Assembly (NCBI RefSeq): GCF_031312535.1
Contig: NZ_CP133594.1
Coordinates: 248,001-312,000, forward strand
Direction of reading: 5' to 3'
DNA length: 64,000 bases
Source of the DNA: Methanolobus mangrovi
GTDB lineage: Archaea; Halobacteriota; Methanosarcinia; Methanosarcinales; Methanosarcinaceae
Position numbers and translations under genes: made by a program. Below, one piece after another: positions 1 to 64,000 of the stretch (position 1 is its first letter; every line of letters starts with the position of its first letter). The notes under the pieces are model-generated. The model was not told the DNA's origin and did not search any database. It was given only the letters and a program-made list of their open reading frames with translations.

Positions 1-629
1 AGCTCGTAGTCAGAGTTTGGGTTAAGCTGAAGGTGCATGTCTGATGCAGCGGTTGTAGGGGTTTCCCTTGGGTCCACTGTGACCATGGTCCTGTCAAAGC
101 GTCCTCTCTTGGTCCAGTATCCTCTTGGGAAGACACCATACCTTGACATGTGTCTTGGCATGGATTCCAGTGCGTTGACACCCCAGTATACGATCATGTC
201 AGCTCTGTTCTTTGCCTGACCGGCGGTAGCTCCTACCATACCGGATTCCTGAATACCCATGACAGTTGGTCCGTGGCAGATAGTTGCGTTTGAGTCTGCC
301 ATTCCACCAAGGTATTCGGCAATGTGAAGTCCTACTTCCTGAGCTTCACAGGATGTTTCGCTTCCAAGGAAGAAGAATGGCTTCTTTGAATTTACAAGGA
401 TGTCTGCTGCCATCTCCAGTGCTTCGTCCCAGCTTACGTCCTTTACCTTACCATTCTCTCTGATGGTTGGTTTAAGGATCCTGTGATGACTTACAACTTC
501 CTGGAATTTGGCGTTACCCATCTTGCATGCATTCTGGACATCTATTGTACCGTTCTTGACATCCAGATCTACCTGAACGTCATCACATGAACCTCCGCAA
601 ACCGGACAGATAATGTTCTTGTAGACCAT
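1..629 (-). CDS. fmdB: Formylmethanofuran dehydrogenase subunit B (partial)
   Basis: Molybdopterin-binding catalytic subunit of formylmethanofuran dehydrogenase, which reduces CO2 to formylmethanofuran (or oxidises it in methylotrophic growth) in the cytoplasm. Only the first 209 codons are present; the gene runs off the left edge. The N-terminus (MVYKNIICPVCGGSCDD) has the CxxC-x3-C type cysteines of the Fe-S site, and NATICHGPT holds the metal-ligand residue, encoded as Cys (TGC), not Sec. It is the last gene seen of a minus-strand operon in the order F-A-C-D-B, which matches the Mo-type fmd operon of Methanosarcina; the W-type fwd name cannot be excluded. Its start lies 2 nt beyond the fmdD stop. 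Confidence 0.93.
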   Translation of the reverse strand, partial: MVYKNIICPVCGGSCDDVQVDLDVKNGTIDVQNACKMGNAKFQEVVSHHRILKPTIRENGKVKDVSWDEALEMAADILVNSKKPFFFLGSETSCEAQEVGLHIAEYLGGMADSNATICHGPTVMGIQESGMVGATAGQAKNRADMIVYWGVNALESMPRHMSRYGVFPRGYWTKRGRFDRTMVTVDPRETPTTAASDMHLQLNPNSDYE

Positions 630-630
630 T

Positions 631-1020
631 TTATTCGCCTCCCATGTACATCTTCAGGACAACTTCCTCGGCGCTGAGGATCTCGTCGTCTGTAGGTTCA
701 ACAAAAACAGGGCTTCCCTTGTAACGTGGTGAACCGGTTGAGAATGTGTCAGGCTCAACAACTACATTTGCCCAGATGGACCTTGGTATGAATACCTGAC
801 CGGATCTCATTGCTTCAGTCACTTTTGTGCTAACTGCAACTGAGTATTTTCTATCTCTTGATATGACTGCCACTTTTTCAGGGCATCCAAGATATGCGAA
901 GTCTTCTGCACACATCCAGCAGACCGCACATTCCTTTGTGTAATCGTCGGTGTACTTGCTTCCACCTTTTGCAAGTCTACCTTCATCGATTGTACTACCT
1001 GTATTGAGTAATGCTTCCAT
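631..1020 (-). CDS. fmdD: Formylmethanofuran dehydrogenase subunit D
   Basis: Small molybdopterin-dinucleotide-binding subunit (about 129 aa, normal for FmdD/FwdD). It completes the pterin site formed with subunit B. A longer open frame reaches back to 1161 but runs inside fmdC; the start MEALLNTGSTIDEG at 1020 gives the usual N-terminus and sits just after the fmdC stop, so it was preferred. The DDYTKECAVCWMCAEDF segment is Cys-rich. It is co-transcribed with fmdC upstream and fmdB downstream with almost no spacer. Confidence 0.9.
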   Translation of the reverse strand: MEALLNTGSTIDEGRLAKGGSKYTDDYTKECAVCWMCAEDFAYLGCPEKVAVISRDRKYSVAVSTKVTEAMRSGQVFIPRSIWANVVVEPDTFSTGSPRYKGSPVFVEPTDDEILSAEEVVLKMYMGGE

Positions 1021-1030
1021 GAATATCACC

Positions 1031-1840
1031 TCACAGACACTCGTTGTTGTCACAGGATACATATAGTGTACCTTTTCCCTTCTGTGGGATGGCATAGTCG
1101 CCTGTGAACTTCTTGTATTCTCCGGGGCACTCGATGTCGTTGAACTTGAGGTCAGACTCAATGTCTACAAGCTCAAATCCAGGGGTGAATCTCTCAATAC
1201 ATCCACCTACAACAATGGTACCGCCGGTCATTTCTGCTCCAACGGTTCTGACAGCGTTTCCTTTTACAACGATAAGTCCAGAGCTAATGCGGATTCCGCA
1301 GAAGTGTTTGACATTACCGTTAATAATTATCTCTCCGCCACTAAGGCCGCCGCCAACCTGGCTTACAGCATCTCCATCAACGGTGATGCGCCCGCCGGTC
1401 ATGCCTTTCCAGCTACCGCGGTATGCACAGCCAACGTGGTCCTTTGTGTTTCCTTTAATATGGATGGAGCCGCCTTTCATTTCCATTCCGGCCCATGATT
1501 CAGCGTCACCTTCTACGATGATCTCTCCGCCTTCCATTCCAGAGCCTACATGCATTCCTGCAGAGCCTTTGATAAGGATTTTACCGGCTGTCATCTGTTG
1601 TCCGATACGCTTTACTCTTGGAACGTCTCCATCTACTATGATGGTAGTATCTTCTGCTGAGCTTCCACCGTTTCCTTCAACTGTAAAGAAATCAGTGAGT
1701 GGGTACTCTGCAGGTCCCTGCCACACGAGTACTTTTCCAATCTCATCGGCAGTTTTTCCGGCAAAGTTGTCAGGTGTGACAACCTCTGCCTCTACGGTAA
1801 GGTCGAAATTTCCTATTGGTTTAAGAATTACGTCTGCCAT
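1031..1840 (-). CDS. fmdC: Formylmethanofuran dehydrogenase subunit C
   Basis: Subunit C of the formylmethanofuran dehydrogenase complex, about 269 aa. The middle of the protein is built of GG-x-I-x-V-x-G-type repeats (for example GGEIIVEGDAE, GGRITVDGDA, GGEIIINGN), the right-handed beta-helix shared with the C-terminal domain of glutamate synthase; in the complex it scaffolds the A and B subunits. A GTG at 1849 would give three more residues, but the GGAG Shine-Dalgarno is better spaced for the ATG at 1840. The start sits 5 nt from the fmdA stop, so translation is probably coupled. Confidence 0.92.
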   Translation of the reverse strand: MADVILKPIGNFDLTVEAEVVTPDNFAGKTADEIGKVLVWQGPAEYPLTDFFTVEGNGGSSAEDTTIIVDGDVPRVKRIGQQMTAGKILIKGSAGMHVGSGMEGGEIIVEGDAESWAGMEMKGGSIHIKGNTKDHVGCAYRGSWKGMTGGRITVDGDAVSQVGGGLSGGEIIINGNVKHFCGIRISSGLIVVKGNAVRTVGAEMTGGTIVVGGCIERFTPGFELVDIESDLKFNDIECPGEYKKFTGDYAIPQKGKGTLYVSCDNNECL

Positions 1841-1845
1841 TAAAA

Positions 1846-3600
1846 TCACTTCTCCGCATTGACCTGGATCGGTGTTGGGTTTGCCAGGTACTTTTCTGGT
1901 GTTGGATATCTGTCAAAACCAATTGTGTAGTACTTGAACCACTTCTTTACATCTGCAAGCATACTCTTCTCATCGTCTGCATCTACTGCAATGTCAGTGT
2001 AGAATGTGTTCTTCTCAGGAATTGCAACGATCTCACCCATCTGGGATACGACCTCTCCTGCCTTGATGGTGTATGCAGCGTTCTCAAAGCCTCTTATGAT
2101 GCTCTCATAATCGTTGACCTCAAGCTTCTTTGGATCGATATTGTAGATAGCAACGTCACCGTCTGCACCGACGCCAAGGGTACCTTTCCTGTATGACATT
2201 CCAATTGTCCTTGCAGGGTTTGCACGGGTAAGAATGGCAATTTCGTTAAGTGTCATTTCCCTTGTTTCTCCGCCCAGGCCGGTTCTGTCCTGTGCCCACT
2301 TGTGACATTCGGCGAATGTGTCCTCTCTTGCCTTGTTGGACATAAGCCATGCAATGACCTGTGGGTATTTTGTAAATGGTCCACCGTTCGGGCTGTCGGT
2401 TGTCATGATGCTCTTCCATGCGTCCTTGACGTAGAGAAGTACTTCAAGACCCATTGCCCACTGTGAACTGTGTATAGGGTTGCTCTTCAGGTATTCGAAT
2501 GGAAGTACACCTGATCCACATTCACACTCTACATCTGTGTTTGACCATTTGTGGCCGGTAAGTACGTAGAGGTCGTGGATTGCAGGACCGTCACCGGTCA
2601 TAACTGTTGCGTCACCGAAAGGCACACAGCCACTGTCCATTACAACGTGGTCGTTGCTGTTGACGTAGTCAGTGATTCCTTTTACACCGGACTCGAAGTC
2701 TCTCCATGATGTACCACCGAAAGCATTGAACTGGCAGTGTGTGAGGTAAACTGACTCATGCCTCTTTGCATTTCTCTTAGTCTCTGCCCATTCAACATCT
2801 GTGTTTGGCTTTGCCTTGACACTCTTTGGTATTTTGAGTGAGTCCCTTGTAATTTCCCAGCATCCAGGGTGACCAAGGTTGTTTGCGTGCAGGTGCACAG
2901 GCATTGGGATTCCAAGCTTTTCGTTCAGTTCAGACAGGCTCTTTATCATATCTTCAGGTGTGACCTCGAAGTGAATGTTTGCCTGGTCAAGAGCTCCAAC
3001 GTTCTCTCCCCATCCCCAGTTCTCTACTCCACCAGGGTTGACACATTTTATACCATAGGTCTTGTGTGTCTTCATCATCCATGAGATGTATGCTGCTGCC
3101 TTATCGACATCTCCTTCCTTGAGATATCTCATGAGGAACCAGTTGTTACCCAGTACAAGGTATCCGCCCATGTCCAGCATAGGGGTTGAACGCATTTCCT
3201 CGTGTGTGTGGCGTGCTTCCATTGGTGGGACAGCTGCCTCGAAAACAGTTGTGTATCCCATCTTGGAGTACTCGTATCCTCCAAGGTAAACTGAAGGTAC
3301 AGTGTATCCTGTTCCGGAATGTGTGAGTGGTGTTCTCTTCTGGTAATGCTTGTAGTGGTCCTCTGGTCTCATCATCCTACCAGTATTGACCTTTGCTCCT
3401 GCTACGTGGGAGTGTGAGTCAACACCACCGGGCATAACGGTCTTGCCCTTTGCATCAATTTCCTTTACATCTTTCATGTCTGCGCTGGAAAGTTGAGTTA
3501 CGACTTTTCCGTCTTTGATGAAGATGTCCATGATTTCCCCGTCAATCTCATTGAGGGGGTCGTAAACGTAACCGTTCTTGATTGCAATAGTTCCTGCCAT
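1846..3600 (-). CDS. fmdA: Formylmethanofuran dehydrogenase subunit A
   Basis: Amidohydrolase-fold subunit (584 aa, near the family length) that condenses formate with methanofuran to give formylmethanofuran. The metal-site signature GVDSHSHVAG (HxH) lies near residue 62, the lysine that is carboxylated in this fold is in GIKCVNPGG near 185, further histidines are in VHLHANNLGHPG and YLTHCQF, and the Asp is in TTDSPNGG. It follows fmdF by 2 nt in the operon. No truncation or missing catalytic residue is visible. Confidence 0.95.
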   Translation of the reverse strand: MAGTIAIKNGYVYDPLNEIDGEIMDIFIKDGKVVTQLSSADMKDVKEIDAKGKTVMPGGVDSHSHVAGAKVNTGRMMRPEDHYKHYQKRTPLTHSGTGYTVPSVYLGGYEYSKMGYTTVFEAAVPPMEARHTHEEMRSTPMLDMGGYLVLGNNWFLMRYLKEGDVDKAAAYISWMMKTHKTYGIKCVNPGGVENWGWGENVGALDQANIHFEVTPEDMIKSLSELNEKLGIPMPVHLHANNLGHPGCWEITRDSLKIPKSVKAKPNTDVEWAETKRNAKRHESVYLTHCQFNAFGGTSWRDFESGVKGITDYVNSNDHVVMDSGCVPFGDATVMTGDGPAIHDLYVLTGHKWSNTDVECECGSGVLPFEYLKSNPIHSSQWAMGLEVLLYVKDAWKSIMTTDSPNGGPFTKYPQVIAWLMSNKAREDTFAECHKWAQDRTGLGGETREMTLNEIAILTRANPARTIGMSYRKGTLGVGADGDVAIYNIDPKKLEVNDYESIIRGFENAAYTIKAGEVVSQMGEIVAIPEKNTFYTDIAVDADDEKSMLADVKKWFKYYTIGFDRYPTPEKYLANPTPIQVNAEK

Positions 3601-3602
3601 AA

Positions 3603-4622
3603 TTATTCCTCCCTTGTCTCAAGTACGATGGCACTTACCGGGCAGATCATAGCACATGCACCGTCTGAACCACAGAGATCCTGGTTAACGACCTTTGCTA
3701 CGCCATTCCTTACTTCAAGGACCTTTTTGGCATCGACTTCGTTAAGGTATCCTGCTCCAACGTTATCGTCGGTTGCGTTTACAGGACAAACAATAACACA
3801 GTTTCCACAACCAAGGCATGCATCTTCATCGATGACAAGTGTGGAGGTAAGTGTAGGTCTCTTCATTTCAGCATTGAGAAGTTTCTTCTCAAGAAGCGCT
3901 TTCTTGTCAACTTCAGGAATAATGGCTGTTTTTGTAACAGTAATTGCTTCGACAGGACAGGCCATGTCACATGCACCACAATAGATACATGCATCAGCAC
4001 GCTGTGCAATCTTGTCAACCCTTTCTCCTTTTTCCCAGTCAGGGTTGAAAAGTGCATTACATGGGCATGTGTCTACGCATGTGCGACAGGCAGTACAGGT
4101 GTTCTCGTCCCTGAACCATGTTCCTTCAAATGGTTTTTCAACGCTGATAGCTTCAGCAGGACAGACAGCTTCACACCATCCACAGTGTATGCAACATTCG
4201 GTGTCGATCTTTGTCTCGCCGTCAACACTTGCGGTTCCATCGTTTGCAAGCCACTGTTTTACTTCGATGCATCCCTGCGGGCAGATCTGCTCGCAAAGTC
4301 CACAGTGAACACAGTTGTCATTGACAGTTGTGTCTTTAAGTGCAACGCTTATGTAACTATTGTCATTTACAGACTCTCCGGCCTGTTCCAGTTCAAGTGC
4401 ACCTGTTGGGCATGTCTTAGCACAGATTCCACATACAATGCAGAGTTCTGTCTGGTTCTCGAGGAAATCTTTGTCTATAAGTCCTCTTGCAACGGCTCCT
4501 ACTGAACCGAGAACTAATGAACCCTTAGGACATGCCATAACGCACGTTCCGCAACCGATACACTTCTCTGATGTGTATAACAGTTGCTTGTCGTCTTTTA
4601 CTCCAAACACTACTTCGTTCAT
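3603..4622 (-). CDS. fmdF: Polyferredoxin subunit F of formylmethanofuran dehydrogenase
   Basis: Iron-sulfur wiring subunit, about 339 aa, dominated by CxxCxxCxxxCP motifs: CIGCGTCVMACP, CIVCGICAKTCP, CVHCGLCEQICP, CIHCGWCEAVCP, CTACRTCVDTCP, CIYCGACDMACP, CLGCGNCVIVCP and a variant CGSDGACAMICP, so about eight [4Fe-4S] clusters in four ferredoxin pairs. It carries electrons between ferredoxin and the B subunit. The start MNEVVFGVKD at 4622 has a GGAG site; a frame open 81 nt further upstream adds residues that do not look like this family. It is the first gene of the operon here; no fmdE lies directly upstream. Confidence 0.93.
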   Translation of the reverse strand: MNEVVFGVKDDKQLLYTSEKCIGCGTCVMACPKGSLVLGSVGAVARGLIDKDFLENQTELCIVCGICAKTCPTGALELEQAGESVNDNSYISVALKDTTVNDNCVHCGLCEQICPQGCIEVKQWLANDGTASVDGETKIDTECCIHCGWCEAVCPAEAISVEKPFEGTWFRDENTCTACRTCVDTCPCNALFNPDWEKGERVDKIAQRADACIYCGACDMACPVEAITVTKTAIIPEVDKKALLEKKLLNAEMKRPTLTSTLVIDEDACLGCGNCVIVCPVNATDDNVGAGYLNEVDAKKVLEVRNGVAKVVNQDLCGSDGACAMICPVSAIVLETREE

Positions 4623-5168
4623 CTGATCTTCTCCGTAATCCTGCCTATGAATGCAAATGCTTCCAGGTAGATGTCCTGTAAATGATATACAGCAGTTCTG
4701 CAAATTTATCGCAGATATTGATACTGATGTCTGCTAAAGAACATTTATCAATCGAGCATTTTAATGTGTTTGCGGGCATGAATACGCCTTTTTCAACAAA
4801 CTTATCCTTTCAGGCAAAAAGCCATTCTGGTTAGCCTGCTTACAATCTTGACTCTAATGATCGTGTCACTATACTTAAATGATCTCCGAATCCGATGGAC
4901 CGGAGAATTGTAATTATAGTGACACGTATTTGTTATAAAAGTATCGTTTGTACCTGTTGTTGTTTGCAGTCTACAGATAAGTGTGTGTTTTCTCTGTATG
5001 ATACGAATAAAATATTATTATTGACGGTAGGGTATTCGGTGACTTTATATACCACTAATCATCCCCATATTATATGGGATATGTAATTGGGTCTTAAATC
5101 AATCATGTAGCTTTATTTGATACTATCAATTTTTGACCAAATTTTAATGTTTGCATGGAGATGGGAAT
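4623..5168. other. Divergent intergenic region, fmd operon / DUF1638-like gene
   Basis: About 545 nt without a convincing gene. Besides the palindrome it holds a clear plus-strand TATA box (GACTTTATATAC, about 5041-5052) roughly 115 nt before the gene at 5169. A matching TATA box for the minus-strand fmd operon was not obvious, so that operon probably has a long leader. Short open frames here (for example 4895-5086) lack ribosome sites and look random. Confidence 0.5.
4862..4926. repeat. 65-nt long palindrome upstream of fmdF
   Basis: Perfect 12-bp arms, CGTGTCACTATA (4862-4873) and TATAGTGACACG (4915-4926), enclose a second inverted repeat, CTCCG (about 4884-4888) with CGGAG (about 4901-4905). 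As RNA it would fold into a long hairpin with one internal loop. It lies between the divergent fmd operon and the gene at 5169, about 240 nt upstream of fmdF. It could be a two-site operator, a structured leader or a small RNA; I see no target-site duplication that would mark it as a mobile element. Confidence 0.7.
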
Positions 5169-5699
5169 ATGCCTTTGATGAGCATAATAGGTTGCACAGA
5201 ATTCGAAAAGGAAATCGTGGAATTATTAGCAGAAGATAAGATGATCGATCACCTGCTTGTTGTGAATGGGTCCAAATCTTTAGGACTTATATCTTCTCTC
5301 AAAAAAATGGGTTTAGTCCCGGATGTACTTTCTCCGGAAAGAATACCCAGTGGTTTGAAGAAAAGTAAAGGGTTCAATGTGCTTGTAACTCTACAGGATG
5401 TTAATGTATATCAGTCGCCAAAGCACATGAAAAGAGAGATTTACGAAAAAATAAAGTTCTATGGTTTAGTTTCCAATGGTATCCTTATAATCCATAGTTC
5501 ATGTGGAAGTATGTTTGATAACGCACTTTTGGATTTTTCTAATAGTCGTTTTCTCCTTGAACTGTTATCTTCAGAAAATGAGGATAATATCGGGGATAAA
5601 ACTGGTGAAGGCTTTTCAGACAACAAAGATATCCATACTGAAATTATAGAACAATATAGAAGCAGCTATAATAAACTTAAGGAACAGATACTTTCATAA
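5169..5699 (+). CDS. DUF1638-like protein
   Basis: About 176 aa, no signal peptide. The pattern IIGCTEFEKEIVELL near the N-terminus, followed by EIYEKIKFYGLVSNGILIIHS with SCGS, resembles DUF1638 proteins, which in methanogens often sit near corrinoid methyltransferase genes; this copy is shorter than usual and the family's GLCGN motif is replaced by SSCGS, so the assignment is tentative. ATG at 5169 has GGAG 8 nt upstream; an upstream TTG at 5151 is in frame but has no such site. It is divergent from the fmd operon and followed by the shikimate kinase operon. Function unknown. Confidence 0.5.
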   Translation: MPLMSIIGCTEFEKEIVELLAEDKMIDHLLVVNGSKSLGLISSLKKMGLVPDVLSPERIPSGLKKSKGFNVLVTLQDVNVYQSPKHMKREIYEKIKFYGLVSNGILIIHSSCGSMFDNALLDFSNSRFLLELLSSENEDNIGDKTGEGFSDNKDIHTEIIEQYRSSYNKLKEQILS

Positions 5700-5848
5700 C
5701 GGTCATATTCTAGAGTAGGATTTCTGTTTTCTCTTTTTTGAACATTATTCTTTAATAGTATATAGTACTGGTATGGAGAAATACAGTGGTTCACTTAGAA
5801 TAAGTGATACACTCTTGTCAATCTATAAAACGTTACAGGGATATCGGA

Positions 5849-6718
5849 ATGGTCTTAAATGGAAGTGCCTATGCACTTGGTGCTGGTACGGTTATCAACG
5901 CAATAGCCACATGGAAAGGTGCGGCTTTTGGTATCGATCTCAAAACATTTGCAGATGTAAAACTATCAGATGATATGTCCGGTATAACTGGTGTTATCGA
6001 AGGCATGCCGGATGCTGACACAAAACTTATTGAAAATTCGGTATCTTATGTACTTGAGCATTTTGGCATCGATATGGGTGGCACTGTAACAACAAGATCG
6101 GAGGTTCCCCTGGCAAGCGGTCTTAAAAGTAGCAGTGCTGCAGCAAATGCATCTGTTCTTGCAACCCTTGCTGCCATAGGTGAAGAACTCGATCCCTTTG
6201 AAGCAGTTAAAATAGGTGTAAGGGCCGCCCTCGATGCAAAAGTGACCATCACCGGGGCCCTGGATGATGCATGTGCTTCATTTTATGGTGGCTTTGTTGT
6301 AACTGACAACAGGGAAATGAAGCTACTAAAAAGAACAGAACATGAATATGACGTATTGATATTTGCACCGGATGAAAAGTCATTCAGTTCCAATACCAAT
6401 GTTTCACGTTCCAGAATGATTGCTCCGTGGGTGGATATTGCATATGATCTATCCCTGAAAGGCGACTTCGAAAAAGCCATGACACTGAATGGATTCCTGT
6501 ATTGCAGTGCACTTGGTTTTGATACCGAGTTCCTTATGCGTGCACTGGAAATTGGTGTCAAAGGTGTCTCTCTTTCAGGCACCGGCCCATCTTATGTGGC
6601 ACTTGTCACAGGGGACCAGGCAGGTGAGCTGGAAGATGCATGGAACGACTGTGGTACCAGCGGAACCATGATAAGGACTAACATAAATAATAAGGGTGCA
6701 AGTAATATCTTAGTCTAA
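5849..6718 (+). CDS. aroK: Archaeal shikimate kinase (GHMP family)
   Basis: Phosphorylates shikimate in the chorismate pathway; archaea use this GHMP-fold enzyme, unrelated to bacterial AroK. About 289 aa. The ATP loop PLASGLKSSSAAANA is the typical GHMP P-loop, preceded by GSAYALGAGTVINAI at the N-terminus and followed by a C-terminal GTGPSYVAL motif. The start at 5849 (MVLNGSAYAL) matches the usual start; 15 extra codons upstream are open but not family-like. It heads a cluster with chorismate mutase 21 nt downstream and purE. Confidence 0.92.
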   Translation: MVLNGSAYALGAGTVINAIATWKGAAFGIDLKTFADVKLSDDMSGITGVIEGMPDADTKLIENSVSYVLEHFGIDMGGTVTTRSEVPLASGLKSSSAAANASVLATLAAIGEELDPFEAVKIGVRAALDAKVTITGALDDACASFYGGFVVTDNREMKLLKRTEHEYDVLIFAPDEKSFSSNTNVSRSRMIAPWVDIAYDLSLKGDFEKAMTLNGFLYCSALGFDTEFLMRALEIGVKGVSLSGTGPSYVALVTGDQAGELEDAWNDCGTSGTMIRTNINNKGASNILV

Positions 6719-6739
6719 GTTTAAATTAGCGGGGAATAC

Positions 6740-7027
6740 ATGTCCACTATCAAAGAAGTACGTGAAGAAATAGAACAGATTGATAGCGAGATCATACAGC
6801 TTATCCATAAAAGGGTTGGTATGGCTGCAAAGGTGCTCGAAGCTAAGAAAAAAGAAGGGATAAACATCAATGACCCTTCACAGAACACCGTGGTTCAGGA
6901 CCGCGCAGCAGATGCTGCAGTAGAATTGAACCTTGATGCTTCTGCTGTAAAAGAGATATTCAATATATTGATACGCATGAATATAGAGCGTCAACAAGAG
7001 TTAAGGGGCGAAGGAAATCTTCCTTAG
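6740..7027 (+). CDS. aroQ: Chorismate mutase (AroQ type)
   Basis: 95-aa all-helical chorismate mutase converting chorismate to prephenate for Phe and Tyr synthesis. Visible family residues are REEIEQIDSEIIQLIHKR at the start (the REEIDxID...R helix), K of VLEAKKKEG and the C-terminal IRMNIERQQE with the substrate-binding Gln. It follows shikimate kinase and precedes purE by 9 nt, probably as one transcript. A GGGGAA ribosome site precedes the ATG. Confidence 0.92.
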   Translation: MSTIKEVREEIEQIDSEIIQLIHKRVGMAAKVLEAKKKEGININDPSQNTVVQDRAADAAVELNLDASAVKEIFNILIRMNIERQQELRGEGNLP

Positions 7028-7036
7028 GAGAATAAA

Positions 7037-7426
7037 ATGGTTGATATTGCATTAGTAATGGGTTCTGAATCTGACCGGTCTGTGGCAAACAGGGCAACCG
7101 GCGTTCTTGACAGCACAGATTATTCATATGATGTCCAGGTCATATCGGCTCATAGGAATCCTGACAAACTGGATGAGTATGTTGGACAGAGTGATGCAAA
7201 AGTGTTCATAGCCATAGCAGGTCTTTCTGCTGCGCTGCCCGGTGTTATAGCTTCAAAAACAAAAAAACCGGTAATAGGGGTTCCTGTAAGTGCAAAGATG
7301 ATGGGTCTTGATGCACTGCTATCAACTGCCCAGATGCCTCCGGGTGTACCGGTTGCAAGTGTGGGTGTTGATAACGGGGCAAATGCAGCCTATCTTGCAA
7401 TAAGAATACTGGATCTGATTCAGTAA
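7037..7426 (+). CDS. purE: PurE-type N5-CAIR mutase / AIR carboxylase
   Basis: Purine biosynthesis enzyme acting at the carboxy-AIR step. 129 aa, shorter than the roughly 160 aa of bacterial PurE. The substrate motif MGSESD and the SAHRNP motif are present. The AAHLPG loop of bacterial enzymes reads SAALPG here, so the active-site His in that loop is missing; this deserves care when assigning class I or class II chemistry. The stop overlaps the stop of the convergent response regulator by 7 nt. purF lies about 16 kb away in the same window. Confidence 0.85.
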
Positions 7427-8283
7427 TCTATTTTATTTAACTGGAATATACACTGCTCGTCCCCATTTCCTATGGTTTCGAGCACATCAACTTCCATATC
7501 CTGTCCGTAAATATCCAGGATTCTTGAGAATATGCCCCTTGACAGGGTACAGAGTATGGGGTTTAGTTGTGCTTCTTCTTTTCCCCATGGGCAAACATTT
7601 CCATGTATTGTGAAAATAGTGTTTTCAGTTGCCAAAAGTTCTGACTTAAACTCAGCTCCAAGCTGGTTTATTATCTGACAACATACATCACCTATGCATT
7701 CATAGTTCATGTTCTCGTTTTCAGAATCTGCATTTTCCAGAATAGCTTCTACGACCATATCTATCATCTGGTGTATAACAATACTTTTTTGTTCGCTTGG
7801 TAATGTTTTTAACAATACCGGGATGATCTGTGTGAGTACAGACCTGATCTTATTTTGGAGATTGAGTTTATCCCTTTCTGCCAGAAGATCATAATGCATA
7901 TTCTTCAATTTAAGTAATGAGTTTATACGTGTCAAAAGTTCCATCTTGTTGACTGGTTTCGTCAGGAATTCATCAGCTCCTGCATTTATACCAGCTATCC
8001 AGTCATCTCTTCCTGAAAGGGCTGTTACCATTATTACTGGTGTGAATTGGGTTTCAGGATTGCCTTTGAGGATTTCGCAGACCTGATATCCATTAAGTTC
8101 AGGCATCATGACATCAAGAAGTATCACATCGGGCTTTTCACTGTCTACAAGCTCAAGTGCTTCTTTCCCGTTAATGGCGGAGACGACTGTATATTTTTCC
8201 TCAAGATATGCTTTAAGCAATTCTATATTCATTATCTCATCATCAACGATGAGTATTTTTGGATCAGAGTTAGAGGATGTAAT
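7420..8283 (-). CDS. Response regulator with methanogen-type output domain (ATT start)
   Basis: Receiver domain (residues about 8-125) plus a C-terminal domain with VCPWGKEE-type cysteines that resembles the methanogen output domain MetOD1 (family call is from memory). The phospho-acceptor Asp is in VILLDVMMP and the Lys in FLTKPVNK. The first ATG of the frame (8232) would cut off the acidic pair; extended upstream the protein reads [16 protein letters not shown]. The only start with a good ribosome site (GGAG, 8-nt spacer) is ATT at 8283, so I place the start there. No histidine kinase is adjacent. The 3' end overlaps purE by 7 nt, convergent. Confidence 0.8.
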
Positions 8284-8348
8284 GGTAAAATCTCCTTAAT
8301 GCCTTGTTTGATACGTTTTTGACCGGATGGTATGTAGTTATTAATTAT

Positions 8349-8364
8349 TTAATTATATAATTAA
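8349..8364. promoter_or_regulatory. AT-rich palindromic promoter element
   Basis: The perfect 16-bp palindrome TTAATTATATAATTAA contains a TATA-box sequence about 65-80 nt upstream of the ATT-start response regulator. A second TATA-like run (TTATTATATATA, about 8370-8381) follows. The roughly 200 nt up to the KaiC-like gene hold no gene. Confidence 0.45.
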
Positions 8365-8488
8365 TTTTTTATTATATATACATGATGGCTTTGCTGTATA
8401 TGTTCAAGGACTCTGGTGATTATTCAAAGTTATCACTACTCGTAATTTTAAAAGATGCAAAAAAAGTTATTGAACTCTAATATTTATT

Positions 8489-9295
8489 TCAGAGTTCTAC
8501 TATTTTGGCTTTAGAACCTTTCAAGCTTATACCTGCTGATGTGATGTCAAATACAGTGATATCAAGGGATATCTTCGTACTGCGCATTTTAGGTATACTC
8601 AAAAAACGTTCATTTTTGCCAGTATATGGATTCTCTTTAACCATTAATTTGACAGAACCATAAGTCGAATAATCTGCTATCTTATGTGTCATTTCATAGG
8701 CCGCTTCGTCCATGATGTATAGCATAGTTGTTGCTTGCTTTGCAAGTAAGCGATTGATGGTGTCGAACTTGTCCCTGAATTCCTTAGCTCCAAGGCCAAA
8801 AGCAAGAACGCCTATATTATCGATAACAGCTACCTCAGTTCCTTCAGGAATAAGCCTTACAAGGTCAATGAGGTCAATTTCCTCGAGATTGAATCCTTCC
8901 TGGTCTGGTTTAATATACCTGTCCAGGCCTGTTTCTTCTATGATGTCGATTTCATTATCACTGTAATCGTCTACCAGATGTGCATCTCGGGCGATGGATC
9001 TGGTTCTGAACTCAATAACCGGTTTTATTTTAAGCAGCCCCTTCTCTATAAATGAATCAAGTCCAAGCCCTAACATTGCTGCTTGTTCCAGGAGATCCTC
9101 TGGTGTTTCTTCAGTTGCAATCATTATGCATTTCTTTCCGTCCATGCATGACTTATGTAGAAAATGTAATCCAAATATGGTTTTACCGGCACCCGGGACT
9201 CCGGTAATGAGTATTCCTTTTCCTTTAGGGTAACCACCACTGATCTTCTTATCAAGATTCGCTATTCCTGTGGGCATTCTTTCCATTTTTATCAC
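8489..9295 (-). CDS. KaiC-like RecA-superfamily ATPase
   Basis: 268-aa single-domain RecA/RAD55-type ATPase of the archaeal KaiC-like family. Walker A is GVPGAGKT (residues about 33-40), preceded by the typical ISGGYPKGKGILI; the paired Glu of KaiC proteins is in ATEETPEDLL and Walker B is VAVIDNIG. An acidic insertion of about 30 residues follows the Walker A half. Archaeal members are thought to act in signalling rather than a circadian clock. It lies next to the response regulator in the same direction. The start could be GTG 9295 or ATG 9286; a minus-strand TATA box is at about 9327-9340. Confidence 0.85.
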   Translation of the reverse strand: MIKMERMPTGIANLDKKISGGYPKGKGILITGVPGAGKTIFGLHFLHKSCMDGKKCIMIATEETPEDLLEQAAMLGLGLDSFIEKGLLKIKPVIEFRTRSIARDAHLVDDYSDNEIDIIEETGLDRYIKPDQEGFNLEEIDLIDLVRLIPEGTEVAVIDNIGVLAFGLGAKEFRDKFDTINRLLAKQATTMLYIMDEAAYEMTHKIADYSTYGSVKLMVKENPYTGKNERFLSIPKMRSTKISLDITVFDITSAGISLKGSKAKIVEL

Positions 9296-9678
9296 GTTAG
9301 GCCTTAATTAGATTTATCTTTCATCGGTTTATATATAATTAAGGACAATATTATATAAATATATTCTTGTTTTTAGGTTCTATATCATTTCACTTACCGT
9401 GAAGCCCGTATGCTGTTTTATTTGTGGTGGATTTTGTCATTTCCTCTCAACCTTGCATGTTGCTTTAAACTTTTTTTCTTGGTCTCTGCTTACGAATAAT
9501 ATTTATAGATTCAGTCCAAAAAATAAGAGGGGGCTGGATTCCTCATTTCGATTCTTCAGGATGGGGTCTAATTGAGGGATTATTTTAATTCAAGTGGCAC
9601 AATGCCGGATTTTATAATCAGATCGTAAGTTTGTGCTTTATCTATAACCGGGTGAACGGAACTAAAAGGGGAATTATC
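9296..9678. promoter_or_regulatory. Divergent promoter region, KaiC-like / 2-oxoacid oxidoreductase
   Basis: About 380 nt without a gene. For the minus strand the run TTATATATAA (about 9329-9340) is a TATA box some 40 nt before the KaiC-like start. For the plus strand AATATTTATAG (about 9498-9508) is a TATA box well upstream of the GTG start at 9679, implying a leader of about 150 nt. An AGGGGA ribosome site directly precedes that GTG. Confidence 0.5.
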
Positions 9679-11406
9679 GTGAAAATTGATCTCAATTTAA
9701 AAATAGGGGGTGCAGCGGGTCAGGGGCTGCAAACCACAGGCATGGCTTTAGCCAAGGCATTGAAGAAAAGCGGATTCCATGTTTTTGCAACACAGTACTA
9801 TCTTTCCCGAGTGCGTGGAGGGCATAATACTTTCCAGATACGTATCAGTGATTCTCCTGTTTTTGCAATGAATGAAAACGTGGATATTTTACTGGCTCTG
9901 GACAGTGCTTCTATCGAGCAGCATCTGTCTGAATTGAGCGATGGCGTTGTAGTCGTTGATTCTGATGAAATTGAAGTAAAACAAACTGCAGATTCTATTT
10001 TTCATGTTCCAATGCTGAAAATTGCCAAAGATGTCTGCGGTGATAAGATATATTCCAACTCAGTTTCCATGGGGGCAGTTATTGGTCTTTTATGCCTTGA
10101 ACTGTCAGATCTGGAATCTATACTGAAAACAACCTTCAAAAAGAAAGGTGAGGAGATCATCCAAAAGAATATAGATGCAGCACGTGCAGGTTACAATTAT
10201 GTGAAAGAGAATTATCCAGGGGGATGCAAATTCGAGATAAGTGATTCAGATGAAAAAGAGAACATGATGCTGGTCAGTGGAAATGAGGCTGTAGGTCTTG
10301 GTGCTCTTGCTGCTGGTGTGCAATTCCTCGCAGCATATCCTATGACCCCTTCAACCGGTGTTATGACCTATGTGGCTGCAAATGCCGATAAGTTCAATGT
10401 GGTTGTTGAGCAGGCAGAGGATGAGATTGCGGCACTGAACATGATCCTTGGTGCTTCCTTTGCAGGTGCGCGTTCAATGACAACAACTTCGGGTGGAGGT
10501 TTTTCCCTTATGGCTGAAGCTCTTGGGCTTGCCAGCATCACAGAAACACCTGCCGTTATTTTCCTCTGCCAGCGTCCGGGACCTGCCACAGGCCTGCCGA
10601 CAATGACTGAGCAAGGGGATCTCCAGTTTGCTCTTTATGCTGCCCAGGGTGAGTTCCCAAGGTGTATACTTGCACCAGGCACGCCTGAGGAATGTTTCCA
10701 TCTAACTGCAGAAGCCTTTAACATTGCAGATAAATACCAGATACCTGTCTTTGTCATGAGTGACCAGTACCTGGCAGATTCACTATTCACATGTCCGAGA
10801 TTCGACACTTCAAAAGTAAAAGTTGAAAGGCATCTTCTATCAGATCAGGAATTAAGGACCAAGAAAGAAGAGTACAAGCGCTACAAGTTAACTCCGATGG
10901 GAATCTCTCCCAGGACCCTTCCCGGACAGGCAGGTGTACTTGTTGTTGCTGACAGCGATGAACATGATGAGTTTGGGCACATCAATGAAACTCCTGAAAA
11001 TCGCATAAAGATGAATGACAAACGTATGAAGAAGCTGGAAGTGCTCAGGGAAGAAATGCCTGCAGCAAAAGTTTATGGAAACCGGGATGCTTCTGTTACA
11101 CTGGTAGGTTGGGGTTCTACATATGGTCCTCTTGCAGAAGCTGTGGATATACTGAATGATGGTGGTAAATCTGTGAACCTTGTTCATTTTACTCATATAC
11201 ATCCGCTTCCTGTTGAAGCAACCCGGAAATTGCTATCAAAAGCCAAAAAGACAGTTTGTGTGGAGAACAATTCTACGGGGCAATTCTCGCGTCTTTTGAA
11301 AGTAGATGCCGCTATAAATGTCACAGAGCACGTGCTCAGGTATGATGGTAAACCCTTCAGTCCTGAATTCATAATTGCTGCTCTTAAGGAAAAAGAGGTG
11401 ATCTGA
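9679..11406 (+). CDS. korA: 2-oxoacid:ferredoxin oxidoreductase, fused gamma-alpha subunit
   Basis: Oxidises a 2-oxoacid with CoA and ferredoxin, or runs in reverse for carbon fixation. About 575 aa: the gamma domain (residues 1-185) with GGAAGQGLQTTG and RVRGGHNTF, then the alpha/pyrimidine-binding domain from about 205 (GNEAVGLGALAAG, AYPMTPSTG, EQAEDEIAA, TTSGGGFSLM). This fused layout with a short beta subunit is typical of KorAB-type enzymes; the substrate (2-oxoglutarate or another 2-oxoacid) cannot be read from sequence. GTG at 9679 has an AGGGGA site; an open extension to 9631 lacks one. The beta gene follows directly. Confidence 0.85.
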   Translation: MKIDLNLKIGGAAGQGLQTTGMALAKALKKSGFHVFATQYYLSRVRGGHNTFQIRISDSPVFAMNENVDILLALDSASIEQHLSELSDGVVVVDSDEIEVKQTADSIFHVPMLKIAKDVCGDKIYSNSVSMGAVIGLLCLELSDLESILKTTFKKKGEEIIQKNIDAARAGYNYVKENYPGGCKFEISDSDEKENMMLVSGNEAVGLGALAAGVQFLAAYPMTPSTGVMTYVAANADKFNVVVEQAEDEIAALNMILGASFAGARSMTTTSGGGFSLMAEALGLASITETPAVIFLCQRPGPATGLPTMTEQGDLQFALYAAQGEFPRCILAPGTPEECFHLTAEAFNIADKYQIPVFVMSDQYLADSLFTCPRFDTSKVKVERHLLSDQELRTKKEEYKRYKLTPMGISPRTLPGQAGVLVVADSDEHDEFGHINETPENRIKMNDKRMKKLEVLREEMPAAKVYGNRDASVTLVGWGSTYGPLAEAVDILNDGGKSVNLVHFTHIHPLPVEATRKLLSKAKKTVCVENNSTGQFSRLLKVDAAINVTEHVLRYDGKPFSPEFIIAALKEKEVI

Positions 11407-12261
11407 ATGGTCAGTATGGATGATTATGGTAAATTTGAAACTGCATGGTGTCCCGGATGTGGTAATTTTGGTATCCTTAAAGCTATTAAGCAGGCACTTG
11501 TGAATCTGGGACGCTCACCACATGAAGTGTTCATAGCATCAGGTATCGGTCAGTCAAGTAAGCTACCTCATTATCTAAAGTGTAATGCTTTTAACGGATT
11601 GCATGGTCGTTCATTGCCACCTGCCACAGGGGCCAAGATCGCCAACCATGAGCTAACCGTTCTTGCCGTAACCGGGGACGGGGATTGTTATGGTGAAGGG
11701 GGCAATCATTTCCTGCATACTGTCAGGAGGAATCCTGATATTACTATGATAGTACACGACAATCAGATATACGGTCTTACAAAAGGGCAGGCATCACCAA
11801 CAAGTGAAATGGGTATGAAGACAAAAGTCCAGACCCATGGTGTGTTCAACATGCCTCTTAATCCGCTGTCAATGGCTATATCTCTGGATTGTTCCTTTGT
11901 AAGTCGCGGATATGCCGGTAATATTCCTCACCTGACCAAACTTATCGAAAAAGCCATACAACACAAAGGTCTCTCCCTTGTTGATGTGCTCCAGCCATGT
12001 GTTTCCTTCAATAAGCTGAATACTTTTAAATGGTACTCTGAAAGGGTATATGAAATGGAAGAAACGGGTTATGAGTTAAATGATCGTGTTAAGGCCTTTG
12101 AGAAATCATTGGAATGGGGCGACAGGATTCCTCTGGGTGTTTTCTATATGAATGAGAAACCAAGTTTCGAGAATCATCTTGATGTACTCATTCAGGGTCC
12201 ACTCTATAAGAATGTCCCTAAGACAGAATTAGTGAATGAACTGATCGATGGTTTCGTCTGA
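11407..12261 (+). CDS. korB: 2-oxoacid:ferredoxin oxidoreductase beta subunit
   Basis: 284-aa thiamine-diphosphate-binding subunit. The N-terminal WCPGCGNFG holds the two cysteines of the [4Fe-4S] site, GIGQSSKLPHY and the LHGRSLPPATG segment follow, and the TPP/Mg site is GDGDCYGEGGNH with a downstream DNQIYGLTKGQ. It begins right after the alpha stop, so the two subunits are made from one mRNA. No separate delta ferredoxin gene is adjacent. It converges on a histidine kinase 15 nt away. Confidence 0.88.
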   Translation: MVSMDDYGKFETAWCPGCGNFGILKAIKQALVNLGRSPHEVFIASGIGQSSKLPHYLKCNAFNGLHGRSLPPATGAKIANHELTVLAVTGDGDCYGEGGNHFLHTVRRNPDITMIVHDNQIYGLTKGQASPTSEMGMKTKVQTHGVFNMPLNPLSMAISLDCSFVSRGYAGNIPHLTKLIEKAIQHKGLSLVDVLQPCVSFNKLNTFKWYSERVYEMEETGYELNDRVKAFEKSLEWGDRIPLGVFYMNEKPSFENHLDVLIQGPLYKNVPKTELVNELIDGFV

Positions 12262-12276
12262 GCATAGATTATAGTT

Positions 12277-14943
12277 TCATTGCTCTCTGGGTAATTTGAT
12301 AGTGAATGTGCTGCCTTTTCCGGCTTCACTTTTCACTTCAATTGTCCCACTGTGGAGTTCAACTATATTTTTTACGATTGATAATCCCAGTCCTGTTCCC
12401 TGGTATTTTCTTGTCATCGATGAATCTACCTGGTAAAATGGGGTGAAAAGTTTATCCTGTTCTTCTTTGTTCATTCCTATGCCATTATCGATTACAGAGA
12501 GTTGCAACAGTTTGTCCTCAACTGTTAATGCAACTTCTACGTGGCCTTTTTCCGGAGTGAATTTCACAGCATTGCTCATGAGGTTATAGAATATCTGCTT
12601 GAATCTGGTCTTGTCAGCATATATTCTTGTATTCTTTGAAACCTGGAAGTCGATAGTTATGTGTTTTTTCCTTGCAAGGGGGCCGATTATGTTGTACACA
12701 TTTCTCATGATGTCATTAACATCAAATTCCTCAAAGTGCAGCTCTATTTTCCCTGCTTCTACTTTTGAAAGGTCCAGAATGTCATTGATAAGTTCAAGTA
12801 GGTGTTTTCCACTTGTGGATACGTGGTTTGCAAATCTCTTCTGCTTTGTGTTCAGTTCACCAAAACTGTCTTCCTGCAACATTTGAGAATAGCCTATTAT
12901 AGCGTTTAATGGCGTTCTTAATTCATGGCTCATTGTTGCAAGGAACTCACTCTTTGTACGATTTGCTTCTTCAGCTTCCATTTTAGACATGAGCATTGCT
13001 TTCTCTGCTCTTTTTCTTTCAGTTATATCTTCAACACTGAAGATGACTTTCGCATCATCATATAGGTCGATGTAAGCAGTTGAGGCCAGTACATTCAGTT
13101 CAAGTTGTGAACCATTGGGCAATTCAATTGTGGTGATTCCTTCTCTTTTATGAATGTTCTTTCGTGTTTTGAATGTCTCTATCATGGCAATATGGAAGAT
13201 GCATCTGGTACATTCTTCTGTGGTTCCACACCCATTCCCTTTTGATGCATTAACACAGGAGAATATCTCGCCTGATTTCTTACCAATGGATGCTTCTTTC
13301 TTAGTTTTTGATATTTCCATACATTCCTGGTTTATGTCCTCAACAATTCCATTCCTGTTCACAAGTACCATGGGTATGGGGGCAAGCTCAAAAATAGTAT
13401 CAAGTAGCTGTGCCTGTTTTTCAAGTTCAAGCTCATTTTTTTTGCGCTGATCAATATTGCGGCTGATCCCCAGGAAGAATTTAAAGTTACCTTCACCGTC
13501 AAGGACCGGATTGATATGCATCTCTACCCAGACGGTAGAACCATCTTTACATGGCTGTTCTAGTTCTATGGTGCGTGGGATATCTGGAATAAATCCTTTT
13601 TTGAATGTACTGAAGAAAGCATTCCATAGTTTCATCAAGTCCTTGTATGATTTGGGTGTAAATCTTTCTTCAATAGGTAAACTCCTCAATTCTTCAGGAG
13701 TAAATCCTCTTAAGTTTTCAACTGAAGGGCTGACATAAAGAGTATTACCACTTGAATCAAGCATCCATATTACATCATTTGCATTCTCAGCTATCAGGCG
13801 GAACATCTCTTCGCTTTCTTTTAAGGCATTTTCCGCCTCTTTTCTTTCAGTAATGTCTGAGCAAACGCCAATTGTTCGAACTACTTCCTTTGTAACATCG
13901 CCAAATATGGGTATTATCTGCTCTTTCCAATACGTTATTTCACCATTTTTTGCCAGCATGCGATACTCAGCATGAAGCACATCGCCCGTTTTACGGTAGT
14001 TATCTATTATTTCCCTAATATTTTGCAGATCATCCGGATGCACTCTCTCAAACCAGGCCTCGAGGGTTTGCGGAACGTCCTCCGAGCCATAGCCAAGAAC
14101 GTCATGAATGTCTCCATACCATTCCAGATGGTCATTTTTTATGTCCCATTCATAGATCAGGTCGTTTGTACATTCCGCTGCAATCCTGAAACGCTCTTCT
14201 GCTTTTTTGCGGTCATTGATATCGCGGATAACTCCGGTGAACAATCTAAATTTCCGATCATCATCTAAAACAGGGTTTACGGTCAGCTCTGTCCATAATG
14301 TTGAGCCGTCCTTGCATAAGATCTCCATTTCAATTGCCGGAGCTTTGATAGGTAGGCCTTTTTGAAGTTTAGCACAGAAAGTGCCCATAAGGCTATTAAT
14401 ATACTCAAAAGACTGCTTTGTTACCAGTTCTTTCATATTCTTTTTTAGCGTTTCCTCCTGTGTAAAGCCTGTAATCTTTTTTACAGAAGGGCTGACATAA
14501 AAGAATTTACCTGAGATGTCCATTGTAAAGATAATATCATGCACACTTTCGGCGATCATATGAAAAGTGTCATCTCTTTTATTCAGGTTGTTTGCAGCCT
14601 CTTTGATTTTATATTTGAGTTCATTTCGTGTATAAGGCTCCTTGATGTACAATGCCTTATCTGACATGGCAATTATGTCAAAAAAACATTCATCTGGCTC
14701 GGATATGATAAACAAAATAGGTGAATCACTTTCAGAGGATATTCTCATTGCGTATTCCACAATGTCTCTGGCAGTGTCTTTTTCAATTTTACAAATAAAT
14801 ATGGATCTTTCAAAGGGACACATGTCTGTATGGTTACCATAGTCTAAGTGGTGTACAGATATCTTATTACAGATGCCCTGAAGATCGTTTTTCAGCTTAA
14901 ACGAATCGTTTTTGGTGTGGTTGAGGAGGACTGATCTTGTCAT
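12277..14943 (-). CDS. Cytoplasmic multi-PAS histidine kinase with Cys-rich PAS
   Basis: 888 aa, no transmembrane segment. Order: receiver-like N-terminal domain (about 1-115) that keeps a KEPYTRNEL end but lacks the acidic pair; four PAS domains (about 118-640); HisKA with the phospho-His in ATMSHELRTPLNAIIGY (about 670); HATPase_c with NAVKF, DNGIGM and GTGLGLSIV. The fourth PAS carries CVNASKGNGCGTTEECTRC, a C-x8-C-x5-C-x2-C motif also found in the kinase at 50584. No receiver partner adjoins, although a response regulator lies 4 kb away. The input is unknown; the cysteines suggest metal or redox sensing (inference). Confidence 0.9.
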   Translation of the reverse strand: MTRSVLLNHTKNDSFKLKNDLQGICNKISVHHLDYGNHTDMCPFERSIFICKIEKDTARDIVEYAMRISSESDSPILFIISEPDECFFDIIAMSDKALYIKEPYTRNELKYKIKEAANNLNKRDDTFHMIAESVHDIIFTMDISGKFFYVSPSVKKITGFTQEETLKKNMKELVTKQSFEYINSLMGTFCAKLQKGLPIKAPAIEMEILCKDGSTLWTELTVNPVLDDDRKFRLFTGVIRDINDRKKAEERFRIAAECTNDLIYEWDIKNDHLEWYGDIHDVLGYGSEDVPQTLEAWFERVHPDDLQNIREIIDNYRKTGDVLHAEYRMLAKNGEITYWKEQIIPIFGDVTKEVVRTIGVCSDITERKEAENALKESEEMFRLIAENANDVIWMLDSSGNTLYVSPSVENLRGFTPEELRSLPIEERFTPKSYKDLMKLWNAFFSTFKKGFIPDIPRTIELEQPCKDGSTVWVEMHINPVLDGEGNFKFFLGISRNIDQRKKNELELEKQAQLLDTIFELAPIPMVLVNRNGIVEDINQECMEISKTKKEASIGKKSGEIFSCVNASKGNGCGTTEECTRCIFHIAMIETFKTRKNIHKREGITTIELPNGSQLELNVLASTAYIDLYDDAKVIFSVEDITERKRAEKAMLMSKMEAEEANRTKSEFLATMSHELRTPLNAIIGYSQMLQEDSFGELNTKQKRFANHVSTSGKHLLELINDILDLSKVEAGKIELHFEEFDVNDIMRNVYNIIGPLARKKHITIDFQVSKNTRIYADKTRFKQIFYNLMSNAVKFTPEKGHVEVALTVEDKLLQLSVIDNGIGMNKEEQDKLFTPFYQVDSSMTRKYQGTGLGLSIVKNIVELHSGTIEVKSEAGKGSTFTIKLPREQ

Positions 14944-15078
14944 GTAGTTCCTCTAAATAAGGTGGATGTAACAATGTTCAACAAATGAACACGTGATTTA
15001 ATTATATTATTCTCCGTATTTAAGCGTATCATTAATCTATGGATTAATCACTTTTTGGGATTGATAGCAAAGTAATTT

Positions 15079-15678
15079 TCAGATACTATTAAGCCTTTTT
15101 GCCTTAATGACAACCAGTTCTTCAAAAGAGCATTTATCCCTGGCAATAGTCTGTGGACTAAAACCATATTGTTCCATTTCCTGCATAACTTCTTTAATGC
15201 CTGTAAGGGATGAAACTAATAATAGGATCATTCCATCAGGTTTTAGGTAGTTACGTACTTGTTCCATGAATGGTTTGATGTCCTTGCGACCGTTGATACC
15301 TCCGTCAAAGGCATAATTCAGCCACCCTGGAACTTTTTCATCATCGGATGTTGGAAGATATGGGGGATTGAATATCACAACGTCAAATTGATTTCTGGCT
15401 TTAAGCCCTGTGAACATATCCGTCCTGATAACATCGATACCATTGGATTTTGCACAGCTTGCAGCTAAAGGGCTTATTTCTGTTCCCACAAGCCTGATAT
15501 TCCGGTTGGCTTTCAGAACTGCAGATACAAAACCTGTGCCTGTGCCAATTTCCAGGACATTCATATCATCATTGATTAACTCAAGGGCGGTATCTGCAAG
15601 TAAATAGGAATCTTCGGCAGGCTCATATACCTGGTCAGCTAGCCTGATCATTGCATTTCGATGTTTGATTGTAACCAT
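15079..15678 (-). CDS. HemK/PrmC-type protein methyltransferase
   Basis: About 199-aa SAM-dependent class I methyltransferase of the archaeal Mtq2/HemK family, which modifies the Gln of the release-factor GGQ loop together with a Trm112-like partner. SAM motif VLEIGTGTGF and the catalytic signature NPPYLP are clear. I start it at 15678 (MVTIKHRNAM); an upstream start at 15750 would overlap ksgA by 59 nt. It closes a conserved archaeal block L21e - rpoF - DUF655 - ksgA - hemK. Confidence 0.85.
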   Translation of the reverse strand: MVTIKHRNAMIRLADQVYEPAEDSYLLADTALELINDDMNVLEIGTGTGFVSAVLKANRNIRLVGTEISPLAASCAKSNGIDVIRTDMFTGLKARNQFDVVIFNPPYLPTSDDEKVPGWLNYAFDGGINGRKDIKPFMEQVRNYLKPDGMILLLVSSLTGIKEVMQEMEQYGFSPQTIARDKCSFEELVVIKAKRLNSI

Positions 15679-15691
15679 ATTCAAAAAAGAA

Positions 15692-16501
15692 TTATTTTTG
15701 TTTGTGCCTGAACATCGTGTTGGCAAGTTGTGCGAATTGTTCAGGTTCAAGATTTTCAGGTCTCAGGTTAAGCAGTTCTTCCGGCAATTCATTTATGAAT
15801 TCATTCATATCTTCGATGCCAAGTAGTTGTTTGTTCCTGAGTATGGAGTTTCTCATCTTCTTACGTCTCTGCCCAAAAACCGCAGTAACGAAATCAAGGA
15901 AGTATTTCTCATCCAGTACTTCAAAGTCAGCTGGTCTGGGTATAATTTCAACTACTGCAGAGAGGACTTCTGGTGGCGGGGAGAACGCTCCTTTTGGAAT
16001 TTTCATAATCATTGAAGTGTCTGCGAAATAGTGTGCATTCACAGAAAGGCGGCTGTAGTCCTTTGAATTAGCATGTGCTACCAGTCTCTGTGCAAACTCG
16101 TACTGGTACATGAGTATGCCGAGTTTGAAATTGTATCTGAACAACTTGAATGTTATCTCGGATGATATGGAATAGGGAAGATTTGAAACGACCTTGTCAA
16201 AAGGTGGAAAATCAACTTCGAGTACGTCTCCATGGATAATGGTGAGTTTATCTGAATCTCCAAAACGGTCTTTCAGGACATCAACCAGTTCAGGGTCTCT
16301 TTCAATGGCAATTACATGAGCTGCTTTATCCATGAGCCTTTCTGTCAGGTTGCCAATTCCTGCTCCTATCTCAAGTATGATCTCGTCAGGTTTGATATCA
16401 GCAGCCTCGACAATCTTGTCAAGGATTCGCTTGTCAATTAAAAAATGCTGGTCATGGTATCCGCCGCGGATACCATATTTCCTAAGTATGTCATAAACCA
16501 A
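15692..16501 (-). CDS. ksgA: rRNA adenine N6,N6-dimethyltransferase (KsgA/Dim1)
   Basis: Dimethylates the two adjacent adenosines in the 3' terminal hairpin of 16S rRNA. 269 aa. N-terminal GQHFL-type motif (YHDQHFLID), SAM motif ILEIGAGIGNLTERL, the catalytic NLPYSISSEI, and the C-terminal helical domain with FGQRRKKMRN. The start is TTG at 16501, preceded by AGGGG. It lies 17 nt after the DUF655 gene in the same operon. Confidence 0.93.
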   Translation of the reverse strand: MVYDILRKYGIRGGYHDQHFLIDKRILDKIVEAADIKPDEIILEIGAGIGNLTERLMDKAAHVIAIERDPELVDVLKDRFGDSDKLTIIHGDVLEVDFPPFDKVVSNLPYSISSEITFKLFRYNFKLGILMYQYEFAQRLVAHANSKDYSRLSVNAHYFADTSMIMKIPKGAFSPPPEVLSAVVEIIPRPADFEVLDEKYFLDFVTAVFGQRRKKMRNSILRNKQLLGIEDMNEFINELPEELLNLRPENLEPEQFAQLANTMFRHKQK

Positions 16502-16518
16502 AAAATGAACCCCTTTTA

Positions 16519-17112
16519 TTAATTGCGTGTACGACGTGGGGGTATTGTGAAGAGTCTGTACTTGATATTGTCGTCCTTTAGTTCATCTATGATCCTGTTG
16601 ACGATAGTCTTCTCCGGGGAGTGTACTCCTCCGACTCTTTCGTGAAGCTCTTCAAGGGTTTTGAAAGGTCCTTTTTTCCTTTCGTCTATAATGGCCCACA
16701 TGAGTTTTTTCCCAATACCCGGGAGTAATTCAAGCATGTGCAACCTGTTTGTGATCGGATGAGCATCATTAAAGAATTTGACAAATTTATCTTCATTATG
16801 CTTTACAGTCTTTTCAAGAATGTAAGGCAGCTCAAGTTGGGCACCATGGCTTAGGTCCTGGTATGGTATGCGGTGCTTTACATGGTCTATGAGATCCCTG
16901 TCACCATCTCCTATGTATACCCGGGACTGGATGTCCGGTACTTTCCCTTCTTTAGGTACAAGTTCCATTAATACGAAATGGATCTCTCCGACAGCCTGTA
17001 CAAGAGGTTTCTTTTGATATGAAGGACGTTTATCATCAGAACTTCCGTATGGAAGATAATCTAGAATCCATGCATATTCTTCTTTCTCAGGTGGCTTTCC
17101 CCTTGTTGTCAT
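16519..17112 (-). CDS. DUF655 archaeal RNA-binding protein
   Basis: 197-aa DUF655 protein (KEEYAWILDYLPYG at the N-terminus) with an OB-like front half and a helix-hairpin-helix near LELLPGIGKKLMWAI (about 135-150). The family is archaeal, always near r-protein, rpoF and ksgA genes, so a role in ribosome or RNA metabolism is likely but unproven. It is transcribed with rpoF upstream and ksgA downstream. Confidence 0.88.
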   Translation of the reverse strand: MTTRGKPPEKEEYAWILDYLPYGSSDDKRPSYQKKPLVQAVGEIHFVLMELVPKEGKVPDIQSRVYIGDGDRDLIDHVKHRIPYQDLSHGAQLELPYILEKTVKHNEDKFVKFFNDAHPITNRLHMLELLPGIGKKLMWAIIDERKKGPFKTLEELHERVGGVHSPEKTIVNRIIDELKDDNIKYRLFTIPPRRTRN

Positions 17113-17192
17113 ATAATTTCCTCCTGTGGCATACCTGCTGCTATTGGTGCAACTTCTTTCAAAATTAAAAAAGGGATGTATCGAATATAAAT

Positions 17193-17546
17193 CTAATCCA
17201 TTGCTTCTTCCACAAGGTCTAGTATTTGATCGAGTTCTTCATCCAGGAGTGTGAATCTCTCTTTTGCATAAAGTGATCTAAGCTCATCTCTTGTCTGTGG
17301 CATTATGTCTGCCAGTCTGATGGCTATCTCGGGCTTCATTTTTTCAAGCTCAAGAAGTTTGTTAACCAGATTCCTTGCTTTTTCAGGAGTTGTCTTTGAG
17401 AACGTTTCTGCATGATTGATAGCTTTACGCAGTTCATATCCAAGTTCTTCCTCGTCTTTGAGACGTTCTTCCATTATCTCGTGCAACAAACCCTTTACTT
17501 CAGCCAGGGTTAACAATTCTTCACTCAGAACTTCTTTTACTATCAT
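17193..17546 (-). CDS. rpoF: DNA-directed RNA polymerase subunit F (Rpb4-like)
   Basis: 117-aa archaeal Rpo4/RpoF, the stalk subunit of RNA polymerase that pairs with Rpo7. The sequence MIVKEVLSEELLTLAEVK, the helical middle and ELRSLYAKERFTLLDEELDQIL with an acidic tail are typical. The neighbours L21e and DUF655 are the standard archaeal context. Confidence 0.9.
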   Translation of the reverse strand: MIVKEVLSEELLTLAEVKGLLHEIMEERLKDEEELGYELRKAINHAETFSKTTPEKARNLVNKLLELEKMKPEIAIRLADIMPQTRDELRSLYAKERFTLLDEELDQILDLVEEAMD

Positions 17547-17660
17547 TGGTATACACTCTATGCATTATTTGGGGTTTAGGTCATCTTCCGATGACAATAA
17601 GATATATTTATATCGTTAAATACGCGCAATAAAGATATATCTAACGATAAAAAAAGGTAC

Positions 17661-17680
17661 TTCAGGTTATTGAACCTGAA
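17661..17680 (-). terminator. Hairpin terminator after L21e
   Basis: TTCAGGTT and AACCTGAA form an 8-bp stem with a 4-nt loop just past the L21e stop on the minus strand, followed in that direction by a run of Ts (CCTTTTTTTAT). Confidence 0.6.
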
Positions 17681-17692
17681 ATTCCTGCGCAC

Positions 17693-17986
17693 TTAGTATT
17701 TCTGTGGTTTCAGGTGCTGTGGGAGGGATATGAGCTCTTTTGTAGCATTTCCGTCCCTTATCTGTAAGAGATAAGCGCGGCCACGCTGACCAATAACCTT
17801 TCCGGTCTTACCCTGGAATCTTGCGTGTGGCATTCCTTTCTGTATGCTTGGGTCAATGTCGATGTGGACCATCTGTCCGGTGTCGAACTCCTGAATTGCC
17901 TTGCTGATTGGTGAGAGACCTCTTTCTCTTGTGGTTTTCTTTAACTTATACCTTGTACCGTGTTTTTCGCCGTGTGATGTTGCCAT
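17693..17986 (-). CDS. rpl21e: 50S ribosomal protein L21e
   Basis: 97 aa, archaeal/eukaryotic L21e. Typical features are [14 protein letters not shown] at the N-terminus, [16 protein letters not shown] and the [14 protein letters not shown] core. It has a GGAG-type site and its own strong terminator, so expression probably differs from the rpoF unit below it. Confidence 0.95.
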
Positions 17987-18054
17987 GATTATTTTCCTCC
18001 ATTGATTAAATGATTAGCTTAATTTATAATTATTCAAATGTGATGTCTTATGCA

Positions 18055-19347
18055 TTAAATATCGACTTTAACGACATTAAGTTCAGCTACTGTTGCCTGT
18101 ATTCCTAACTTTTCCGTCAGGCTTGGTACAGTTCTTCCCTCGTCTCCGGACGTAAGTTCCTTGACATACAGGCCACCATCACAGTGTACTTCAATGATGG
18201 CATACTCATCTGTTTTCTCTATGAGCTGCATGTTATGAACATATCGTTTTCGGACAAGATCCGCTCTTCTGTGGGATACTCGCTGTGGAGTCCTTTGATG
18301 TATTTGTACTCCAACAAGGGAGCCTATAGCATCTGCAAGATTATCCGTGGAAACAGGCTCTTTGAATGTAACTTTAAGGTTATAAACTTTATCCGCCTTT
18401 GCAGACTTTATATTTTCAACTACACTCTTTTCTACTATCTTAAGTCCTTCTACCTCTACTTTGCCACCTGCGAACTCATTTATCTTGTTTTCCAGTTCCC
18501 ATACATCTATACTTCGAATAACAGGATTCAGTGCCTCTACAACAAAAGGTCTTCCAGTTCCAAGCATAAGGGCATCGATATCTTCACGTCCGGCTCCATG
18601 GAACTTTGTATCTGTTCCTTTTGTTGCCTTAATAACTTCTTCAGAGATAAGCTCGTCTACAGACTCTGGATATTGTTTCCCTGTATTGTCGCATTGTTCA
18701 CAACCTCTGCCGCCACAGCTTCTGCATGGCCATCTTGTCTGCGGGATTCCTCTTACGAGTTTCCTGTATCTACCCTGTATATAGAGTGACTTTACCTGAA
18801 TGCTAGTAGATTCCTCTGCAATATCCAGAGTCACAACAACGTCAGGCCTTTCGAACTCAACTTCCTTTCCGGTGCGTGCAGCTATGAGTTTACCGACCTC
18901 ACGGTTCATTTCAGTTTTGAACTGCTCTGCCTGTGTGATCCCGCATTCACTCCATAATATCTCTTCATTCTCGCCTATCAGGCCACTTACCTTTGTGCCC
19001 ACAAGGAATGTGGAGTATTCTCTTTCTCCGATGCTTTCGACCGCTCTGTCAGCCCATTGATCAAGTTCATCAAAAATACCCATGCATACCCAGCACTTCT
19101 CATCTTCGCCATGAATCTTCAGAGTCTTTCTTGCATAGTTGCTGCTCTTTGCCAGTTCTTCGAGTAATGACTCGTCAGCTGCCTCTTTGAACAAAGCGTC
19201 TCCTTCCATTGCAAGGCTTAATTTGATGGCCTGTCCTCTTTGTACATTGGTGAGGCCTGTGGATAATTTGGCGAATTGCCTTCCCATGCAATGGTCGCAA
19301 ATGGGTCCTTCGTTGATTATCTTCTTAGCGGTTTCAAGTATGGTCAT
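18055..19347 (-). CDS. pus10: tRNA pseudouridine synthase Pus10
   Basis: 430-aa archaeal Pus10, which makes pseudouridine 54 (and 55 in many archaea) in the tRNA T-loop. Zinc-binding cysteines are visible at both ends of the N-terminal domain (CDHCMGRQF, CWVCMG and CRSCGGRGCEQC). The catalytic Asp lies in HGAGREDIDALMLG (about residue 250), and the C-terminal RYVHNMQLI and HCDGGLYVKELT are typical of the catalytic domain. It is close to trmY, which acts on the same nucleotide. Confidence 0.93.
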   Translation of the reverse strand: MTILETAKKIINEGPICDHCMGRQFAKLSTGLTNVQRGQAIKLSLAMEGDALFKEAADESLLEELAKSSNYARKTLKIHGEDEKCWVCMGIFDELDQWADRAVESIGEREYSTFLVGTKVSGLIGENEEILWSECGITQAEQFKTEMNREVGKLIAARTGKEVEFERPDVVVTLDIAEESTSIQVKSLYIQGRYRKLVRGIPQTRWPCRSCGGRGCEQCDNTGKQYPESVDELISEEVIKATKGTDTKFHGAGREDIDALMLGTGRPFVVEALNPVIRSIDVWELENKINEFAGGKVEVEGLKIVEKSVVENIKSAKADKVYNLKVTFKEPVSTDNLADAIGSLVGVQIHQRTPQRVSHRRADLVRKRYVHNMQLIEKTDEYAIIEVHCDGGLYVKELTSGDEGRTVPSLTEKLGIQATVAELNVVKVDI

Positions 19348-19438
19348 TGGATCACTTTTATGTATGTAATTCTTTATTATAGGGCTTTATAAGGATGATT
19401 GGCAACAGATGGATACTATATAATATAACCTTTTTTGG

Positions 19439-20035
19439 TTATGCTTCTTTCCTGTCCAGTTCATTATGAATTATAATCATACAGTGGTCTGAATGGAGTG
19501 AAATAGGGCCTATATTAAGCGTCTGCTTTGCCACTCTGGCAATTATCTCTTCTTCCTCTTCGGTAACTCCCATATGGTCGCCGAGGACAAATACTGCATC
19601 TGTATTAAGGTCCGTATATTCTCTGATGTCTTTTCCATCTTCTTTCAGGTAATATATATCCCTGCCAGCATCCTTGAATTCCGCAAGCAGTTCTTCAAGT
19701 CCTGCACGACGTATCCATACGCCAGGCGTGGATTGTGTTTCATATTTAATAGCATCTCTTTCAAGTGCCTTCTTTATGAGGGAACCACTGCTTCTCTCAT
19801 CGGGGTTGAGGTACTTCAACTTCTCTCCGTTGAACCTTATTATCTTTCCAGGGTCCGGATCTCCCAGTAGTACAAGATGGACATTAATATCGCGTCTCAT
19901 CCCGTGTGAAAGGAAAAGTGCGGAATTGACGCACCTGCAAAGAATATCCATTCTTCCGGCGGAACCGGGCAGGTCGTTAAGTGAAAAGTCCCCTGTAGTT
20001 AATGCTTTATGTCCAATAATCACAAAATCTTTCAT
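19439..20035 (-). CDS. trmY: tRNA pseudouridine-54 N1-methyltransferase TrmY
   Basis: 198-aa SPOUT methyltransferase that turns pseudouridine 54 into N1-methylpseudouridine, replacing bacterial m5U54. Family features: MKDFVIIGHKA start, RMDILCRCVNSALFLSHG, and the SAM-binding knot LGDHMGVTEEEE with the C-terminal ISLHSDHCMIIIHNELD, which ends in the characteristic Cys. It sits between the DEAD-box helicase (15 nt upstream) and pus10, all on the minus strand. Confidence 0.93.
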   Translation of the reverse strand: MKDFVIIGHKALTTGDFSLNDLPGSAGRMDILCRCVNSALFLSHGMRRDINVHLVLLGDPDPGKIIRFNGEKLKYLNPDERSSGSLIKKALERDAIKYETQSTPGVWIRRAGLEELLAEFKDAGRDIYYLKEDGKDIREYTDLNTDAVFVLGDHMGVTEEEEEIIARVAKQTLNIGPISLHSDHCMIIIHNELDRKEA

Positions 20036-20050
20036 TTATTTACCTCTGTT

Positions 20051-21346
20051 TTATTTCTCATCCTTGAGTAATATTTTTGCAAGAGCAGCTGCAATCTGCC
20101 GGTAGTTCATATCATCGTCTGCAATACTTGTGATAAAGTCATCATATTTGTCCAGGTGTCCTCTCCTGATCTGCATCCTGATATCATCGGCGATACGATT
20201 CTCTTTAATTCTCTCTATGTCTCTATGGCTGGGAAGTTCTCTTTTAATGATTTCCGTATTGGTGATATTCATTATGTCCTTCAGTTTCCCTAATTCTTTG
20301 CCTGATACAAATGAATATGCAAGTCCCGGTCGGCCTGCTCTTGCGGTTCTTCCTATCCTGTGGACGTAGGTCTCAAGTCCCTGGGGCAGGTCGTAGTTAA
20401 AAACGACTTCTATATTATCAACATCTATTCCTCTGGCAGCTACGTCAGTTGCTATCAGGATCCCAATATCCTCGTTCTTGAACCTGTCCATCCGCTGTTC
20501 TCTTTTCTTTTGTTTGATGTCTCCATGAAGTGCCTCGGCAGGATGTCCTCTTGAACCCAGTTTTATGACTAATTTGTCAACATCCTTTTTTGAATTGCAA
20601 AATACGAGTGCGGATTTGATATTCTCGGCTTCTATAAGTCTTTTCAAAGCCTCTGGTTTAGCATTATCCTTTATTTCAAAGTAATATTGCTTTACCTGTG
20701 GAACTGTAAGTTCTTCTTTAATTACTTTAATGTGGATAGGGTCTTTCTGGTATTGCTCTGTCAATCTTAATATGGGTCCGGGCATCGTTGCTGAAAAGAG
20801 CAATGTCTGCCTGCCGGATGGGGTGCTATCAAGTATTTTTTCGATATCTTCCCTGAAGCCCATATTCAGCATCTCATCAGCTTCGTCAAGTATCACAATA
20901 CTAATATCATCAGTATGCATCGTTTGTCTTTCGAGATGATCTATCAATCGTCCCGGTGTCCCTACTATGATCTGGGCTCCTGTTTTTAGTGCACTGATCT
21001 GGGAATCGACTGACAGTCCTCCGTATATGGATATCACATTGAGTTGCGGGATGTATTTTACAAGTTTGCTGAGTTCTTCAGATACCTGGTTTGCCAGTTC
21101 TCTGGTGGGGCACACTACCAATGCCTGGGTCTTTTTATTAGTAGGGTCCAGAAGTTCCATCAGGGGTATTCCAAATGCTGCTGTTTTTCCTGTACCGGTC
21201 TGTGCCTGCCCGATGATGTCTTTTCCGTCCTGGATAAGGGGGATGCATTTTTCCTGGATCTCTGTTAGTTCCCTGAATCCCATTTCCTTAATGCTTTTCC
21301 TTATCTCCTTTGAAAGATAAAGTCCACTGAATGTTTCTGTTTCCAT
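20051..21346 (-). CDS. DEAD-box RNA helicase
   Basis: 431-aa ATP-dependent RNA helicase. All motifs are in order: Q-motif region FRELTEIQEKCIP, I AQTGTGKT, Ia PTRELA, Ib GTPGRL, II DEAD, III SAT, IV ALVFCNSKK, V ATDVAARGID and VI HRIGRTARAG. A short basic C-terminal tail follows (about 360-431). It may help rRNA or tRNA folding; placement just upstream of trmY suggests co-expression with RNA-modification genes. Confidence 0.93.
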   Translation of the reverse strand: METETFSGLYLSKEIRKSIKEMGFRELTEIQEKCIPLIQDGKDIIGQAQTGTGKTAAFGIPLMELLDPTNKKTQALVVCPTRELANQVSEELSKLVKYIPQLNVISIYGGLSVDSQISALKTGAQIIVGTPGRLIDHLERQTMHTDDISIVILDEADEMLNMGFREDIEKILDSTPSGRQTLLFSATMPGPILRLTEQYQKDPIHIKVIKEELTVPQVKQYYFEIKDNAKPEALKRLIEAENIKSALVFCNSKKDVDKLVIKLGSRGHPAEALHGDIKQKKREQRMDRFKNEDIGILIATDVAARGIDVDNIEVVFNYDLPQGLETYVHRIGRTARAGRPGLAYSFVSGKELGKLKDIMNITNTEIIKRELPSHRDIERIKENRIADDIRMQIRRGHLDKYDDFITSIADDDMNYRQIAAALAKILLKDEK

Positions 21347-21423
21347 TTTATTTCCACTCTTGAGAAAACCCGATGTTAGTGATTATCGTAAATTAAAAAA
21401 GTGTAATGTGTTGGCATTAACTT

Positions 21424-21443
21424 TTTAGTTTAGTTTAGTTTAG
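21424..21443. repeat. Short tandem repeat (TTTAG)4
   Basis: Four copies of TTTAG overlap the last codons and stop of thiDN (on the coding strand: four ACTAA-phase units). The stop is the TAA inside the repeat. The remaining gap to the DEAD-box gene is otherwise featureless. Confidence 0.85.
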
Positions 21444-22779
21444 TTTTCCGGGCCGCATATTTTTCAGCTATCTTTGCAGCCTTCTGTGTGACTTCTGTGG
21501 CGCTGTGGCCTATTATTCTGATCATTGCTTCCTTTCCAATGCCGCCCTTGTCAGAGATTATGTCTGGCACGCTTCCATACTTTTTAATAGCATCTTCTGT
21601 CCCCCAATCCATAGTGTGTGTATTTTCAGGTTCTTCATCTCTGGAAAATGAAGAGATGCTGAAGTCAAGTTCCTGGCATATGTCTATGAGCTGTTCGGAA
21701 TATCTTATATTTACAGCAGCTCTGGATATGGGGTCATATTTCATTGATGCCAGTATTATGCGGGCAACATGGCTGCTCGCACCAAATTCAATGTCGCCAA
21801 CAACATGTACAGTTCCTTTAAGTTTCACGATCCTGCCTGTAACGGCAGCTATATCTTCTGTTGACTCTGCAGCTGGCAATGCCATTGCTATGTTGCATCC
21901 GACTTCGGGGATAAGTCCTGCAAATTCTTTGCATCCTGTGAGTATCCTCACTCCTTCTTTCATGTTCTGCAAGACTGTATATCTTTCAGAGTTTTGCAGG
22001 ATACTGGCTAGCTGGTTAACAGGCCCTACTCCTTTTCCAACTGGCACACTTCCTTTGATGGCTTCCACCACGAAGTCCTTTGCTACCTTTGCAGCTTCAT
22101 CAATTTTGTATCCCTGCGCAAGGGATGATGCCAGTGCGGCAGAATATGTGCATCCTGATCCGTGTGTTCCACCCTTCACGAAAGTTCCGGGTATTATTGT
22201 GTAAGTGTCTTTTTCGGAATCATATATTATGTCCGATGCATCGAGGTGGCCGCCGGTAACAATTACTATTTTGACACCTGTCTGGCTGATTACTTTTGCA
22301 GCTTCCTTTGCTTCCTCTACATTAGTTATCTGCATTCCGGAAAGGATATTTGCTTCATTTATGTTTGGTGTCACGACTTCGCTTACGGGTAGAAGTTCTT
22401 CCTTTAAGGTTGATACGGCATCTTTTCGGAGCAGATCTCCTCCGGCCTCTGCTGCCATAACGGGATCGACAACCAGTTTAAGATCATGTTTTTTTACCAT
22501 CTTTGCAACGGTTGATATTATATCTGAAGATGATAGCATGCCTGACTTGGCATATCTTATATCCATGTCATCACAAACGGCATCTATCTGGTTCTGTATT
22601 ACTTCACAAGGGATGTCATATGCACTCAGAACTCCGGTTGTGTTCTGTGCGGTCACTGATGTGATGGCACATGCAGGGTGCAGTCCTATGGAAGCTATTG
22701 TTTTTACATCTGCTTCTATTCCTGCTCCTCCACCTGAGTCAGAACCTGCAATTGTAAGTATTACTGGTATTTTGCTCAT
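21430..22779 (-). CDS. thiDN: Bifunctional HMP(-P) kinase / thiamine-phosphate synthase ThiDN
   Basis: 449-aa fusion. The N-terminal ThiD domain (about 1-260; TIAGSDSGGGAGIEADVKT, GTHGSGCTYSAALAS) phosphorylates hydroxymethylpyrimidine twice. The C-terminal ThiN domain (about 275-445; EVGCNIAMALP, GDIEFGASSHVARI) joins HMP-PP to thiazole phosphate, as in archaea without ThiE. With thi4 at 25490 this gives a large part of thiamine synthesis in the window. A minus-strand TATA box lies at about 22832-22847. Confidence 0.93.
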   Translation of the reverse strand: MSKIPVILTIAGSDSGGGAGIEADVKTIASIGLHPACAITSVTAQNTTGVLSAYDIPCEVIQNQIDAVCDDMDIRYAKSGMLSSSDIISTVAKMVKKHDLKLVVDPVMAAEAGGDLLRKDAVSTLKEELLPVSEVVTPNINEANILSGMQITNVEEAKEAAKVISQTGVKIVIVTGGHLDASDIIYDSEKDTYTIIPGTFVKGGTHGSGCTYSAALASSLAQGYKIDEAAKVAKDFVVEAIKGSVPVGKGVGPVNQLASILQNSERYTVLQNMKEGVRILTGCKEFAGLIPEVGCNIAMALPAAESTEDIAAVTGRIVKLKGTVHVVGDIEFGASSHVARIILASMKYDPISRAAVNIRYSEQLIDICQELDFSISSFSRDEEPENTHTMDWGTEDAIKKYGSVPDIISDKGGIGKEAMIRIIGHSATEVTQKAAKIAEKYAARKTKLN

Positions 22780-23252
<473 letters not shown>

Positions 23253-23361
23253 AACAAACGTAATCTATAAGAACTACTAGCCGTATCAAGGGTAAACTCT
23301 AAGCCATCCATATACTGGCTACAACTAATACAAATTAATTTCAACTCAAAGGTGATTATAA

Positions 23362-23532
23362 ATGTCAAAAGGTACTCCCTCAATGGGTAAAAGGCAAAAG
23401 CGCACGCATGTGAAATGCAGGCGCTGTGGTAGTGTTTCACTTAACATTCATACAAAAGAATGTACTTCATGCGGCTTTGGAAAAACCTCACGCATGAGAA
23501 GCTACAAATGGCAAGCAAAGTGCAAATACTGA
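23362..23532 (+). CDS. rpl37e: 50S ribosomal protein L37e
   Basis: A 56-aa zinc-ribbon r-protein: [16 protein letters not shown] at the start, then CRRCG and CTSCG as the zinc ligands and a C-terminal [11 protein letters not shown]. An AAAGGTG ribosome site precedes the ATG. It lies between the Sm protein and purF; purF starts 23 nt after it. Confidence 0.95.
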
Positions 23533-23555
23533 GTCTTTTTAGACTAGGACTATAA

Positions 23556-24971
23556 ATGCGCGAAGAATGCGGTGTTGTGGGGATCATCCAGTTCAATCCG
23601 GAACTGCATCCAGTCCCTTCCGCACTTCGTATCTACTATGCGTTATACGCTCTTCAGCATCGTGGCCAGGAATCGGCTGGTATCACTGTTCATGACGGCA
23701 AACATCCGGGAACTATTAAAGGTATGGGCCTTGTGCCTGAGGTCTTTAACAAGGATGATCTTGTAGGTCTCAAAGGTGATGTTGGTATTGGTCATGTGCG
23801 CTATTCTACTTCTGGTGATTCACGCATAGAAAACTGTCAGCCATTTATCGTTAATTACAAAAGTGGCAGTGTGTCACTTGCGCACAATGGTAATCTGGTT
23901 AATAGTCATGACTTGCGCACACAGCTTGAAGCGGAAGGGCATATTTTCGTTGCAAGTTCTGATACTGAAGTAATTGCTCATCTTTTGGTAAAGGAACTTC
24001 TCAAACATGATGTTGTTGAGGCTGTACGTAATGTAATGAAGCAGCTCAATGGTTCTTATTCTCTGGCCATCATGATAGATGACCTTCTCATGGCTGTAAG
24101 GGATCCACTTGGGTTCAAACCGCTCTGTATAGGTACTATTGATTCTGGGTTTGTTGTTGCTTCTGAGAGTGTGGCTATTGATACGCTCAACGGGAAACTC
24201 TTAAGGGATGTTAAACCTGGTGAACTTGTAATCTTCCGAAATGGCGATGTCGAATCACACCAGTTATTTGATGAAAAATACTCTGCTCATTGTGTCTTTG
24301 AGTATGTTTATTTTGCACGCCCTGACTCTATAATTGACGGACAACTTGTGTACAAGGTTCGTGAAAGGATTGGAGAAAGGCTGGCTCGTGAACATCCGGT
24401 TGAAGCTGACATGGTTTCTCCTGTGCCTGATTCAGGTATCACATCTGCGATTGGCTTTTCCAAGGAATCAAAGATCGATTATGAAGAGAGTCTCATGAAG
24501 AATCGTTATATCGGTCGTACTTTCATTCTTCCTGGTCAGGCAATGCGCGAAACTGCTGTACGTCTTAAGATGAATACCATTGGTGAGAACATCAAAGGTA
24601 AAAAAGTTATTCTTGTTGATGACAGCATCGTAAGAGGTACTACTTCCCGTCGAATTATAGATATGGTTCGCAATGCCGGTGCTAGTGAGGTGCATGCACG
24701 TATAGGAAGTCCTCCTATAGTTGCACCATGTTATCTTGGTATTGATATGGCTTCAAGAGATGAGCTGATAGCAGCCCATAAAACCATACCTGGGGTTGAA
24801 GCTGTGATCAATGCGGATTCATTGGGTTATCTGAGTATAGATGGTCTGGTGGAATCAATTGGTATTAACAGGGATGAACTGTGTCTGGGATGTCTTACAT
24901 CTGCTTACCCTGTGGAGATTCCTGGTGAAAATATCTGCCAGAGAAGACAATTGAAACTACATGAATTCTAG
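23556..24971 (+). CDS. purF: Amidophosphoribosyltransferase
   Basis: First committed step of purine synthesis: PRPP plus glutamine to phosphoribosylamine. 471 aa. Ntn-type glutaminase begins MREECGVVGI; the nucleophile Cys is residue 5, so the first residues are probably cleaved after a short propeptide. RGQESAGI, HNGNLVN and SSDTEV are typical. The PRPP loop is VILVDDSIVRGTTSRRI. Fe-S type cysteines (CLGC near the C-terminus) are visible. Probably transcribed with L37e. Confidence 0.95.
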   Translation: MREECGVVGIIQFNPELHPVPSALRIYYALYALQHRGQESAGITVHDGKHPGTIKGMGLVPEVFNKDDLVGLKGDVGIGHVRYSTSGDSRIENCQPFIVNYKSGSVSLAHNGNLVNSHDLRTQLEAEGHIFVASSDTEVIAHLLVKELLKHDVVEAVRNVMKQLNGSYSLAIMIDDLLMAVRDPLGFKPLCIGTIDSGFVVASESVAIDTLNGKLLRDVKPGELVIFRNGDVESHQLFDEKYSAHCVFEYVYFARPDSIIDGQLVYKVRERIGERLAREHPVEADMVSPVPDSGITSAIGFSKESKIDYEESLMKNRYIGRTFILPGQAMRETAVRLKMNTIGENIKGKKVILVDDSIVRGTTSRRIIDMVRNAGASEVHARIGSPPIVAPCYLGIDMASRDELIAAHKTIPGVEAVINADSLGYLSIDGLVESIGINRDELCLGCLTSAYPVEIPGENICQRRQLKLHEF

Positions 24972-25040
24972 TTTCAACATTTCCTTTTTTTGTGATGGTG
25001 TCTTTGTCAATAAATTAAACACGCACACAAAGTGTGTGGC

Positions 25041-25138
25041 TTTATATAGTGGCAGGTTATGACTTATATTTAGCAAACTTTGGAATGCTAATATTCATGC
25101 AAGGATGTACCACCCCTTGCTGGATATGGTTTTTTTTT
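25041..25138 (+). ncRNA. Candidate small RNA with own promoter and terminator
   Basis: Between purF and tRNA-His a TATA box (CTTTATATAG, about 25040-25049) is followed some 55 nt later by a hairpin (GCAAGG 25099-25104, CCTTGC 25115-25120) and nine Ts (25130-25138). This predicts a transcript of roughly 65-70 nt starting near 25070. No open frame of note lies inside. The rest of the 24972-25299 gap shows only a small CACAC/GTGTG hairpin just before the TATA box. Confidence 0.4.
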
Positions 25139-25299
25139 CATTATTCTACTTATAGTTGGGATATTAATTTTATTTTTGCTATCATTCACACGTAGTGTCC
25201 TCTAATGTGCTTGCAATATTGGGACCAAAATATTAACAAATAACAAAAGACAACTTCTTCATCATTTTGTTTCTAATCAGAATCAGGAAAATAGGTATA

Positions 25300-25374
25300 T
25301 GGGGCCGGGATCGAGAATCGAACTCGAATCGTAGCCTCCACAGGGCTACAGGATAACCGCTACCCTACCCCGGC
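25300..25374 (-). tRNA. tRNA-His (GTG)
   Basis: Cloverleaf read on the minus strand: acceptor GCCGGGG with TCCCGGC, anticodon stem TAGCC/GGCTA around loop CTGTGGA (anticodon GTG), T-stem TCGAG/CTCGA around TTCGATT. Discriminator C73 and an encoded CCA are present. The nucleotide before G1 is A, so the G-1 needed by HisRS is not encoded and must be added after transcription. Confidence 0.95.
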
Positions 25375-25489
25375 TCGAAGTAGGTGCTTTCCTTGAAAGC
25401 ACCCTATAGATGTCCGTTTCTTAGATAAATCTTTTCATCAAAAAGTATTTTCGAACTGTGGATATGGCCTGTTTTATTTATATCCTGTC

Positions 25490-26269
25490 TTATTTTTTCA
25501 ACTTCTCTATGGCAATTTCGGCAGCCTTTTTGCCGGATAGCATCATTCCACCAAAGACCGGTCCCATTCTTGGGGCACCTGCAACGGCATTAGCTGCCAT
25601 TCCAGTGACTATGAGCCCTGGGTATACCTCTCTTGTAGTTTCCATTAACATACGCTCTCCTACATCAGCCCACATTGGTTTTTCCCCAACAACGCCCAGT
25701 TCTCCAAGTTCTGCGCCTGGTACCTTGCGCTGGACAGTACTGCAGACGCCTGCATCATGTCCTGTTCCGTCAATAACAACCTTTGCACGCACTGCAAGAG
25801 GGTCTACATGAAGGCGTGCCATGGAAACCGGTCCCCAGTTGATGACAAGGCCACAAACTGCGTCATCCTCACGAATCATTACGTCTTCTACGTCAATAAG
25901 ATTGAATATCTCCACACCTGCTTCGGTTGCACCGCATATCAGCTTTGCAACAGATTCTATGGAGCTTGCAACATAGTATCCTTTTTCGTATTCGTGGTAG
26001 TTAATTCCGAATTCATCAAGGATATGTTTTGCCTCTTCCTGGACCACTATTCTGGGGAACATCATCCCTCCTCCCCACATTCCCCCTCCTATTGAGAGTT
26101 TTTTCTCAAAAAGAACAGTTTTTAAACCTGCCTCTCCAAGATATTTGGCAGCAACCAGATTTGCAGGTCCTCCGCCTACGAGTGCTACGTCCACATCAAT
26201 ATAATCAAGGAAAACCTTTGAAAATTCATCAACTATGGCTCTTGTAATAACGATCTCATCTAGTTCCAT
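25490..26269 (-). CDS. thi4: Thi4-family thiazole synthase
   Basis: 259-aa FAD/NAD-fold protein making the thiazole part of thiamine. Dinucleotide motif [14 protein letters not shown] (about 28-41), then [19 protein letters not shown]. Where yeast Thi4 carries its sacrificial Cys this protein has His (ARLHVDP), as in the catalytic, sulfide-using archaeal enzymes. The C-terminal [20 protein letters not shown] is typical. A link to the sulfide-producing genes at 37-41 kb is possible in physiology only. Confidence 0.92.
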
Positions 26270-26370
26270 TTTATTTCCTCATCAGAATTAATATCAAATT
26301 ATCAATTGGCTCTGATAGGTCTATCTTTATTAAAGTTAATGGGGCAAAAGGACGATGCACGCTATTTTAA

Positions 26371-28602
26371 TCAGTTTTTGATTTCAGAATCATTTTGGCA
26401 TTTTTTCAGCCGGACCCAGAATATACTGCCCTTTCCTGCAGGATTATCTTCAACGCCCACTGTTCCACCAAGAAGTTCAGCTATTTTTTTGACAATGGCA
26501 AGTCCAAGTCCACTGCCTTTCACACCTGTTTTGTTTACTCTTTTGAAACGGTCAAATACAAGCGGCTTTGCCTCATCTGATATTCCTTCTCCAAAATCAG
26601 TCACGGTTACTTTCCACTGATAGTTGGAGTCGATGACATCTACGAAAATTCTTGTATTTTCCGGGCTGTACTTTATGGCATTCGATATATAATTAGAAAA
26701 TATCTCTTCGACAATAGGATTAAGCATGGCGAAACAACTGTCGCTTACTTTCAATTCAATTTCCATATTCTTTTCCAGAAGGTGCTGGTCGAATTGCTCT
26801 ATCACACTTATCAGGATGGTTTTTATGTCCATTCTGGCAACATTCAGCTCATCAATGGATTCCAATTTAGCAAATTGGGCAGCTGTCTCTATCATTTCAA
26901 TAAGCTTGTTATTGTTCTTTTGTATATTCGCGACATATTTTGCTTTTGTGGGATCATCTTCCATCTCATAAAGCAATTCTAAATATCCTTTTATGTTCCC
27001 TGCAGGATTGAGTATATCATGGCGCATTATATCTGTGAACAGGTCCTTTAGCTCATTTGAACGGAGAAGCTCTTCTTCGACTCTCTTTCTCTCGTCAAGA
27101 TCCATTGTAGTTCCTGTGAACCTGAAAGGTTCATTGTTTTTGTCCCACTCTGTCAACTTCCCTCTGGCAAGTATCCACTGCCACTTTCCTTTGCTATTCC
27201 TCACCCTGAATTCAGACTCTAAGAAAGGTGTTTTTCCTTGCAGGTGCTTATTGATATTTTCCTGTACTATTTTAAGGTCGTCCGGGTAGGTTAGCTTTCT
27301 CCAGCTTTCAATGTTACCTTCGATGTCTGCCAGGTCATATCCCATCATTTCGGCCCAACGTTCATCGTACATGACTTCATTTGTCTTGAGGTTCCAGTCC
27401 CATGTTCCAAGATTTGCACCTTCAAGTGCCAGTTGCATAACTTCTTTTGTCTTTGCAAGTATGCTTTCAATATCTCTGCGTTTTGTGATGTCACGTACAA
27501 TTGCAAGGGCATAATTATACTGGTTAAGGGTGGAAAAAGTGACGTTTATTTCAGCATGTAATATGCTTCCGTCTTTTCTTGTCAGTATTTTATTTGGTTC
27601 AAGATAACTGTTTCCAAAAAGGTTCCGAAGGTCATTCTCCCAGAAATTATCATTGAAAAGTGAGTGGATATCGTGTTTTTCCATACTGAGGATCTCATCT
27701 CTGGTGTACCCAAGTTCCTGGCATGCAGTTTCATTTACATCTATGATGATGTTCTTTTCCATATCAATAACAAAGATGAAGTCATTAGATCTGTTTATCA
27801 GATTCTTGAAAAGGGCTATGTCTTTGAGGAATGACCTATGATTCAATGCCATGCTTATAAGTTCTGAAACCACTTTCAGCGTCTGGGAGTATTCCTGGAA
27901 ACAGGCATCAGCCATGTTATCATTTTCGATGCTGATGAAACCTATTGATTCACCATTTGATTCCACCGGTATTATCAAGAGGGACTGTAATCCTCCTGAA
28001 AATATGCTATTCCTTTCTCTGTCTGCATTTTCGCGAAGTTTAGTGTCTTTTGAGATAAAGATTATTTCTTTTTTCTTCAGTTTCTCTTTTATCCATGGAA
28101 AGTTTGAAAAGCCTGCATTTTCAAAGATGCTTTTCTGATTCTGATGTTTGTTCCATTGGTGTGATATGTAGGGGTTACTGTTATTTTTATACAGGAATAG
28201 GGTACTTTTTTCAGAATCACAGAGCGTGGCCGTTTTCTGTAAAGCTTCATGTATGGTGCCGTCAATGTCTTTTGGAGTGATGAACATCGATATGAGTGAA
28301 GATATCATTACCTCTATCTTTGCGTTGCGTTTTACAAGGTATTCAAGTTCTTCACGTTTTGTGTCCAGTTCAGTAATCTTTGTTTCCAGCTCTATGTTCT
28401 TTTTTTCAATATGGCTACTGGCATAGATTATGGCTATGAATGTGAATCCTATCAAAACCGAACTGATTACTATGGAACTTGTATCCTTTGAAATTATGAA
28501 TGGTGCAAGTAATACGAATCCTAATATACAAACAATCAAAAGAAATACGGTATTTGCAACACCTGTTATTTTCATATTCTTTATCGTATGTTCACTTTTC
28601 AT
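26371..28602 (-). CDS. Membrane GAF-PAS-PAS histidine kinase
   Basis: 743 aa. Two N-terminal membrane helices (about 12-36 and 42-62), a coiled coil (about 65-95), a GAF domain (about 95-255), two PAS domains (about 265-380 and 390-510), then a kinase core whose phospho-His lies in DIMRHDILNPAGNI, a variant HisKA common in methanogens. HATPase motifs NAIKYSPENT, DFGEGIS and GSGLGLAIV are intact. The GAF domain lacks an obvious haem-ligand clue. No adjacent response regulator; it is divergent from the AAA ATPase gene. Confidence 0.9.
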   Translation of the reverse strand: MKSEHTIKNMKITGVANTVFLLIVCILGFVLLAPFIISKDTSSIVISSVLIGFTFIAIIYASSHIEKKNIELETKITELDTKREELEYLVKRNAKIEVMISSLISMFITPKDIDGTIHEALQKTATLCDSEKSTLFLYKNNSNPYISHQWNKHQNQKSIFENAGFSNFPWIKEKLKKKEIIFISKDTKLRENADRERNSIFSGGLQSLLIIPVESNGESIGFISIENDNMADACFQEYSQTLKVVSELISMALNHRSFLKDIALFKNLINRSNDFIFVIDMEKNIIIDVNETACQELGYTRDEILSMEKHDIHSLFNDNFWENDLRNLFGNSYLEPNKILTRKDGSILHAEINVTFSTLNQYNYALAIVRDITKRRDIESILAKTKEVMQLALEGANLGTWDWNLKTNEVMYDERWAEMMGYDLADIEGNIESWRKLTYPDDLKIVQENINKHLQGKTPFLESEFRVRNSKGKWQWILARGKLTEWDKNNEPFRFTGTTMDLDERKRVEEELLRSNELKDLFTDIMRHDILNPAGNIKGYLELLYEMEDDPTKAKYVANIQKNNNKLIEMIETAAQFAKLESIDELNVARMDIKTILISVIEQFDQHLLEKNMEIELKVSDSCFAMLNPIVEEIFSNYISNAIKYSPENTRIFVDVIDSNYQWKVTVTDFGEGISDEAKPLVFDRFKRVNKTGVKGSGLGLAIVKKIAELLGGTVGVEDNPAGKGSIFWVRLKKCQNDSEIKN

Positions 28603-28744
28603 CCTACTAAATATATTGTTTTAATTAGTATATTTATGATTCGTTTGTATATTATGGGGTTTAAATTTGTTGTTCGTTCCGAAACCTTTAAGGGTTAGAT
28701 TTAATAGTTTCCTTAATTCATTTAGTTATTAGAAGAAAAAAGAG

Positions 28745-29872
28745 ATGATATTTATAGTACGGACCGCCCAGAAAACTAGCTCTAAATCTACTCGTGAATC
28801 AAATACAGAACCTGCAGAGTGTACAGCAGAGTTCCTTGTCATGGAGCCGGCAGGTTATCCTATGGCCAGTGTCCTTGATGAGTACCCTGAGATCACAGAT
28901 CCTGGTGTTTTTGAACATTATGCCAGAGAACAGTGGAAAGGTTACAAGGCGCATAAAGGTGATTATCTTTTTGACCGCCGCATGTATCCTGATTTTGCTT
29001 ACAAGGTTGCCGATGTTGAACCTCCAGGTTCGGTCATCGGGCAGAATACTCGTATTATTGTCAGGGATACGGTTGCGGGTAATGTTCCTACAATAGAGTT
29101 TAGAAGTGATGTTACCTTTGATGATGTCATAGGTCAGCAAAATGCGCGTAAGAAATGTAAACTGATAGAACGCTTTCTGGAAGCACCTGACAAATTTGGT
29201 AAATGGGCACCACGAAATGTCCTCTTTTACGGACCATCCGGTACTGGCAAGACCATGCTTGCAAAAGCACTGGCAAATAAAGCTCATGTGCCCATTATTC
29301 CTGTAAAGGCTACGGAACTAATCGGTGAATTCGTAGGTGAAGGCGCCCGACAGATACATCAGTTGTATGAGCGGGCACAGGAAATGGCACCATGTATCCT
29401 TTTCATCGATGAACTGGACGCCATTGCTCTTGATCGCAGGCATCAGGAATTGCGTGGGGACGTTGCAGAGATCGTGAATGCACTGCTTACGGAGATGGAC
29501 GGTATTGTCGAGCGTCCGGGTGTATGCACAATTGGGGCTACTAACCGTACTGATACGATAGACCCTGCTGTAAGGAGTAGATTTGAAGAAGAGATCGAGT
29601 TCACGCTGCCTGATGAAAAAGAGCGTCTTGAAATTCTGGAGTCTAATATAGAAACCTTCCCCATCCCTGCAAAAGGTGTTGACCTTAAGGCAATAGCGAA
29701 GATGACTGGGGGACTTTCCGGAAGGGATCTTGTTGGCAAAGTTCTTAAGACTGCACTTCACAATGTTATCATAGAGGACAGGGAATTCGTATCTGCTGAA
29801 GATTTGCTTGCTTCAGTCAAGAAACTGAAGAATATCCCACAGCCATCAAATTCCGACAGGATGTACATTTAA
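28745..29872 (+). CDS. Single-domain AAA ATPase
   Basis: 375-aa AAA protein. Residues about 1-125 form a non-ATPase N-terminal region with a conserved-looking DYLFDRRMYPDFAYKVAD and a short beta segment; the AAA module follows with Walker A GPSGTGKT (about 163-170), Walker B ILFIDELDAIA, sensor 1 GATNRTD and arginine finger RSRFEEE. It resembles Cdc48/PAN-like proteases' AAA modules but has no second AAA domain, no HbYX tail (it ends RMYI) and no protease domain. The small gene at 29911 follows by 38 nt; the pair may work together (inference). Confidence 0.85.
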   Translation: MIFIVRTAQKTSSKSTRESNTEPAECTAEFLVMEPAGYPMASVLDEYPEITDPGVFEHYAREQWKGYKAHKGDYLFDRRMYPDFAYKVADVEPPGSVIGQNTRIIVRDTVAGNVPTIEFRSDVTFDDVIGQQNARKKCKLIERFLEAPDKFGKWAPRNVLFYGPSGTGKTMLAKALANKAHVPIIPVKATELIGEFVGEGARQIHQLYERAQEMAPCILFIDELDAIALDRRHQELRGDVAEIVNALLTEMDGIVERPGVCTIGATNRTDTIDPAVRSRFEEEIEFTLPDEKERLEILESNIETFPIPAKGVDLKAIAKMTGGLSGRDLVGKVLKTALHNVIIEDREFVSAEDLLASVKKLKNIPQPSNSDRMYI

Positions 29873-29910
29873 GCATATCTTTTTAAACCTGGCAAATATA
29901 TCGGTGGACT

Positions 29911-30177
29911 ATGTCTGAAGTAAATGAGTCTGACAGATTTGAATGCGTTGTCGTTAATGTGATTGACTCCCTTATATGGAAAGGAGTCGTCGTCCAGGAG
30001 ATCGAATCTGGAGGTCGTGTGTATTTCGGAAAGGTCAAAGCAGAAGGTTTTAATTATGGCCCTGGTGACATTCTTTATATAGGTGTGAAAACCCTTCCTT
30101 ATGAACTTGAAGAAATGACCATGGAAGTTTCCCTCTACGATGCTGACAACCAGCGGCTTGACTGGACCTTCCTTTAA
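29911..30177 (+). CDS. Hypothetical 88-aa protein
   Basis: Unrecognised, acidic, soluble, mostly beta by eye (VVNVIDSLIWKGVVVQEIES, VYFGKVKAEGFNYGPGD), with no cysteine cluster or membrane segment. A GGTGG site precedes the ATG, and a TATA-like CTTTTTAAA (about 29878-29886) allows its own promoter. It sits behind the AAA ATPase gene; a role as its partner is only suggested by position. Confidence 0.65.
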   Translation: MSEVNESDRFECVVVNVIDSLIWKGVVVQEIESGGRVYFGKVKAEGFNYGPGDILYIGVKTLPYELEEMTMEVSLYDADNQRLDWTFL

Positions 30178-30212
30178 GTTTTATTTTTTATATCTTATAT
30201 CTTATTCTTAAT

Positions 30213-31133
30213 TCATTTTTTATCCTTGTATGGGATGTCAAGTTCCATCATGTCCTCGGCGACAACCACTTTTTCGAAAATATCTTTAGCTTCTTCAAAT
30301 AGCTGACTTGCATCATCTGAATATCTGGAGCTTATATGTGTAAGTACGAGTCTCAGCACATTTGCTTCCTTTGCCAGAGCCGCAGCCTCCTGCGCAGTTG
30401 AATGCATAGACTCAATTGCCCATTCCTGCTGGTCGCTTGCAAGTGTGGAATCGTGTATAAGGAGGTCTGCATCCTTACTGGCTTCAAGTATGGCTTTACA
30501 GGGCCGGGTATCTCCTGTGTAAACTATTTTCCTTCCGGGGCGCCCATCTCCCACTACATCTTTTGAGTGGATTAATTTGCCATCTACTTCTACGGATTCT
30601 CCTCGATGAAGTTTGGAAAAGAGTGGTCCTGGTTGAACTCCAAGATCGATGGCTTTCTGGCGGTTGAACTTTCCTATTCGTTCATTCTCTATGAGGGCAT
30701 ATCCCAAACTGGGTATGCTGTGTTCTGTTTTTAAGGCCATTATGGAATATTCATCCCGTTTGATGATATCTCCCGGATTCAGGTCAATGGCATCGATCTC
30801 AAAACGCAGTTTATAGTAGCCAAGTGCACTGAGTATTTTGGCGAATTCATGAACCCAGTGGGGGCCATAGATTTTCAATGGCTCAGTTCTTCCATGGAAT
30901 GACATTGTCTGTATGAGTCCAGGGATCCCAAGTATATGGTCTGCATGGAAGTGTGTTATGAATATGGAGGATAATGCTTTCATTCCGGTCTTAGCCCGCA
31001 TCATCTGTTGTTGTGTTCCTTCTCCACAATCAAAGAGCATCAGCTCGCCTTCACGGTTGACCATAATGGCCGATGGATTGCGTTCAGGTGTTGGGAGTGA
31101 ACCTCCAGTTCCAAGAAATGTTACGCGAAGCAT
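30213..31133 (-). CDS. rnz: Ribonuclease Z
   Basis: 306-aa tRNA 3' endonuclease of the short RNase Z type. Metallo-beta-lactamase motif HFHADHILG (about 61-69), further zinc ligands in KTEHSIPSLGY, YTGDTRP and a His near LTHISSRY; an exosite arm lies between about 140 and 200. It trims pre-tRNA 3' ends, relevant for the tRNA-Ala at 59582, which has no encoded CCA. Confidence 0.93.
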   Translation of the reverse strand: MLRVTFLGTGGSLPTPERNPSAIMVNREGELMLFDCGEGTQQQMMRAKTGMKALSSIFITHFHADHILGIPGLIQTMSFHGRTEPLKIYGPHWVHEFAKILSALGYYKLRFEIDAIDLNPGDIIKRDEYSIMALKTEHSIPSLGYALIENERIGKFNRQKAIDLGVQPGPLFSKLHRGESVEVDGKLIHSKDVVGDGRPGRKIVYTGDTRPCKAILEASKDADLLIHDSTLASDQQEWAIESMHSTAQEAAALAKEANVLRLVLTHISSRYSDDASQLFEEAKDIFEKVVVAEDMMELDIPYKDKK

Positions 31134-31366
31134 AGCTCTATATAAGTGTTATAATTATTTATGAATTGTCTATACTTGATAGTTGGCAATGGCAAATTGT
31201 ATCTATATTGCTTTCTATTTTCTGTGTGAGTGCCGTTATGAAACCACTCGAAAACTTCATATAGCATCTTATTATTAAAGGAACGTCCATAAATCATACC
31301 AGATTTAAACAGAATTCCTAATGGTAATTCATTCACAATTATATAACAATCATAAGAGGATATATC

Positions 31367-31741
31367 ATGAAATGGCAAGGCAGATCTAGAAGGAAATACA
31401 CAGGTGCTAAAGTTAAAACGGCTCGTGGTAAGAGGAAATTCGAGCTTGGTCGTGAATCAGCTGATACTCACATTAACGAGACAAAGAGGAAGAACGTTGC
31501 AACCAGAGGCGGAAACAGGAAAGTAAGGCTACTCCAGTGCAATGTTGCAAACGTAACTGACTCACAGGGTAAGACTCAGACCGCAAGCATAGAGACCGTA
31601 ACCGGAAATGCTGCAAATGGGCACTACATCAGGCGTAACATTCTTACAAAGGGTTCCATTATCAAGACATCTATTGGTAATGCAAAGATCACAAGCCGTC
31701 CAGGTCAGGATGGTGTAGTGAACGCAGTATTGCTCGAATAA
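31367..31741 (+). CDS. rps8e: 30S ribosomal protein S8e
   Basis: 124 aa, archaeal S8e: [19 protein letters not shown] start, [13 protein letters not shown] core and a C-terminal [18 protein letters not shown]. An AGAGGATATATC region before the ATG offers a weak ribosome site, and TATA-like sequence (AATTATATAAC) lies about 30 nt upstream. Confidence 0.95.
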
Positions 31742-31768
31742 TCGAGCATTTTTTTTTTATTTTTTAAT
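31742..31768 (+). terminator. Poly-T terminator after S8e
   Basis: A TCGAGCA segment repeated in opposite sense around the stop (CTCGA ... TCGAG) is followed by ten Ts and a second T-rich run, a typical archaeal terminator. Confidence 0.6.
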
Positions 31769-31799
31769 TTGTTCGTCTGGTATTATGGGGTTGCTATAT

Positions 31800-32291
31800 A
31801 TGGATGATAAAACTCGTCATATTCTGGAATGCCTTGAAGAAGATGCAAGGACAAGTCATGAGAAAATCGCAGCTATGACAGGGCTTACTGTCGATGGGGT
31901 TAGTAAAAGGGTAAAAGAACTCGAAGATGCTGGCGTGATTCGTAAGTACAAGACTGTCATTGATTGGGATATGGCAGGTGACGAGTATGTCTACGCAGTC
32001 ATCGAGCTGAAAGTGACCCTTGAGAGGAAACTCGGCTACCAGGATCTTGTTGAACGCTTGTACAAGTTCCCTGAAGTGCGCTCTGTAAGGCTGCTCTCAG
32101 GACAATATGATCTCTCACTTACCGTTTCAGGCAAGTCTATGAAGGAAGTTGCTTTCTTTGTTGCAGAGAAGATCTCCACTCTTGAACAGGTTCAGCATAC
32201 AACAACTCATTTTGTCCTGAAGACCTATAAGGAGGATGGCGTTATCCTCTACGAGCAGGACCATGTTACACGTTTACTGGTGACTCCCTGA
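31800..32291 (+). CDS. Lrp/AsnC-family transcriptional regulator
   Basis: About 163 aa: N-terminal HTH (MDDKTRHILECLEEDARTS, GLTVDGVSKRVKELEDAGVI) and C-terminal RAM effector domain (VYAVIELKV, VRSVRLLSGQYDLSLTV). ATG 31800 has a GGGG site about 9 nt upstream; the ATG at 31785 does not. It lies 31 nt before an aminotransferase in the same direction, so it likely controls it and senses an amino acid. Confidence 0.9.
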   Translation: MDDKTRHILECLEEDARTSHEKIAAMTGLTVDGVSKRVKELEDAGVIRKYKTVIDWDMAGDEYVYAVIELKVTLERKLGYQDLVERLYKFPEVRSVRLLSGQYDLSLTVSGKSMKEVAFFVAEKISTLEQVQHTTTHFVLKTYKEDGVILYEQDHVTRLLVTP

Positions 32292-32322
32292 TTAGAGTCA
32301 TATCATACAGGATGTATAATAT

Positions 32323-33498
32323 ATGAGAAAGGCATGCAACTCTTCGGAATTTGTAGCGGATGTTATGAAGAAAGTCCCTCCATCGGGCATACGTCGCTAT
32401 TTTGATCTTGCATCAGAGATAGATGACGTGATCTCTCTTGGTGTAGGTGAACCTGATTATGTTACTCCGTGGCATATTAGAGAAGCGTGTATCCATTCCC
32501 TTGAATGTGGTGAAACCTCATATACTTCCAATTATGGTCTTATTGAACTGAGGGAAGAGATCTCAAATCTCTTTTCCACAAAGTACGGTGTTGATTACAA
32601 CCCTGCTTCCGAGATATTGGTAACTTCAGGTGTCAGTGAAGCTCTTGATGTTGCAATCCGTGCCATCACCAATCCTGGTGATGAGATCATTGTAGTCCAG
32701 CCTTCATATGTAGCCTATGTGCCTTCTGTGATGTTTGCAGGTGGCGTGCCTGTAATTGTTTCAACGAAGCTGGAGAATAATTTCAAACTGACTGCCGAGG
32801 AGCTTGAATCTGCTATTACAGACAAGACCAAGGCTGTTATTATCAATTATCCTAACAATCCTACCGGTGCCACAATGGGCAGGGAGGATTTTGAGGCTAT
32901 CGCGGATGTTGTCTGCGAGCATGACATAATGGTCATATCCGACGAGGTCTATGACTGCCTTACATACAACGGTGGACACACCTGTTTCTCCTCACTTGAA
33001 GGAATGCGTGACAGGACCATCCTGTTGAATGGTTTTTCCAAAGCATACGCAATGACTGGTTTTAGGATGGCATATGCAATGGCTAATCCGAAGATCATCA
33101 GTGCTATGATGCTGATACACCAGTATTCCATGCTCTGTGCTCCAATCACGGCACAGATAGGAGCCATAGAAGCCCTCAAGAACGGCACAAATGAAATGGA
33201 AAAGATGGTCCGTGACTATGATCGTCGCAGACACCTTATCATAAGTGGCCTGAACAAGATAGGGCTCGACTGTTTCGAGCCAAAGGGCGCATTCTATGCT
33301 TTCCCTTCCATAAAGAACACTGGCTTAACTTCCGACCAGTTCGCAGAACGTCTGCTGAACGAGCAGAAGGTCGTCACAATCCCAGGTAATGTGTTCGGTG
33401 AAGCTGGCACAGGTTTCCTCAGGTGCTCATATGCAACTTCCAGAGAAGAAATTGAAAAGGCACTGGAACGTATCGGGGCTTTTGTTGATAGTCTGTGA
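32323..33498 (+). CDS. Class I/II PLP aminotransferase
   Basis: 391-aa fold-type I aminotransferase (aspartate/tyrosine/aromatic group). Family signatures: SLGVGEPDYVTPWHIREA, NYPNNPTGA, SDEVYDCL and the PLP-binding Lys in NGFSKAYAMTGFR (about 236), then CSYATSREEIEKAL. The acceptor specificity cannot be set from sequence. It follows an Lrp-type regulator and ends at a strong terminator. Confidence 0.9.
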   Translation: MRKACNSSEFVADVMKKVPPSGIRRYFDLASEIDDVISLGVGEPDYVTPWHIREACIHSLECGETSYTSNYGLIELREEISNLFSTKYGVDYNPASEILVTSGVSEALDVAIRAITNPGDEIIVVQPSYVAYVPSVMFAGGVPVIVSTKLENNFKLTAEELESAITDKTKAVIINYPNNPTGATMGREDFEAIADVVCEHDIMVISDEVYDCLTYNGGHTCFSSLEGMRDRTILLNGFSKAYAMTGFRMAYAMANPKIISAMMLIHQYSMLCAPITAQIGAIEALKNGTNEMEKMVRDYDRRRHLIISGLNKIGLDCFEPKGAFYAFPSIKNTGLTSDQFAERLLNEQKVVTIPGNVFGEAGTGFLRCSYATSREEIEKALERIGAFVDSL

Positions 33499-33520
33499 AA
33501 CGGGCTTATTTTTGATTTGT

Positions 33521-33545
33521 AATGGAATTTTTAATTCCATTTTTT
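33521..33545 (+). terminator. Hairpin terminator after aminotransferase
   Basis: Perfect 8-bp stem AATGGAAT (33521-33528) and ATTCCATT (33534-33541) with a 5-nt loop, ending in a T run. Confidence 0.7.
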
Positions 33546-33970
33546 AGGTTGTATAGTGATATTTTGCTCGTAAATTCTATTTATTAGCTTAATTTCATTT
33601 AAGTCTCTCTTTAAATCCACAATCTCATAATTATGAGTCTCATTATATTGTTCAATGTAGATATATTTAAGTAGTAACAACAAATAGTTGAAATTGTAGT
33701 CACAGAATCTGGGATTCAGTTTCTGCTGACTAATTGGTGGTACGATGTGTTTCATCGGAAAAAGCTGAAGTAAAAAACGCATCATAATTAACAGGACGTG
33801 GATGGATTCCCTCAGCACTCAATTCATATCTCTCCCAAAAAAAGCTTTTGCCCACGTTCTGTTCTTCAGCATATTTTGTTTCATTCTAACCACTGAGTAG
33901 CATAGCAACTCATCATCTTATTTTGTTAGTAAAAAGTTGAACTGAAGAAAAATATGGCTGAATATTATTA
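33546..33970. other. Gene-poor spacer between aminotransferase and corrinoid protein
   Basis: About 425 nt, AT-rich. A 95-codon minus-strand frame (33531-33818) overlaps the terminator, lacks a ribosome site and resembles nothing I know. I see no RNA gene, repeat or mobile element. It may hold gene remnants. Confidence 0.45.
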
Positions 33971-34678
33971 TCAATGAGATGCATTAACAGCAAGAAGTTC
34001 TTTTGGAGGACATTCATTTCTCTTTTTAGATCCTAAAATCATATTCACTTTCCTCACAACATCTGATGCATCACTTCCATAAATATCTGCACCAATTGCC
34101 TGAGCCCATTCGGGGGTTACAGGAGTACCGCCAACCACTGTTTTCAATGAATCACGAATCCCTGCTTCCTTTAGTTCTTTCTCAAGGGTTAGCTGGTTAG
34201 TCATTGTTATTGTCATCAACGCAGATGTAGCTACAATATCCGGGTGTATGCTCATCGATTTTTCAATAAAAGTTTCCACCGGTACGTCAACGCCAAGATT
34301 AATGACTTCATATCCATCTATCTGAAGGGATGTTGCAACGATATCCTTACCAATTGAATGTATGTCTCCTTCAATAGTTCCAATAATAACAGTACCTTTA
34401 GATTTCATGTCAGAAAGCATGTTTTCCTTTGAGGGTATTAGTACTCTGACCCCAGCTTCCATAGCCTCAGCGGCTGCGATCATGTGGGGCAGGAATATTT
34501 TACCTTCCTTGAACATTTCTTCTATCCGGTTGATGCCTGCATAGAATCCCTCTTCAATCACATATTCTGGTTCGATTCCTGCTTCAAGTGCTTCCATTGC
34601 AACATTCTGTGCCATGACGTCATTGAGTGTCATGATGGCTTCTATGGCCTTCTTAATAATATTGTCTCTTGCTAGCAC
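33971..34678 (-). CDS. Methylamine-type corrinoid protein (orphan)
   Basis: About 235 aa. N-terminal helical cap (about 10-90), then the B12-binding Rossmann domain with the cobalt-ligand motif GDIHSIGKDIV (about 115), TSALMTITM and VVGGTPVTPEW. This is the MtbC/MttC/MtmC corrinoid family that takes a methyl group from a methylamine methyltransferase. No methyltransferase or activation gene adjoins, and no in-frame amber codon is seen. Start codon is uncertain: GTG 34678 or TTG 34684, both downstream of a GAGAAG stretch. Confidence 0.85.
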   Translation of the reverse strand: MLARDNIIKKAIEAIMTLNDVMAQNVAMEALEAGIEPEYVIEEGFYAGINRIEEMFKEGKIFLPHMIAAAEAMEAGVRVLIPSKENMLSDMKSKGTVIIGTIEGDIHSIGKDIVATSLQIDGYEVINLGVDVPVETFIEKSMSIHPDIVATSALMTITMTNQLTLEKELKEAGIRDSLKTVVGGTPVTPEWAQAIGADIYGSDASDVVRKVNMILGSKKRNECPPKELLAVNASH

Positions 34679-34684
34679 TTGCAA

Positions 34685-35150
34685 TCACTTCTCTGGATTA
34701 TTGAAAGTTCTGCCCGCATTTCAATGTGGGCAACAAGTAACTGTATTCCTTGTTGTACTATATATATTTTTTGAAGCAATGCTATTGGTGATAGTACATA
34801 AAGTGATCGGAATGTTAACGTCAGATTTCTTTTTACGTCATTATTCTGCAACTATCAAGAGTACGAATACTCATGTTCATAGGTAAAAACAAAAGCAATA
34901 GCCATTAAAGAGCACGAAGAAAATGATCTCATTGATTAGCGGGTGCCTTGATGTGCTGGATGACTTATTACTATTCTGTAAATGCGGTTATGCATTTTGA
35001 GAAATTAATGGGGGAAAAATATTTATTAAAAAAGTGTGTGGAAAAGTATCTGGACTTGATAATCATGTATCCATGTTTTATCGTCAGGACCTTTCCTTCG
35101 TATTCATGATCGGGTTTCGTGCCGACTTATGTTCTCACTGCAATCTTTAT
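34685..35150. other. Intergenic region upstream of the corrinoid gene
   Basis: About 465 nt. A minus-strand TATA box, read on the plus strand as ACTATATATATTTTTTG (about 34759-34775), lies roughly 80 nt upstream of the corrinoid gene. A CCCGCATTTCAATGTGGGC imperfect hairpin sits at about 34712-34730. Nothing else supported was found; a plus-strand open frame beginning at 35034 runs antisense to the winged-helix gene. Confidence 0.45.
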
Positions 35151-35544
35151 TCAGAAAGCTGTCAGTTCATAACCTTTTGCAGGCATGTTTGTAATTCCCG
35201 GATTTACTTCTGGACTTTCGCTCATAAAAGTCTCACTTATATCCGGTACGTTTTTCAAACCATACAGGCTTTGTCTTGCATCCTTGAAATAGAATCTTTC
35301 CTGCAGGAAATCCTCATCCTTCAGCCTGTTAAGCGCGTACCTGATGGTGCGGGGAGGGAGGTAGCTTTGTTCGGCTATCTCCTTTTGAGTCAGGAGGCCG
35401 CCGTATTCAAGCACCTTAAAGACAAGTTTTGCTGAAGGTGGCAGTCCTTCAATTGTTTTTCTCAGCTGTTTGTCTTTTGATGCTTCTTTATTCTTCTTTA
35501 TGTGTATTTTTTCTGCGTAGTTATCAACAAAAACGATCCCTCAT
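35151..35544 (-). pseudogene. Winged-helix regulator with apparent +1 frameshift
   Basis: The C-terminal 87 codons encode a clear winged HTH (GGLLTQKEIAEQSYLPP, RTIRYALNRLKDEDFL, then FKDARQSLYGL). The open frame continues upstream through DNYAEKIHIKKNKEAS and GLPPSAKLVFKVLEYGG but has no start codon. A GGAG site and ATG at 35544 begin MRDRF in another frame and hit TGA after six codons. Removing one base from the A5 run at 35529-35533 (T5 on the coding strand) joins them to MRDRFVDNYAEKIH. This is either a sequencing error or a real disruption. Confidence 0.6.
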
Positions 35545-35614
35545 TTTTATCACTCCATTTTATAAATTAAAGGTAAATGTTTCCATGATATTTCATGTCA
35601 ACTGAAATTTCACG

Positions 35615-35638
35615 ATTGTGAATTAACAATTGTGAATT
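35615..35638. repeat. Direct repeat ATTGTGAATT
   Basis: ATTGTGAATT occurs at 35615-35624 and 35629-35638, 14 nt apart, with an inverted TTCAC just upstream. It lies between the winged-helix gene and the TusA-like gene and could be a regulator site. The 35545-35809 gap otherwise holds no convincing gene. Confidence 0.4.
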
Positions 35639-35809
35639 GTATTTATCGTTTATAAAGATTTCGACACGTTTTCTAGGATCATGTATTCTGATTATCTTTT
35701 TTTTGGTGACCGGGTGGAAACGCATGGCCTTATTTGCCTCTATCTTAGTTTTTATATCAGTGCACGTGGAACTGTTTTCATTCAACTGATAATACTTAAA
35801 GGTGAAAAC

Positions 35810-36043
35810 ATGGCAAAAGAAACAATCGAATTAGACCTTAAAGGGGAGACTTGCCCCCTCACTTTCGTAAAAACAAAACTACAGTTAGAGGGTCTGGACA
35901 GTGGTGACCGTCTCACGGTAATTTTTGATTATGCTCCTGCGATATCGAATGTGCCAAAAAGTGTGAAGGCCGAAGGTCATATCATTCTTGGTATAGATGT
36001 GGAAGAGAATGATATATGGAAAGTTCATATTGAGAAGGCCTGA
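35810..36043 (+). CDS. TusA/SirA-like sulfur carrier protein
   Basis: 77 aa. TusA fold with the active-site Cys in DLKGETCPLTFVKTKL; the classic CPxP motif is CPLT here, a variant seen in sulfur-metabolism clusters. It would accept and pass on persulfide sulfur. The ATG at 35810 follows GGTGA; open sequence further upstream has no ribosome site. It sits at the left end of the sulfate-assimilation region and is the likely link between sulfide production and sulfur transfer (inference). Confidence 0.82.
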   Translation: MAKETIELDLKGETCPLTFVKTKLQLEGLDSGDRLTVIFDYAPAISNVPKSVKAEGHIILGIDVEENDIWKVHIEKA

Positions 36044-36140
36044 TTTAATCTGTTCATTTAATCTGTAAATCTTTTTAAAATAAAATCCGGGAAGGATTCG
36101 TCACATGTATTGTGACAATAGTCCTGTATATTTTGTTCTT

Positions 36141-37100
36141 TCAGGAAATAAGGCTTATAGCACTATATGCTATAAGACCCGCAATCAATGGCGAAGCTAC
36201 CCACATGACAACAATACGCTTCACCGTTCCGTTTCTTATCGTATTGATCCCTTCATTGGCACATCCGATCCCAATAACTGCTGCCGGTACAATTTGCCCC
36301 AGAGCCACCGGTATGCCTGAATAGGAGGCTGCGTGAACGATAATTGCTGCGATTGCCTCTATGAAGACAGCACGAATAGTACAGAGCTCTGTAATTTCAG
36401 TTCCAACTGTCTGGAGCACTCTTCCTCCTATCAGTATAGCTCCTACTCCAAGTGCGATTCCTCCTACAATGGAACCTGTTGTCTGGTCCATGAAACCTGC
36501 ACCAACAAGGGGACCAACTGCATTGGCAGCATTGTTCGCACCTGCTGAATAGGCGACATAACATCCGGTGACTGTAAGGAGTTTTGCAATGGTCTTACGT
36601 ATCTGGGCTTCAGACTCATGATCTATAAGCCAGAGTAAAACTTTAGGATGGATATATTTTCCACTAAGGTATGCGAGTATAAATGCGAGTGCCGGTGTGA
36701 CTATCCACCAGCCAGCTATCTGTGTGATCAGCTGGATATCGAGTACTCCGAAGAATATGCCGATTCCTATGATCGCACCCACTGTTGACTGGCTTGCAGA
36801 TACCGGTACCTTCAGTACGTTCCCGATGAAAATACTAAGCGCTGCAGCAGTAATTGCAATAATGGCAGCAGTGAGTGTTATTGTATTGCCGGGGACTATC
36901 CCTTTACCGAGTGTTTCTATCACATCCCCTCCGCTGATAACAGCACCAAGCAGGGAGAATATGGCTATCAGTGTTACTGCCTGCTTTTTAGTACGGGCTT
37001 TTGCACCATATGCTGCTCCCATGGAAGCTGCTGCATTGTTCCCGCCAATGTTTATTCCCATAAAGATTGCAGATGCAATTGCAGCCAGTACTATGATCAT
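36141..37100 (-). CDS. PiT-family permease, probable sulfate transporter
   Basis: 319-aa membrane protein of the inorganic phosphate transporter family with about 9-10 helices. The duplicated signature appears as GINIGGNNAAASMGAAYG near the N-terminus and SAGANNAANAVGPLVGAG near 185. The family includes both phosphate (Pit) and sulfate (CysP) permeases. Because it lies between TusA-like and sulfite reductase genes and shares a 190-nt divergent promoter region with the latter, sulfate uptake is favoured, but phosphate remains possible. Confidence 0.82.
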   Translation of the reverse strand: MIIVLAAIASAIFMGINIGGNNAAASMGAAYGAKARTKKQAVTLIAIFSLLGAVISGGDVIETLGKGIVPGNTITLTAAIIAITAAALSIFIGNVLKVPVSASQSTVGAIIGIGIFFGVLDIQLITQIAGWWIVTPALAFILAYLSGKYIHPKVLLWLIDHESEAQIRKTIAKLLTVTGCYVAYSAGANNAANAVGPLVGAGFMDQTTGSIVGGIALGVGAILIGGRVLQTVGTEITELCTIRAVFIEAIAAIIVHAASYSGIPVALGQIVPAAVIGIGCANEGINTIRNGTVKRIVVMWVASPLIAGLIAYSAISLIS

Positions 37101-37243
37101 TTGTTAGTCGCTCCCTTTCCTTTTATTGTGATGCTTTTATCTGCCTGATTGGACAGTATGGGACAAATCAAAGTGAGCTTGTTATATAGCACTGGAGAAT
37201 GGGGCCAAAATTACCACAAAAAAGCCTGCAACATTTGCCCTTT

Positions 37244-37257
37244 TATATACGTATATA
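37244..37257. promoter_or_regulatory. Palindromic TATA element before sulfite reductase
   Basis: TATATACGTATATA is a perfect 14-bp palindrome embedded in the TATA box (TTTTATATACG) about 32 nt before the sulfite reductase ATG. A protein bound here would directly block TBP. A GGGGGC ribosome site follows. Confidence 0.5.
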
Positions 37258-37288
37258 TCCCAATCTGTGAAAGTGGGGGCGATAACAA

Positions 37289-38149
37289 ATGGATGAAAAG
37301 ACAATTAATTATAACAGACTCAAACAAGGTGGTTTTCTTGTTCAGAGGCAACCAGAAGACCTTTTCTCCATACGACTTCGTGTTGTAGGGGGTCAGCTGA
37401 CCTCTGAGCAGCTTCGGGCACTTGCTGATGCTTCTGATAAATACGGAAGGGGCGAGGTCCACATAACCGCACGTCAGGGACTTGAGATATCATACATCCC
37501 ATTTGAGGATGCAGATAATCTCCTTGATGAACTTGAGGGGCGGGGTGTCCGTCAGGGTACCTGTGGTCCAAGGGTTCGTGGTGTGGTTGCCTGTCAGGGT
37601 AATCGCGTTTGTCCCCGTGGGTTGATCGATGCGGAAGACATCGCAAAGAAGATCGACGATAAATATTTTGCAAAGGAACTTCCTGGCAAATTCAAATTTG
37701 CAGTAACAGGCTGTCCTTCATCGTGTATGAAAGCACAGGAGAACGACCTTGGTGTAATGGGAGGGCTCGAGCCGCAGTGGGTAGAGAAGAAATGTACCTA
37801 TTGTAAGCTCTGTCAGACTGCCTGTCCGGCTGATGCCATCCGGGTAGAAAAAGGAGCCCTGCATTATGAAAGGGACAAATGTATCCTGTGTGGTCAGTGT
37901 CGCCTTATATGCCCCAAGGACGCATGGGCAGTATCCAGGGAAGGGTACACTGTCTATGTTGGCGGTAAGGTTGGAAGATACCCAAGGTTCGGTGTCAAAC
38001 TAACTGAACTCGTAGATGAGGACACTTTATTCGGGATAATTGAAAGATCCCTGGAGTTCTTCAAAAAGGAAGCAACTTCCGGCGAACGTTTCGGAGATAC
38101 AATTCAGCGTGTAGGTTTTGAGCAGTTCAAAGCATTTGTGCTGGAGTGA
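37289..38149 (+). CDS. Siroheme sulfite reductase with built-in ferredoxin
   Basis: 286-aa nitrite/sulfite reductase-family protein. Ferredoxin-like half domain (about 1-70; LRVVGGQLTSEQLRAL), siroheme-[4Fe-4S] ligands in ACQGNRVCPRG (C-x5-C) and TGCPSSCMKAQ (C-x3-C), and an inserted 2[4Fe-4S] ferredoxin with CTYCKLCQTACP and CILCGQCRLICP. It belongs with the small Dsr-like/AsrC-like assimilatory enzymes of anaerobes. In this setting it should reduce sulfite to sulfide with ferredoxin or F420-linked electrons; nitrite cannot be excluded. A strong terminator separates it from cysH. Confidence 0.88.
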   Translation: MDEKTINYNRLKQGGFLVQRQPEDLFSIRLRVVGGQLTSEQLRALADASDKYGRGEVHITARQGLEISYIPFEDADNLLDELEGRGVRQGTCGPRVRGVVACQGNRVCPRGLIDAEDIAKKIDDKYFAKELPGKFKFAVTGCPSSCMKAQENDLGVMGGLEPQWVEKKCTYCKLCQTACPADAIRVEKGALHYERDKCILCGQCRLICPKDAWAVSREGYTVYVGGKVGRYPRFGVKLTELVDEDTLFGIIERSLEFFKKEATSGERFGDTIQRVGFEQFKAFVLE

Positions 38150-38194
38150 AAAGGTCCCTGCATCAACAGTATATATCTGTGATGCGGGTCCTTT
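38149..38194 (+). terminator. Long hairpin terminator after sulfite reductase
   Basis: AAAGG-CCC-GCATCA pairs with TGATGCGGGTCCTTT with one mismatch and one bulge, extended by ACAG/CTGT around a 7-nt loop, then TTTTT. The TATA box of the next gene (ACATTATATACAAAA, about 38197-38211) starts right behind it. Confidence 0.7.
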
Positions 38195-38260
38195 TTACAT
38201 TATATACAAAATCTCTGCATGAACTTACATATTCGATCTAAATTATCGGGAAATCAAACT

Positions 38261-39004
38261 ATGCCAGAACAAAATGCGGAATTAGAAAAAGAGATAGGAC
38301 AATTGGCTGAGGACTATAGGGACCGTTCTCCACAGGAAATCCTTCGGTATGCCCTCAATAGGTTTGAAAGTGATATTACCATTGCATTCAGTGGTGCTGA
38401 GGATGTCGTGCTCATCGATATGGCTACAAAGATCATGCCGGGTGTGAGTGTCTTCTCTCTGGATACTGGTCGTCTGCACCCTGAAACATACAGGTTCTTC
38501 AATGTGGTGCGGGAACGCTATGATATCCCGCTTGAGGTATTCTTTGCTAATAGGGAAAAGACTGAGGAACTTGTCCTGAAGAAAGGTATGTTCTCATTCT
38601 ACAGAGACGGGCATGGTGAGTGTTGTGCTGTCAGGAAGGTAGATCCGCTCAGGCGTTCTCTGGGTACAAGGGCCGCATGGATAACAGGCCAGCGCAAGGA
38701 CCAGAGTCCCAACACACGTTCAGAGATCCCTGTAATGGAAGTCGATACGGTATTTGGTGAGGGCAAACTTATAAAGTTCAATCCTCTGGCTAACTGGAGC
38801 TCAAAACAGGTATGGGATTACATCAGAGAGAACGATGTTCCTTACAATGAGCTTCATAAGAAGGGATACGTCAGCATTGGGTGTGAACCATGTACCAGGC
38901 CGGTCCTGCCGGGACAACATGAGCGTGAAGGGCGCTGGTGGTGGGAAGAAGCCACCAAGAAGGAATGTGGTCTTCACTCTGGAAATATAAGGCCCCGTGT
39001 TTGA
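38261..39004 (+). CDS. cysH: APS reductase-type CysH
   Basis: About 247-aa adenylyl-sulfate reductase. PP-loop region [13 protein letters not shown] (about 41-53), [10 protein letters not shown], then the pair Cys121-Cys122 (GECCAVRK) and C208-x2-C211 (IGCEPC), the [4Fe-4S] ligands that mark APS rather than PAPS reductases; the catalytic Cys is in KKECGLHSG (about 236). So it converts APS directly to sulfite with thioredoxin-type reductant. The ATG at 38261 has a GGGA site; an in-frame ATG at 38219 lies close to the TATA box and is less likely. Confidence 0.9.
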
Positions 39005-39089
39005 CAGAAAAGAACCCGGGAATATCATATATAAGGATCAAATTGAGAATGTCATTTAATACATCTATACAAATTAATGGAGGGTCAAA

Positions 39090-39998
39090 ATGGCCATTAA
39101 GGAAGAATCTTACCGGCTTTCAAATCTAAAGGCACTTGAAGCCGAAAGCATAGGTATCATTAGGGAAGTAGCTGCAGAATTCGATAATCCTGTAATGCTA
39201 TATTCGGTAGGAAAGGATTCATCAGTGATGGCTCATCTTGCGATAAAGGCCTTTTACCCGAAAAAGGTACCTTTCCCATTATTGCATATCGATACCGGAT
39301 ACAAGTTCCCTGAGATGTATGAATTCAGGGACTATTACACAAAGAAGCATGAGCTTGACCTGAGGATTCACAGGAATGAGGAAGCTCTCAAAAGAGGGGT
39401 AAATCCTCTTTCCGTTGGAACGGTCAAATGTTGTGCCGATCTTAAGACGAAAGCACTCCTTGATGCATTAAAGGAAGGAGGTTATGATGCAGCATTCGGA
39501 GGTGCCCGGAGGGATGAGGAGAAATCAAGGGCAAAGGAAAGGATCTATTCATTCCGCGACAAGCATGGACAATGGAATCCTAAGAACCAGAAACCTGAGC
39601 TATGGAGCCTCTTCAACTCAAAGATCGACCCGGGAGAATCCATCAGGGTATTCCCACTCTCGAACTGGACAGAGCTGGATATCTGGACCTATATCTACCA
39701 TGAGAACATCGATATCGTCCCTCTTTACTTCGCAAAGGAAAGACCTGTCATAGAGAAGAATGGTCAGCTTATCCCTGTTTACACGGATGAGCATGAGGGG
39801 GAGGTCAAAGATGTCATGTGCCGCTTCAGGACACTGGGGTGCCACTATTGTACAGGTGCAGTAAAATCCGAGGCAGATACCCTGCCGAAGATAATTGAAG
39901 AGATGATGGTTGCCCGCCATTCCGAGCGTATTACAAGGGTGATCGATCATGACCAGGATAGTTCCATGGAACAAAAGAAGAAGGAGGGATACTTTTGA
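39090..39998 (+). CDS. cysD: Sulfate adenylyltransferase subunit 2
   Basis: 302-aa PP-loop ATP sulfurylase subunit making APS from sulfate and ATP. PP-loop motif [14 protein letters not shown] (about 34-47), [16 protein letters not shown], and the C-terminal [14 protein letters not shown] typical of CysD. Length equals bacterial CysD. GGAGG precedes the ATG and a TATA box (CATATATAAGG) lies about 65 nt upstream. Its stop overlaps the cysN start (TTGA), so the two are translationally coupled. Confidence 0.95.
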
Positions 39999-41539
39999 GC
40001 TCTGACTCTCTGATCGAACAGAATCAGAATATCGATCTGTTGCGGTTTGCCACCGCAGGCAGTGTAGATGACGGTAAATCGACACTGATCGGCAGATTGC
40101 TATATGATTCAAAATCAATATTTGAGGACCAGTTGAATACTATCAGGACCTTCTCAAGGGCCCACAGGAACCAGGAGATCGATTATTCCCTTGTGACAGA
40201 CGGTCTGAAGTCAGAAAGAGAGCAGGGGATTACGATAGATGTCGCTTACAGGTTCTTCTCAACCCCAAAGAGGCGTTTCATAATAGCCGATACTCCTGGT
40301 CATGAACAATATACAAGGAACATGGCCACGGGTGCATCCAATGCATCCCTTGCACTGATCCTTGTTGATGCCAGGAACGGGGTCGTGACACAGACTAAGA
40401 GGCATTCGTTCATCTCGTCCCTGCTGGGTATCCGGAACTTTGTAGTTGCGGTCAATAAGATGGATCTTGTGGACTATTCGGAAGAGGTGTTCGATAATAT
40501 CGTCAATGAGTTCAACGCTTTTGCTGATAAATTATCGGATGAATCTGTCTACTACATTCCCATAAGCGCGCTTAAAGGTGACAATGTCATCGAAAGGAGC
40601 GAGAATATGCCATGGTACAAAGGATCCACATTGCTTGACTATCTGGAGAATGTGAATGTCTCAGGTGGTCGCAATCTGGTTGAGTTCAGGTTCCCTGTCC
40701 AGTATGTTAACTGGGGTGGAGGCGATGATTTCAGGGGCTATTGTGGTACAATAGCTTCAGGTGTTATCCACAAGGGGGATAAAGTAAGAGTGCTCCCTTC
40801 AGGAAAGACGAGCAAGATATCAAGGATCGTCACGTATGACGGGGACCTTGATTATGCCTTTGCTCCTATGGCAGTGACACTTTGCCTTGAGGATGATATT
40901 GACATAAGTCGCGGTGATACGATCGCGAAGGTCGATGACCTTCCCGGAATTGCCGGAAGCCTTGAGGCAAATGTAGTATGGATGGATAGTACTCCCCTGG
41001 AGATAGGGAAAGATTATTTCATCAAACATACTACCAGCACGGTGAAGGGTAATTTCGAAGAAGTGGTCCATGAGTTCGACCCTGATGACATCAGTATGAA
41101 ATCATCAGAGTTCTTAGGTCTGAATGGGATCGGTAAGGTCAAGATCGAGCTAAAAAGCCCGATATTTGCCGATATCTATTCCGAGAACAGGGCAACGGGT
41201 TCGTTCATCGTGATCGATCCCCTCACAAACCAGACTGCTGCTGCCGGTATGATCACTAAATACAAGCAGGTATCTCCTGATAAGGCATGTAAAGCTGTAA
41301 AGGCCAGGATCATTACGTATACGGGCGATAAAAAAGAAGAGGCAAAGGTCAATTATGACCGCCTTTCCATGCACGGTACACATTGTATCTACGTAGATGA
41401 TGATCTGCTACAGGAAACTCTTTGTAAGGGTGTCCCGATGGACAGTGTCAAATATACAGAGATGATCGATGACCTGTGTAAGATCGCTACAAGATCGGGT
41501 GTGTCGGTGGTCGTGTGCTCTGATCATCTGAGCAGTTGA
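39995..41539 (+). CDS. cysN: Sulfate adenylyltransferase subunit 1 with degenerate APS-kinase-like tail
   Basis: 514-aa EF-Tu-like GTPase that drives CysD. G1 [10 protein letters not shown], switch [15 protein letters not shown]3 DTPGHEQY, G4 NKMD; two beta-barrels follow to about residue 430. The last 82 residues look like the front half of a CysC domain: [13 protein letters not shown] sits where a P-loop should be but has lost GxxGxGKS, then [11 protein letters not shown] (compare LDGDNVRHGL) and [19 protein letters not shown]. The tail ends about where CysC would be half done. Start TTG 39995 follows GGAGG. Confidence 0.93.
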
Positions 41540-41548
41540 ATTTAAATC

Positions 41549-41573
41549 CCTGCCATCTTTCATGATTGGCAGG
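41549..41573 (+). terminator. Hairpin terminator after cysN
   Basis: CCTGCCA (41549-41555) pairs with TGGCAGG (41567-41573); T-rich sequence follows (TTTCTTATCTTTTTT). It also ends the convergent binding-protein gene region. Confidence 0.65.
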
Positions 41574-41603
41574 TTTCTTATCTTTTTTAAAAATAGTAAG
41601 GGT

Positions 41604-42512
41604 TTAAAGTTGAAGTTCCTTCACAAAACGAAGGTCAAAGATATCTTCCTGCCTGAGCTTGTCTGAAATATATCCAAGTTCATTTAACACATCCACGAAT
41701 CGCATGGTAGATGCCATGTAATTTTCAGAGATGCCTGCTGAGTATTTGGGTGATACTTCATACATATCACGTACAAAGTCCTCATCAACTATTTTTATCG
41801 TTCTGGAAATCAGTTTTGCTGCTTCTCCGGTATGCTCACAAATGAATGCGCTGGCTTTCTCGTGCAATTCTATGAACTTTAAAAGAGTCTCTGACGAGTT
41901 TTCAATTATATCGCAGGTTGCAACTATCCCGTAACTTGGATTATCGGGCCATAGCTTTTCAGGTGGGATCACTATCTTTGCATCACAGTATCTTTTTGCA
42001 ACAACGGCCAATGATGGTGTTCCAACTGCAACCTTTATGTCTCCATCTGCTATGGCTTCAGGAATCATGTCAGCCCATTCATAGTTGAGAACATCGATAT
42101 CGTTCTCATGGCCTGTATCTTTGATATAATTCCTGATGATCACGTCATGGATAGAGCCTGCTGGCGGACAGGCGATAGTAAGTCCTTTGAACTGGTTTAA
42201 AAAAAGTGTACTATCATTTTTGTATTCATCAAAAGTCAAGAATTCAGGTGTAGCTATCATCACCGTTCCTTCAACATGGCCACCTGCAACACATTTGATC
42301 TGCAGTCCTCTGTCAATTCCTATCATTGCAGGGGGGAGGCCAATATATCCTATGTCTATCACATCATTTTCAAATGCATTGACAATTGCAGGCCCGCCGC
42401 CAAAAAGTTTCCATTCGGCTTCTATTCCTGCCTTTTCCAGCCAGTCCGTTCCCATCAATATGAATGAGCTATGGTACATGGTTGAAAGATGTCCGATCCT
42501 CAATCTTTTCAT
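41604..42512 (-). CDS. SsuA/NMT1-type substrate-binding protein without signal peptide
   Basis: 302 aa, periplasmic-binding-protein type II fold of the nitrate/sulfonate/taurine group: RIGHLSTMYHSSFILM start, FGGGPAIVNAFENDVIDIGYIGLPPAM, and ACPPAGSIHDVIIRNYI. The N-terminus MKRLRIGHLS begins directly with the first strand, so there is no export signal or lipobox, and no permease or ATPase gene is nearby. It may be a cytoplasmic ligand sensor, enzyme or sulfur-compound chaperone. Position next to cysDN hints at a sulfur ligand. Confidence 0.8.
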   Translation of the reverse strand: MKRLRIGHLSTMYHSSFILMGTDWLEKAGIEAEWKLFGGGPAIVNAFENDVIDIGYIGLPPAMIGIDRGLQIKCVAGGHVEGTVMIATPEFLTFDEYKNDSTLFLNQFKGLTIACPPAGSIHDVIIRNYIKDTGHENDIDVLNYEWADMIPEAIADGDIKVAVGTPSLAVVAKRYCDAKIVIPPEKLWPDNPSYGIVATCDIIENSSETLLKFIELHEKASAFICEHTGEAAKLISRTIKIVDEDFVRDMYEVSPKYSAGISENYMASTMRFVDVLNELGYISDKLRQEDIFDLRFVKELQL

Positions 42513-42607
42513 AAAATCACCGTTAAACTGGCTTTCAAGTTCTATCTGAGGGCTTCTTTTCGAAACATTCTGTTTCCACGATTCGCTCTTTCATGTTACT
42601 TTCAGTT

Positions 42608-42883
42608 TTATCCTCCGCTTATCGCAGGAAGGATTGATATTTCATCGTTGTCGGTTATTTTGGTGTCCGAGCCGCAAAGGTGTCTTATGTCCTCGCCGTT
42701 GACATAGACATTGACAAACCTTCTTATTTCTCCGTCCTGAAACAGGTTTGTTTCAAAATCCTTGCCGTACTCAGTGACAAGTTGCTCAAAAAGAGCCTTT
42801 ACTGTAGTATCGCCAAGATTGATGTTCGTAGCTCTTGTTTTTGTTATGTTGTTCAAGGCCGATGAAAATTTTACAAATACCAT
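42608..42883 (-). CDS. MoaD/ThiS-like sulfur carrier protein
   Basis: 91-aa ubiquitin-fold protein ending in the diglycine that is adenylated and thiocarboxylated (LPAISGG). MVFVKFSSALNNIT start, the VYVNGEDIRHL region and DNDEISILPA are typical of MoaD/CysO-like carriers. ATG 42883 has a GGTGA site; a start 30 nt earlier does not. It is divergent from the activating enzyme at 43105, sharing its control region. It could serve cysteine, thiamine, molybdopterin or tRNA thiolation. Confidence 0.87.
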   Translation of the reverse strand: MVFVKFSSALNNITKTRATNINLGDTTVKALFEQLVTEYGKDFETNLFQDGEIRRFVNVYVNGEDIRHLCGSDTKITDNDEISILPAISGG

Positions 42884-43104
42884 TTTTGTTTCACCTTTTT
42901 GTTTTGAAACCATTACCTTTTACATATACAACTGTTCTTTTATCGGGGCTAATATGGCCGCTTTCTATGTCTATTTATCAGAAAATCATGCATATTTAAA
43001 AAAGCAGATACGAGTTGCGATCTGTCATATGGCAGAGTCACAATACATATTCATTCATGGGATGTCACAGGTAATTGTGATCTATTGTTTTAGGGAAGGT
43101 AAAA

Positions 43105-43923
43105 ATGATAAGTGAGTTTACTGAAGAGCAGATCAGGCGGTATTCGAGACATATTATACTGCAGGAAGTTGGTGGGAAGGGGCAGCAAATGCTGCTGTCC
43201 TCAAAAGTACTCTGTATAGGTGCCGGGGGGCTTGGTTCCCCTATAATACAGTACCTGGCTGCCGCCGGAGTCGGGACCATCGGTATTGTTGATGATGATG
43301 TTGTCGACCTTAGCAACCTTCAAAGACAGGTTATTCATGGTGGCAATGTCGACCTTCCTAAAGTGGAATCTGCAAAAAGATACGTTGAAAACCTCAATCC
43401 TGATGTGGATGTTATCACTTACCGTGAAAGACTCAATCCAGATAATGTTCTTGATATCATAAAGGATTACGACATCGTAGTGGATGGCTCTGACAATTTT
43501 GCCACAAGATATCTTGTGAACGATGCCTGTGTGCTTGCGAAGAAACCTCTTTCACATGGCAGTATCTTCCGTTTTGAAGGTCAGGTGACTACTATCCTGC
43601 CGGATGAGGGTCCTTGCTATAGATGCCTTTTTGAACATGCGCCACCAGCCGGAATGGTTCCAAGCTGCCAGGAAGCCGGGGTCATCGGTGTACTTCCGGG
43701 TATCATTGGAGTTATTCAGGCAACCGAGGTTATCAAATACCTGCTCGGATTCGGCGAGATGCTGAAAGGCCGGCTTGTCTTCTATGATGCATTTAACATG
43801 TCGTTCGATGAGATAAAAGTCCGCAAGAATCCTTCATGTCCTGTATGCGGTGAAAATCCTTCGATAATATCAATAGAGGATGAGAATTACCAGCAGGGCG
43901 GTGGAGTATGCAGTATTGGGTAG
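43105..43923 (+). CDS. ThiF/MoeB/HesA-type adenylyltransferase
   Basis: 272-aa E1-like enzyme activating a ubiquitin-like sulfur carrier. ATP site GAGGLGSPIIQYLAAAG, DDDVVDLSNLQRQ, DGSDNFATRYLVND, zinc ligands CYRC and CPVC, and the Cys of PSCQEAGVIG. No rhodanese domain. The nearest carrier is the divergent MoaD/ThiS-like gene. The gene ends TAG directly followed by an ATG; readthrough as pyrrolysine would soon hit another stop, so TAG is taken as the stop. Confidence 0.92.
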   Translation: MISEFTEEQIRRYSRHIILQEVGGKGQQMLLSSKVLCIGAGGLGSPIIQYLAAAGVGTIGIVDDDVVDLSNLQRQVIHGGNVDLPKVESAKRYVENLNPDVDVITYRERLNPDNVLDIIKDYDIVVDGSDNFATRYLVNDACVLAKKPLSHGSIFRFEGQVTTILPDEGPCYRCLFEHAPPAGMVPSCQEAGVIGVLPGIIGVIQATEVIKYLLGFGEMLKGRLVFYDAFNMSFDEIKVRKNPSCPVCGENPSIISIEDENYQQGGGVCSIG

Positions 43924-43942
43924 ATGGAAAGAGGGTCACACA

Positions 43943-44353
43943 ATGAAGATGTTAATGTTCGATACGGAATACTTTTGGTTTGAGACCTTCAGTAAGAACC
44001 TTGATCATGTGGATGATCTTGAAACAGAAGAACGGATAGAAGATACTGCAGTTGCTTTCATCCATGCTGAGGTAGAGGATGAGCCACGAAAGGATAAAGT
44101 GGTAAAAAAGGCAGTATCAAATCTGAAATGGTATCTCAATAAGGTGAATAAGAACAGGATAGTACTGCACTCGTTTGCTCATCTGTCTTCCAGTAAATCC
44201 TCTCCTGAATTTGCGATGGAAGTACTTTCAGAGATCAAAACAAAACTGGAAAATAAGGAAGTCGAGGTTCATACAACTGCTTTCGGATACTTTTCAGAAT
44301 TTTCCATTCATGTTCGCGGTGAATCGCTGGCAAAAGTGTTCAAGGAAATCTGA
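43943..44353 (+). CDS. Free-standing archaeal ThrRS editing domain
   Basis: 136 aa, similar over its whole length to the N-terminal editing (D-aminoacyl-tRNA deacylase-like) domain of archaeal threonyl-tRNA synthetase: SFAHLSSSKSSPEFAMEVL and the C-terminal TTAFGYFSEFSIHVRGESL. No synthetase core follows. It starts 19 nt after the ThiF-like gene and is probably co-transcribed. It may deacylate Ser- or misacylated tRNA in trans, or have been adapted to another role in the sulfur cluster; family call is firm, role is inference. Confidence 0.83.
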   Translation: MKMLMFDTEYFWFETFSKNLDHVDDLETEERIEDTAVAFIHAEVEDEPRKDKVVKKAVSNLKWYLNKVNKNRIVLHSFAHLSSSKSSPEFAMEVLSEIKTKLENKEVEVHTTAFGYFSEFSIHVRGESLAKVFKEI

Positions 44354-44365
44354 GAACATCCCACT

Positions 44366-45418
44366 TTAATTATTTTTGTTTTCGATATCAGTAAGGTATT
44401 CCTCATTGAACATTTTTGCCATAAGGACTACGTATGATATTAACAGTGGTCCTATAATAATTCCAAGCAGGCCGAACAGGTTTAGTCCGATAATAACTCC
44501 TATGAGTGATTCCAGGGGGTGGATTCGTCCTACTTTTTTCTGAATTACTGGTCTAAGGAAATTATCAATTGAACTGAGGATGGCTCCTCCAATGAGAATT
44601 CCTACGGCGGTAAAGTAATCCTGCTGGACAAGTTGGATCATGGCTGCAGGCAGCCATATAAGTGTCGCACCCACTACTGGCAGGAATGAAAGAAGGACTG
44701 TAACAAATCCCCAGAGAAATGCCCCCTCAACTCCAAGTAGGAGAAATGTTATTGTGAGTATTGTTCCCTGTATAATGGCAATTATTCCTGAACTGATAAG
44801 CGTTGCATTGACAATGGACTTGAATTCTTTCTGAAGGATGTCTGTATTCTCCTTGCTGAATGGTATTGCATTCTGAAGCTTCATCGAGCATCTTGAATCC
44901 ATTCCTACAAGCAGGTAAAAAAGAAGGAAATACATAATTACAAATTCAATGATCCTTTGTCCCAGGCTTTGAATTGCATTTACAAGCATGATACTAAAGA
45001 AATTAGCAGCTGATGAGGCCACCTCTGTTATCTTTTCACTGAGATTGATGCCAAGTGGTAATCCTTCAAGATGCAGATTACTTATGTAGAGATTGATAGT
45101 TTCCACATATCCGGGGAGAGTGCCCGTGTCAAACAGGATATTTTGTATCTGGATGATAACAACGGTTATTAGCAGGTATAAAGGTATCATTATCAATATA
45201 ATTGTGAGAAAAATGATTCCAAAAGCCGCGATATTTTTGTTTATGTTCTTTTTCGTCGTCATGTACATATAAAGAGGTTTGAAGACCACGTATAGGATAA
45301 AAGCTCCAAAAAAAGCGTTGATGAAGGGATATAGTGCATAAATAAGTACCGCAGCCAGTACACTAAGTACCAGAAGTGCCTGTGGCATCTTGCTTGAGTG
45401 GTTCATTACTTCTACCAT
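44366..45418 (-). CDS. AI-2E family transporter / PerM-like permease
   Basis: 350-aa membrane protein with about 8 helices in the family pattern: two N-terminal pairs, a variable extracytoplasmic stretch (about 100-150), then VGATLIWLPAAM, DNFLRPVIQKKVGRIHPL and IGVIIGLNLFGLLGIIIGPLL. The family exports small molecules or ions; the substrate is unknown. Divergent from the BrkB-type gene. Confidence 0.87.
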   Translation of the reverse strand: MVEVMNHSSKMPQALLVLSVLAAVLIYALYPFINAFFGAFILYVVFKPLYMYMTTKKNINKNIAAFGIIFLTIILIMIPLYLLITVVIIQIQNILFDTGTLPGYVETINLYISNLHLEGLPLGINLSEKITEVASSAANFFSIMLVNAIQSLGQRIIEFVIMYFLLFYLLVGMDSRCSMKLQNAIPFSKENTDILQKEFKSIVNATLISSGIIAIIQGTILTITFLLLGVEGAFLWGFVTVLLSFLPVVGATLIWLPAAMIQLVQQDYFTAVGILIGGAILSSIDNFLRPVIQKKVGRIHPLESLIGVIIGLNLFGLLGIIIGPLLISYVVLMAKMFNEEYLTDIENKNN

Positions 45419-45503
45419 TTCTTAACCATAGTATTTAAGGTTAATATTCAGGATAGTCCTGTTCAGATAACAGCTATATCCTATTGGATAATTGTTTTAG
45501 TCA

Positions 45504-46337
45504 ATGATATCAGGATATATCGGTCTTTTCAGAAAAACTCTGGATAAGTGGATAGAGGATGATGGTATCACAAATAGTGCAGCTCTTTCTTTTCATGCAC
45601 TAATAGGCCTGCCTGCTCTTCTTCTCTTTGCTCTGTTCATAGGTAGTATCTTCCTGAAACAACAGATTATCGAGGCTGCCATTATTACAGATGTATCACT
45701 GCTTGCAGATGATCTTTCCATGCAGGCTTTGAATATGCTTTTCACACAGCTTTCTATAAGCAGCTCCCCTGGCTTTGGAATTATCTTGAGTTTCCTGATA
45801 TATCTTTGGAGTGCAGGTAACATATTCCTTCAGCTCCAGAAGATGATAAATAAAATGTGGGGTCTGAGGATTTCTAACAGGAGCTGGCTTCATCAATTTG
45901 TCCGCAAAAGGGTCTCAGCTCTAGTTGCAGCTCTGGCATTTGGAATGCTTGTGGCAATGAGCACGGTTTTCGAACTGGTATTCTTTGTTATTTCCGATAA
46001 TCTGGAATCAGTTCTTTCCATTTCAACCGGTGCTGTGAAATATGCGAGCTTTTGGATAAATTTTGCAACTCTGATCGTTCTTTTCATATACCTTTTCAGG
46101 GTGCTTCCGGAAGCAAACATCGATTTAAAATATGTTTTTACAGGTTCACTATTAACAGTTATCCTGCTTACGGTAGGTAAGTATCTGATAGGAATTTACC
46201 TTGCTTACAGTAATATAACTACTGTCTACGGAACTATAGGTTCAATACTTATCATTTTTCTCTGGATATATATGTCTTCCATATTTGTCACTTTCATGGC
46301 TGAATTCATAGGTGTCTATTCAGAATACGATCATTAA
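45504..46337 (+). CDS. YihY/BrkB-family membrane protein
   Basis: 277 aa with about six helices. Typical are AALSFHALIGLPALLLFALF near the start, WSAGNIFLQLQKMINKMWGL in the middle and SILIIFLWIYMSSIFVTFMAEF at the end. The bacterial family was once thought to be RNase BN; it is an integral membrane protein of unknown transport role. Confidence 0.87.
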   Translation: MISGYIGLFRKTLDKWIEDDGITNSAALSFHALIGLPALLLFALFIGSIFLKQQIIEAAIITDVSLLADDLSMQALNMLFTQLSISSSPGFGIILSFLIYLWSAGNIFLQLQKMINKMWGLRISNRSWLHQFVRKRVSALVAALAFGMLVAMSTVFELVFFVISDNLESVLSISTGAVKYASFWINFATLIVLFIYLFRVLPEANIDLKYVFTGSLLTVILLTVGKYLIGIYLAYSNITTVYGTIGSILIIFLWIYMSSIFVTFMAEFIGVYSEYDH

Positions 46338-46391
46338 AAGCTGTTTCAAGTGTCATGTTGCTCTTTATTTTGCATCATTGATTATATACAT

Positions 46392-46423
46392 TAGGGTGTT
46401 GCAATGCCCTTTAGTACACCCTA
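46392..46423. terminator. Stem-loop downstream of BrkB-type gene
   Basis: TAGGGTGT (46392-46399) pairs perfectly with ACACCCTA (46416-46423) over a 16-nt loop. No strong T run follows, so it may act as a processing or weak termination site. Confidence 0.4.
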
Positions 46424-46481
46424 TGGAGCTTTATGATTTGTAATACTATCTGGTCATACATCAGGTAATCATTTTCAAGCG

Positions 46482-46516
46482 ACGTGTATGATTTTATATT
46501 ACATTTTCATACACGT
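46482..46516. promoter_or_regulatory. Inverted repeat ACGTGTATGA upstream of tspO
   Basis: ACGTGTATGA (46482-46491) and TCATACACGT (46507-46516) are perfect 10-bp arms around 15 nt of AT-rich sequence with a TATA-like TTTTATATTA. A further GTGTATGA half-site lies at 46553-46560. Likely regulator sites for tspO. Confidence 0.5.
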
Positions 46517-46613
46517 GGTTGGTGTCTTTTTTCACTTCGATTATCATTTGTAGTGTATGATGGGAACATATAACTATTATTCAATATGATATGTAATAAG
46601 GGAGTGCATAAAG

Positions 46614-47099
46614 GTGAATTGGGAACTGATTGACTGGAAAAAACTGATAATTTCAATTGCCTTATGTCAGCTAGCTGGCATAGTTGGGGGACTCTTCACT
46701 TACAGTTCCATTCCAATATGGTATGCATCACTTGTAAAACCAGCCTTCGTTCCTCCAAGCTGGCTTTTTTCAGTGGTATGGCCTCTTCTTTATCTTCTAA
46801 TGGGTAGTGCTCTTTATATTATATGGAACAAAGGCTTACAATCTTCTGAAATAACAATAGCAGTAAAAGTATTTGGAGTCCAGCTGTTTTTGAACATCCT
46901 CTGGTCAGCTTTGTTCTTTGGGTTGCGTTCTCCCTTCATGGGTTTTATTGAGATCCTTGTCTTATGGATTGCTATTGTAGTGAATATTGTGTTGTTCTAC
47001 AGAATATCAAGACCCGCCGGAATGCTTCTTGTGCCATACATTCTCTGGGTGTCTTTTGCTGTCTATCTCAATTATTCTCTCATGGTATTGAATTCCTGA
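46614..47099 (+). CDS. tspO: TspO/MBR family protein
   Basis: 161-aa five-helix membrane protein of the tryptophan-rich sensory protein / peripheral benzodiazepine receptor family, which binds porphyrins and related ligands. Signatures: PIWYASLVKPAFVPPSWLFSVVWPLLYLLMG is split over helices 1-2, and LFLNILWSALFFGLRSP over helix 3. Start GTG 46614 follows GGGAG. In a methanogen rich in tetrapyrroles (F430, cobamides, haem, siroheme) tetrapyrrole or stress sensing is plausible but inferred. Confidence 0.9.
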   Translation: MNWELIDWKKLIISIALCQLAGIVGGLFTYSSIPIWYASLVKPAFVPPSWLFSVVWPLLYLLMGSALYIIWNKGLQSSEITIAVKVFGVQLFLNILWSALFFGLRSPFMGFIEILVLWIAIVVNIVLFYRISRPAGMLLVPYILWVSFAVYLNYSLMVLNS

Positions 47100-47384
47100 A
47101 ATCTTCCGTGTTCTTTCTTCTGGGTACATGATGTGCTATGTCTGCCGATGTAACCGCTAGATGCATTGTATAAGCATACCTGGCTTTAACGGAAGCACCA
47201 TAGAAATTAAGAATGCTGCAAAGCTTACTGGCAACAGAAGTTATGGTAAATGTGCCATGAAAGATGGGCCGGTACAAAAATAAAATAGTGAATTCCAACA
47301 ATATCTCAAAAATATGATGTGTGTGAGATCTGCTCAGCAGATAAATGTGGGGTCAGCATTTTTAAATGCTGTTCCCTTTTGTTT

Positions 47385-47684
47385 TTACAGGATATCTCTC
47401 AGAGCATTAGCTGCAGTGTAAACGCTCCCTATACCTCCGATATAGTTTGCTATGCGTACCGCTTCCATAATTTCTTCCTTTGTTGCTCCTTCAGCCATTG
47501 CCTGCATGGCAAGTACTTTCACACCATCGACTGCTCCATGGTCTGCATCAAGTGCCATAGCTATGAGTAATTTGTATTTCAACGGAATACTGCCTTCAGA
47601 AAGTGCATTTTCGAGTGCTCCTTCTATTATATTGAAAAATTCACTGTCTTTTTCCTGTATGATACTCAGTGGGTGTCCTTCCAT
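47385..47684 (-). CDS. Carboxymuconolactone decarboxylase-like protein without Cys pair
   Basis: 99 aa, all-helical CMD/AhpD-like fold (PLKYKLLIAMALDADHGAVDGVKVLAMQAMAEGATKEEIMEAVRIA, seen as consecutive helices). The redox CxxC of AhpD is absent: the position reads DADHGA, and the protein has no cysteine at all, so it is unlikely to be a peroxidase-system reductase. The 285 nt between tspO and this gene show nothing else. Confidence 0.82.
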   Translation of the reverse strand: MEGHPLSIIQEKDSEFFNIIEGALENALSEGSIPLKYKLLIAMALDADHGAVDGVKVLAMQAMAEGATKEEIMEAVRIANYIGGIGSVYTAANALRDIL

Positions 47685-47823
47685 ATTCTCATCTCCTTTC
47701 TTCTCATATAGCTTACATCCTGGATTTGATACTGTTGTATAATAATGTGGTTGTATGATATTTTATTGTTTACATTCGGTCTTTTATTCTTTCTTTGGAG
47801 GCGGTGGTTCAAAAAACTTAAGT

Positions 47824-47853
47824 ATGACTCTGGTCATTTATGACCGTGGTCAT
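47824..47853. promoter_or_regulatory. Tandem palindromic operator upstream of tetR
   Basis: Two perfect dyads of the form ATGAC-N4-GTCAT (47824-47837 and 47840-47853), 16 nt centre to centre, lie about 30 nt before the TetR-family start. They are the probable autoregulatory operator for the regulator and the exporter genes behind it. Confidence 0.75.
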
Positions 47854-47881
47854 ATTTACAATGTGCCACAAATGAGGTAGT

Positions 47882-48493
47882 ATGTCCCTGCGAGAAAAAA
47901 AGAAACAGGATACAAGAACTCGTATCTTTGAAGTATCCGGCAAATTGTTCAAGGATAAAGGTTTTGAAAATACCACAGTTGATGAGATCACTAAAGAAGC
48001 TGGCATAGCTAAAGGCACATTCTTTAATTATTTTCCTAGAAAAGAGTCACTTTTGTGTTATTTCAGAGAGCAGAAAGAAGAATTTATCTTCAGCATAATG
48101 GAAAATCAAATGTCATTAAATGCTCCTGCGAAGGAAAAAATAAAGAATTTCCTTGTTCTGGTTGCAGAGAACTATGAAAAGGACAAGGAGCTTCTGAAAT
48201 TATTATTCTTTGAGCACAAACGATTGGTTATGAACTCTGACCAGCGGCCAACTGAGAAAAAACAAAGGCATCAAAGGCAGGAACGTTTTATCAGTATGCT
48301 CTCTGATTTTCTCAGGGAAGGTATGGATCAGGGTGAAATTAAGAAGGGAATCGACCTGAAAATAGCATCAGAATCCCTGAATGCTATTTATTTCCACTCA
48401 CTGATGATGTGGCTCCATTCTGATACAGACTACTCTTTTTCCAGGGATATATCCGCGAAGATCGATATAATATTCGAAGGCATTGGTGTATGA
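47882..48493 (+). CDS. TetR-family transcriptional regulator
   Basis: 203 aa. N-terminal TetR HTH: KKQDTRTRIFEVSGKLFKDKGF, TTVDEITKEAGIAKGTFFNYFPRKESL; variable helical ligand domain after about 60. It lies 3 nt before an ABC exporter ATPase gene and directly behind a tandem palindrome, a self-contained drug- or stress-responsive module. The ATPase start is only a few bases past its stop, so the three genes form one operon. Confidence 0.92.
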   Translation: MSLREKKKQDTRTRIFEVSGKLFKDKGFENTTVDEITKEAGIAKGTFFNYFPRKESLLCYFREQKEEFIFSIMENQMSLNAPAKEKIKNFLVLVAENYEKDKELLKLLFFEHKRLVMNSDQRPTEKKQRHQRQERFISMLSDFLREGMDQGEIKKGIDLKIASESLNAIYFHSLMMWLHSDTDYSFSRDISAKIDIIFEGIGV

Positions 48494-48496
48494 AAA

Positions 48497-49480
48497 ATGT
48501 ATGCAATCACAGTTGAGAATCTAGTTAAGAAATTCGGCGATTTTACTGCCGTGAACGATCTCTCATTCGAAATAAAGAGTGGTGAGGTATTCGGTCTGCT
48601 TGGTCCCAACGGAGCCGGCAAGACCACAACCATGTCAATGCTTTCAACAATGCTCAAACCAACATCCGGAAAAGCATCTGTCAATGGATTTGACATCCGG
48701 ACAAATGAAGATGATGTACGTAAATCCATAGGGATAGTCTTCCAGGACCAGAGTCTGGATGAGGAACTCACGGCCTACGAGAACATGGATTTTCATGGAA
48801 GGCTTTATCGTATTCCTAAAAACACAAGGCAAAAAAAGATAGCAGAACTCCTGAAGCTGGTGGAACTGGATGATAAAAAAGACAATCTTGTGAAAACATA
48901 TTCCGGTGGTATGAGGCGCCGTCTGGAGATTGCAAGGGGTTTGTTACATGAGCCGAAAGTACTTTTCCTGGATGAACCCACTCTTGGACTTGATCCGCAG
49001 ACAAGGAATCACCTGTGGGATTACATAGCGAAGCTCAATCAAGAAAAAGGTATCACAATAATCCTCACCACACATTATATGGAAGAAGCAGACAAACTCT
49101 GCCACAGGATAGCAATAATAGACAAGGGCCAGATAATAGCAATGGATACTTCCGAAAAACTCAAAAATGACATTGGTGGTGATGTTATTACTATAGTCTC
49201 TTCTGAACGGGACAACCTGTATTCGGCTATAAAGTCCCTGCCTGCTATTAAGAATATCGAGCTTCATGATTCATCTATCACTATTGGCTTGCAAAATGCG
49301 GAAAAGCATGTTGCACAAATCGTCAACATGGCATCTGAAAAGGGTATCCTCATTGATTCCCTGTCAATTCATAAACCAACCCTTGAAGACGTGTTCCTGC
49401 ACTTTACAGGCAGGACTATCAGGGAAGAGGAAGCCAGCACCAAAGACAAGATGCGCATGATGCAAAGAGTAAGGAGATGA
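48497..49480 (+). CDS. ABC-2 exporter ATP-binding protein
   Basis: 327-aa DrrA/CcmA-type ATPase: Walker A GPNGAGKTT, Q-loop FQDQSLDEELT, signature YSGGMRRRLE, Walker B LFLDEPTLGLD, H-loop TTHYMEEAD. The C-terminal extension (about 220-327) ends VFLHFTGRTIREEE, as in antibiotic exporters of the DrrA group. Paired with the permease 4 nt downstream and controlled by the upstream TetR protein. Confidence 0.93.
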   Translation: MYAITVENLVKKFGDFTAVNDLSFEIKSGEVFGLLGPNGAGKTTTMSMLSTMLKPTSGKASVNGFDIRTNEDDVRKSIGIVFQDQSLDEELTAYENMDFHGRLYRIPKNTRQKKIAELLKLVELDDKKDNLVKTYSGGMRRRLEIARGLLHEPKVLFLDEPTLGLDPQTRNHLWDYIAKLNQEKGITIILTTHYMEEADKLCHRIAIIDKGQIIAMDTSEKLKNDIGGDVITIVSSERDNLYSAIKSLPAIKNIELHDSSITIGLQNAEKHVAQIVNMASEKGILIDSLSIHKPTLEDVFLHFTGRTIREEEASTKDKMRMMQRVRR

Positions 49481-49484
49481 TCAA

Positions 49485-50234
49485 ATGGACATAGTTTACA
49501 CAATCTGGTTAAGGAATGTGAAACGTTATCTTCGTTCAAAAAGCAGGATGGTAGGTAGTCTGGGTATGCCCATGTTCCTTCTGCTTGTCCTTGGATTTGG
49601 CCTGAACTCCGTGGTTGCTATTCCGGGTATGGAGCAGGGATACATTGGTTTCATAATGCCCGGGATCATTTCCATGAGTGTTCTTTTCACTTCAGTGTTT
49701 GCAGGCATACAGATAATATGGGACAAACAGTTCGGATTCCTGAAAGAGACACTTGTAGCTCCGGTATCTCGGCTAGAGATCATGCTTGGGCAGACCTTCG
49801 GAGGCGCTACCACTGCTGTTATACAGGGATTCATAATATTAGTCCTGTCATTATTCATGGGTCTTGATATCAGCAGCATTTCAGGATTTGCAATAGCTGT
49901 CATCTTCATGTTACTCATTGGAATTTCCTTTACAGCATTTGGAATTGCCATTGCTTCAAGAATGGAGGATATGCATGGTTTCCAGCTCATAATGAACTTC
50001 GTTATCTTCCCGATATTCGGATTGTCAGGCGCCCTGTTTCCTATTGACAGCCTGCCGGGCTGGGTTCGGTACCTTACACTACTGGACCCTCTTACATACG
50101 GGGTTGAAGGTATCAGGTATGGTCTTCTTGGTAGTTCCCAGATAGACCCTGGCATAAGTTTTGTAGTTCTTTCAGGATTTACTATTTTGATGGTAATACT
50201 GGGTTCATACCTGTTCAGGAAAATAAGTGTCTGA
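49485..50234 (+). CDS. ABC-2 type permease
   Basis: 249-aa membrane permease with six predicted helices and the ABC-2 signature region near the C-terminus (IFPIFGLSGALFPIDSLPGW, DPLTYGVEGIR). DrrB-like. Probably exports a hydrophobic compound with the preceding ATPase; the substrate is unknown. Confidence 0.92.
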   Translation: MDIVYTIWLRNVKRYLRSKSRMVGSLGMPMFLLLVLGFGLNSVVAIPGMEQGYIGFIMPGIISMSVLFTSVFAGIQIIWDKQFGFLKETLVAPVSRLEIMLGQTFGGATTAVIQGFIILVLSLFMGLDISSISGFAIAVIFMLLIGISFTAFGIAIASRMEDMHGFQLIMNFVIFPIFGLSGALFPIDSLPGWVRYLTLLDPLTYGVEGIRYGLLGSSQIDPGISFVVLSGFTILMVILGSYLFRKISV

Positions 50235-50583
50235 TGGATAGTATAAACAAAGTATCTCAATCTTACTTTGTAATCAAGCGGTTGTAATATAATCAATATA
50301 AAAATATCATGGAGTCTGCTATACAGGCTCCGGATGTTATTTATTTTAGCTATTTTTGATTTGGTGCCCGTCCTTATTTAGGGCCTATGCTCATACCTCA
50401 CTTTCATAGGCGAAAAGCGCCCAGTTTGCATTAGTCTAATCGTATAATCGTAATAAACCAGTATTCTTTTATATAAGCAACATTATAACAAAAGTGACAT
50501 TATAACAGGCATAAATATTCGTGTATGTATAGCCGTATGTGGATACTTGCTGATTATATGGGCTTGTTTATTGGCTGGTTGGG
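50235..50583. promoter_or_regulatory. Promoter region of PAS kinase, with direct repeat
   Basis: About 350 nt without a gene. A TATA box CTTTTATATAAGC lies at about 50467-50479. Directly after it the sequence ACATTATAACA occurs twice, 17 nt apart (about 50482 and 50499). A CGTATAATCGTAATAA stretch precedes the TATA box. Confidence 0.45.
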
Positions 50584-52524
50584 ATGGAATATATGCAAAG
50601 ATTACTGTTGCTCGATTCTAATAAGGAAAAGGATTCTGAACTTGGATCCAAAATTAAAGAAATGGGGTATCCATTCTCTTCGATATTAGTTTCCGGTCAG
50701 GGAAATTTTGATAACACATCCATCAAAAAAACAGATATCATTTTTTATTCATATGATGAAGTAGAGTTTGATACGGTCTTCAATGATCTTTCTAATCTAC
50801 TGGCAGATAGTCTTGTTATTTTTGTAGTTGGAAATTGCAGCACGGCTTTATTTGACAGTATGGCCCGGTTCAGTAACTCCTGGTATCTCAAGGAACCTTT
50901 TGATAAAAATGAACTTGATTTCATTGTCCGTATGGCATCTGCTGAGGGTAGTTTGCATGAAGGAACGGCTGTCTGTGAATTTGAAAGCATGGAGCATAAA
51001 CTGGAAGAGCAAAAAAAACTGGTCAATGTAGCCTTTGATCAGGCTCCTGTGCTTATGATGATAATTAATAATCATTTCCGGGTGGAAATGATCAATGCAA
51101 TTGGACTTGAGATAATAGGAAAAGACCCTGGCGACCTTCTTGGATTGGCAGGAGGGGATATTTTCTCATGTGTCAATTCATTCAGGGGTGAAGGATGTGG
51201 CAACACTCCCGAATGTGCAGTATGCTTCATCCGTACTATCGTCGCTGAGACTTTCAGAACGGGTGAGGATTATCACAAGATTGAAGGAAGCATGGGAATC
51301 CTGAGAAATGGTGTTGTTTCAAATCATGATTTCCTGATATCTACTGCATATTTGAACTTGGAAGACGAAAAGAAGATCATTCTCTATATGGATGATATCA
51401 CAGAACGTAAAAGGGCTGAAAAGACCTTAAAGGAAAGTGAGGAGCGTTTCCAGGTCTTGTATGAGAATATGCCGGGTGGAACGATAATCATCGGAACAGA
51501 TTATGTTATCGAGGATGTGAACCAGCGTACATGTGAGATTACTGGCTACAGGAAAGAAGAGCTTTTGGGTCAGTTATGCGACATTGTTTGTCCCAAAGGT
51601 TCACTATCAAAAAAATGTCCCATATGGATCGATGGTCTTGAGGGATTTCAGGGAATGGATACCGCTATCAAATGCAAGGATGGCAGTAAGACTCCTATAT
51701 TAAAGAATGCAAAGAAGATCTTTATCGAAGGGCAGCAATATATTCTGGAGAATTTCCAGGATATATCCGAAAGAAAAGAAGCAGAAGAGGCTATACTCAC
51801 TTCAAAGATCACTGCTGAGGAAGCAAACAGGACCAAGAGTGAGTTTCTTGCAACTATGAGCCATGAACTTCGTACGCCTCTGAATGCTGTGATCGGTTAT
51901 TCTGATCTTTTGCTTGACGATGCCTTTGGCATGCTCAATTCACAGCAGAAAAGGTCGATAGGTCATATTTCTCAAAGTGGGAAGCATCTTCTAAAACTGA
52001 TAAATGATATTCTTGATATCTCAAAAGTTGAATCCGGGAAAATGGAACTACACTACGAGGAATTTTATATTCGCGAAATGTTAACCACTGTGTTGAATAT
52101 TATTTCCCCGCTTGCAAGGAAAAAGAGCATGGAATTTGAGATATCCATTGTTCCTGATAAATTATTGATAAACGCTGATAAGGTTCGTTTCAAACAAATA
52201 TTGTTCAATCTTGTCAGCAATGCAGTGAAGTTCACTCAGGATGGCGGCCATGTTCTGTTAAAAGCATATCAAAAAGATAATATGGCAGTGATCTCGGTCA
52301 TAGATACGGGTATAGGTATCTCATCTGGTGATATTGCTAAACTATTCCTTCCTTTCCAGCAGATAGATTCCACAATTTCAAGAAAATATGATGGCACGGG
52401 TCTTGGACTATCGCTTGCGAGAAGGTTCGTTGAAATGCACGGCGGTGAGATGTCTGTTGAAAGCGAATTAGGAAAAGGCAGTAACTTTACTTTCAGAATC
52501 CCTATTGGTGTGATAACAAACTGA
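50584..52524 (+). CDS. Cytoplasmic PAS histidine kinase with two Cys-rich PAS domains
   Basis: 646 aa, no membrane helix. A receiver-like N-terminal domain (about 1-120; ends YLKEPFDKNEL, no acidic pair); PAS 1 (about 145-275) with CVNSFRGEGCGNTPECAVC; PAS 2 (about 285-400) with CDIVCPKGSLSKKCP; HisKA with ATMSHELRTPLNAVIGYSDL; HATPase with NAVKF, DTGIGIS, GTGLGLSLA. It parallels the kinase at 12277 in both ends and in the four-Cys PAS. No cognate receiver adjoins; the TrmB-type regulator at 52531 converges on it. Confidence 0.9.
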   Translation: MEYMQRLLLLDSNKEKDSELGSKIKEMGYPFSSILVSGQGNFDNTSIKKTDIIFYSYDEVEFDTVFNDLSNLLADSLVIFVVGNCSTALFDSMARFSNSWYLKEPFDKNELDFIVRMASAEGSLHEGTAVCEFESMEHKLEEQKKLVNVAFDQAPVLMMIINNHFRVEMINAIGLEIIGKDPGDLLGLAGGDIFSCVNSFRGEGCGNTPECAVCFIRTIVAETFRTGEDYHKIEGSMGILRNGVVSNHDFLISTAYLNLEDEKKIILYMDDITERKRAEKTLKESEERFQVLYENMPGGTIIIGTDYVIEDVNQRTCEITGYRKEELLGQLCDIVCPKGSLSKKCPIWIDGLEGFQGMDTAIKCKDGSKTPILKNAKKIFIEGQQYILENFQDISERKEAEEAILTSKITAEEANRTKSEFLATMSHELRTPLNAVIGYSDLLLDDAFGMLNSQQKRSIGHISQSGKHLLKLINDILDISKVESGKMELHYEEFYIREMLTTVLNIISPLARKKSMEFEISIVPDKLLINADKVRFKQILFNLVSNAVKFTQDGGHVLLKAYQKDNMAVISVIDTGIGISSGDIAKLFLPFQQIDSTISRKYDGTGLGLSLARRFVEMHGGEMSVESELGKGSNFTFRIPIGVITN

Positions 52525-52530
52525 TTTTTA

Positions 52531-52902
52531 CTAAGCCATAAGTTCCTTATCAAAATTCTCGATAAGATCATTCATTTTCTGATACCATTGATCTATGGTC
52601 TTTTTAATCATCCCTTTGACCACGGTAGGTTCAATAGCAACGTACTCATAATAGTATCCACCGATGGAAATGGATTTTGTTTCCCTGTACACGAGGCCTG
52701 CAGAAATAAGATTTTGTAATGAGCGATATGCTGTACTTCTCTCGCGACCCAGTAACTCTCCGAGTTTCTCTGCTGTCATGGGCCCATTCTCAAGAAGTGT
52801 CTTGTACGTATTTATGTCAAGTTCTTTTAGGCCGAGTATACATTTTGCCATGTCCTCGCATTTACATTCGGCTCTTAGCATTTCAGGGATAGAACTTGCC
52901 AT
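52531..52902 (-). CDS. TrmB-type winged-helix regulator
   Basis: About 123 aa. HTH region INTYKTLLENGPMTAEKLGELLGRERSTAYRSLQNLISAGLV is that of TrmB/sugar-specific regulators, followed by a beta wing and a helical C-terminus (KKTIDQWYQKMNDLIENFD). A Cys-rich N-terminus (AECKCEDMAKCILGL) could bind metal. Start ATG 52902 preferred to 52917 by spacing. No sugar-binding domain. Confidence 0.82.
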   Translation of the reverse strand: MASSIPEMLRAECKCEDMAKCILGLKELDINTYKTLLENGPMTAEKLGELLGRERSTAYRSLQNLISAGLVYRETKSISIGGYYYEYVAIEPTVVKGMIKKTIDQWYQKMNDLIENFDKELMA

Positions 52903-53017
52903 ATTATTTCCTCGCATCTTTCAAAATTAGTTTTACTGATTATGATTGTACAATTTGCACAAAACCGATTAAAGATTGCGTCAATTATATATATAGTTTG
53001 CCAGAATTCTATCTTCC

Positions 53018-53701
53018 TTGACAATAATACCTGAAGATGAACGTTCAAGTCTCCCGCTTGATACGGATGAGATAATATACCATCCTGATATGATACGTGC
53101 AAATGAGTGGGTACTTTCTGAATATGAACCACCAGTCCGGGATTTCTGCATATTTGTTCCCTGCGCTAAGAAAAAACCATATCATGAGAGTCCTTCGCAT
53201 AAGATATTCGATAAAGTGATCTTTGAACTGCTTGAGCCTGAGGATGTGCATATCGTTGTTTTCGGAACATGCGGAATCACTCCCAGGGAGCTTGATACGG
53301 AATATCCCTTCATGGATTATCAATTCATGCTTGGAAAATGCAATGTGGCAAAGATCAAAAGGGATTTCATCAAAATGGAAAGCCAGAGGTTATCACAATA
53401 TCTTGAAAAGACGCGTGATAACTACAAGCATCGAATTGCTTATTGCATAGGTGATTTCAGGAAAGCTATGGAGCTTGCAGTTGAAATGTCTGGTGTTGAA
53501 GTAACAATAGTTCCGAAAGAAGAAACTGTAAATGAGCATGTTCAACTTGGAAAGAAGTTCATCTATGGAAGTCTAAACCAGGCAAGTTACCTTCAGGACT
53601 TTTCAAATTCAATCTCATCCATTGTCGGAAAAGATGCACAAAAAGCTGCTTGCGATGATGATAATGGAAAGACCAATGACAATGATTGGTATTTATATTA
53701 A
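53018..53701 (+). CDS. Stand-alone DUF5591 (archaeosine-synthase-like) protein
   Basis: About 227 aa. The core (about 42-170) resembles the DUF5591 domain found in archaeosine TGT/ArcS proteins: FCIFVPCAKKKPYHESPSHK, FGTCGITPRELDTEYPFMDYQFMLG. No PUA or catalytic TGT barrel is present. The tail is acidic and low-complexity. The likely start is TTG 53018; a TATA box (ATTATATATATAG, about 52985-52997) sits only about 25 nt upstream, so the mRNA may be leaderless. Role in tRNA modification is possible but unproven. Confidence 0.72.
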   Translation: MTIIPEDERSSLPLDTDEIIYHPDMIRANEWVLSEYEPPVRDFCIFVPCAKKKPYHESPSHKIFDKVIFELLEPEDVHIVVFGTCGITPRELDTEYPFMDYQFMLGKCNVAKIKRDFIKMESQRLSQYLEKTRDNYKHRIAYCIGDFRKAMELAVEMSGVEVTIVPKEETVNEHVQLGKKFIYGSLNQASYLQDFSNSISSIVGKDAQKAACDDDNGKTNDNDWYLY

Positions 53702-53751
53702 AAGTGATTTTCAAAAAAGAAATATTAAATAAGTGGCTTATATTGCCACTA

Positions 53752-54480
53752 TTACTCGAGGTATGGTGATTGTGCGAGTACTGATATACCATTGTCTGAA
53801 ATGTTAAGTACACGAACTTCATTGATAGTGCCGGATCCTCTCATCTTCATTATGTAAATTGAACGCTGTAGGTTATTTCCGGTAATTATGCGGTCAAGTT
53901 TGATAACTGAATCTGCACCATATTCTACCATTTCATCAAGCCCGAACATTGACCCCACTGTTATTACAGAAGTCACATTATGCTTACGGAACACGCTGAA
54001 AACATCATCGATCAGTGTTCTTAATTTATAGTTTGATTCGATAGCAAGGAAAAGTGCTTCAATTGAATCTATAAAGATACGGGTTGGCTGTATGTCCTCA
54101 ATTTTGCTTTCAACCAGTTTCTTGAAACTCTTGATAAGTTCTGATGGTGCTATCTCAACGCTTTTCTGAAGACGCAGACTTGGGTCAGTGATATCAACGA
54201 AGGTAAGCAGACCCTGATTGACATATTCCTCAAGGTTCCAGTTAAAGGAAGTTTTCATTTCCTTTACGATGGATTTTGATTCCTCAGAGGTGATGATACA
54301 CATTACTTTCTCGCCTTTCTTTGCTCCCTCAACGAGAAATTGTGTTCCAAATATCGTTTTACCTGTACCAGACTTACCTGATACGACATTTGCAGTTCCT
54401 TCGAAGAATCCTCCACGTAACATTTCATCCAGTCCGGAGATTCCGGAATTCACTCTCATTGATGGGTCAGCATCTGTCAT
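53752..54480 (-). CDS. KaiC-like RecA-superfamily ATPase
   Basis: About 242 aa. Walker A SGKSGTGKTIFG after GISGLDEMLRGGF, the KaiC Glu pair as TSEESKSIV, Walker B TRIFIDSIEALF and a C-terminal GSGTINEVRVL. It differs from the ATPase at 8489 by lacking the acidic insertion. An ATG at 54489 is also in frame. Divergent from hmgA. Confidence 0.87.
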   Translation of the reverse strand: MTDADPSMRVNSGISGLDEMLRGGFFEGTANVVSGKSGTGKTIFGTQFLVEGAKKGEKVMCIITSEESKSIVKEMKTSFNWNLEEYVNQGLLTFVDITDPSLRLQKSVEIAPSELIKSFKKLVESKIEDIQPTRIFIDSIEALFLAIESNYKLRTLIDDVFSVFRKHNVTSVITVGSMFGLDEMVEYGADSVIKLDRIITGNNLQRSIYIMKMRGSGTINEVRVLNISDNGISVLAQSPYLE

Positions 54481-54548
54481 ATAAACCACCTGTTAATGTT
54501 ATATATCTAAAATTTTGTTCCCAAACTTCTTTAATGTAATGCTTTAAT

Positions 54549-54572
54549 ATATACTTTCATTAAAAAGTATAT
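54549..54572. promoter_or_regulatory. Dyad-symmetric TATA element between KaiC-like gene and hmgA
   Basis: ATATACTTT (54549-54557) and AAAGTATAT (54564-54572) are perfect 9-bp arms around a 6-nt loop, about 65 nt from the KaiC-like start. A separate TATA box for hmgA, CCTTATATAAAAAAG, lies at about 54617-54631, leaving a leader of roughly 120 nt. The 54490-54776 gap holds no gene. Confidence 0.5.
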
Positions 54573-54776
54573 GATGATTGTCATTAGTACTTTTTTGAAT
54601 ATAGTTTATTATGCCATCCTTATATAAAAAAGCACGTATTTAATTTATTCACTTCAATTATTTACTTCGTTTTATGGCTAAAAAGTGATTGGGCGTGAAC
54701 TATTTGTATCATTGTAACCAAGTTCGACTTATAAAAAAGATACAGGATGCTGTTTATTTATTAACGGGAGATAATT

Positions 54777-56021
54777 ATGACATCAAGAAATGATCTTAGC
54801 AGAGAAAAAAAAGAGCTTCTGGAGGATGTAATTTCCGGAAAAGTCTCATTTCATAAGCTTGACAGTATGACGGACAAGAAAACTGCTGTCATGTTAAGGA
54901 GATTTGCACTCGAGGATGGTATGGATTTCAATTTTGATCACATACAGAACTTCTCAATAGATGTCGAAGATGCAAGCAAACGAAATATAGAGAATATGGT
55001 CGGAGCTATCCAGATTCCTCTTGGGATAGCTTCCTCGTTGAAAGTAAACGGTGAATTTGCGGAAGGTACGTTCCAGATACCGCTGGCTACAACAGAAGGT
55101 GCTCTTGTTGCCAGTGTTAACCGGGGCTGTTCCGTTATCACAAAGTCCGGTGGTGCAAATGTTCGCATATTCCGTGATCTTATGACAAGGGCTCCTGTCT
55201 TCAGACTGGAGAATGTGATAAGGTCTAAAGAGTTTGCAGACTGGTTGCAGGACCCTGATGTTCTCTCTCGTATGAAAGCCAAAGCATCTGAAACCACACG
55301 ATTTGGTGAGCTTGTGGATGTTCAGGTATTTGTTACGGGTAATACTGTACATGTTCGTTTTTCCTATGATACGAAAGATGCTATGGGGATGAACATGGTG
55401 ACTATTGCAACAGATGCGGTTCTAAGTCTTATAAAGGATGAATTCGGTGCAATCCCTGTCTCTCTTTCCGGTAATATGTGCACTGATAAGAAGCCGGCTG
55501 CAATAAACTCTATACTTGGAAGAGGTAAGACAGTCGTTGCGGATGTTACGATACCTGCAAAACTTGTAGAGGAACGTCTCAAGTGCAAACCCGAGACAAT
55601 GGTTGAAGTGAATTATCGCAAAAATTTACTTGGTTCTGCACGGGCAGGGTCCCTTGGATACAATGCACATGCTGCAAACATCATAGCTGCAATGTACCTT
55701 GCCTGTGGTCAGGATCCTGCTCATGTTGTTGAAGGGAGCAGTGCCATAACTACAATGGAACTGGCTCCGTATGGTGATCTATATTGTTCTGTCACTCTTC
55801 CTGCAATGGCCATAGGTACTGTTGGTGGTGGCACGAATCTGGGTCCGCAGAGTGACTGTCTGAGATTGCTGGGTGTAAAAGGCTCCGGGAATCCTCCGGG
55901 TTCCAATTCAAAAAAGCTGGCTGAGATAATCGCCTGTGCAGTCCTTGCCGGTGAACTCTCCTTGATAGGTGCACAAGCCGCAGGGCATCTTGCAAGAGCT
56001 CATGCAGAACTTGGAAGATAA
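54777..56021 (+). CDS. hmgA: HMG-CoA reductase (class I)
   Basis: 414 aa. Reduces HMG-CoA to mevalonate for isoprenoid ether lipids. Signatures: VGAIQIPLGIA, TTEGALVASVNRG (catalytic Glu), the MNMVTIATDAV segment, GNMCTDKKPAAIN (catalytic Lys), HAANIIAAMYLACGQDPAH with the Asp, and a C-terminal AGHLARAHAEL with the catalytic His. GGGAG precedes the ATG. Full length, soluble, as usual in archaea. Confidence 0.95.
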   Translation: MTSRNDLSREKKELLEDVISGKVSFHKLDSMTDKKTAVMLRRFALEDGMDFNFDHIQNFSIDVEDASKRNIENMVGAIQIPLGIASSLKVNGEFAEGTFQIPLATTEGALVASVNRGCSVITKSGGANVRIFRDLMTRAPVFRLENVIRSKEFADWLQDPDVLSRMKAKASETTRFGELVDVQVFVTGNTVHVRFSYDTKDAMGMNMVTIATDAVLSLIKDEFGAIPVSLSGNMCTDKKPAAINSILGRGKTVVADVTIPAKLVEERLKCKPETMVEVNYRKNLLGSARAGSLGYNAHAANIIAAMYLACGQDPAHVVEGSSAITTMELAPYGDLYCSVTLPAMAIGTVGGGTNLGPQSDCLRLLGVKGSGNPPGSNSKKLAEIIACAVLAGELSLIGAQAAGHLARAHAELGR

Positions 56022-56039
56022 AAATTTTAAATTACTGGT

Positions 56040-56068
56040 ACAAAGGGAATTTCATTTTATCCCTTTGT
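56040..56068. terminator. Bidirectional terminator between hmgA and cohesin gene
   Basis: ACAAAGGGA (56040-56048) and TCCCTTTGT (56060-56068) form a perfect 9-bp stem over an 11-nt T-rich loop in the 53-nt gap of two convergent genes. Confidence 0.65.
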
Positions 56069-56074
56069 GACAAT

Positions 56075-56872
56075 CTATTTTTTCCTGTCAAGGAAGTAAG
56101 CGATTCCCAAAAACGCAATCGCTATCATAATAAGAGTTATCCAGTTTGATATCTTACTATTATCAAACCCTGGTTCTTTTGCTTCGATAATATCATCTTC
56201 AGCTTGGTCAGGTGTACTTGCCAACATCATTTCTTCATTTTCATAATTTATGGAATTTTGTTCACTATTCAATGATTCTATGTCATCATCCTGTGCCGGA
56301 ATGATGTTGAGTTCGCTCTCATCAGCATCTTTATTGTTATCATTTATCTCTTTAAAAGTGCCTGATGAGTCAGTAATGCTGATTATTGAATCAAAGGTTG
56401 TTACAGGTAACTCTTTTCCCTGTTCGTCTCCCAGCACAAAGTCTGTGATCCTGAGCTGGCAGGGTCCGTAATCTGATTTTGCTTCAAGGTTGATAGTACA
56501 AAAAATACCTTCATTTATGATGCCATCTCCCATTATAAGGGCACCATATATCTGTGATACAGTTCCTGTGGATTCATCTATATTTCCGGAGTTAAACATC
56601 ACCGGTGAATTGCTGCTTGCAAAAAAGTTACCTTCCTCAATGCTATTAATGGTTACAAGCGAATTATCATAACTCAGATCAAGTTGTAAACCGTAAATCG
56701 CCGTATCCGGCTCAATATAAACCTGTAGCGTAAAGTCCTCTCCAGTTACTACTGTCTGTGAGGATGGTAGTATACTCACACTTGTGGCTGCAGTTGCTAC
56801 GCCTGAGAGGATAATGAAGCAGAATGCGACAAATACTGCATATGTCGCAATCCGTATAGTTGATCTGAACAT
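56075..56872 (-). CDS. Membrane-anchored cohesin-domain protein
   Basis: 265 aa. Signal peptide (about 1-29, ending GVATAA), a cohesin domain (about 30-175; SVSILPSSQTVVTGEDFTLQVYIEP, GLQLDLSYDNSLVTI), a highly acidic Asp/Glu/Asn-rich linker (about 175-240) and a C-terminal membrane helix (WITLIMIAIAFLGIAYFL) with a DRKK end. The domain faces outward, tethered at the cell surface. No dockerin gene is seen in the window. It is the third gene of the hacA unit. Confidence 0.87.
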   Translation of the reverse strand: MFRSTIRIATYAVFVAFCFIILSGVATAATSVSILPSSQTVVTGEDFTLQVYIEPDTAIYGLQLDLSYDNSLVTINSIEEGNFFASSNSPVMFNSGNIDESTGTVSQIYGALIMGDGIINEGIFCTINLEAKSDYGPCQLRITDFVLGDEQGKELPVTTFDSIISITDSSGTFKEINDNNKDADESELNIIPAQDDDIESLNSEQNSINYENEEMMLASTPDQAEDDIIEAKEPGFDNSKISNWITLIMIAIAFLGIAYFLDRKK

Positions 56873-56886
56873 AAAAGGTTCCTGGC

Positions 56887-57090
56887 TTACTCTATTTTAT
56901 TTTTTGCTTTTTTCAGCAACTCTGAACATTCATCCATTTTTGCTGCGGCCATTTTAATATCCTCTGATATTTCCTTATAGCCCGCTGCCTCGATCTTTGC
57001 AGCCCATTCGCTAAAACTTTTACTGTGGCTATCGTTGTGTTCTACCCAGTGTTCAATAAGGTGCTCAAGTTTCGGCTTATCAAGTTCCAT
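56887..57090 (-). CDS. Small conserved-looking 67-aa protein
   Basis: 67 aa, helical, charged, His-rich at the start (LEHLIEHWVEHNDSHSKSF), with no cysteine clusters. It lies 29 nt after hacA and 14 nt before the cohesin gene, same strand, so it is probably translated from the same mRNA. The HWVEHNDSH cluster could bind a metal (inference). I do not recognise its family. Confidence 0.75.
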   Translation of the reverse strand: MELDKPKLEHLIEHWVEHNDSHSKSFSEWAAKIEAAGYKEISEDIKMAAAKMDECSELLKKAKNKIE

Positions 57091-57119
57091 TGTAATATCT
57101 CCGGATGTCTCTGTAATCT

Positions 57120-58361
57120 TTAAATTTCACGAGGGTCGGTGATTTCTCCTGTAAGTGCAGAAGCAGCTGCAGTTGCAGGTGATGCAAGGTAGATGTAACC
57201 GCCAGTACCCATTCTTCCCTTAAAGTTACGGTTGGCCGTTGAAATGCATACTTCACCTTTACCGATAACTCCCATGTGCCCTCCAAGACAAGGTCCGCAT
57301 CCCGGTGAACCTATTGTAACTCCTGCTTCAAGGAGAGTTTCTATTGTACCTTTCCTGATGGCCTCTATTAGAACATTGCGGGATGCAGGTACTACAATAG
57401 TCCTGATGGCAACCTTTTCTCCTTTGAGGATGGATGCGGCAACTTCAAGATCTTCCAGCCTGCCGTTCGTACAGGTTCCTATGAATGCCTGATCAAGCTT
57501 TGTGGGCTTGATATCAGATATGTCACTGACATTGTCTACCTGGTGAGGGATGGCTATCTGTGGTTCAAGCTCATTTGTATCAAAATCGTATTCTTTTGAA
57601 TACGCTGCATCCTCATCAGCGTATACGGGCTCATAGTCCTCGACTGCAATATCCTTAAGGAAATCAAAGGTCGTGCTGTCAGGGGGAACTATGCCTGTCT
57701 TTGCTCCCATTTCAATTGCCATGTTACAAAGGGTCATTCTGCCTGATATGGAAAGGGATTCTATTGTGCTTCCGTAGAATTCAGCAGCCTTGTATGTTGC
57801 ACCGGCAATTCCAAGCGTACCTATTATCTTGAGTGTCAGGTCTTTTGCGTAAATTCCTTTGTTGAATTTGCCTTCAGCAGTTATCTTGATACTTTCCGGT
57901 ACTTTGAACCAGAGTTTGCCGGATGCGAAGATCTCCGCCATATCAGTTGCTCCGACTCCGGTACCAAACGCTCCGAATGCTCCGTAGGTGCAGGAATGTG
58001 AATCAGCTCCGACAACTAGTTTTCCCGGCAGTGCGAATCCGTTCTCAGGGAGCAGTTGGTGGCATATACCTTCGCCTATGTCATAGAAGTTCTTGATGCC
58101 CTGGTCTTTTATCCATCCTCTGATATCGTGTTGTAATGCAGCAGTGGTGTCTGTATTTGCAGGTGTCAGGTGATCGAATGGGATTACTATTTTTTCAGGG
58201 TTCCATACTCTTTCTTCTTCCATCTCCCTGAAAGCTCTTACAGCAAGGACACTTGTGCCATCATGGGCCATGGCAAAATCTATGTCTGCCATTACAAAAT
58301 CGTTAGCCTTCGCTTTTTTTCCTGATGCGCGGCTGAATATTTTTTCGCTTATGGTGCTCAA
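57120..58361 (-). CDS. hacA: Methanogen homoaconitase / isopropylmalate dehydratase large subunit
   Basis: 413-aa aconitase-family large subunit of the archaeal LeuC/HacA type. [4Fe-4S] ligands are in [13 protein letters not shown] and [34 protein letters not shown] is the substrate region. HacA acts in coenzyme B side-chain (2-oxosuberate) synthesis, LeuC in leucine synthesis; sequence reading alone cannot separate these two. No small subunit gene is adjacent. Followed by the 67-aa and cohesin genes. Confidence 0.85.
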
Positions 58362-58486
58362 AAGATTAACTCCGTTAGTGTAACTGGGATAAGGATTGGT
58401 ACAACATCCGTTATTAACTTAAAATCTTCGATAGAAACGGTTGTTGATTATAAGGAGTTATAATGCTCCCTGTAAAAAAGATTTTG

Positions 58487-58503
58487 TGCTGCCAATGGCA
58501 GCA
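58487..58503 (-). terminator. Hairpin terminator of HTH gene
   Basis: TGCTGCC (58487-58493) and GGCAGCA (58497-58503), 7-bp stem, 3-nt loop; on the minus strand it is followed by CAAAATCTTTTTT. Confidence 0.65.
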
Positions 58504-58519
58504 AATAATTAAAAAGATA

Positions 58520-58894
58520 TTATGCAAGTCTTTTCAGCTTTTCAATATTATTAAGCACGTATCTGCTTTCAAGAAGGATTTTTTGCTCTATATTCCGGAC
58601 GATTTCATCAAGAGGAGTGACAAGTCTGTAGAGTTTAACCGGTCTGCCTTTACCTTCTGTTTTCTTTTCTTCTCTTATGTCTACCCAGTTATTGTCTTTA
58701 AGGTATCTCATTGCAATACTAACTTCAGGTTGTCTGAGGTTAGAATTCTTCTCAATCTCACGCGAAGTGATTTCTTCTCCGCTGGATAGGCAGGCGAGAG
58801 TTAAAGCTACAGTTCTGTTCATATCTAATTTCCTGAGCAGTTCTACGATCTCATATTCTTTTTCACTCATGCCACTGGGTTTTTTATTTCTCAT
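58520..58894 (-). CDS. Winged-helix transcriptional regulator
   Basis: 124 aa. Helix-turn-helix EITSREIEKNSNLRQPEVSIAMRYLKDNNWVDI with a basic wing (EEKKTEGKGRPVKLYRLV), and a C-terminal helix (LDEIVRNIEQKILLESRYVL) likely for dimers. Close to the small archaeal ArsR/MarR-like regulators. The gene lies upstream of hacA in the same direction with its own terminator, so it need not be hacA's regulator. Confidence 0.82.
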   Translation of the reverse strand: MRNKKPSGMSEKEYEIVELLRKLDMNRTVALTLACLSSGEEITSREIEKNSNLRQPEVSIAMRYLKDNNWVDIREEKKTEGKGRPVKLYRLVTPLDEIVRNIEQKILLESRYVLNNIEKLKRLA

Positions 58895-59325
58895 AAAATC
58901 ACCGGATTATATGCAATAAATTTCGTTTTGTTTGGATTTCCAGCCATGGGAGTATAATATCTAGGATGGTCGGTCCGATATTTTCTGAATGGTTAGGCCC
59001 TGTCCCTGGCATGTAAGTCCTTAAACATTTTCATTAAGACTGCACTAATATAAGTCTCTATTATATATTAATATTTTTTATATTAAAATAGTAAGTCTAT
59101 AACATCTATTTTCAATGATATATTATTGGCAATGTAGTTATTTGAGGTATGGCTTTAGCTAATGGAGGATAAATGGTGATTTTAGATTTACAGGTGAACA
59201 ACTAAATATTCAATATCTGGATGGATAAATCGAACATATATGGCCAATCTTCCAAAGGCAAAAATAACCAAAAAGATTGTAACCTATGATACTATTAAAA
59301 TATTCAGAATAGAAAAAGAGAATTA
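58895..59325. other. AT-rich intergenic region
   Basis: About 430 nt. A very AT-rich stretch (59053-59090, TTATATATTAATATT and TTTTTATATTAAAATAG) could be the promoter for the minus-strand HTH gene, although it is about 160 nt from it. A 75-codon plus-strand frame from 59240 runs through the antisense of tRNA-Ile and is spurious. Nothing else supported. Confidence 0.45.
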
Positions 59326-59402
59326 TGGTGGGCCCGATGAGATTCGAACTCATGGCCTCACGGTTATCAGCCGTGCGCTCCACCGAGCTAAGCTACGGGC
59401 CC
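59326..59402 (-). tRNA. tRNA-Ile (GAT)
   Basis: Minus-strand cloverleaf: acceptor GGGCCCG with CGGGCCC, D-arm GCTTAGCTCGGTGGAGC, anticodon stem CACGG/CCGTG around CTGATAA (anticodon GAT), T-arm ATGAGTTCGAATCTCAT, discriminator A and encoded CCA. Confidence 0.96.
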
Positions 59403-59581
59403 ATATTGCTTGTGCTTCACGTGACCCTTCATCACGCGACACTCCAAATACGCATGCAGATACTTAAAGATGTTGGTTGAAATGGACTTTCAGTCCTCAT
59501 TTTCTTTTAACTGACAAAAGTTCACACAAGTCCGCAGCGATAGATTTATGTTATATAATGTGCTGTATGACTTGATATTCC

Positions 59582-59653
59582 GGGCTGGTAGATCAGGGGA
59601 AGATCGCTACCTTGGCATGGTAGAGGCCTCGGGTTCAATTCCCGACCAGTCCA
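59582..59653 (+). tRNA. tRNA-Ala (GGC)
   Basis: Acceptor GGGCTGG with CCAGTCC, including the G3:U70 pair that defines alanine tRNA; anticodon stem CTACC/GGTAG around TTGGCAT (anticodon GGC); T-arm TCGGGTTCAATTCCCGA; discriminator A. CCA is not encoded, unlike the two other tRNAs here. A TATA-like TTATATAATG lies about 35 nt upstream (59551-59560). Confidence 0.96.
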
Positions 59654-59691
59654 CATAACTATTTTTCAGGCAACAGTAATATACAACAAAC

Positions 59692-59731
59692 AACTACACA
59701 GATGTATATAGTTTATTATACATTTGTAGTT
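59692..59731. repeat. Imperfect hairpin downstream of tRNA-Ala
   Basis: AACTACA-CAG-ATGTATA (59692-59708) pairs with TATACAT-T-TGTAGTT (59717-59731) apart from a small bulge. It lies about 40 nt past tRNA-Ala and may be a terminator or processing element. The rest of the 59654-60049 gap holds the FKBP promoter and nothing else I can support. Confidence 0.45.
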
Positions 59732-59909
59732 ATTATGTCTACAAACATTCTTCTTTATTCTCCGGGCAGATTCGGAATTATTTGTACCATCTCGTTACTA
59801 TCCTAAGTGGTTGGGTGAACAAAGTCTGCATTTGATGATGTACCAGATTCAGCAGTTAGTGCCCTATTTACTCTTTTCTTAAGCCTGAGGTTGTATATGG
59901 GTCAAAATA

Positions 59910-59981
59910 TTGACGAATTTTTGATGATATCTTTTCAGTAATCTTATATACGTTAAAGAATCACATTAATATGTTCGTCAA
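59910..59981. promoter_or_regulatory. Inverted repeat flanking the FKBP promoter
   Basis: TTGACGAA (59910-59917) and TTCGTCAA (59974-59981) are perfect 8-bp arms 56 nt apart on either side of a TATA box (CTTATATACG, about 59943-59952). This looks like a pair of regulator half-sites bracketing the promoter of the isomerase gene. Confidence 0.4.
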
Positions 59982-60049
59982 AATTATTATCTATGTTGTG
60001 TGTGGTGTCAGTTTTTAATTAGAAATGTATAAATGCAAATGGTGATTAT

Positions 60050-60586
60050 TTGAAAAAAATACTATTATTCATTCTAGTGTCTTGTGTTCTGTTTGTCAGC
60101 GGCTGTAATGATTCTGATAATTCACAAAAAGTTGAGGCAGGGGATTATATTTCTGTCAATTATACCGGAAGTCTGGAAGATGGGACTGTGTTCGACACTT
60201 CCATTGAAGAAATTGCAATAGAAGAAAATATTTACAATCCTTATAGAAATTATGAACCATTACCCTTTGTAGCGGGTGCAGGCCAGATGATAAAAGGGTT
60301 TGATGATGCTGTAATTGGTATGGGGATTGGTGAGGAAAAAACAGTTACTATACCTCCTGAAGAGGCTTATGGTGCATATTGTCCTGAATTATTGATTCCT
60401 GTACCTGCAGAAGATTTCGAATCTGCCAATATAACACCGATCATAGGTCAGAAAGTAACTTATCAAAATCAGGTAGTGACAATTGCCAATATATCTGAGG
60501 AAAATGTCACTCTTGATTGTAATCATAATCTCGCAGGAGAGACTTTGATATTTACTATAGAATTGGTTTCAATAGAAAAAGCCTGA
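60050..60586 (+). CDS. Lipoprotein FKBP-type peptidyl-prolyl isomerase
   Basis: 178 aa. N-terminal lipoprotein signal (KKILLFILVSCVLFVSGCNDSD, lipobox SGC at about residue 19) anchors it outside the membrane. FKBP core: DYISVNYTGSLEDGTVFDTS, AGAGQMIKGFDDAVIGMGIGEEKT, PPEEAYG, then an archaeal IF-type insert and a closing LIFTIELVSIEK strand. Probable fold assistant for exported proteins. Start TTG 60050 has a GGTGA site. The OB-fold gene follows 16 nt later. Confidence 0.9.
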   Translation: MKKILLFILVSCVLFVSGCNDSDNSQKVEAGDYISVNYTGSLEDGTVFDTSIEEIAIEENIYNPYRNYEPLPFVAGAGQMIKGFDDAVIGMGIGEEKTVTIPPEEAYGAYCPELLIPVPAEDFESANITPIIGQKVTYQNQVVTIANISEENVTLDCNHNLAGETLIFTIELVSIEKA

Positions 60587-60602
60587 TCCATGTGGTTTAT
60601 CT

Positions 60603-60986
60603 ATGGAAAAAGAAGAAAAGATCGTTGTGATTCTTCTGTGCATGGCTTTGCTGTCACTAACGATAGCTTATGCCAGCTTTTATTCTGGAGATGATGGCAG
60701 TAGCATAGGGGAGTTTAGCTCTTCTTCTCTGCCTGGTGAAGATGTCCGGCTTGAGGGGGATGTACTTTCAAAGAGTTTTACTTACACTGGTGGTCACCTT
60801 TTAATGGATATTGATTATGGTTCTGGGGTAGTCAAGGTCTTTGTACCTTCCAATAATGGTGCAAACGATATAGATTCGCAGATAAATGAGAATGACCATG
60901 TACTTATCACTGGCATTGTGGATGAGTACGGAGGAGATCTTGAAGTGGTAGTTCAAAGCAGTGGCGATGTCGATCTTTTGAAATAG
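60603..60986 (+). CDS. Membrane-anchored OB-fold protein
   Basis: 127 aa: an N-terminal membrane helix (about 6-24) and an extracytoplasmic OB-fold-like beta domain (VRLEGDVLSKSFTYTGGHLLMDIDYG, HVLITGIVDEYGGDLEVVV). Likely surface or pseudoperiplasmic. Probably co-transcribed with the FKBP gene. Function unknown. Confidence 0.72.
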   Translation: MEKEEKIVVILLCMALLSLTIAYASFYSGDDGSSIGEFSSSSLPGEDVRLEGDVLSKSFTYTGGHLLMDIDYGSGVVKVFVPSNNGANDIDSQINENDHVLITGIVDEYGGDLEVVVQSSGDVDLLK

Positions 60987-61060
60987 GTACTAATAAATTG
61001 TTTGGATAATGCGTTAATTGGTCGCTAAAGATATATGCAAAAATCACATCTTACTAAAGT

Positions 61061-62221
61061 ATGAAAGCCTGTATAATGTGTGGCGGGGAAGGTACCAGGT
61101 TACGTCCATTGACATTTGCTCGACCAAAACCAAGTATTCCTATTTTGAATAAACCTTCAGTTGTTCACCTGATCGAACACCTGTCAAAGGAAGGTTTCAA
61201 TGATATCGTTATCACTTTGGGATATATGGCTGAGAAGATCGAAGAGGAACTTGGGGATGGGCGCATATTCGGAGTTCATATTGATTATGTCTACGAAAAG
61301 GATAAACTGGGCACAGCCGGTGGTGTGAAGAACGCTGAAGAATATTTGCGTGACAGTCCATTCATAGTACTCGGTGGAGATCATGTATTGAACCTGAATC
61401 TCAGGGAAATGTTCAGGTTCCATGAAATGACAGATGCTCTTGTAACGATAGGGCTTCTATCTATTGATGATCCTCGTGAGTTTGGTATTGCTGATATGAA
61501 TGTTAACAACAGGATAAATCGTTTTCTTGAAAAACCCGGTCCCGGTGAGATTTTCAGTAATCTTGCAAGTACTGGAATATATGTATGTGATCCTGAGATA
61601 TTCGACTGGATACCTTCAAACAAGAAATATGATTTTGCAAAAGATCTTTTCCCGGACATACTTGCCAAAAAAAGAAAGATAAATGGTATCCTTGCAAGAG
61701 GTAAATGGACTGATGTGGGAAGTCCTCAGGCATACAGGCAGGCTCAGCGTTGGATGCTTGAATCCTTACCTGGCACTACTATCGAAGGTCATTTCAAGAC
61801 GCAGGATGCTCGTATTAAAGGTCCTGTTTCTTTTGGTCACAACGTTTCTGTTGGTTCTAACTCTGCAATTGTTGGCCCTATAGTCATTGGTGAGAACACG
61901 ACAATAGGGGATAATGTTCTGATTGGTCCTTATACGGCCATAGGTTCAAACTGCGTAATCAATAATGATTCAAGAATTCTGTCATCCTATATATTCAATG
62001 ATATTACCATCGGTAGAAATTCAAATGTATCCGGGTCTACAATTGATAATGGTACAAAAGTGGGCAATAATTGCAGCCTTGAAAATGGTACTGTCATCGG
62101 TCCAAATGTTATCATTGAAAGCGATGTTACGGTTCATTCGAACGTGAGGATATGGCCCGAGGTATTGATCCCGTCTAAGTCTAAAGTGAAAGAAGACATC
62201 TTCAATGATGCCTATATGTAG
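61061..62221 (+). CDS. NDP-sugar pyrophosphorylase with left-handed beta-helix
   Basis: 386 aa. N-terminal nucleotidyltransferase: ACIMCGGEGTRLRPLTFARPKPSIPI, GTAGGVKNAEEYL, GGDHVLN; C-terminal hexapeptide repeats from about 250 (IGENTTIGDNVLIGPYTAIG, NNCSLENGTVIGPNVII). The set is that of archaeal mannose-1-phosphate guanylyltransferase / glucose-1-phosphate transferases; the exact sugar is open. It supplies an activated sugar, in line with the flippase-like gene 18 nt downstream. Confidence 0.87.
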   Translation: MKACIMCGGEGTRLRPLTFARPKPSIPILNKPSVVHLIEHLSKEGFNDIVITLGYMAEKIEEELGDGRIFGVHIDYVYEKDKLGTAGGVKNAEEYLRDSPFIVLGGDHVLNLNLREMFRFHEMTDALVTIGLLSIDDPREFGIADMNVNNRINRFLEKPGPGEIFSNLASTGIYVCDPEIFDWIPSNKKYDFAKDLFPDILAKKRKINGILARGKWTDVGSPQAYRQAQRWMLESLPGTTIEGHFKTQDARIKGPVSFGHNVSVGSNSAIVGPIVIGENTTIGDNVLIGPYTAIGSNCVINNDSRILSSYIFNDITIGRNSNVSGSTIDNGTKVGNNCSLENGTVIGPNVIIESDVTVHSNVRIWPEVLIPSKSKVKEDIFNDAYM

Positions 62222-62239
62222 TATTTTTCTAGGTACTAT

Positions 62240-63280
62240 ATGGTTGGGGATATGAATAAGATTAAGAAGTGGATTCTGATATCGTTATTTATAAGCCTTG
62301 TTTCCGGTTTCATTGTGGTTCTTTTCACATTTGATTCCGGAACGATTGGTGCTTTAACGGAAATAAAGCCTGTATATATGCTTGCAGCCGTATGTATCCA
62401 TGCCCTGACCTATGTTATTTGGGGCTTGAGGACTCGTTCTCTCTGTAAAGCATTAGGTCATGATGTAAGCTACATTAAATCATTTGAGATTGTGACTTCA
62501 GGAACCCTTGCTGCATCTATTACTCCTTCGTCCTTAGGTGGTGAACCTCTCAGGATTCACTTGCTTCATGGTCAGAAGATCCCCCTGGGAAAAGCAACTG
62601 CTGTAGTTATTGGTGAAAGAGTTCTGGATGGTATTTTTATCCTTGCGCTGGCACCTTTATCTATCTATGTCATACGTGGAGTTCTTGAAGATTCCGTTTT
62701 TGATTTTATGTTCATTTTTGCCGAGCTGGGGTTAATTATCATACTATTTCTTACATTGTATGCTTTATGGAAACCTGGCCCTACTAAAAAGGTCGTATAT
62801 TTCTTTGTGCATCGATTAGCACCTATTCTTGGCAAAAAAACAGATTCCGCTCTTGAAAAAATAATTGAAAGGGTTGACTCTGAACTCGAACATTTCCATG
62901 ATAGCATCTCAGTATTACTGAATGAAGGAAGAAGGGGTCTTGCTTTTGGAATACTTTCTACGATTGCTTTCTGGCTGGTGGACTTTTCAATGCTATATGT
63001 GATATTGATGGGCCTGAACCAACACCCTGATATCGTTATTGTTTTTGCCTCACAGATAATCGTAATAGTGCTGCTTGTTATTCCTGCTACGCCGGGGGCC
63101 AGCGGGGTCGCAGAATTTGCAGGAACGACTGTTTTTTCTTTATTTGTAGCTTCATCTGTTCTTGGTATTGCAGTTATTGCATGGAGAGCATTCACATTTT
63201 ATATGAATGTCCTGGTGGGGGGATTCGTCAGTTTCAGGATACTTAAAGATACGGAATTCATCAAAAACTTTCTTAATTGA
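62240..63280 (+). CDS. Flippase-like (UPF0104/AglD-C-terminal type) membrane protein
   Basis: 346 aa with about eight helices; family signatures TPSSLGGEPLRIHLLHGQKIPLGKATAVVIGERVLDG near 90-130 and ATPGASGVAEFAGT near 280. Relatives include lysylphosphatidylglycerol flippases and AglD partners in surface glycosylation. Coupled to the sugar-nucleotide gene, so a role in surface-glycan or lipid-linked sugar export is likely (inference). An alternate ATG lies 12 nt inside. Confidence 0.83.
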   Translation: MVGDMNKIKKWILISLFISLVSGFIVVLFTFDSGTIGALTEIKPVYMLAAVCIHALTYVIWGLRTRSLCKALGHDVSYIKSFEIVTSGTLAASITPSSLGGEPLRIHLLHGQKIPLGKATAVVIGERVLDGIFILALAPLSIYVIRGVLEDSVFDFMFIFAELGLIIILFLTLYALWKPGPTKKVVYFFVHRLAPILGKKTDSALEKIIERVDSELEHFHDSISVLLNEGRRGLAFGILSTIAFWLVDFSMLYVILMGLNQHPDIVIVFASQIIVIVLLVIPATPGASGVAEFAGTTVFSLFVASSVLGIAVIAWRAFTFYMNVLVGGFVSFRILKDTEFIKNFLN

Positions 63281-63289
63281 AAAGATTTC

Positions 63290-64000
63290 TTAAAGTTTAA
63301 TGTAGGCAAGTAGTTCTTCATTGCCGATTCTTTTTAGAAAATCATCTTTATCTGAAAAAGGAATCTGGCTATATATGAGCGCGGCCTGTTTTTTTCCGAT
63401 GCCGGGGAGTTCTTGTATAAGTGATGCGGGAGCAGTGTTTATATCAAGTGGGTATGGAATTCCGGTAATTGATCTGTGCCCATGCCGGGTCACGGTAATA
63501 TCTATAAACTTTCCAAGTGGGAGATTTGCAGGGATTCCTGCAAGCAGTGGGTAAGAACCCATCTGTCTTCCAAAACACATTTTTCCATCATTGACTTCAC
63601 ACATGATGTCTCGAAGTATTGTCCCGGCAGGAACTACCTTCTGAAGCATTGGAAGGTCTATATCTTTTCTAACCTTCTCTTTGTACTTTAGAAATACTTG
63701 TTTATGCTTCCTGACAAGTTCGTCGTTGCCATACATTAAGGTGCCCGGGAAGGCCATAACCTGCCTTATGTTTATCCTTCGAAGCAGGAGATCAGAGTCA
63801 AGGACATTTTTCAGGAAATCATAGTTCAGGTCAAATGTCTTTTTTGATTCTCCCATAAGGCCATGTACAAGGTTGATTCCGGGAAGTATCTCTGGCATTC
63901 CATTGCTTCCTCGTATTCTTCCCACTTCATTTATGATCTTAATGGCTTCAAATATTTCATCAGGCATCGCTTTTAACCCATTGGCTTTCACAACACTGGG
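63290..64000 (-). CDS. Radical-SAM/HhH protein, C-terminal part (partial)
   Basis: The last about 236 codons of a gene entering from the right edge. The visible part has EILPGINLVHGLMGESKKTFDLNYDFL and RRINIRQVMAFPGT, the C-terminal half of an archaeal radical SAM protein, and ends in a helix-hairpin-helix (INTAPASLIQELPGIGKKQAALIYSQ). The CxxxCxxC motif must lie beyond the window. Archaeal proteins of this kind are uncharacterised; nucleic-acid modification is plausible. Confidence 0.75.
   Translation of the reverse strand, partial: PSVVKANGLKAMPDEIFEAIKIINEVGRIRGSNGMPEILPGINLVHGLMGESKKTFDLNYDFLKNVLDSDLLLRRINIRQVMAFPGTLMYGNDELVRKHKQVFLKYKEKVRKDIDLPMLQKVVPAGTILRDIMCEVNDGKMCFGRQMGSYPLLAGIPANLPLGKFIDITVTRHGHRSITGIPYPLDINTAPASLIQELPGIGKKQAALIYSQIPFSDKDDFLKRIGNEELLAYIKL

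Follow-up and report, generated by a model that had tools for sequence, protein, structure and literature searches.

A conserved palindrome at the promoter-leader junction of the fmd operon in Methanolobus

The fmd locus and the palindrome

The window analysed here is a stretch of 64,000 nucleotides of the Methanolobus mangrovi genome (NZ_CP133594.1, positions 248,001 to 312,000), and it contains the start of the fmdFACDB operon, which begins with the gene of a polyferredoxin, fmdF (Table 1). Fmd carries out the CO2-releasing/CO2-fixing step of methylotrophic methanogens. FmdB was found at G000:247337-248617; the genome also encodes a second FwdB at another place. The fmd locus was matched in all 27 Methanolobus genomes. 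A palindrome at window positions 4862-4926, for which the first-pass annotation had given the correct coordinates and sequence, is placed between fmdF and a divergent gene, where the promoter of the operon meets its leader. Its description as lying upstream of the fmd operon is supported, and the fmdF start is 240-305 bp downstream. The divergent neighbour (5169-5696, plus strand) encodes a protein of 176 amino acids with no match in Pfam or NCBIfam, and several other Methanolobus loci likewise have the region of its ATG upstream of fmd.

The outer arms of the palindrome, CGTGTCACTATA and TATAGTGACACG, complement each other perfectly over 12 bp and are 41 nt apart, as had been reported, and they extend to a match of 15/16 (CGTGTCACTATACTTA / TAATTATAGTGACACG). 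An inner repeat is also present; however, it has 6 bp, TCTCCG (4883-4888) / CGGAGA (4901-4906), and not the 5 bp originally given. The RNA folding z of the palindrome is -5.9 for the plus strand and -7.0 for the minus strand. Apart from the outer arms, the window has no perfect 12-bp inverted pair whose loop is 60 nt or shorter. However, to call this far beyond chance was an overstatement: dinucleotide-shuffled windows contain on average 0.25 such pairs per 64 kb, and a 15/16 pair arises in 3 of 60 shuffles. The palindrome is beyond chance because it is conserved, and not because of the pair statistics alone. In addition, Rfam covariance models found no match in positions 4500-5300 up to E = 10.

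Table 1. Features of the fmd locus and ModE-like sites of the genome (window positions unless a contig is named)
Feature	Position	Strand	Basis or remark
fmdC	1031..1849	-	GXGXG domain and operon order
fmdA, formylmethanofuran dehydrogenase subunit A	1846..3600	-	TIGR03121, 820.9 bits
fmdF (polyferredoxin), first gene of the operon	3603..4622	-	ORF and Fer4 domains
fmd mRNA 5' leader, predicted, ~285-290 nt	4622..4911	-	promoter and fmdF start
Near-invariant leader block AGGCAGGATTACGGAG with fmdF ribosome-binding site	4631..4646	-	alignment A4/A5
Near-invariant leader block GGCGTATTCATGCC	4775..4788	-	alignment A4/A5
Distal (left) arm CGTGTCACTATA, inverted second putative operator copy	4862..4873	+	~40-50 bp downstream of predicted start
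Inner inverted repeat, 5'-terminal stem-loop of fmd mRNA	4883..4906	-	folding kept across genomes
Predicted fmd transcription start	4911..4916	-	25-30 bases from first T of TATA box
Proximal (right) arm CGTGTCACTATA, putative operator	4915..4926	-	between TATA box and predicted start
fmd core promoter, BRE + TATA element AAACGATACTTTTATAAC	4932..4949	-	near-invariant in 27 Methanolobus and 2 Methanomethylovorans loci
TATA box TTTTATAA	4933-4940	-	within AAACGATACTTTTATAAC
ModE-like sites	G000:C1:469498-469520, 1905837-1905859		upstream of truncated modA-like gene and of mod operon

The fmd promoter and its start

The core promoter and the proximal arm form one near-invariant block. In the alignment of 27 Methanolobus and 2 Methanomethylovorans loci, the near-invariant stretch reads AAACGATACTTTTATAACAAATACGTGTCACTATAATTACAATT in the fmd sense, and a promoter-model search found the block at fmd in 27/27 Methanolobus genomes. 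The SRP RNA of several Methanolobus genomes is preceded by a nearly identical TATA element, AAAGGATACTTTTATAAC (five loci), and, counted from the first T of this TATA box, the Rfam SRP model begins at base 30. Furthermore, promoter elements of M. psychrophilus R15 were reported to lie ~19-22 nt from the transcription start (PMC5378194). The fmd start was calibrated on the SRP RNA and on this spacing of 19-22 nt, and its exact position is thus a prediction from sequence. With a start at 4911-4916, the right arm would lie upstream of the start or just touch it. Promoter geometry therefore predicts that the right arm is untranscribed and that the fmd mRNA does not contain the complete outer stem.

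Conservation of the outer arms

In the proximal arm, CGNGTYACTATA is kept in nearly all Methanolobus and GTNACT in Methanomethylovorans. The SRP RNA promoters share the TATA element and lack the proximal arm, and thus the arm is not a general core-promoter feature. Both arms were recognisable in 20 of the 27 genomes, and nearly all of these 20 have the core CGNGTYACT in both arms. In 10 of the 20 genomes, the proximal and the distal arm differ at position 3; at positions 10-12, the proximal arm constantly has ATA and the distal one drifts. Comparison of the 20 genomes with both arms found no compensatory changes in the outer stem. Matching changes are needed by an RNA stem but not by independent binding sites, and the independent variation of the arms fits a pair of DNA sites. 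A DNA operator pair had been one option of the first-pass annotation, and it is supported by the conservation of the arms near the promoter without compensation of the RNA type.

The distal arm has an identity of 0.83 when the main clade is compared with the halotolerans clade and of 0.65 in comparison with the psychrophilus-type clade, and most of the leader around it has an identity of 0.3-0.5. Thus, the distal arm is an island of conservation. In the FmdF tree, it is found on either side of the deep split of the genus; it is degenerate in the psychrophilus-type clade and is lost, together with the proximal arm, in one genome (G020). From this distribution, the distal arm was probably present in the ancestor of the genus and later degenerated or disappeared in these lineages. 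Methanomethylovorans keeps the promoter and GTNACT without the inverted distal copy. Just past the start, its fmd leaders (five loci) have another 12-bp inverted repeat, GGTAGTATAATA / TATTACACTACC, which folds only mildly better than shuffles. The span of the arms in Methanolobus varies by 8 bp (59-67 bp) across genomes, so a fixed helical phasing is not kept, and this counts against an operator pair. An antisense promoter at the distal arm was rejected, as no TATA box was seen upstream of this arm.

The inner stem-loop and the rest of the leader

The first 36 nt from the predicted start fold as a hairpin in 26/26 genomes (z from -1.7 to -6.1, mean -3.1). In a sliding scan from -140 to +300, the inner repeat was the sole position that is structured in all six clades, and its sequence identity between clades is at background level. 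Conserved structure with unconstrained sequence is what a functional RNA stem-loop is expected to show. In the main clade, pairwise covariation of the inner stem was only weakly above shuffles, so the case for the stem-loop rests on folding across clades. RNAalifold found no structure in a MAFFT alignment of the 5' region, owing to misalignment of the clades, and each genome was folded by itself instead. The first-pass suggestion of a leader hairpin thus holds for the inner repeat but not for the full palindrome, whose right outer arm would be untranscribed. Since the stem-loop sits at the 5' end of the mRNA, its likely role is to protect the transcript from 5' decay.

The distance from the TATA box to the ATG is 307-327 in most genomes, 253 in L028 and 353 in L030. 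Two blocks of the leader are near-invariant (Table 1), and the one with the ribosome-binding site recurs in Methanomethylovorans. The two blocks are mutually complementary over about ten pairs, and partition-function folding gave this helix a low probability in most genomes. Both blocks hardly vary, and the helix is therefore beyond the reach of covariation. It is conceivable, though quite doubtful, that an archaeal RNA control element has gone unrecognised in the fmd leader. It would consist of the 5' stem-loop and the complementary blocks GGCGUAUUCAUGCC and GGCAGGAUUACGGAG, the latter being the block that holds the ribosome-binding site. A switchable long-range helix might then hide or expose the translation start of fmdF, and the signal might be a metabolite, the Mo/W cofactor or temperature. 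An upstream open reading frame starting in GGCGTATTCATGCC was rejected: the frame is not kept, three loci stop early, and L028 has no ATG.

Search for a regulator

Matches to the half-site elsewhere in the genome, with at most 1 mismatch, were found only inside unrelated genes. The first-pass annotation had proposed to look for the half-site near other Mo/W genes, and it is absent from the mod operon and from the other loci with genes of substrate-binding proteins. Neither this genome nor a promoter-model search of the 27 genomes of the genus gave a second convincing site at further promoters. The weak matches inspected were SRP RNA promoters (positions 2-22 only), coding sequence or matches in a single genome, and two matches in Methanococcoides adjoin tRNA genes. 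As the half-site occurs at no other promoter, there is no regulon to back a transcription factor, which counts against an operator pair, and a regulator with a single target is possible.

A search of the genome with TIGR00721 for Tfx had no match, while control profiles matched. Tfx is thus absent from this genome and was rejected as the regulator. ModE, with HTH and TOBE/Mop domains, is encoded at G000:2306892-2307446 and was matched in 27/27 genomes of the genus. ModE operators resemble CGTTATAT-N-ATATAACG. In this genome, ModE-like sites take the form CGTTRTGT-N7/8-ACATAAC, and a scan of the genome found only those at 469498 and 1905837, and none at fmd. These sites differ from the arms, and the earlier remark that the palindrome does not match the ModE consensus is right. 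Taken with the absence of Tfx, this difference means that control by molybdate through ModE or Tfx is not supported. Separately, modE is broken by four stop codons in G020 (G020:C14:22091-22510).

Discussion

The palindrome is a genuine regulatory region, conserved and ordinary in kind, in which a putative pair of operators overlapping the promoter is combined with a 5' mRNA stem-loop. We lean moderately towards the explanation that the outer arms are two inverted DNA recognition sites bound by a dedicated regulator and that the inner repeat is a separate stem-loop of the mRNA. The recognition sequence would have the core CGNGTYACT, and a dedicated DNA-binding regulator would most likely bind both copies. 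At the proximal site, the bound regulator would block the loading of RNA polymerase; at the distal site, it might act as a roadblock or as a cooperative partner. Such a regulator would act by repression, rather than activation, in response to some signal. The stem-loop at the extreme 5' end would then protect the transcript that is made.

The arms could also have separate roles. The proximal GTYACTATA may be no more than a strong promoter's melting or initiation region, unusually well conserved, and the distal arm may act in the mRNA by binding a protein or small RNA, with the inverted identity being partly coincidence or the relic of an inverted duplication. It would account for several features: the proximal arm has an AT-rich end, suited to DNA melting, conservation at the distal arm runs past the far side of the palindrome (AGTGACACGATCATT), the distal arm alone would be transcribed, and Methanomethylovorans has the proximal GTNACT(AT) without a distal copy. 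However, GTYACTATA is missing from SRP RNA promoters that have nearly the same TATA element, and the core CGNGTYACT is retained in both arms across clades. We keep this explanation as a tentative one, which is rather unlikely. Transcription of the whole 65 nt as one long hairpin, either a leader structure or a small RNA, is distinctly unlikely. Both strands fold well, as given above, and M. psychrophilus R15 has 195 small RNAs (PMC5378194). However, transcription from the sole promoter seen on the fmd strand would begin within the palindrome, and the promoter of the divergent gene is well to the right and reads away. No promoter was seen for an RNA that spans the palindrome, so that the small RNA once suggested for this site finds no backing there or in Rfam. 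Together with the uncompensated changes of the outer stem, the promoter geometry, taken from the predicted start, led us to reject a full-length leader hairpin or small RNA.

It is very improbable that ModE binds the arms as a molybdate/tungstate operator. The presence of ModE throughout the genus would suit such an operator, and so would G020, which lacks both arms and has the interrupted modE; but the sites that resemble ModE operators are elsewhere, and the psychrophilus-type clade retains ModE despite its degenerate distal arm. By linking the arms to ModE, G020 points against a dedicated regulator, although it is the one such Methanolobus genome, a single case in a fast-evolving genome. 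A dedicated regulator, comparable to HdrR for hdrBCA, seems to us the most economical reading.

To our knowledge, no regulator of an fmd operon has been identified apart from Tfx. According to the summary in PMC3087415, Tfx of Methanothermobacter was reported to bind downstream of the fmdECB promoter (Hochheimer 1999). The fmd operon of Methanolobus is similar, as far as this summary goes, in having a putative protein site downstream of its promoter; the difference is that Tfx was not found in the Methanolobus genome, the gene order is not the same, and there is also a site upstream of the start. HdrR is a dedicated regulator of hdrBCA in Methanosarcina barkeri and has a palindromic, conserved promoter site (PMC11218639). 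Both cases concern one methanogenesis operon with a conserved palindromic promoter site, the regulator of fmd being putative. However, the operons differ, and fmd has two 12-bp sites 53 bp apart, whereas HdrR, as far as its description goes, has one compact palindrome. Like ModE operators, the fmd inverted repeat lies near a TATA box, that of an operon with a link to Mo/W metabolism; these operators differ from the arms in sequence and spacing, as judged from the genome's own ModE-like sites.

Long stabilising 5' leaders have been described for the methanogen mRNAs mtaA and mtaC, as cited in PMC5378194. The fmd operon is likewise a central methanogenesis operon with a long leader. In contrast to what that citation conveys of mtaA and mtaC, fmd has a stem-loop at the very 5' end that is conserved across the genus, and its stabilising effect is putative. 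Being conserved and precisely located, the putative operator pair can serve directly as bait to isolate the regulator, and the leader, which is deeply conserved, offers a second, RNA-level handle on the control of this central methanogenesis operon. In a Methanosarcina-type genome, the fmd promoter model weakly matches CGATAATTTTATAA (G099:C1:362403-362443), ~430 bp upstream of fmdE, a hint that the leader is long there as well.
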